From the IMG/VR virus record IMGVR_UViG_3300025098_002457, positions 1 through 22,943 of that record: a DNA stretch of 22,943 nucleotides; one strand, written 5' to 3'. Positions 1 through 22,943 of the stretch are shown piece after piece. The stretch's first letter is position 1. Every line of letters starts with the position of its first letter. The notes under the pieces were generated by a model. The model did not search any database and was not told where the DNA came from. It saw only the letters and a program-made list of their open reading frames with translations. This DNA is from a virus. A program made the translations under genes and the position numbers.

Positions 1-116
1 TCGTCGCTATTCACACCAACAATAAGTTTGTCGCCGAGCTTCTTTGCTTCGTTAAAATATGCTAGGTGTCCTGAATGCAATGGATCAAAACCACCTGTAA
101 CTAAAACTATATCCAT
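1..116 (-). CDS. Cytidylyl/adenylyltransferase-like protein (N-terminal part, runs off the left edge)
   Basis: Reading the minus strand from an ATG at 116 gives 38 codons open to the window edge. Residues 8-17 read GGFDPLHSGH, the N-terminal signature of the nucleotidyltransferase superfamily that activates sugars or alcohols as NDP/CDP derivatives (HxGH motif at 14-17). The following residues (EAKKLGDKLIVGVNSD) resemble heptose-1-phosphate adenylyltransferase (HldE/RfaE C-domain) or glycerol-3-phosphate cytidylyltransferase. Substrate specificity cannot be told from this fragment. The role is inferred to be nucleotide-sugar or CDP-alcohol synthesis for surface glycan, which fits the neighbouring sulfotransferase, glycosyltransferase and FkbM genes. 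There is no Shine-Dalgarno; a late-type element ATAAATA ends exactly 5 nt before the ATG, so the message may be leaderless. It is divergent from the sulfotransferase gene at 156. Confidence 0.85.
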   Translation of the reverse strand, partial: MDIVLVTGGFDPLHSGHLAYFNEAKKLGDKLIVGVNSD

Positions 117-121
117 ACTGA

Positions 122-128
122 TATTTAT
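122..128 (-). promoter_or_regulatory. T4-late-like -10 element (ATAAATA) for the nucleotidyltransferase gene
   Basis: On the minus strand the sequence is ATAAATA-TCAGT-ATG, with the ATG at 116. The spacing of 5 nt places the expected transcription start at or next to the A of the start codon. It matches the pattern seen upstream of several other genes in the window. Confidence 0.6.
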
Positions 129-144
129 GTGCGTAGTTAATAGT

Positions 145-151
145 ATAAATA
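145..151 (+). promoter_or_regulatory. T4-late-like -10 element (TATAAATA context) for the sulfotransferase gene
   Basis: The plus strand reads TATAAATA (144-151), then CTAT, then the ATG at 156: a perfect T4 late consensus only 4 nt from the start codon. The element lies inside a small inverted repeat (ATAGTA 140-145 / TACTAT 150-155). It is divergent from the late element at 122-128. Confidence 0.6.
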
Positions 152-155
152 CTAT

Positions 156-776
156 ATGAGCATATACTTACCAAAACACGATGCTGTGTTTATACACATA
201 CCTAAAACTGGCGGCACTAGCATTCTTAAATGGATGCAACAAAATTTTGAAGATCACGAAAAGCGTGGCCTAAAGCATCTTGACTATAGCAAGTACACAG
301 ATGAATTTGGAACTCCGGCACATCATTTTGCATGTGTTAGGAACCCGTATTCACGCTTACTAAGTTGGTTTCATTACATGGGAGAACAAGCACATTCTCG
401 ACTATATGCTGTACAACAAGGTACATTAGCTGAAGCACAGCCGTGGGACAAATATGCATGGCGGGCATACAAAAGAGGATTTAAAGTTTGGGTTCGAGAA
501 GCTGCTCATAATCCTACTGATAAAATTTGGTCTAGTTATATAATGCAAAATCAAGTAGATTGGTATAACAACGATACCGTTGACTTTGTTCTTAAGACTG
601 AAACATTAAATGAAGACTTTAAGCAAATACAGGACTGGCTAGGGTGTGATGCTCCGTTAGGACATCTCAATAAAAGTAATCACGGATATTATAGAGATCA
701 ATATGATTACGAAATGAAGTTAGTTGTGCAAAAATATTTTGAAAAAGACTTAGATACTTTTAAGTATACTTTTTAA
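156..776 (+). CDS. Sulfotransferase-like protein (Sulfotransfer_2 type), copy 1
   Basis: The 206-aa protein has the PAPS-dependent sulfotransferase layout. A 5'-phosphosulfate-binding loop HIPKTGG lies at residues 14-20, and a 3'-phosphate-binding segment VRNPYSR at residues 61-67. This family moves a sulfuryl group from PAPS to carbohydrate or other hydroxyl acceptors; the acceptor here is unknown. No signal peptide or membrane segment is visible. It is clearly paralogous to the protein at 10286-10864: both key motifs sit at identical residue numbers, and the C-termini are DTFKYTF and ETFKYKF. It lies among surface-glycan genes, so modification of host or virion glycan is a reasonable inference. 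The start follows a late promoter with virtually no leader. Its stop (774-776) abuts the stop of the convergent GT25 gene (777-779). Confidence 0.85.
   Translation: MSIYLPKHDAVFIHIPKTGGTSILKWMQQNFEDHEKRGLKHLDYSKYTDEFGTPAHHFACVRNPYSRLLSWFHYMGEQAHSRLYAVQQGTLAEAQPWDKYAWRAYKRGFKVWVREAAHNPTDKIWSSYIMQNQVDWYNNDTVDFVLKTETLNEDFKQIQDWLGCDAPLGHLNKSNHGYYRDQYDYEMKLVVQKYFEKDLDTFKYTF
754..774 (+). terminator. Weak AT-rich hairpin plus T-run at the end of sulfotransferase copy 1
   Basis: ATACTT (754-759) and AAGTAT (762-767) form a 6-bp inverted repeat with a 2-nt spacer, followed by ACTTTTT. It lies inside the last codons of the gene. The stem is almost all A-T, so termination activity is doubtful. Confidence 0.25.
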
Positions 777-1475
777 TTAATTTTCTTTTAGATTGCGTGT
801 TAAACTTTCTGACCTTATATTGTTTCCTATTGCATAAAACGGATGCAGTCTTGCTAAACTAGGAACAGTTGTTCGAGTATCTACAACCCAATCGCCAATT
901 TGTTGATCTGCTGTTACATGGCCATTTTGTCTAATATGTTTTAGTATCTTTCTTGCGCCTGCTGGTTTAATTATATATGCATATGCGCCTTTAAAATAAT
1001 TGCCAGTGCCAATTTTAACAGGATTTTTATTTTGTAAGTTTGTATATTTTTCTATTGATAGGTTTAAGGTTGATTCTTCTTCTAATACTTTGTCATAAGA
1101 ACTATTATAAGGATTACATCTATCTAATTTTAATACATCTTCAAATGTGTCTAATATATTTTCTGGCAAGGGTTTTAACATGTAACCGTCATGTTCTAAA
1201 ACAACAAAGGGCGTATTAGTCCGTGCGCATTTTAGCCATAGATAATAATGACTAAAGAAGCATCCTAATACACCTAGTCTGCCTTTTTTCATTTTTCGTT
1301 TTAATTTAATGCCTGTTTTTTCATAGTGAAATTTTGCATCATTGCCGTTAATTGCGTCAAAGTAAACTGGAGATAATCCGTGTACGATAGCTTGGTCAAA
1401 GCAATCTTTTGCCATCTTACACGAATGTTCATTTTCTTTAAGACGTATGATATAAGCAGGAATTGATTTTGTCAT
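777..1475 (-). CDS. Glycosyltransferase family 25-like protein
   Basis: The 232-aa protein starts PAYIIRLKENEHS and contains GCFFSHYYLW (71-80), VVLEHD (91-96) and GAYAYIIKPAGARKIL (around 163-178). These correspond to the blocks of GT25 / LPS-biosynthesis glycosyltransferases; the usual acidic EDD is EHD here. The family transfers sugars (often galactose) from UDP-sugars onto LPS or protein acceptors; donor and acceptor are not deducible. Its ATG overlaps the FkbM stop by 4 nt (ATGA at 1472-1475), so translation is probably coupled. It is the last gene of the minus-strand run that begins at gp32, and it ends stop-to-stop against the plus-strand sulfotransferase. I am fairly sure of the family. 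Confidence 0.75.
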   Translation of the reverse strand: MTKSIPAYIIRLKENEHSCKMAKDCFDQAIVHGLSPVYFDAINGNDAKFHYEKTGIKLKRKMKKGRLGVLGCFFSHYYLWLKCARTNTPFVVLEHDGYMLKPLPENILDTFEDVLKLDRCNPYNSSYDKVLEEESTLNLSIEKYTNLQNKNPVKIGTGNYFKGAYAYIIKPAGARKILKHIRQNGHVTADQQIGDWVVDTRTTVPSLARLHPFYAIGNNIRSESLTRNLKEN

Positions 1476-2092
1476 GCAGGAATATAAATCCTTTCTTCTT
1501 CAATATTATGCTCAAACTTGTAACCGTGCTGTTTTAATAATGATTCTAATTGTTCCAATGTCCATCCATAGCGTACAGCATTTTTTTCAAAATATTCTAC
1601 TACAACAACTGGCTTACATCTTCGTATGGTTTGTATTGCACCTTGTAATGCAAATAATTCAAACCCTTCAATATCTAAATGTATTAGATTACATACATTT
1701 AATCCTAAGTCATCAATCTGCAAGGTTGGAATAGATCCAGCTTTGCTTACATGAGTTTTACCTCTGTTAGCTTCTTTTATTTTTAAATTTACTAATTTGC
1801 GATCTTTACCGATGCAACTTTGATATTTAAATACATTTGGTTCAGTAACATTTTGATTTAAACAGTAAAAGTTCAAAGGCTCAGGTTCAAACGTATATAC
1901 ATGTTGAAATTGTTCAGCATACATTTTAGTATATACACCCATGTTTCCGCCAGCTTGAACACAAACTTTTTTATTAGGTACAAACTTGCAAATTTGCTCT
2001 GGCAAATCAAAATGTGTCATCATGTAATTATAACATCTTGTATCGGTCTTTGGCCAGATATAATTACCTCTTGTTTCGGTAAGGTGCATCAT
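1472..2092 (-). CDS. FkbM-family SAM-dependent methyltransferase
   Basis: The 206-aa protein shows a Rossmann methyltransferase motif I (VQAGGNMGVYT, residues 45-55), the acidic post-motif FEPEP (68-72), and LIHLDIEGFE (136-145), which is diagnostic of the FkbM family. These enzymes O-methylate sugars or other metabolites, and in phages they are usually found with glycan-modifying genes. The acceptor is unknown. The start codon ATG (2092) overlaps the TGA of the uvsY-like gene in an ATGA junction, and the downstream GT25 gene overlaps it the same way. It therefore seems to be co-transcribed with the recombination genes. A second ATG follows immediately (MM-HLTE), so the first residue is uncertain by one codon. 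Confidence 0.85.
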   Translation of the reverse strand: MMHLTETRGNYIWPKTDTRCYNYMMTHFDLPEQICKFVPNKKVCVQAGGNMGVYTKMYAEQFQHVYTFEPEPLNFYCLNQNVTEPNVFKYQSCIGKDRKLVNLKIKEANRGKTHVSKAGSIPTLQIDDLGLNVCNLIHLDIEGFELFALQGAIQTIRRCKPVVVVEYFEKNAVRYGWTLEQLESLLKQHGYKFEHNIEEERIYIPA

Positions 2093-2544
2093 AATGTTGC
2101 ATCTTCCATACCTGCTACTCTAAGTTTTACAACATTAGTAATTTGCCATTGCTTTTGATCAAGAGCTTTAAGTACACCTAACCACTTGTTACGCATTAGT
2201 GCAAACTCGTTAATAATTTTTTCATAATCAACAACGTCTGCCTCACCGTCGACGTATTTTTCAACGTCGCGGCTTGACAGAGCTCGCTGATAATTCTCTA
2301 GATATTTTTTGAAGAATGAGCTACGCAATCTACGTAGCTCAATGTTTAGGTAGTTTAGTATAGCTTCAATTTCTTGTAGTTGATTAAACCTATGCTCGAC
2401 AATACCAGGCATATTTGCAGCCGCACGTTCTACATTACCAACTAGTTTAACTTCTTTACGAGCGTCAACTAGTTCATTTTCAAAGTGTGCTACAGCCTTA
2501 GGTATGTTACTAATGTCTCGAGATACTTCACTATACCAACCCAT
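2089..2544 (-). CDS. uvsY: UvsY-like recombination mediator
   Basis: The 151-aa, charged, mostly helical protein has the UvsY-type C-terminal half: KKYLENYQRALSSRDVEKYV, then an acidic linker, then RNKWLGVLKALDQKQWQITN leading to KLRVAGMEDATL. T4 UvsY loads the UvsX recombinase onto gp32-coated ssDNA. Finding this protein two genes downstream of uvsX and three downstream of gp32 strongly supports the call, as the three proteins act as one presynaptic complex. The identification rests on pattern recall and context rather than an alignment, and the N-terminal half is divergent. It starts 3 nt after the stop of the small acidic ORF, and its own TGA overlaps the FkbM ATG. If it is not UvsY, it is a conserved phage recombination-operon protein. 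Confidence 0.65.
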   Translation of the reverse strand: MGWYSEVSRDISNIPKAVAHFENELVDARKEVKLVGNVERAAANMPGIVEHRFNQLQEIEAILNYLNIELRRLRSSFFKKYLENYQRALSSRDVEKYVDGEADVVDYEKIINEFALMRNKWLGVLKALDQKQWQITNVVKLRVAGMEDATL

Positions 2545-2547
2545 TAT

Positions 2548-2775
2548 TTAATCCCATTCATCATCATCAATATAATTATCTGCATCAATATCTAGATAGT
2601 AGCCAATTGCTTCATCAAGTAGTGCATCAATACCAAACAGTTCTTTCATCTGTTGATCATCAACACCATAGTCTGCAAGCATATCAATATACTTTTCTGC
2701 AACAATTTCTACCTGCTTTTTATCTAAGTATTCCTTAAATAAAACCCATATATCAGCAATTTGTTCTTCATCCAT
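2548..2775 (-). CDS. Small acidic protein between uvsX and uvsY
   Basis: The 75-aa protein is very acidic, with the C-terminal segment DIDADNYIDDDEWD, and lacks membrane segments and cysteines. It begins MDEEQIADIWVLFKEYLDKK. I recognise the general type as a small ORF lying beside uvsX in marine T4-like phages, but no function is established that I can name. The ATG at 2775 overlaps the end of uvsX by 8 nt, and a GAGGAA Shine-Dalgarno lies inside the last uvsX codons, so it is translationally linked to uvsX. Its acidity could suit binding to a recombination protein or mimicry of DNA, but that is speculation. Confidence 0.75.
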   Translation of the reverse strand: MDEEQIADIWVLFKEYLDKKQVEIVAEKYIDMLADYGVDDQQMKELFGIDALLDEAIGYYLDIDADNYIDDDEWD

Positions 2776-3859
2776 TATCTACTAGTTCCTCGATTTGGTC
2801 GTCATTAACTTCTTCTGAAGCATCGTCGGTATTTACCACTTGTGCTTCTTTTATTAAGTAATCTGACATTACCTTATCAAGGTTTTCGCCAATCCATTTT
2901 TTACGATAATCAAGTATTTCTTCACCATCAAGTGTAGTGTATGCAAGTCTGTTGCCTTGCTTTTTAATAATATCTTTTGCTTCAAATAATTCAAGCAAAC
3001 CACTATACGGATTCATACCTGTTGAGTATGGAATCTTTACTTGTACACCTTCAAACGGTTTTGCATAACGAGTCTTCATAACTTTACAGCCTGCACGGAT
3101 ACCCATAACTTGACTGATCTTGTTACCGTCTTCGTCTTCTTTCAGCTTCATCTTTTTCATTGCAACAACAATACTTGATGCATAGATAAAGCCACTACCG
3201 CCACTAATCTTATCATCTGGATCAAACATATCTTGCGATGCATATGTGTGGTTAGTACATACTAGTCCGACATTCAATGAACCAATCATGTTAACTGTGT
3301 TACGAACAAGTGATGTTAACTGCTTGGGCTTACGACCCATATCACCTTTCATATCACCTTTGTTAAACTGATCGATATCAGTAGGTGTTAGTAACATACC
3401 CAAACTGTCAACTACAAACAATACTTTAGGACGGTCTTCTTCATCCATTGCTTTGTAATCTGTAATAAATGTTGACAATGTTTTAGCAACATCATCAATC
3501 ATTGACATATTCAGTTTTAATAGTTTTTCTTCAGATGTGTCTACATCTAATGCATGTAGCCAACTTTCATCAAGTGCATTCTCTGAGTCAATTAGTACTA
3601 CAAAGATACCTTGATCTTGTGCTGCCTTTACAATGTTACCTGAACAGATATATGATTTACCTGCGCCGGATTCACCTGCAAACACAGTTACCTTACCAAG
3701 CGGAACACCTTTATTAAAGTCGCCACTAATAAGATAGTTTAGTGCATAGTTACCTGTGCTGATCCAATCTTTAGGATCGTTAAATCCACTACTCATACCT
3801 GAGATGGATTTTGTTAGGTCCTTACGAAACCTTGTTGGGTCGAATGATTTATTCGCCAT
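2768..3859 (-). CDS. uvsX: UvsX, RecA-like recombinase
   Basis: The 363-aa RecA/Rad51-fold ATPase carries Walker A GESGAGKS at residues 62-69, the catalytic-Glu region IDSENALD (90-97) and Walker B LFVVDS (147-152). A polar DNA-binding-loop region (NKGDMKGDMGRKPKQ) follows. Its length is close to T4 UvsX (about 390 aa). It catalyses strand exchange for recombination-dependent replication and repair, in concert with gp32 and UvsY, whose genes flank it. The C-terminus is acidic (DDASEEVNDDQIEELVDNG). The start at 3859 is preceded by a strong TAGGAGA Shine-Dalgarno. Upstream is a 101-nt leader containing an 11-bp inverted repeat. Confidence 0.95.
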   Translation of the reverse strand: MANKSFDPTRFRKDLTKSISGMSSGFNDPKDWISTGNYALNYLISGDFNKGVPLGKVTVFAGESGAGKSYICSGNIVKAAQDQGIFVVLIDSENALDESWLHALDVDTSEEKLLKLNMSMIDDVAKTLSTFITDYKAMDEEDRPKVLFVVDSLGMLLTPTDIDQFNKGDMKGDMGRKPKQLTSLVRNTVNMIGSLNVGLVCTNHTYASQDMFDPDDKISGGSGFIYASSIVVAMKKMKLKEDEDGNKISQVMGIRAGCKVMKTRYAKPFEGVQVKIPYSTGMNPYSGLLELFEAKDIIKKQGNRLAYTTLDGEEILDYRKKWIGENLDKVMSDYLIKEAQVVNTDDASEEVNDDQIEELVDNG

Positions 3860-3868
3860 AATATTCTC

Positions 3869-3919
3869 CTATCTAAAAAGTGCCGTTACTAGCGTTTGAA
3901 GTGTTGACAGGTAAACCAT
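3869..3919 (-). other. Possible 16-codon leader ORF upstream of uvsX
   Basis: An ATG at 3919 opens a 16-codon frame (MVYLSTLQTLVTALFR) whose TAG stop overlaps the uvsX Shine-Dalgarno (TAGGAGA). The preceding sequence has only a weak AGAG. It may be chance; it is recorded because its stop lands exactly on the uvsX ribosome site. Confidence 0.15.
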
Positions 3920-3949
3920 GAATCTCTGCTTCGGTTTTGCTAGTAACGG
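3883..3949 (-). promoter_or_regulatory. 11-bp inverted repeat in the gp32-uvsX intergenic region
   Basis: CCGTTACTAGC (3883-3893) and GCTAGTAACGG (3939-3949) are perfect complements separated by 45 nt. In the minus-strand RNA the stem would close a 45-nt loop just after the gp32 stop and be followed by CACTTTTTAG. It could attenuate or terminate gp32 transcription, or mask or stabilise the uvsX leader. The loop is longer than in typical intrinsic terminators. Confidence 0.5.
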
Positions 3950-3960
3950 TTATTGTTTTA

Positions 3961-4935
3961 TTAACCTTGACGTGCTCTAATCATTGCTAGAATGTCGCTT
4001 GCACTACCTTCAGTTGAAGGTGCTGCCTCAGCCGCTGGTGCTGGCTCTGCTACTGGAGCAGGTGCTGCCTCTGTTGCTGGTGCTGGTGCTGCCGCTGCCG
4101 GTGCTGGTGTTGCCGCTTTAGGTGCTACTGGATCGCCAGTTGCTTGTGACATGCCTGCTGGACGGAAGTATGAACTCCAACGCTCTGCATCATATGCTTC
4201 GCCGTCTACAGATGCTTCAAACATCTCCTGCATTACTTTCTGTGCAGTTGCATCTGGCTTCTTAGGCAAAAAGTCGCTAAGATTAAACAAGCCGTGTGTA
4301 TCAACAGCAGCCATTTCTGTGTCTCCTAACGGACGCTCTCTACGAGCCCAGTTTGAAGTCGAATAGTCTGCGTATCCACCTTTACTTGTTTTGTTAAGAC
4401 GGAAGTCTACACCAGCAGTGTAATCTGTTGGCAATTCTTCCATGTCTGGATCCATAAGTGCTTGCTTAATGATGTTAAAGATTTGCGGACCAATAATAAA
4501 CCTACGAACTGGATTCTCAGGTGACTGATCGTCTGCAATTGGATTGTCAGTTACAAAGCCTTGGAATACGTATGAACGCTTTTTCCAGTACTTACGACCC
4601 ATGTCTTCTAGACTTGAGTCTTTAAACCAACCACGTACTTCATTTAGAATATTACATGTTTCACCGTACATTTCCATACATGGAATTTGTACTTGTACAG
4701 GCTTACTACCTGTTTCTCCTTTGATACCCGCAAATGGAAGTTTAATCATCAAACGTTCTGCCCAGAAGAAAGTATTATCTTCGTTGCCGTCTGGAAGGAA
4801 ACGTAGAGTTGAACTCTCGCCTTCTTTCATATTCCAAAATGGGTAAATTGGGTTTGGACCTTGTGATTGTCCACCGCCTGATGAGCGGGTTTCTTGTTCT
4901 TTGAGCTTTGCTCGGATTTCTGCTAATGATGCCAT
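3961..4935 (-). CDS. 32: gp32-like single-stranded DNA-binding protein
   Basis: The 324-aa protein begins MASLAEIRAKLKEQE and has the T4 gp32 core: NPIYPFWNMKEGESSTLRFLPDG, then FFWAERLMIKLPF, then IPCMEMYGETCNILNEVRGW, then KYWKKRSYVFQGFV. This protein coats ssDNA cooperatively in replication, repair and recombination. The zinc region keeps two cysteines (C86, C94); the full T4 His-Cys3 set is not evident. Residues about 262-306 form an Ala/Pro-rich linker in place of the long acidic T4 tail, ending in SASDILAMIRARQG. The gene has its own sigma70-type promoter, a long leader with a hairpin, and a strong AGGAG site before the ATG at 4935. It heads the recombination operon. Confidence 0.93.
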   Translation of the reverse strand: MASLAEIRAKLKEQETRSSGGGQSQGPNPIYPFWNMKEGESSTLRFLPDGNEDNTFFWAERLMIKLPFAGIKGETGSKPVQVQIPCMEMYGETCNILNEVRGWFKDSSLEDMGRKYWKKRSYVFQGFVTDNPIADDQSPENPVRRFIIGPQIFNIIKQALMDPDMEELPTDYTAGVDFRLNKTSKGGYADYSTSNWARRERPLGDTEMAAVDTHGLFNLSDFLPKKPDATAQKVMQEMFEASVDGEAYDAERWSSYFRPAGMSQATGDPVAPKAATPAPAAAAPAPATEAAPAPVAEPAPAAEAAPSTEGSASDILAMIRARQG

Positions 4936-4968
4936 AGTGCCTTTTCTCCTATAATAATGCCTATATGC

Positions 4969-4990
4969 AGAGCAACTACATTGTTACTCT
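4969..4990 (-). promoter_or_regulatory. Leader hairpin in the gp32 mRNA, possible autogenous operator
   Basis: In the minus-strand RNA, AGAGTAAC (4990-4983) pairs with GTTGCTCT (4976-4969) with one G-U pair, closing a 6-nt loop AATGTA. It sits about 34 nt upstream of the gp32 start. Loop bases AATG could pair with a downstream CATT, allowing a pseudoknot. T4 gp32 represses its own translation by nucleating at a leader pseudoknot, so an analogous role is possible but unproven. A 9-nt direct repeat GTGCCTTTT (plus strand 4937-4945 and 4992-5000) flanks the hairpin. Confidence 0.35.
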
Positions 4991-5003
4991 TGTGCCTTTT
5001 AGT

Positions 5004-5041
5004 GTTTGTAGCACAGTTATAAGTATAACATCTCTACAAAC
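5004..5041. promoter_or_regulatory. 38-bp nested dyad across the gp32 promoter -10 element (candidate operator)
   Basis: Outer arms GTTTGTAG (5004-5011) and CTACAAAC (5034-5041) are perfect complements. Inner arms GTTATA (5016-5021) and TATAAC (5024-5029) are also perfect complements and share the same centre (5022/5023), with 4-nt unpaired gaps on each side. The centre lies on the -10 hexamer. The expected transcription start falls inside the dyad, so the full palindrome is not transcribed and a protein-binding DNA site is more likely than an RNA structure. Confidence 0.6.
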
Positions 5042-5049
5042 AATGTCAA
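5022..5049 (-). promoter_or_regulatory. Sigma70-type (early/middle) promoter for gp32
   Basis: On the minus strand TTGACA (5049-5044) is followed by a 16-nt spacer and TATACT (5027-5022). The expected start is near 5015, giving a leader of roughly 80 nt. It is distinct from the ATAAATA-type elements of the structural genes, consistent with host-polymerase early expression. Confidence 0.75.
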
Positions 5050-5084
5050 GTCTTTTTTAAAGAAAAACTTAAAAACTTATGAGT

Positions 5085-5112
5085 ATTAGCAGATTATCTT
5101 AAACCTGCTAAT
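5085..5112 (-). terminator. Hairpin spanning the stop codon of the 578-aa structural gene
   Basis: ATTAGCAG (5085-5092) and CTGCTAAT (5105-5112) form a perfect 8-bp stem with a 12-nt loop that contains the TAA stop (5096-5094). Downstream in the minus direction the RNA becomes T-rich (AAGTTTTTAAGTTTTTC) after about 8 nt. It probably limits late read-through into the gp32 promoter region. The spacing to the T-run is not ideal. Confidence 0.5.
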
Positions 5113-6830
5113 TCTCTCATTCTGTCAAAATCGCCTTCGTCTTGTACTTCCATTTGCTGCGGTTGAGCTTGCATTTGGTAGTCGTCATATAAAGAATTAA
5201 TTTTTTCGATAAACGCCTTTGCGGGTTCTATGAACTCTTCGCCATAATCTTTTTCAATCATAGTTAATACTGCTGTTTCGCCTTTCGGAAACTCGCCTAT
5301 TTGTCTATCGTAATATGATAATATAAACTCGCCTAATGGTGTCTTTTGTTCTTCTTTTTCTAACTTAATCTTTTCGCCGTCTGGGCCATCAATTTCATCG
5401 CCCTTTTTCTTGCCATTCATTTTGGCTTTTGCTACAGCGCCTGAGTATGCATTGCCTTCGTCAAACTCGATATCACCGTCTCGGAATGCTTCATCAGCCT
5501 GTTGTTGAATGTCAGCGTCATCCCAATAAAGCATGTCTTCTGGACCAGGTAATGTATTAGCAACTATCTCCGGCTTACCGTTTTTAATTTCAACTTCAAC
5601 TTCTACTTCGTGTTCGCCACCATCTTGATCAGTAACAAACAACGCCATAGTTCCTACTTTGCCTTCTTGTGTTTCGTTAGTTTCGCCTTCAGCAAACTGA
5701 CCCATACTAGCTTCAAATGCTGCCTCTAGTTCAGCATCTTCTGGAACACACTTGTTTACACGCTTACCTTTGTTCTTACCTGTACCTTTTTGCGTACCGG
5801 CTTTCTTATAACCGTCCCAGCATTTGTCTGGTCCTGCAACTTCGTCTAATTCGTCTGGACCAATCTCTGTTGCTTTAGTTGCTTCGCTTACTAGATTATA
5901 AATGTACGGAAATACATCTGCTAGTTCTTCATTAAACTGTTTAATAGTTAATTGGTCAATCCAATTTTCTGCAACATCACTCGGAACATCTTCTAGTACT
6001 GGGGTTTCAAATGCTTCAAATGTTTCTTTGTAATATGCTGGCTTTTGTAAGCTCTCGATAGTCTTCTTAACTGTAGCAATACGCTCTTTAACAATATCTG
6101 TGTATCCTGCTAAACTTTCTGCCATTACTGCTGAACGACCCATGTAGTTTTTAAATTTACGTAGTTTAGCCATTTCTTCTGAAAGGCTTACGATATGCTT
6201 ACCAAAGTCGTCATATGCATGTCCGCCTTCAGCGACATGGCGTGCCATTGCTCTAGCACCACTTAGGTGTTTGTATGGATATCTAAATCTTTCACCGTCT
6301 GCACTTTCGATATATATTTTTCCAATACTACGTGTACGTCCTACTGCTGTTTCTTGATTAATGCTTTCTGTGTGCTTAATCATAATACGTGCTTCGCCTA
6401 CATTTTGATAGCTAATGCGGCTAGTTCCGTATAATTTTGATTCGTTCATGTTGTCGTCCCCAGTCTTTGTTGCAAGGTATTTATAATCTCTTTTCTCTAA
6501 ATTTGATTTTGTAATGTCTCTAGTGTTAAACGATAACATTCTTTTCTTTGAAAAAGATCTTAATTCCTTTAAAAAATCAAACCATAAACTTTTTGAAACA
6601 GCATTTTCTACAACGCCTTTATGATACATTATTACAACACCGTCTTCTTCTGATAATGATATGCTTACATTACCCAAGTCTTGTGTTTTGTCGTTGTAAG
6701 GAAATTCAAAAAATCTTGCTTGAGTAGGATCGTTTACTACATTTCCTTGGCCGTCTCCAATAGTTACATTGGCAAATCGCCCACGTATCTTTGAAAATAA
6801 TTCATTTGCTGTTTGATCAAGTTTGTTCAT
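5094..6830 (-). CDS. Conserved marine T4-like virion/structural protein, 578 aa
   Basis: I recognise the protein as a type conserved in marine T4-like myoviruses but cannot name its T4 counterpart. The N-terminal half (MNKLDQTANELFSKIRGRF ... SFNTRDITKSNL ... KLYGTSRISYQN ... HLSGARAMARHVAEGG) looks like one folded domain of about 265 residues. A Lys/Gly-rich segment bounded by C337 and C361 follows, then an acidic region (about 365-470), and the end is RMRELAGLR. No signal peptide, membrane segment or catalytic motif is visible. Location directly after the large terminase and a late-type promoter argues for a virion or head-assembly role. The ATG at 6830 has no Shine-Dalgarno; ATAAATA lies 8 nt upstream and overlaps the terminase stop codon, so the leader would be only about 3 nt. 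Confidence 0.7.
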   Translation of the reverse strand: MNKLDQTANELFSKIRGRFANVTIGDGQGNVVNDPTQARFFEFPYNDKTQDLGNVSISLSEEDGVVIMYHKGVVENAVSKSLWFDFLKELRSFSKKRMLSFNTRDITKSNLEKRDYKYLATKTGDDNMNESKLYGTSRISYQNVGEARIMIKHTESINQETAVGRTRSIGKIYIESADGERFRYPYKHLSGARAMARHVAEGGHAYDDFGKHIVSLSEEMAKLRKFKNYMGRSAVMAESLAGYTDIVKERIATVKKTIESLQKPAYYKETFEAFETPVLEDVPSDVAENWIDQLTIKQFNEELADVFPYIYNLVSEATKATEIGPDELDEVAGPDKCWDGYKKAGTQKGTGKNKGKRVNKCVPEDAELEAAFEASMGQFAEGETNETQEGKVGTMALFVTDQDGGEHEVEVEVEIKNGKPEIVANTLPGPEDMLYWDDADIQQQADEAFRDGDIEFDEGNAYSGAVAKAKMNGKKKGDEIDGPDGEKIKLEKEEQKTPLGEFILSYYDRQIGEFPKGETAVLTMIEKDYGEEFIEPAKAFIEKINSLYDDYQMQAQPQQMEVQDEGDFDRMRELAGLR

Positions 6831-6838
6831 ATTAATAT

Positions 6839-6845
6839 TATTTAT
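6839..6845 (-). promoter_or_regulatory. T4-late-like -10 element (ATAAATA) for the 578-aa gene
   Basis: The minus strand reads GGATAAATA-ATATTAAT-ATG, with the ATG at 6830. The element overlaps the TAA stop of the terminase gene (6844-6842). Confidence 0.55.
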
Positions 6846-8425
6846 CCAAAGTTGCTACTAATGAAGATTGGCATTGGTGCTTCATAATCTTCGTCTTGTT
6901 CTGCTTGATTAAACGTATTGTAAATTCTGGGATCCCAGTCTTTAAGAACAGCCATCATTCTAATACATAATAAAGTAGCACTAACTAAGTCGTCTGTCAT
7001 TCCAGACTTTGCTTGAAAGCTACTACCTGTTGCTACGAAACCTTTTAACTCTGATAATAAAGTCTTACTACGTACAGTCATTTTATCGTTTTCAATCATT
7101 GTTTTCATACGACTACATGCTGTAATTTTTGTACTGTGTGTAGTATTAAATCCTTTTCGAAACTTTCGCACATGTCCTTTTCGAATAGGTTCAGACACAA
7201 ATAGTCCTGGTATATTCTCTTCCCCAAAATCGTTTATAACGATTAATGCTGCTTCGCCAATGCCGTTATTTTCGACTGACCAATATATTCCGTTTGGATT
7301 TCTTGTTTCGCTTTCGATGTATTTGCATATATCTGATAGTACTCTTACTTGTCCTGGAATCCCAGTTTGATTGTGTTGCCATTCTGCTACTTGCTCGTAA
7401 CTAGGCAACTCAAACACTTGTATAGCAGCATTGTCGCCGCCAGTACCCATGCTAGGATCTAATCCTATAGCATATGTAAATTGGTTGGTAGGCTTTTTAT
7501 ACCAACGTGTTTGTCCCATATTTAATATAGGTCTTTGGCCTTCCATAGCACTAAGTTTGATTGAATTAATTAGTGTTTCGTCAAATACTAAGAACTCACA
7601 ACCGTATTCGCGTCTAAACTTTTCTTCGCCAATACGTCCAATTTCTTCTTCTTTCCATTTTTCATCTCTATCTGGGTGTTCGCTCCATTCTGCTACAAAA
7701 CTGTGAAACCCATTTGTTCCTAGTTCAGTTTCATTACCGTGTGCATCAAATTTTTCTTCTGCTTGTTTCCAAATCATAGCAAATGTATCTTCGTCTGAGT
7801 TGGGTGTACTTGTAATAATAGCTCTACCGCCTGTTGCTAGTGTAGGTGATATTGAAGTCCAAAACTCTTCTGCAATATTAGGTTGTACAAATGCAAACTC
7901 GTCACAGTATAGTAATGATATACTCATACCACGTCCTGTATTACCTGTTGTAGTTTGTGCTACAATACGTGACCCATTTTCAAATTCAATTGATTGCTTG
8001 TTGTAACTTGTAACACCTGCTCTAATATGATCCGGACACGTTTCATATACAAACCGTATACGTGACATAATCTCTTGCGCACCTGTATATTTGTGCGCAG
8101 CAACAAGTATTGTTTGATCAGGATTAAACATTGCATACCATGCTAGATAGATACTAGCACATGTAGTTTTACCTGTTTGTCTAGGCATCATATTAATGTT
8201 AAAGCGAAAGTTGTGATAGCTGTGCATCAAACGTAACTGATACTCATAAGGATCAAACAACAACTTACCTTTTACAGGATGCTGTATAAATGCAAAGTGT
8301 TTTGCAAAGTGTAAATATCCTTCGTCAGGATCCATGCACTTTTGCAAATCTGCAATATGCTCTTCTGTAAACGTTTCTGTTTTATTCGCCTTCTTAATTA
8401 AGACGCCGTCTAATGATGCTGCCAT
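6842..8425 (-). CDS. 17: Terminase large subunit (gp17-like)
   Basis: This is the packaging motor ATPase and nuclease, 527 aa from the ATG at 8425. Walker A is PRQTGKTT (81-88), Walker B LLYCDE (171-176) and the coupling motif TSTPN (205-209). The RNase H-like nuclease domain starts at YAIGLDPSMGTGGDN (D333), followed by SVENNGIGE and, near the C-terminus, SGMTDDLVSATLL, which supply the remaining acidic residues. A frame extension to a GTG at 8452 would place the start inside the upstream terminator stem, so ATG 8425 is preferred. That ATG lies exactly 5 nt after the late element TTAAATA, with no Shine-Dalgarno, suggesting a leaderless message. It would work with the small subunit at 9747-10253, which is separated from it by two structural genes. 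Confidence 0.95.
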   Translation of the reverse strand: MAASLDGVLIKKANKTETFTEEHIADLQKCMDPDEGYLHFAKHFAFIQHPVKGKLLFDPYEYQLRLMHSYHNFRFNINMMPRQTGKTTCASIYLAWYAMFNPDQTILVAAHKYTGAQEIMSRIRFVYETCPDHIRAGVTSYNKQSIEFENGSRIVAQTTTGNTGRGMSISLLYCDEFAFVQPNIAEEFWTSISPTLATGGRAIITSTPNSDEDTFAMIWKQAEEKFDAHGNETELGTNGFHSFVAEWSEHPDRDEKWKEEEIGRIGEEKFRREYGCEFLVFDETLINSIKLSAMEGQRPILNMGQTRWYKKPTNQFTYAIGLDPSMGTGGDNAAIQVFELPSYEQVAEWQHNQTGIPGQVRVLSDICKYIESETRNPNGIYWSVENNGIGEAALIVINDFGEENIPGLFVSEPIRKGHVRKFRKGFNTTHSTKITACSRMKTMIENDKMTVRSKTLLSELKGFVATGSSFQAKSGMTDDLVSATLLCIRMMAVLKDWDPRIYNTFNQAEQDEDYEAPMPIFISSNFG

Positions 8426-8430
8426 ACTAG

Positions 8431-8437
8431 TATTTAA
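8431..8437 (-). promoter_or_regulatory. T4-late-like -10 element (TTAAATA) for terminase
   Basis: The minus strand reads TTAAATA-CTAGT-ATG (ATG at 8425), again with a 5-nt gap. It begins directly after the T-tract of the terminator at 8438-8466, so one transcript ends where the next starts. Confidence 0.55.
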
Positions 8438-8466
8438 CCAAAAAAATAGCACCCGGAGGTGCTATT
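8438..8466 (-). terminator. Intrinsic terminator upstream of the terminase gene
   Basis: AATAGCACC (8445-8453) and GGTGCTATT (8458-8466) form a perfect 9-bp stem with a 4-nt loop. On the minus strand it is followed by a run of T. It sits 25 nt past the stop of the 223-aa structural gene. Confidence 0.88.
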
Positions 8467-8490
8467 GAGTTTGCTGGTTATCTTTTGTTA

Positions 8491-9162
8491 TTAGCTACAG
8501 CCGCAGCTTGAACATGCTTTTAGCAGTGTCTTGCCTTTGCATTTTGGACAACCTTTTTTGTCGTCTTCTTTTACTTTTGCATCTTTGGCTGCTTTCTTCA
8601 TTGGCTCTTTTTTGTCGCCGTCTTTATCTAAGTCTAAAAAGTCTGGCTTGCCTTTCTTTTCGCTTAGTGCTGCATATAGATCAGCTTTGATATTTTCTAA
8701 CGCAGGATCATTAGTACGAATTGCTTTACGGTCTTTTGAACGATGTAAGTCATCGCCATCAGGTGTAACGTCTTGCATATCGCCTACTCTTGTATCTGGA
8801 GCGTTAGCATATCCATCTTCGTCCATATCTAAATCATCATTGCAGCTACTATCTTTTGTATCTGAATCACCTGGTACATCGTCTTTACCTGGAATCTTTG
8901 GATCGTCCATAATTCCTGCTAAACGTTCCATGTCCATGCGCGGAGAAAGTGTCTTAGCACTTACTTCTTCTGCGCCACCTAATCCTGCATTTTTCATCAT
9001 GTCTAATAAGTCTGCTACGTGCTCTTTACCACTTGCATTCATTGACACATTTACTGTTACTGGATTTCCTTTGTCTACTTCTTGTGGCGGAATTGCTGGC
9101 ATACCAGGCATTTCATTCATTCCACATTCGTCCATAGATTCTAAAAGTTTTTTCATATCCAT
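8491..9162 (-). CDS. Acidic structural/scaffold-like protein with C-terminal zinc-ribbon-like motif
   Basis: The 223-aa, highly acidic, low-complexity protein has several recognisable pieces. VNVSMNASGKEHVADLLDMM (37-56) and FLDLDKDGDKKEPMKKAAKD (165-184) are, from memory, recurrent in marine T4-like virion proteins. MERLAGIMD (78-86) resembles the RMRELAGLR end of the 578-aa protein. Two DxDxDG-type segments (DLDMDEDG near 110, DLDKDGDK near 167) could bind calcium. The C-terminus carries CxxC-x8-CxxC (C205, C208, C217, C220) plus C222, a zinc-ribbon-like arrangement. No enzyme signature is present. A strong AGGAGG site precedes ATG 9162 inside the end of the previous gene, and a terminator follows the stop. 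Confidence 0.65.
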   Translation of the reverse strand: MDMKKLLESMDECGMNEMPGMPAIPPQEVDKGNPVTVNVSMNASGKEHVADLLDMMKNAGLGGAEEVSAKTLSPRMDMERLAGIMDDPKIPGKDDVPGDSDTKDSSCNDDLDMDEDGYANAPDTRVGDMQDVTPDGDDLHRSKDRKAIRTNDPALENIKADLYAALSEKKGKPDFLDLDKDGDKKEPMKKAAKDAKVKEDDKKGCPKCKGKTLLKACSSCGCS

Positions 9163-9164
9163 TG

Positions 9165-9725
9165 TTATTTTCCTCCTACTACTGATGTAGCGTTCTCTTC
9201 ATTCTTTATATCGCTGCTTTCGCCTACTGGTGCAGCGGCAGCTGGATCGTGTTCTCTTTCTTTACGGGCTACTTCTAACTCTTTAAGCAAGTCCATTACT
9301 CTATCACCTGCTACAGATTCTTGTGCAGACTCACCGCCCATGTCTTCTTGGGTTAACTTTACTTCATATGTATCTGGTACTGGAGTACCTTGTGCATCTT
9401 CTAACGGGTCGCCTTCGCCACGTACAACAATATGTCCTGCTGGACAATCACAACAACTATCTAAGTACTCTCCTAACACTTGAGCAGTTGTCGGGTATGT
9501 TAACTCTGCTTCAAAATGTGTAACTTCCATATTATGTAAGTTTGGAAAATCTAAAGGACGTTCTTGGATTGGTGTTTTTTTACCAGTTGTTATATTAGAT
9601 ACTTTAAATCTTTCTAAACAAGTTTTTAGATGATCATTAAAGCCGTCTGGTAACTCGCCAGCGATTGCTATTTTAAATGGGTAAGCCTTTTTAGACTCTG
9701 TTAAATATTCTGTAAAAGATTTCAT
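9165..9725 (-). CDS. Putative capsid/virion structural protein, MKSFTEYLTE start
   Basis: The 186-aa protein opens MKSFTEYLTESKKAYPFKIA, an N-terminus that I have seen repeatedly in head and scaffold-related proteins of T4-like phages. It has a middle region with a CCDCPAG cluster (about residues 91-97) and an acidic, Ala-rich C-terminal tail. No catalytic motif is visible. It lies between the small terminase and the 223-aa acidic protein, in a late operon starting at a late element that overlaps the gp16 stop. The Shine-Dalgarno is AGGA, about 10 nt before the ATG. A structural or assembly role is inferred from context only. Confidence 0.6.
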   Translation of the reverse strand: MKSFTEYLTESKKAYPFKIAIAGELPDGFNDHLKTCLERFKVSNITTGKKTPIQERPLDFPNLHNMEVTHFEAELTYPTTAQVLGEYLDSCCDCPAGHIVVRGEGDPLEDAQGTPVPDTYEVKLTQEDMGGESAQESVAGDRVMDLLKELEVARKEREHDPAAAAPVGESSDIKNEENATSVVGGK

Positions 9726-9746
9726 TGCGTATTGTCCTATTATATA

Positions 9747-10253
9747 TTATTTATCTTTATCGAGACCTTTTAGCTTCTCAAGGAGACTGTTTCTGTCAGT
9801 AACCATATAATTTTCGCCATGAATAACATCTCCGGCACCATTTGCATTAGAGTCTCTATCCATTTTATCTTTTTTAAGTTGCAGCTCGATCATTTTTAAC
9901 TTTTTATCTAGTTTAGCAGTCTTAGCGTCTAATGATGTTTTTAACATTCCGCCTGCTACTTCGAATACTCTACTAGCATAGCGACTTTCAACATTCATTC
10001 CTAAGTCCATTAAATCATCATATGCTTCTAATGCACGTGATGCAATGTCTTCAAGTTCTTCGTCTGCTTTTTGACCAAGTCCTCTTACTGCTGGTAATGC
10101 TCCTGCAATCTTATCAAACTCAGCTATATCACGCATAGTTTCTTGTTGTCTATCCACTTCATGACTTTGCTGTTCTTTTTCTTGTGATACTGCCTTTTCA
10201 ATAATTTCTTTTGAATCAGGCAAATCTAATAATTCTTCTAGTTTTTTAGTCAT
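9747..10253 (-). CDS. 16: Terminase small subunit (gp16-like)
   Basis: The 168-aa helical protein begins MTKKLEELLDLPDSKEIIEK. Its central region is SRALEAYDDLMDLGMNVESR, followed by FEVAGGMLKTSLDAKTAKLDKKLKMIELQLKKDK. Overall this is the long coiled-coil organisation of T4 gp16, which recognises concatemeric DNA and stimulates the gp17 ATPase and nuclease. The frame can extend one codon to a TTG at 10256, but ATG 10253 with an upstream GGA is the more usual start. A late element lies at 10280-10286. The call rests on general similarity and on linkage to gp17, gp4 and structural genes; there is no catalytic motif to check. Confidence 0.75.
   Translation of the reverse strand: MTKKLEELLDLPDSKEIIEKAVSQEKEQQSHEVDRQQETMRDIAEFDKIAGALPAVRGLGQKADEELEDIASRALEAYDDLMDLGMNVESRYASRVFEVAGGMLKTSLDAKTAKLDKKLKMIELQLKKDKMDRDSNANGAGDVIHGENYMVTDRNSLLEKLKGLDKDK
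9748..9754 (-). promoter_or_regulatory. T4-late-like -10 element (ATAAATA), internal to the gp16 3' end
   Basis: The minus strand reads AGATAAATAATATATAATAGG, with AGGA and then ATG at 9725. The element overlaps the TAA stop of gp16, and here a normal leader with a Shine-Dalgarno follows. Confidence 0.5.
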
Positions 10254-10279
10254 CAATCTATTCCATTATATGCTAGTTT

Positions 10280-10286
10280 TATTTAT
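10280..10286 (-). promoter_or_regulatory. T4-late-like -10 element (ATAAATA) for gp16
   Basis: The minus strand reads TGATAAATAAAACTAGC, about 27 nt before ATG 10253. It touches the TGA stop of sulfotransferase copy 2. Confidence 0.5.
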
Positions 10287-10864
10287 CAGAATTTGTACTT
10301 AAATGTTTCAATATCGTTTTTAAACTTATTTGCTACTATTTGTTTGGTATTATCGTTATAATATTCTCTATAATCTTTATTTCTAGACGAGGTATTTAAG
10401 TATGGTAACTCTTGTTTAATATTAAATTTATCTTTTAGAAGTTGTATGTCGTGGTTTATATTTTCTAATTTCATAATATAGGATACACCTATAGTCCTAT
10501 GATGTTGATCTTTTAATTGTGTTTTTTCTATAAAGTATTCAAAGCCTTTTTCAAAGTTTTCTAGAACTTGTTGATTGTATTCTAAACTAAATTTACCTTT
10601 TTCTCTAGGGTTTTTAATCCTGCGTAACGCTCTATCTCTAGTAAAGAAATACCAGCTTACACACCAGTCCCAAGGATTTCGTACAACTGCAAAACTAAAG
10701 TCAAACCTTCCGTACTTTGCTTCAAGTGCCTGTAATGTGTGATGCTTAGTAGCTTTTGTTACTTGGCTAGATGTGTTATCTAATAACCATTTTTGTATAC
10801 TGCTGCCGCCTGTTTTAGGAATATGTACAAAGATACTATTGTGAGGACTTATAATTACAGCCAT
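10286..10864 (-). CDS. Sulfotransferase-like protein (Sulfotransfer_2 type), copy 2
   Basis: The 192-aa protein has HIPKTGG at residues 14-20 and VRNPWDW at 61-67, the same positions as in the paralogue at 156-776. It ends ETFKYKF. The PAPS-binding loop and 3'-phosphate segment appear intact, so activity is plausible; the acceptor is unknown. Unlike copy 1, it is embedded in the late morphogenesis operon: its ATG overlaps the gp4 stop (TAATG), and gp16 follows after a late promoter. Late expression would fit modification of virion glycans or of the host surface near lysis, but that is inference. No signal peptide is visible. Confidence 0.85.
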   Translation of the reverse strand: MAVIISPHNSIFVHIPKTGGSSIQKWLLDNTSSQVTKATKHHTLQALEAKYGRFDFSFAVVRNPWDWCVSWYFFTRDRALRRIKNPREKGKFSLEYNQQVLENFEKGFEYFIEKTQLKDQHHRTIGVSYIMKLENINHDIQLLKDKFNIKQELPYLNTSSRNKDYREYYNDNTKQIVANKFKNDIETFKYKF

Positions 10865-11301
10865 TATCTTCTTTTGCCGTTATGAAAAATATCATTTTCA
10901 GTAACAATTCTAAAAAATATTCCCTGTTGTTTACACCATGCTCTTGCTGCTTCCCACTTGGCTTGATTGATAATCCAATGAGCTTGATTAGCTCGACTCT
11001 TGCCTGTCTTTTCTTTTAATGATTGGTTTTCTGGTTTTACTTCAATAAGTTCAACTTTACTTTTTCCAGTCTTACCTGCATATGCAATAAAAAAGTCTGG
11101 TACATATATTGTTTGTTTTCCAGTAAGAGGATGTCGATACGGTATTTTTACTGCTTCACTTGCCCATTGCGTTACACTAGGATGTTCGTCACAGAATCTC
11201 ATAAATGCAAACTCCCAACTACTTCGATATGTTGGAGTTTTATTACCCATATATTTTTCAGGATTTTTTAATTTAAATTTACCTTGAGCATACTTAGGCA
11301 T
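10864..11301 (-). CDS. 4: Head completion protein (gp4-like), PD-(D/E)XK-type fold
   Basis: The 145-aa protein matches the T4 gp4 pattern: GKFKLKNPEKYMGN, then YRSSWEFAFMRFCD (25-38), then QWASEAVKIPYRHP and VPDFFIAY, then ELIEVKP. D69 in VPDF, with E87 and K89 in EVK, reproduces the PD-(D/E)XK nuclease signature, and E30 in RSSWE may complete the site, as in TnsA-like proteins. In T4, gp4 acts with gp50/gp65 at head completion after packaging. It begins 5 nt after the subtilase gene and overlaps the sulfotransferase start by one nucleotide, in a tight late operon. Confidence 0.82.
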   Translation of the reverse strand: MPKYAQGKFKLKNPEKYMGNKTPTYRSSWEFAFMRFCDEHPSVTQWASEAVKIPYRHPLTGKQTIYVPDFFIAYAGKTGKSKVELIEVKPENQSLKEKTGKSRANQAHWIINQAKWEAARAWCKQQGIFFRIVTENDIFHNGKRR

Positions 11302-11305
11302 ATCA

Positions 11306-13207
11306 TTATTCTTCTGATGAAATTATAATTTGACCTACCATACTGCCGTGGAATTCACAGATGTAATAGTAAGTACCAGGTGCAACACCTGTTGTGTCCC
11401 AAGTACACACACCGGATTCGAATCCATTTCTAATAACACCGCTGGTTACAGTTGAACCTGTACCTGTTACAGCAGCAGTCTTAATCCAGAACGGATGTCC
11501 GTTTACATTTAGGGTAAACTCTAAGATGTTTCCTTGATAAACTTCTATACTAGGATCGTTTTGGGCATTAAAAGATCCATTAATGTCACTTCCTGTTAAT
11601 ACATAATTAGACGAACCAGATGATGTTACACTGATACTGTATGTAGTTTGTGGTACTGCTTGTGTAGTTATAGTATATGGATTTTGTTGACCATATTTAG
11701 AATACATCATTCTATTGTATGATCCCATAATACTAGTAGTAAAAGCTCTATAATCACTATCATTATTTGCCGTTTCGTTTATTACTGATTTAGAATCAGC
11801 AATCATAATTTCTGTTAATTGCGCAGGTGTCAAATTAGGACGAGATTCTAAGTATAATGCTAATACGCCTGCAACTTGCGGTGCTGCCATAGATGTTCCG
11901 CTTATACTCATTATATTAAAATTTGTATCTTGTGGATAATCTAATGCTGTAAATTTATTAGTATTATAATTTATACTACATGTACTTTGTATGTCTGTTC
12001 CGGGTGCCCAAAAGCTAACAGCAGGTCCTTTTTTACTAGATCCAGCTGTCTTATCAACACTAGAAGTAACTGCAGAATCAATATTACCTACGTTAAATGC
12101 AGCAGCACTATAAGGAGAACCGGGTCTATGGTAAAATCTTGTGCTTCCATTAAACACAGCCGTGTTATCATAATCAGCGCCTGCAGGAAGATCTGCTTTG
12201 TAATAATCGTTGCCAGCTGCTATACATACATGGATGCCGTCGTTAATCATGTCTTCAACTTCAGCATCAACGACCGCAACCTGTGACGGTATCTTACGAA
12301 AGTCGTCGTTACCATTGCTGCCATTAAATTTTGAAACAATACCGTAATCATCCCAAAGCTCTGTATCTGTTTGGGCTGCAAATGTCCAAGGTGTTCCTCT
12401 ATATGTGCCGCCTGTTGGATCGTCTGTGTACGATGTGCTATAACCCCAACTCATATTTACAACAGTAGGTCTACCATTTGTTTTTGCGTTGTGCCATAAA
12501 CGTATTGTATCAAACGAAGTTGATATTGGGATGCCATTTCCAGGATCATTAGTTCCTTCTAATCCATTCAATTTTTGTGAATATATGTGTGCGTCTTTTG
12601 CCCAACCATAAGTTCTACCAGCTGCTATGCCTGCGCAATGAGTGCCGTGTCCATCGTAATCATCATAAAAACTAGCGTCTTGTGTTCCTGATATACCACT
12701 TGCTTGATACCAATCTATTACTTGAAATCTAGATATGCCGTTAGCATCATTCCATTCTGGATGATTTACATCTACGCCGCTATCCTGTATTACAATATCT
12801 ACACCTTTGCCAGTTAACGAATATGTATAATCGCCTGCTGTAGTAGTCGAAGAAGCATATACATTAGTTGGCTCAATACAACGCCGTAATCCCCAATTTA
12901 CATTTACTGTAGCACTGTTGTCACCTCTATAAAATATATTATTTTGACTAGCATTTAATCCTATTTGGATATCGTCTCTATTTTCGGGAGGTTCTTCTAC
13001 TGCACGTACTCTTGAATCTAATCGTAGTGCTTCGGCTTCTTCATCTGTAAGCATAAAGTGTGTTTGTATTTTTGATCCTGGACGAGCATTAGCAATGTTA
13101 ACACTTCTACTAGGTATAGGTCCTTCTCCTGAGCTTGCAGTAATTTCTGCTTCTAGATCAGGTAAATGTTCTCTTGACACTGCTATTACTGAATACTCTT
13201 TTTCCAT
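11306..13207 (-). CDS. Subtilisin-like (S8) serine protease with C-terminal cupredoxin-like domain
   Basis: The 633-aa protein has three parts. Residues about 1-75 resemble a protease propeptide (DEEAEALRLDSRVRAVEEP). Residues about 130-480 form an S8 catalytic domain with D142 (QDSGVD), H187 (DGHGTHCAG), oxyanion N333 (CIAAGND) and S439 (SGTSMAAP), all intact. Residues about 520-633 resemble a cupredoxin with a type-1 copper ligand set H571, C617, H620 and M623 (C-x2-H-x2-M, as in amicyanin). No signal peptide is visible. The gene lies between a fibre-like gene and gp4 in a late operon, 11 nt after the previous stop, with an AAGG-type Shine-Dalgarno. It is not the T4 prohead protease gp21 type. 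A virion-associated role, or processing of fibre proteins, is inferred; copper binding is untested. Confidence 0.92.
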   Translation of the reverse strand: MEKEYSVIAVSREHLPDLEAEITASSGEGPIPSRSVNIANARPGSKIQTHFMLTDEEAEALRLDSRVRAVEEPPENRDDIQIGLNASQNNIFYRGDNSATVNVNWGLRRCIEPTNVYASSTTTAGDYTYSLTGKGVDIVIQDSGVDVNHPEWNDANGISRFQVIDWYQASGISGTQDASFYDDYDGHGTHCAGIAAGRTYGWAKDAHIYSQKLNGLEGTNDPGNGIPISTSFDTIRLWHNAKTNGRPTVVNMSWGYSTSYTDDPTGGTYRGTPWTFAAQTDTELWDDYGIVSKFNGSNGNDDFRKIPSQVAVVDAEVEDMINDGIHVCIAAGNDYYKADLPAGADYDNTAVFNGSTRFYHRPGSPYSAAAFNVGNIDSAVTSSVDKTAGSSKKGPAVSFWAPGTDIQSTCSINYNTNKFTALDYPQDTNFNIMSISGTSMAAPQVAGVLALYLESRPNLTPAQLTEIMIADSKSVINETANNDSDYRAFTTSIMGSYNRMMYSKYGQQNPYTITTQAVPQTTYSISVTSSGSSNYVLTGSDINGSFNAQNDPSIEVYQGNILEFTLNVNGHPFWIKTAAVTGTGSTVTSGVIRNGFESGVCTWDTTGVAPGTYYYICEFHGSMVGQIIISSEE

Positions 13208-13218
13208 TCAATTCTACC

Positions 13219-14763
13219 TTAATATAGATTTACCCAAATAGCGCCGTCCCAAAATACAGGGTAAGGTCTACTATTAGCTGAGTTTGCGGGGTCCCAACTG
13301 ACGTTATCAGCTACTGCAAATGTTCCTGGCTCAGGACTTGTTGGTGCAGAACTTAATGGTGTTAATTTAAACACGCTATCAAAGTTTGCTGTGCCATTAA
13401 TGTTTACATCATCTGTTGCTGTAATGTTTACACTTGCTGCACTATCTAGTGATAAATTGCCAGTACCGGCACTTGTAAAGTTACTAATAGTAACTGTTGC
13501 ATCAGTAAAGTCAACATCGCCGTTAGCTGTAATATCATTAATTGTTAAACTGCTGTCTGTGCCATCTGTACCCACGTTAAGTATTGTATGCGAGCCTGTT
13601 GGTGTAGTACTATTACCAGCTGCTGTACCTGCCAACGTACCAGTAAACGTAGTACTAGAACTTGAAACATCAACAACTACTGTGCCGTCTCTTTTAATAA
13701 CATCACCAGCAAATCTTGCCTCAGTTACTGCATCACCCGAATAAAGTATAACTGTGTTTGATGGATCTGCTAAGTCGTATACAATACCACTTGCATTTGC
13801 ATTTGCTGATGCTGTTTGGTCTGCTACCCATGCATAGTCCGAACCGTCCCAACTTAGTATTTGCCCACTTGAAGCACCACTTGTATTTAAGTGAGTATCT
13901 ACATTACCATCAGTGTAAGATGACCCGCCGCCTCCGCCTAGTAGTCCGTCGTTGTCCGAAAGCTCATTAACATCTGCTGGTATAGTAGGTTTATTTGTTA
14001 GATCAGTATAACTTCCACTAAATGAACTGCCGCCGATATCTGCGTTATTTGCAAGTTGTACCCAACTACCACTGTGTGCAAAATATGCAGCACCTGTTCC
14101 GTGTACATGTGCAAACATACCATGATATGCTGAAGCATCTGGTAAGCCAGCTTCTGTAGAATACACGTTACCAAACAATACTTTATTGCCGCCCATGTCT
14201 AAATCGGAGCCTGTGACAGCACTAATAGCGTCTGAATCTGAATATGATGCGCCTGAGCCTGCTTGATCTACCCATTCATAATCAGTACCGTCCCAGCTTA
14301 ATATTTGATTAGAAGTTGCTGAACTTTGATTTAAATGAGTATCTACGCCAGTATCTACTGCACCAGATGCAAGTTCTCTAGACGTAACTACATCTTCAAA
14401 AATCATATTTTCTGTGATAGCATTAGCTGTTCCAGCCTGAATATAAGAAGATAAATCTACAGTATTGCTTTCATCTGCTGGTCCCCATTCTGTACCAGAC
14501 CATTGTAGTACTTGTCCAATAGTAGCACCAGTATCTGAACAATTTCCTAAGTCCTGTAAATTAACAGGAATAGTTGGCTTGTTAGTTAAAAAGTTATAAT
14601 TGCCACCAAATAAATCTGGTTTGTTTTGTATACTGTCCCATTGTACCGGAGTTGATGCAAGAGTTGTTACACTTATAACTCTAGTGTTTAAGTCTATAAA
14701 ATTTCCGTCCATCTCTGCATATGTTAACGGATCTCCTTTATCTGCTCTTAAAATTATTGCCAT
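13219..14763 (-). CDS. Fibre-like virion structural protein with internal repeats
   Basis: The 514-aa protein is rich in Gly, Ser, Thr and Asp. It starts MAIILRADKGDPLTYAEMDGNF, a common start of marine phage fibre or structural proteins. Internal repeats include LTNKPTIP (59-66 and 265-272) and a WDG module: GQVLQWSGTEW (83-93), NQILSWDGTDYEW (152-164) and GQILSWDGSDYAW (300-312). The C-terminal part (about 380-514) looks like a beta-structured region, ending PVFWDGAIWVNLY. It probably forms part of a tail fibre or virion decoration. AGGAG precedes ATG 14763, which overlaps the preceding stop (TAATG). The subtilase gene follows immediately. Confidence 0.75.
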   Translation of the reverse strand: MAIILRADKGDPLTYAEMDGNFIDLNTRVISVTTLASTPVQWDSIQNKPDLFGGNYNFLTNKPTIPVNLQDLGNCSDTGATIGQVLQWSGTEWGPADESNTVDLSSYIQAGTANAITENMIFEDVVTSRELASGAVDTGVDTHLNQSSATSNQILSWDGTDYEWVDQAGSGASYSDSDAISAVTGSDLDMGGNKVLFGNVYSTEAGLPDASAYHGMFAHVHGTGAAYFAHSGSWVQLANNADIGGSSFSGSYTDLTNKPTIPADVNELSDNDGLLGGGGGSSYTDGNVDTHLNTSGASSGQILSWDGSDYAWVADQTASANANASGIVYDLADPSNTVILYSGDAVTEARFAGDVIKRDGTVVVDVSSSSTTFTGTLAGTAAGNSTTPTGSHTILNVGTDGTDSSLTINDITANGDVDFTDATVTISNFTSAGTGNLSLDSAASVNITATDDVNINGTANFDSVFKLTPLSSAPTSPEPGTFAVADNVSWDPANSANSRPYPVFWDGAIWVNLY

Positions 14764-15221
14764 TAGTTGTCTCCTACATATCCTGGTTCAACATATCCAA
14801 GAACTAAGTAGTCCTCTTCTACGTTATTAATATCTTCAGGTGTATCAAATACTTCTACATTTCTTGATTCAACTAAAGTTTCTTGATTTTCTAATCTAAA
14901 TCCTAACGTACTAGTTTTAGATCGATTATAGTTAAGTATTTCTGTAACTAATGTACTAAGTTGTACTTCAGTAAATCCCTTTAAACTATCTAATAATTTA
15001 AAAACAGGTAACTGATCTATTTTTGCTTGTTTCATTAGTATAGTTGCAATACTATACGCTGCTGTTTTTTCAAAACCTCTTTTTTCAAAATACGTAATTA
15101 CTGCGTCAACTTCATTAGCTGAAAATTCTAATCTTGCTGAATAGTAACTATCAAAGAATTCTCTAACCGAGTCGTCACTTGATGTAAACTTTTTTTGAGG
15201 TATGTTTCCTGTAAATGCCAT
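14763..15221 (-). CDS. Conserved marine T4-like structural-region protein, 152 aa
   Basis: The protein (MAFTGNIPQKKFTSSDDSVREFFDSYYS ... EFSANEVDAVITYFEKRGFEKTAAYSIATILMKQAKIDQLPVFKLLDSLKGF) is of a type I recall next to tail and baseplate genes in marine T4-like phages. It looks alpha-helical through residues about 20-120, with an acidic tail. No function can be named. It begins 4 nt after the gp54-like gene with an AGGAA Shine-Dalgarno and overlaps the fibre-like gene by one nucleotide. A tail or baseplate assembly role is inferred from position only. Confidence 0.65.
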   Translation of the reverse strand: MAFTGNIPQKKFTSSDDSVREFFDSYYSARLEFSANEVDAVITYFEKRGFEKTAAYSIATILMKQAKIDQLPVFKLLDSLKGFTEVQLSTLVTEILNYNRSKTSTLGFRLENQETLVESRNVEVFDTPEDINNVEEDYLVLGYVEPGYVGDN

Positions 15222-15224
15222 TCT

Positions 15225-16367
15225 TTAAGTTCCTGTTTGTGTATTTGGTAAGTTATTTGCTTCTTGTGCTTGTCCAATTTTTGCAGATTTAGCTGCGGCA
15301 CTTGAATTATTATTTTTACTAGTTGCTTGTGTAGTTTCTGTTCCCTTGCCGGAAGTCTTACCAAAAAATGTGCCAGTTATGCCGCCTGGGCTTGGATTCT
15401 GTCCTGCACTTACAACTGCATCAGTTAATAATCCAAAGCCTTCTCGTTTAATACTATCTAACGATAAATCTTTTGCGTTTCTAATAGTGTTTGCTGCACC
15501 AAGTAATGTGCCTAAGCCAACATTACCACTTGTAATATCACCTAGCACACTTGACGCTCCGTCTAGTATGCCGCCGCCGCCAAATAAGTTTGCTACGCCG
15601 CCACCTTCAACGCTTAGTGGACTTGGAGTTTTGTCATAATGTGAAGTAGCAAATGTTGCCGGTTCATCTTCGCCTACTGCGCCATCAGAGTATAATACTG
15701 ATTCATAATTTAGTGACATTTTATTTTCTACAACACCTTGGCCGTCTGTTTGATCCATAGTGTCGTGTCCCCATGATGTAATTATAGGATTAACTAAAGT
15801 GTATTCTTGATACTGATGTCTACTAAACTGATATAGTTTTATATTCTTAAAAAATGGTTCGACTTTATCATTGTCTAAACCAAATCGATATGTTCTTCCA
15901 TTTGCTTCTTTGTATGTACTACGAGGATCGTATGTTGCACTAATGTCCGATATATTTCCATCTCTATAATAATATCTATAGTATGCTTGCATTAACGAGT
16001 TAGTAACACCAACATTATCATCGTGCATAATGATAGAAACCGGACTATAATCTAATCTAGTTTGTATATTCTTTTTTCTGTTGTATTGATTCTTTGTATC
16101 AACAGCAGCAGTATATTGAGGCAAGTCTACTTGCTTACACAACATATTCATTTCTGCTCTATGTCGCTGTGTCATTTTTGGAAATGCACGTAATACTGAA
16201 TCTGTAAAATTAAAATTTATAAAATATAAAAATTTTGTTTTTGGAGCAAGACGAAATGCACTATCAACATACAGTCTTTGAGCATGTTGGAAATCACCAA
16301 CAATCCCTTTTGGGTTAGTTGCGCCGCTGAAAAAATTATCTAAGAATCCATTTAATTTATTTGCCAT
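15225..16367 (-). CDS. Tail-tube-like / baseplate tube initiator (gp54-like) protein
   Basis: The first about 250 residues of this 380-aa protein have a tube-protein character, with alternating beta segments. Examples are YSPVSIIMHDDNVGVTNSLM and the final strand ENKMSLNYESVLYSDGAV, the type of strand seen in gp19/gp54 proteins. The C-terminal third (about 255-380) is Gly/Ser/Ala-rich and low in complexity. T4 gp54 also pairs a tube-like domain with a Ser/Gly-rich tail and caps the baseplate to start tube polymerisation. Direct downstream linkage to gp19 supports this, but I have no alignment. The ATG at 16367 lacks a Shine-Dalgarno and lies exactly 5 nt after ATAAATA, so a leaderless transcript is likely. 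It heads the operon that runs to 10286. Confidence 0.55.
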   Translation of the reverse strand: MANKLNGFLDNFFSGATNPKGIVGDFQHAQRLYVDSAFRLAPKTKFLYFINFNFTDSVLRAFPKMTQRHRAEMNMLCKQVDLPQYTAAVDTKNQYNRKKNIQTRLDYSPVSIIMHDDNVGVTNSLMQAYYRYYYRDGNISDISATYDPRSTYKEANGRTYRFGLDNDKVEPFFKNIKLYQFSRHQYQEYTLVNPIITSWGHDTMDQTDGQGVVENKMSLNYESVLYSDGAVGEDEPATFATSHYDKTPSPLSVEGGGVANLFGGGGILDGASSVLGDITSGNVGLGTLLGAANTIRNAKDLSLDSIKREGFGLLTDAVVSAGQNPSPGGITGTFFGKTSGKGTETTQATSKNNNSSAAAKSAKIGQAQEANNLPNTQTGT

Positions 16368-16372
16368 ACTAA

Positions 16373-16379
16373 TATTTAT
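16373..16379 (-). promoter_or_regulatory. T4-late-like -10 element (ATAAATA) for the gp54-like operon
   Basis: The minus strand reads GGATAAATA-TTAGT-ATG, with 5 nt between the element and ATG 16367. It lies downstream of the gp19 terminator. Confidence 0.6.
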
Positions 16380-16402
16380 CCTTAGTGGAAAGTGCGCATA
16401 TA

Positions 16403-16431
16403 ATAAAAAAGGAGCCCTAAGACTCCTTTTT
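16403..16431 (-). terminator. Intrinsic terminator after gp19 (tail tube)
   Basis: AAAAAGGAG (16406-16414) and CTCCTTTTT (16423-16431) form a 9-bp stem with an 8-nt loop. On the minus strand the stem ends in CTCCTTTTTTATT. It sits about 27 nt beyond the gp19 stop. Confidence 0.88.
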
Positions 16432-16458
16432 CGTTTGACAATCTACTTAGTTAAGTAA

Positions 16459-17091
16459 TTAGCCTGCGCCACCGCCGCCAGTTACTAGAGTATTAACTGT
16501 ACGTCCAACTGCTGTACCAATGCCAGTACCTGTTGGTGATTGTACTGCGTTATCATATCTAATTGATAATGCAATAGTTGCTGGATCATTTGTAGCATAG
16601 TTTAATGTGTTGTAGTTTGCATTAGTTAAGAAGCAGCCGTAGCACTCCCAAGTTTCTAATACACCTACTTCGTTAGCGCCGTTGCCGCCGTCTAACATTT
16701 CGATACGTGTTACAAATTTGTAATCAATGCCTGAAGCAGCACTTGACTGTTCAAAGAAATCAAATTGTTTCTGCAATTGCTCGCCAACTTGCTTAGTAAC
16801 GTTGTTACTTACATCGTCTCTTACATTAAGTGTAATTGGTTCCCAAGTATGCTTACCAGCAAGGTAGCTTCTTGAGTTGTAAACGTCTAAAGTAATTTCT
16901 TCAAATGTTAAGTTTGGACGAGTTACGTCTACTACTTGTTTTGTTAGTTCTGTTGTGTTACCACTTACTCCGAAGTTTTCTAATGTTACCCTAAAGCGAT
17001 ATTGTAACTTAGGCATTAATAAGCCTTGGTTACTTGCGCTAGAGTCACTAGCTAGTGGTACTGTAATTTTTGATAATGTTGAGATTGCCAT
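16459..17091 (-). CDS. 19: Tail tube protein (gp19-like)
   Basis: The 210-aa protein matches the contractile-tail tube family: LLMPKLQYRFRVTLENFG near the N-terminus, VVDVTRPNLTFEEITLDVYN in the middle, WEPITLNVRDDV, and the late strands LETWECYGCFLTNANYN and TIALSIRYDNAVQ. It polymerises into the inner tube through which DNA passes, inside the sheath encoded just upstream. Its length is slightly above T4 gp19 (163 aa). The gene is insulated by a terminator on each side and has its own late promoter and an AGGAG Shine-Dalgarno, consistent with high monocistronic expression of a major structural protein. Confidence 0.93.
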   Translation of the reverse strand: MAISTLSKITVPLASDSSASNQGLLMPKLQYRFRVTLENFGVSGNTTELTKQVVDVTRPNLTFEEITLDVYNSRSYLAGKHTWEPITLNVRDDVSNNVTKQVGEQLQKQFDFFEQSSAASGIDYKFVTRIEMLDGGNGANEVGVLETWECYGCFLTNANYNTLNYATNDPATIALSIRYDNAVQSPTGTGIGTAVGRTVNTLVTGGGGAG

Positions 17092-17113
17092 TTATATTTT
17101 CTCCTGTTGCTAG

Positions 17114-17120
17114 TATTTAT
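17114..17120 (-). promoter_or_regulatory. T4-late-like -10 element (ATAAATA) for gp19
   Basis: The minus strand reads TGATAAATACTAGC, then a leader with AGGAGA before ATG 17091. It is a late promoter with a normal Shine-Dalgarno leader. Confidence 0.6.
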
Positions 17121-17121
17121 C

Positions 17122-17157
17122 AAAGTAAGGACCCCTTTTATCAGGGGTCCAATTACT
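17122..17157 (-). terminator. Terminator-like hairpin between gp18 and gp19
   Basis: GGACCCC (17129-17135) and GGGGTCC (17144-17150) form a 7-bp GC-rich stem with an 8-nt loop; flanking AGTAA/TTACT can extend it past a 2-nt bulge. The trailing minus-strand TTACTTT is a short, imperfect T-tract. It lies directly after the gp18 stop. Confidence 0.7.
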
Positions 17158-17160
17158 TAA

Positions 17161-20100
17161 TTAAAGTCCTGCAATTTCTCCTGTATTTTTAAGTCTTAGC
17201 GGAATGTAAATAAACTCTACTGCCTTAACTGGTTCAATTGCTATGTCTAAGTATAGCTCATTACGGTCTATTCTTCCTGGTGTGTTGTTTGACTCATCAC
17301 AAACAACTAGGAAATCGTAAAGTGCTCTTTGTCCTACTAGCTCTAAGCATAGGCTTTCTGCTGCTGCTTTAATTTCATCTCTAGTAATCTTGTCATTTGG
17401 TTCAAACAAGTAAGGCTTAGCAAGTTTGTTAAGCTGACTACGTAAGTAAACAACTAAACGTGCTACGTTTACTCTGTCTAGTGAAGAAGCATTTCTTGCA
17501 CGAGTCTTTTGACCAAATACAACTAAGCCTGCGCCATTTAGTGCTGTAATTGGGTTAACTGAGTTACTATACAATGTATCACGTTGTCCTTCATTAAGTG
17601 CAATACTTATGAATTCGCCCTCGTCACTAATATAACCTGTTGAAGTTGCGTTTGTAACTCCGCCACGTCTTGTTCCTGCTGGAGCAAACCATGGATAAGA
17701 AACTTGATCACTTAGTGCAATTGTACGCAATGCCATATGACTTGCAGGAACAACAACATTGTTACCTACGTTATCACTTGTAAAGCCTGCTGGATAATAA
17801 ACACCCATGTACTCATCTCTGCTAACTAAACCGTCATCGTTATCTTCAACTGCTAAACGAACGTTAGTTCCCCACTCATTTAGTGAAGTTGCGTCTGGCT
17901 TCAATCTCATTGGACTGTCACCTACAATAAATGCACTTAGGCCTCTATCATAGTTTAGACCTACCATTTCACCAATTAGTTCTGGATAACCTGGTGTAGC
18001 CATTACATTAAACAATCTTGTTTCGTCATCTCTTAATGCATCATTGCCAACAACCATTGCTTGTAAGCTAGTAATAACGATTTGACGTTGTGCTTTACGA
18101 CCAAAGCTACCTGAGCCATCTGCTTGGTTAGCTGATGCTGTTACCCAACGATGTGGATAGTAGTTTGCTTGGCTTTCACCTGTTATAGCATTGTCAGTAT
18201 TTAAATCAACATAGTTACGTACAAAACGCTTAACGTTAAATCCGCTTCTGCGTAAGTTCCATAACAACATACCTCTTGGATATAATGCTGGGCTTGGGCA
18301 ATCGCCGTCAACATGATCAGAAGCTAATAGTTCTGCAATATCTCCTGCTTCGCCGCTGTTTGCGCCTGCTGTGTTATAACGTGCATCTGCAAATAGTACG
18401 CCGTTTTCAGTTGTTTGATCTGAACTATCAAGTAAGATCCACTTCAATTGAATTGCGTCCCAACGATAAATTGTTGGATACTCTTCAATATTGGCTGTGC
18501 TTATCCATAAGTCGCCTTCTACTAAATCAGAACCATCTGATTGTTTTGTTGGTTCAGATGCAGTAACAAGTGGTCCTGCTGGGTCAGCGTTTGGATATAC
18601 GTTATTGTAACCTTTCCAGTCAGCGCCGTTATGTACCATAATATCAACTTCGTCAACAACTGAGTTATACCATACTTGGCCATCACTTGCTAAACTTGAA
18701 GGAGCATCGTCGTCTGCTGTAAGAACTGCTTTTTTCCAGTTACTTGCAGTAAACGTAAGTGTAGCATCTGATCCTGAAGTTCCAACTGCAATATAAAGAT
18801 TAGGTGTACCTGATCCATCAGCATAATCATATGCTGCAAATCCTGCATTACTAAATGCTGCTGAAGTATCACTAATTTCAATATCTCCGCCCTTAGTATG
18901 CTCAATTACTATTTTGCCAGCACTAACACTTGCAACAACATGTAATAAGCCTGCTGTGTTAATTGCGCCTGCAAATGTATCTGCATCGCCTGATGTTCCG
19001 TCACATGTAAATGATACTGTAACTGGTGCACCAAAGTTAGACTGTCCTGGAACAGTTTCAGCTATTGTAAATGTTTCTGCACCTACTGGAAGACCTGTAA
19101 TAACTGGACTTTCAATTTTTGTAGTACCTGTATTTGATCTTTCATATACTGTAAATGATGCTCTAGCTGGTGTTGTACCTTGCGCATTTGATAACGCATA
19201 TGATTCGCCTGCTGATAAGTTAGTTCCGCCGCCTGCTCTGTCTAAACCAAACAATGCATCTGCATTTGATTTGTAAAGTGGTAACTCAACTGCATCAAAT
19301 AATGCTGTTTCGCTGTTCCAACGCTTGTATCTCCAACGAGCACCTTGATTTGGTTCAGTAGTCTTAACCCATACAGATCCTGTAGGACGTGGTGTGCCGT
19401 CATTCATTTTAAATTCTGGTACACTTGTATGTGGACTAACTTGTAGCATTGGGCTATTTGCTGTTGTTCCAGCAAGGCCTAATAGTGTAAGTAAGTCGCC
19501 GCCTGCGCCTGCGCCTGCTTGAAGTGTAATTGTTTCGTCGCTTGTAGCATCGTTAAAGATATGTACTTTGCCGTCAATTATTTCAAGTCTGCAACCTGTG
19601 TTAGCATTTGCTAACTGTACATTGGCTGCTGAAATTGTTGCTGCTAATGTTGCATCTTCAGCAATTGTATAATCTACTGCACCTACTGACAAAGTAAATG
19701 TAGCTGATCCGCCAACAAAGTTGGATGATTGTGCTGTTGAACTTGCAACTACTGCTGGCCAGCTGTCAACCCAATCACTGCTTCCTACTTCAACCCACTC
19801 GCCTAAATAGTTTTTATAAAAAACTTTAATAACGTTTGTTGTTGCTTTGATCGCATATTCGCCTTTTTGTCCTACTGACGCCTTAGGAGATCCGCTTAGT
19901 GCAATTTTTGTTGTGTCAGTAATAACAATAGGAGTCTTAACTTGGAATGTTTGTCCGTCTACTGTTGCAGCCGATGCACCGTTCCATTCAAATATGCCGT
20001 ATGCTGTATTCTGTGTATCTAACCAGTTTGTTCCGTCTGCTGGATCTGCACTTGGTGCTTCAGCTGTTGGCTGTAATTGACCTAAGTCAATATCTGCTCT

Positions 20101-20430
20101 AGTTACGTATACTGCGTTGCTTACTCCTAAAAGTGAGTATGCTGCTTGCAGTCCGTACTCGTTAAGTTCTCCGCCGTGTACTGGATTGTTGTTTGCGTCA
20201 GTGTAAAAAATTGGATCGCCGAACTTTTCTGCAAGGTCTCTCTGCGATGTTAAAAGTACAGGTTTTTCAGCGTTAGCTTTTAATGTTGCGTCTGCCGTTC
20301 CTGAGCCACTACCGTTTGTTTTATTTTCTGCGGTAGCAACGAATATCATTGGTACAGTTCCAGGTTCTGCCGGAGTGTAAAAACTCTCGTCAATTACCTT
20401 AACCTCTACGCCTGGTGATGTTAATGCCAT
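17161..20430 (-). CDS. 18: Tail sheath protein (gp18-like), enlarged
   Basis: The N-terminus MALTSPGVEVKVIDESFYTP and the C-terminal region (GLNYDRGLSAFIVGDSPMRL ... NPITALNGAGLVVFGQKTRA ... RVNVARLVVYLRSQLNKLAK ... AVEFIYIPLRLKNTGEIAGL) are those of contractile sheath proteins. The protein is 1089 aa against about 659 aa for T4 gp18. The extra length lies in the middle (about residues 120-650), a variable Thr/Ser/Ala/Gly-rich region that probably forms outward-facing domains. It contains GSVWVKTTEPNQGARWRYKR and a later GDLWISTANIEEYPTIYRWD, which look like related strands. It has a late CTAAATA element, a TAGGAGA Shine-Dalgarno before ATG 20430, and a terminator after its stop. Confidence 0.95.
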   Translation of the reverse strand: MALTSPGVEVKVIDESFYTPAEPGTVPMIFVATAENKTNGSGSGTADATLKANAEKPVLLTSQRDLAEKFGDPIFYTDANNNPVHGGELNEYGLQAAYSLLGVSNAVYVTRADIDLGQLQPTAEAPSADPADGTNWLDTQNTAYGIFEWNGASAATVDGQTFQVKTPIVITDTTKIALSGSPKASVGQKGEYAIKATTNVIKVFYKNYLGEWVEVGSSDWVDSWPAVVASSTAQSSNFVGGSATFTLSVGAVDYTIAEDATLAATISAANVQLANANTGCRLEIIDGKVHIFNDATSDETITLQAGAGAGGDLLTLLGLAGTTANSPMLQVSPHTSVPEFKMNDGTPRPTGSVWVKTTEPNQGARWRYKRWNSETALFDAVELPLYKSNADALFGLDRAGGGTNLSAGESYALSNAQGTTPARASFTVYERSNTGTTKIESPVITGLPVGAETFTIAETVPGQSNFGAPVTVSFTCDGTSGDADTFAGAINTAGLLHVVASVSAGKIVIEHTKGGDIEISDTSAAFSNAGFAAYDYADGSGTPNLYIAVGTSGSDATLTFTASNWKKAVLTADDDAPSSLASDGQVWYNSVVDEVDIMVHNGADWKGYNNVYPNADPAGPLVTASEPTKQSDGSDLVEGDLWISTANIEEYPTIYRWDAIQLKWILLDSSDQTTENGVLFADARYNTAGANSGEAGDIAELLASDHVDGDCPSPALYPRGMLLWNLRRSGFNVKRFVRNYVDLNTDNAITGESQANYYPHRWVTASANQADGSGSFGRKAQRQIVITSLQAMVVGNDALRDDETRLFNVMATPGYPELIGEMVGLNYDRGLSAFIVGDSPMRLKPDATSLNEWGTNVRLAVEDNDDGLVSRDEYMGVYYPAGFTSDNVGNNVVVPASHMALRTIALSDQVSYPWFAPAGTRRGGVTNATSTGYISDEGEFISIALNEGQRDTLYSNSVNPITALNGAGLVVFGQKTRARNASSLDRVNVARLVVYLRSQLNKLAKPYLFEPNDKITRDEIKAAAESLCLELVGQRALYDFLVVCDESNNTPGRIDRNELYLDIAIEPVKAVEFIYIPLRLKNTGEIAGL

Positions 20431-20466
20431 TTTTGATCTCCTATCTGAATGAGCTGTTATTACTAT

Positions 20467-20473
20467 TATTTAG
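20467..20473 (-). promoter_or_regulatory. T4-late-like -10 element (CTAAATA) for gp18
   Basis: The minus strand reads TGCTAAATAATAGTAA, about 36 nt before ATG 20430, with a leader containing TAGGAGA. It is divergent from the CTAAATA element at 20531-20537. Confidence 0.5.
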
Positions 20474-20487
20474 CATATATAATAAAA

Positions 20488-20510
20488 ATCACCCTAATAT
20501 ATCACCCTAA
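20488..20510. repeat. Short direct repeat ATCACCCTAA x2
   Basis: ATCACCCTAA occurs at 20488-20497 and again at 20501-20510 (period 13) in the intergenic space between the divergent gp18 and HNH promoters. It could be a protein-binding site or chance. Confidence 0.5.
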
Positions 20511-20530
20511 AAAGGGATCATAAAGGGCAG

Positions 20531-20537
20531 CTAAATA
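20531..20537 (+). promoter_or_regulatory. T4-late-like -10 element (CTAAATA) for the HNH gene
   Basis: The plus strand reads GCTAAATA-ACTGT-ATG with the ATG at 20543. The 5-nt gap is the same as at the leaderless genes. Confidence 0.55.
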
Positions 20538-20542
20538 ACTGT

Positions 20543-20884
20543 ATGCGTCCATTATGTAAAAATTGTAAGAAAAAGCCAGCAGCAATTAACTATTACAAAG
20601 ATAATAAAACGTTTTATAGATCAAAATGTGAAAGTTGTGCTAGGTATAACGGGATATCAAAAGGCGTACCTCGTTGGGCGAGACACGGCTACGAAAAAAA
20701 ATCACATTGTGAAAAGTGTGGATTCAAAAGTAATTACTCTGAGCAGTTTGATGTTTATCATATAGACGGTGACTTAACTAACTGTCGAGCAAATAATTTA
20801 AAAACAATTTGTGCTAACTGTCAACGAATAATTCAGAAAGAAGGTAATCGCTGGAGGCAGGGAGACTTAGTCCCCGATTTTTAA
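20543..20884 (+). CDS. HNH endonuclease, free-standing, Cys-rich
   Basis: The 113-aa protein carries four CxxC pairs (C5/C8, C29/C32, C56/C59, C90/C93), suggesting zinc sites. The HNH core is VYHIDGDLTNCRANNLKTIC, with H73, D75, N80 and N84/N85 as likely catalytic or structural residues. It nicks or cuts double-stranded DNA; free-standing HNH genes of this kind are common in marine T4-like phages, where they can act as homing endonucleases, but target and role here are unknown. It is on the strand opposite its neighbours, and its last 71 nt overlap the convergent kinase gene. There is no Shine-Dalgarno, and a late-type element lies 5 nt before the ATG. Confidence 0.85.
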   Translation: MRPLCKNCKKKPAAINYYKDNKTFYRSKCESCARYNGISKGVPRWARHGYEKKSHCEKCGFKSNYSEQFDVYHIDGDLTNCRANNLKTICANCQRIIQKEGNRWRQGDLVPDF

Positions 20885-21374
20885 ATATTGTTCTAATCAA
20901 TATATCAACATTCTTTTTTAACCGTTGCAAGTCGCCATTATTGTCAATAGTGTAATCACACATCCATTGCTCAATACTCATTGAACTAGGACTCTCACTA
21001 GGTAAGTGATCTCCTCTATCTACCCAAATAGCATAATCAAATATTTCTTCATTCTGCATTGCAAAGAATTCACGTTTATTACGCAGGCCGCAATAGATAT
21101 CATGTTCGTCAAATAAGTCACGCCCTAAACGTGCTAAGTCGTCTTTACAATAATTATGTATCATATTATACCATTCAGTACGATGATTGTGCCTATCTGC
21201 ATAGCACTCTTCCTCATTTGCATATCCGTACTGATCTTTTAAGTCGTTGAAAATAAACAACTCTGAACAAAATTTACTTGATGATTGGAATGTATAACCG
21301 TATGTTTCTAATAGTTCACATACAGTATCTTTGCCATGACGGCCGTGGCCAACGACTAATAGTTTAGGTAACAC
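20814..21374 (-). CDS. P-loop kinase, dNMP kinase-like (T4 gp1 type)
   Basis: The 186-aa protein has the P-loop VVGHGRHGKDT (residues 7-17), with GKDT in place of GK[ST], as in deoxynucleoside monophosphate kinases and dephospho-CoA-kinase-like proteins. A middle stretch LARLGRDLFDEHD and FDYAIWVDRGDH fit a nucleotide-kinase fold. T4 gp1 phosphorylates dNMPs for phage DNA synthesis; substrate here is unproven. The start is a GTG at 21374 preceded by AAGGAG with a 6-nt gap; the ATG just upstream is out of frame. It has a consensus sigma70 promoter of its own, unlike the late genes around it. The 3' end overlaps the convergent HNH gene by 71 nt, so its last about 23 codons are shared with antisense HNH sequence. 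Confidence 0.7.
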   Translation of the reverse strand: MLPKLLVVGHGRHGKDTVCELLETYGYTFQSSSKFCSELFIFNDLKDQYGYANEEECYADRHNHRTEWYNMIHNYCKDDLARLGRDLFDEHDIYCGLRNKREFFAMQNEEIFDYAIWVDRGDHLPSESPSSMSIEQWMCDYTIDNNGDLQRLKKNVDILIRTIFKNRGLSLPASSDYLLSELFVDS

Positions 21375-21392
21375 GCATTACTCCTTATTGAA

Positions 21393-21408
21393 TATACTTT
21401 ATAGTATA
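21393..21408. promoter_or_regulatory. Inverted repeat at the -10 of the kinase promoter
   Basis: TATACT (21393-21398) and AGTATA (21403-21408) are perfect complements with a 4-nt spacer. The right arm is the -10 hexamer itself. It is a possible operator, shorter than the one at gp32. Confidence 0.35.
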
Positions 21409-21431
21409 CACTAGATAAGGAAGTGTGTCAA
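21403..21431 (-). promoter_or_regulatory. Sigma70-type early promoter for the kinase gene
   Basis: On the minus strand TTGACA (21431-21426), a 17-nt spacer and TATACT (21408-21403) give a near-perfect sigma70 promoter. It shares both hexamers with the gp32 promoter. A leader of about 25 nt with AAGGAG follows. Confidence 0.8.
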
Positions 21432-21450
21432 CCTTAATTGTTAGGGTATT

Positions 21451-22212
21451 TTAACCAATTAGGAAACCGTAGCCTGCGCCGCCAGCAACTTGGTTGCTCA
21501 CGTCGGCTTCTAGTTTTTCCATTTCTTGTACGGCTTCTGCTTTAAGTGTGTCGCCATTAAGACTTGTTCCGCCTTGTGGTCCAGCAATAGTAGCAAACTT
21601 ACTACGTGCTTCTCCTAGCATATATTTGCAGTTAGCCAATGTGTAATCTTTGATCCACTGGCTTGCAAGATAGTCTTCTAATAACTGACTATCTGGCCTA
21701 TGATTATAACACATTAATAATACTTCTTCATTCGCTCTTGGACGTTGGAATAATGTAAGTTTTTTAGTTGGGGAGTTCCATTTAAATTCAATATATGATC
21801 CAAACATTCTGCCAACTAATTCTTGGTATTGAGCAAACATATCATACGTTGCTAGTCCGCCCATTTGAGTAGAACCACTTAGTAAGTACGTGTTTGTATA
21901 TGCAAGGTTAAATGGTTCAAATACTGTTCCGCCACCGCCGTTGCCTGTTCTCGAACCAATTGATCTACGGAAAATCTTTCTGACTTCAATTACTTCTTTT
22001 GGTAAAATATAATCGTTAGTGTCTTCTATTAATGGTAAGAAAATATACGATTCTTCTACACTGTGATCGCTTCGTTGTCTATATTTTGATAATGCTTTGC
22101 CTAATCCTATTTCGTAATGTGCAGGATCAAGTTCAACATCGACCATCCCGCCACCTAATAGCGTATGAACGTAATCATAAACTTCTTGTTTTTGCTTAAT
22201 TATATCTGTCAT
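21451..22212 (-). CDS. 13: Neck protein (gp13-like)
   Basis: The 253-aa protein has the gp13 layout: an N-terminal helical YDYVHTLLGGGMVDVELDPAHYEIGLGKALSKYRQRS, and a central beta region with WNSPTKKLTLFQRP. A conserved C-terminal segment follows: WIKDYTLANCKYMLGEARSKF, then GPQGGTSLNGDTLKAEAVQEMEKLEADV, ending GYGFLIG. In T4-like phages gp13 joins the filled head to the tail at the neck, with gp14. The ATG at 22212 has a GGAGA site about 12 nt upstream, and a late element ATAAATA lies at 22234-22240. It is divergent from the structural gene at 22269. The call comes from motif recall and the context of tail and head genes. Confidence 0.82.
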   Translation of the reverse strand: MTDIIKQKQEVYDYVHTLLGGGMVDVELDPAHYEIGLGKALSKYRQRSDHSVEESYIFLPLIEDTNDYILPKEVIEVRKIFRRSIGSRTGNGGGGTVFEPFNLAYTNTYLLSGSTQMGGLATYDMFAQYQELVGRMFGSYIEFKWNSPTKKLTLFQRPRANEEVLLMCYNHRPDSQLLEDYLASQWIKDYTLANCKYMLGEARSKFATIAGPQGGTSLNGDTLKAEAVQEMEKLEADVSNQVAGGAGYGFLIG

Positions 22213-22233
22213 TATTGATTGTCTCCGTACTAG

Positions 22234-22240
22234 TATTTAT
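22234..22240 (-). promoter_or_regulatory. T4-late-like -10 element (ATAAATA) for gp13
   Basis: The minus strand reads TGATAAATACTAGTACGGAG before ATG 22212. It lies 16 nt from the divergent late element at 22257-22263. Confidence 0.6.
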
Positions 22241-22256
22241 CATTAAAGCCTTTTCG

Positions 22257-22263
22257 ATAAATA
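22257..22263 (+). promoter_or_regulatory. T4-late-like -10 element (ATAAATA) for the right-edge gene
   Basis: The plus strand reads CGATAAATA-TGTAT-ATG with the ATG at 22269. The 5-nt spacing favours 22269 over the in-frame ATG at 22263, which falls inside the element. Confidence 0.6.
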
Positions 22264-22268
22264 TGTAT

Positions 22269-22943
22269 ATGCCAAGATTAAGTTTATACAAACCACAAAA
22301 AGGTAATGATTACAAATTCATGGATCAACGTATCTATGAAATGTTTACTATCGGCGGTACTGATATTAATATACACAAGTATATAGGTACAGACGACGGT
22401 GAATCAGTAAAGGATCATACACAAATACAAGATTTGCTATTTTTAGAAAATAGAGATCGTAAATACGATTCCGACATATACACTGTTAGAGCTGTATACA
22501 ATATACAAGATATTGATTTTGATTTAAGCCAGTTTGGTTTGTTTCTAAGTAATGATACTTTGTTTATGACTATACATATTACATCAAGTGTTACTGCAAT
22601 CGGAAGAAAAATTATGAGCGGGGATGTTATAGAACTGCCCCACTTAAAAGACGAATATGCTGAGAATGATTTTGCTACTAGTCTTAAAAGATATTATGTA
22701 GTCGAAGACGTTAACAGAGCAGCTGAAGGATTTTCTCCTACATGGTATCCACATTTATATAGACTAAAATTAAAAGCAATAGTTGATAGTCAAGAATATA
22801 AAGATATTTTAGAACGTCCTGAAAATGATGATTTATTTTTAGGTGATTATGACGAAACTGTTACATATGCTATAGGCGAAACTATAAAATATAAAGGTGT
22901 ACTATACGAAGTTATACAAGAAACTACAGGTAACTTACCAACA
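22269..22943 (+). CDS. Conserved marine T4-like virion structural protein (N-terminal 225 codons, runs off the right edge)
   Basis: The frame is open from ATG 22269 to the window end. It begins MPRLSLYKPQKGNDYKFMDQ and contains FDLSQFGLFLSNDTLFMT, GRKIMSGDVIELPHLKDEYA, and RYYVVEDVNRAAEGFSPTWY. A further WYPHLYRLKLKAIVDSQEYKDIL segment follows. I recall this arrangement from a large virion protein of marine T4-like phages but cannot assign a T4 gene number with confidence; gp14 and gp8 were considered and do not obviously match. No catalytic motif or signal peptide is seen. An in-frame ATG at 22263 is possible. There is no Shine-Dalgarno, so the message may be leaderless. It is divergent from gp13, with a promoter-to-promoter gap of 16 nt. 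Confidence 0.75.
   Translation, partial: MPRLSLYKPQKGNDYKFMDQRIYEMFTIGGTDINIHKYIGTDDGESVKDHTQIQDLLFLENRDRKYDSDIYTVRAVYNIQDIDFDLSQFGLFLSNDTLFMTIHITSSVTAIGRKIMSGDVIELPHLKDEYAENDFATSLKRYYVVEDVNRAAEGFSPTWYPHLYRLKLKAIVDSQEYKDILERPENDDLFLGDYDETVTYAIGETIKYKGVLYEVIQETTGNLPT

Follow-up and report, generated by a model that had tools for sequence, protein, structure and literature searches.

The gene at 11306-13207 encodes an S8 subtilase whose predicted active site is intact, and its C-terminal domain is a predicted cupredoxin fold with a complete set of type-1 copper ligands. In cyanomyoviruses, S8 proteases are already known and annotated as a family (PHROG 9158), and their genes mostly lie beside fibre or baseplate genes. 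The identity of the C-terminal module common to the protease, gp9 and fibres, a cupredoxin whose type-1 copper ligands are conserved, appears to be unreported; the open literature searched contained no account of cupredoxins in phage tails, most subscription journals lying outside this coverage. As the ligands are almost never lost, sequence comparison suggests that phage tails carry a hitherto unreported class of copper-binding modules.

Genomic setting

The window, the whole stretch of DNA that was analysed, is a 22.9-kb IMG/VR virus fragment with T4-type genes, from a marine T4-like phage. Cellular contamination was ruled out by the viral record and by its terminase (large subunit), tail-tube, gp4-like and UvsY-like neighbours. 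The 633-aa protease gene is an open reading frame of exactly 11306-13207 on the minus strand, and the plus strand over this stretch is full of stops. The first-pass annotation had placed the gene and eight catalytic and ligand residues at positions that all proved right, the strand being minus. It had also located the gene between a fibre-like gene and gp4, and PHROG matches to both neighbours agreed with this. The features are listed below.

11306-13207, minus strand: complete gene, 633 aa (propeptide, S8 subtilase and cupredoxin)
12971-13207, minus strand: residues 1-79, I9-type propeptide, a putative intramolecular chaperone and inhibitor (AF2, Foldseek, weak Pfam I9, co-occurrence)
11786-12904, minus strand: residues 102-474, S8 catalytic domain (Pfam, PDB sequence matches, active-site conservation, Foldseek)
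12782-12784, 12647-12649, 12209-12211 and 11891-11893, minus strand: codons of D142, H187, N333 and S439, respectively
11636-11785, minus strand: residues 475-524, linker (model confidence lowest at residues 509-517)
11318-11635, minus strand: residues about 525-630, predicted cupredoxin (ligand alignment, family profile, AF2, Foldseek)
11495-11497, 11357-11359, 11348-11350 and 11339-11341, minus strand: codons of H571, C617, H620 and M623, respectively (loop C-x2-H-x2-M)
13219-14763, minus strand: upstream neighbour, tail-fibre-like, 514 aa (PHROG 9729, tail fibre; 11 bp gap to the protease gene)
10864-11301, minus strand: downstream neighbour, gp4-like head completion or head closure (PHROG 218)

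Fibres homologous to the upstream neighbour were also found upstream of the protease gene in relatives, and the tail-fibre-like protein is a likely partner of the protease in the tail. The gp4-like neighbour is shared by the closest clade only and is thus context only. The terminase was about 50% identical to its closest matches, those of Pseudomonas PA5oct-like, Sinorhizobium Phosso and Agrobacterium Atu_ph07 phages. Because its terminase is nearest to that of these T4-related jumbo phages, the window phage is, by this gene, not a typical cyanophage. Compared with the closest fusion-bearing relatives (L004 and L006), the protease gene gave dN/dS values of 0.08-0.18 for the comparisons that allowed an estimate, synonymous sites being almost saturated.

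Several other genes of the window were recorded. Two sulfotransferase-like genes (PHROG 3347) are located at 156-776 (plus strand) and 10286-10864 (minus strand), the latter lying within the structural genes, flanked by gp4 and a terminase small-subunit-like gene. The stretch 777-2092 (minus strand) adjoins the former and contains two genes, the first glycosyltransferase-like by weak matches and the second encoding a methyltransferase (PHROG 8156); together, these genes possibly form a set for the modification of surface sugars. A second tail-tube-like gene (15225-16367, minus strand, 380 aa, PHROG 13438) adjoins the ordinary gp19-like gene at 16459-17091. The presumed sheath protein (17161-20430, minus strand) has 1089 aa, its identity as gp18 being based on position only; T4 gp18 has 659 aa, and the extra length suggests large inserted domains. 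A small open reading frame with paired Cys motifs (20543-20884, plus strand), HNH-endonuclease-like by eye, overlaps the end of 20814-21374 (minus strand).

Protease domain and propeptide

The Pfam Peptidase_S8 profile matched residues 133-472 (E 3e-29), and the complete catalytic set claimed in the first-pass annotation was confirmed: the Asp/His/Ser triad (D142, H187, S439) and the oxyanion residue N333 all lie in S8 motifs. Sequence matches in the PDB were to proteinase K, aqualysin and keratinase types. The AF2 model was predicted to adopt a subtilisin fold, with a target-normalised TM score of about 0.8 to subtilases in Foldseek. Across 62 distinct sequences the active site was conserved at D (62/62), H (61/62), N (58/58) and S (57/57). 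The single exception, H to Y, stems from a truncated open reading frame, and all complete relatives keep the catalytic residues, by which a pseudo-enzyme was ruled out.

A subtilase had been regarded as unexpected in such a phage, an expectation that did not hold. By tblastn, relatives were found in 50 GenBank phage records, mostly of cyanophages; several are annotated as 'subtilisin-like serine protease' or 'peptidase' and others as hypothetical. A scan of IMG/VR with six search patterns, one of them derived from the cupredoxin, yielded 79 loci. One 50.8-kb contig (3300021373_001563) carries two protease-cupredoxin paralogues about 30 kb apart, which share 75% and 57% identity with the window protein (L006 and L015). 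In the 'peptidase S8' of S-BM3 (L203, 2125-6309), a cupredoxin is apparently inserted within the S8 domain. The GTSMA serine motif was not found within the stretch of this protein that was read, and from its sequence the protein may be inactive.

An N-terminal propeptide had been absent from the earlier description. In the AF2 model, residues 1-79 follow the order strand-helix-strand-strand-helix-strand, and the Foldseek alignment to unprocessed pro-subtilisin E (3whi) was longer than those to mature enzymes. Pfam I9 matched 9 of 22 family members weakly (best E 0.0087) and gave no match to the window protein itself. The pro-segment profile had a weak PDB match to two subtilase propeptides and was present in 134 of the 141 S8 open reading frames of the loci. 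No signal peptide was evident on the window protease. The modelled I9-like fold preceding the S8 domain indicates that the protease would be made as a zymogen, i.e., an inactive precursor.

Cupredoxin module and its distribution

Structure prediction of the C-terminal domain alone gave a cupredoxin fold at a pLDDT of 96.9 (AlphaFold), in agreement with the cupredoxin-like domain noted at first pass. The refuting outcome named there, a missing fold or displaced ligands, did not arise. Within the full-length model the same domain was less confident (about 60-85), and the alignment was shallower for this region. Foldseek matched it to rusticyanin (1.3e-5), plastocyanin, nitrite reductase and laccase domains with a probability of 1.00, at identities of 12-20%. 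Pfam PF00127 (Copper-bind) scored the window domain at E 0.028 and 15.3 bits, below the curated cut-off of 21.2, and matched 15 of 29 relatives at E<=0.1 (best 6e-8). A direct single-sequence search against the PDB (phmmer) was only borderline (plastocyanin/auracyanin, E 0.05-0.2), and a profile of 29 family copies was therefore used. This profile matched plastocyanin (4e-6) and amicyanin (4e-4), and the H, C, H and M ligands aligned with those of plastocyanin. The C-x2-H-x2-M spacing of the window domain is that of amicyanin.

These 29 sequences mostly share 20-50% identity with the window domain, and in their alignment no columns but G40, H52, Y96, C98, H101 and M104 were invariant. Four of these six are the predicted copper ligands, for which the chance would be roughly 3 in a million if ligand columns were random. 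The complete set (HCHM) was found in 163 of 181 distinct cupredoxin copies, most of the others being partial matches. A chance ligand pattern was ruled out by these two results. The invariance of the four ligands speaks for a role of copper, or of some metal at least, in the module. Real ligand substitutions are few and were seen in giant proteins with multiple copies, L150 and L157 among them. These two tail-type proteins (2243+ and 3263 aa) combine S8-like segments with several cupredoxin copies each, at least one of which has replaced ligands.

A survey of the domain pair in other phages, as proposed earlier, showed a cupredoxin in the same open reading frame or an adjacent gene in 44 of 63 distinct protease loci (11 in the same frame and 32-33 in a directly adjacent gene, one locus with both being counted once). 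In one further locus the cupredoxin lies at another place within or past the neighbouring genes; 19 loci showed none over the stretch covered, although some of these stretches are truncated. These proportions may be somewhat biased upwards, because a cupredoxin-derived pattern was among the six used in the search. Genes adjacent to the protease matched the tail-fibre and baseplate PHROGs 9729, 677 and 708. The HCHM cupredoxin was also present at the end of gp9 in S-RIM8, P-RSM4 and MA01, in the proximal long-tail-fibre protein of S-SCSM1, and in proteins of the podovirus P-SCSP2 and the actinobacterial phage DSL-LC01. Among the cellular sequences retrieved (within L166-L193), the closest cupredoxins were from marine Bacteroidota, some with a type IX secretion sorting tail (L177 and L184); none of the cellular cupredoxin open reading frames in this set contained an S8 domain.

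The C-terminal modules of the homologues alternate between none, cupredoxin, Ig-like repeats and laminin-G lectins; examples are the laminin-G lectins of S-SCSM1, the Ig-like domains of Atu_ph07, and the Ig-like repeats plus cupredoxin of L158. When the fusion label was mapped on a tree of 73 S8 domains, 8 changes were needed, at least 4 of them being forced by well-supported branches; as this was a quick tree with some long branches, the count is approximate. Judged from these sequences, the cupredoxin is a mobile module that was gained or lost at least four times. One relative, L007, is 72% identical to the window protein and ends at residue 513, after the protease, without a cupredoxin. Judged from this relative, the domain is not needed for catalysis, and together with the four to eight label changes it ruled out such a requirement. 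The copper dependence suggested at first pass is thus disfavoured as far as proteolysis is concerned, many other relatives lacking the domain as well.

Proposed role and relation to known systems

We lean towards a tail- or fibre-associated virion subtilase that activates itself and carries an exchangeable attachment or host-contact module able to bind copper. The protease would be made as a zymogen without an evident signal peptide, its folding would be aided by the I9-like propeptide, and the latter would then be cut and released. The mature enzyme would stay on the tail or baseplate, probably beside the fibre encoded just upstream. Its most likely task there would be the trimming, as the phage adsorbs, of proteins that are sheath-like or on the host surface, or of its own fibre. 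The cupredoxin would serve as an exchangeable beta-sandwich, common to fibre and baseplate (gp9) neighbours, that attaches or displays the enzyme and carries the conserved type-1 copper site. For the window protease, we infer propeptide processing, copper loading and the substrate.

The virion-borne location envisaged earlier gains support by homology. GenBank notes mark two S-SCSM1 gene products as '(virion protein)', namely gene 228 (SSCSM1_228, S8 plus laminin-G lectins) and gene 231 (a fibre with cupredoxin). According to the S-SCSM1 paper, CsCl-purified virions were analysed by mass spectrometry and 45 phage proteins were detected (PMC9602691). SSCSM1_228 is distant from the window protease (about 28%) and has lectins in place of the cupredoxin, and the virion location in the window phage is by analogy with this homologue's GenBank note. 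The accessible portions of the S-CREM1, S-CREM2 and S-SZBM1 proteomes do not list an S8 protein. Virion proteomics of Atu_ph07 was dropped as support, as the main-text passages covered do not name this protease and the gene numbering did not correspond, gp276 being a polymerase in that paper.

The main rival for the role of the protease is fibre maturation, in which the enzyme would cut the adjoining fibre or baseplate protein during assembly, the common cupredoxin would dock it to this substrate, and carriage in the virion would be incidental. In most loci fibre genes lie directly beside the protease, and the genes on both flanks often encode cupredoxins. However, the neighbouring genes vary widely in size and kind, the downstream ones including the unrelated gp4, and some homologues bear lectin and Ig modules, which suggests that they face outwards; we therefore consider maturation rather unlikely. 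A soluble enzyme that is released at lysis, as the first-pass annotation had also offered, or that acts on intracellular host proteins would accord with the fact that subtilases are often soluble, but the location among tail genes, the fibre-type modules and the homologue marked as a virion protein make this improbable.

For the cupredoxin, a partly independent question whose likelihoods are to be weighed separately, the main rival is that the beta-sandwich has a purely structural or adhesive function and that its copper ligands are not loaded in the virion. The module is mobile and occurs alongside Ig, lectin and glycine-rich modules, the enzyme family also exists without it, and virions are assembled in the cytoplasm, where free copper is scarce. 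Useless ligands would be expected to decay, yet all four, including the methionine, are fixed while most positions turn over, and a metal-free adhesive role is accordingly only a tentative option. As a comparably speculative extension of the copper-binding tail module, many phages of marine and freshwater origin might display true type-1 copper centres on tail fibres, baseplate gp9 and tail proteases; besides T4-like cyanophages and other T4-related phages, these would include an actinobacterial phage and one or more T7-like podoviruses. The bound copper might then play a part when the virion meets its host, as a trigger that works by redox chemistry or copper sensing, or by engaging copper-binding surface proteins of the host; a parallel would be the iron that has been proposed for the tail tips of some phages.

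Tail proteases and virion metal sites bear on the passage of phages through the protein coats of marine bacteria. If true, an invariant copper site on a swappable tail module, present in several groups of phages, would give virions a new means of sensing or using a metal, and virions with type-1 copper centres would be copper-bearing particles. The module can be tested directly, as it is carried by the cultured cyanophages S-SCSM1, S-H9-1 and S-RIM8.

Among known systems, the cyanomyovirus S8 proteases (PHROG 9158; S-H9-1 QPB08157, the S-CREM1 peptidase, P-SSM2 PSSM2_297 and S-CAM4) share with the window protein the S8 domain, mostly the propeptide, and the location among tail genes. Those of S-H9-1 and S-CAM4 likewise end in a cupredoxin. 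However, these proteases are only about 30-35% identical to the window protein, and the window terminase is not closest to those of cyanophages. Pro-subtilisin E and proteinase K-like subtilases (S8A) have the same arrangement of propeptide and catalytic domain, aqualysin, keratinase and proteinase K being the closest types, whereas the window protease has no evident signal peptide, a longer catalytic domain and a phage tail context. The predicted cupredoxin corresponds to rusticyanin, plastocyanin and amicyanin in fold and in the order of the four ligands, but it is part of a tail-cluster protein and not a free electron carrier, and its copper site is predicted. Finally, cyanophage gp9, the baseplate wedge-tail fibre connector (PHROG 677), ends in the same C-terminal cupredoxin, with HCHM in the three members checked, and, unlike the window protein, has no protease domain.
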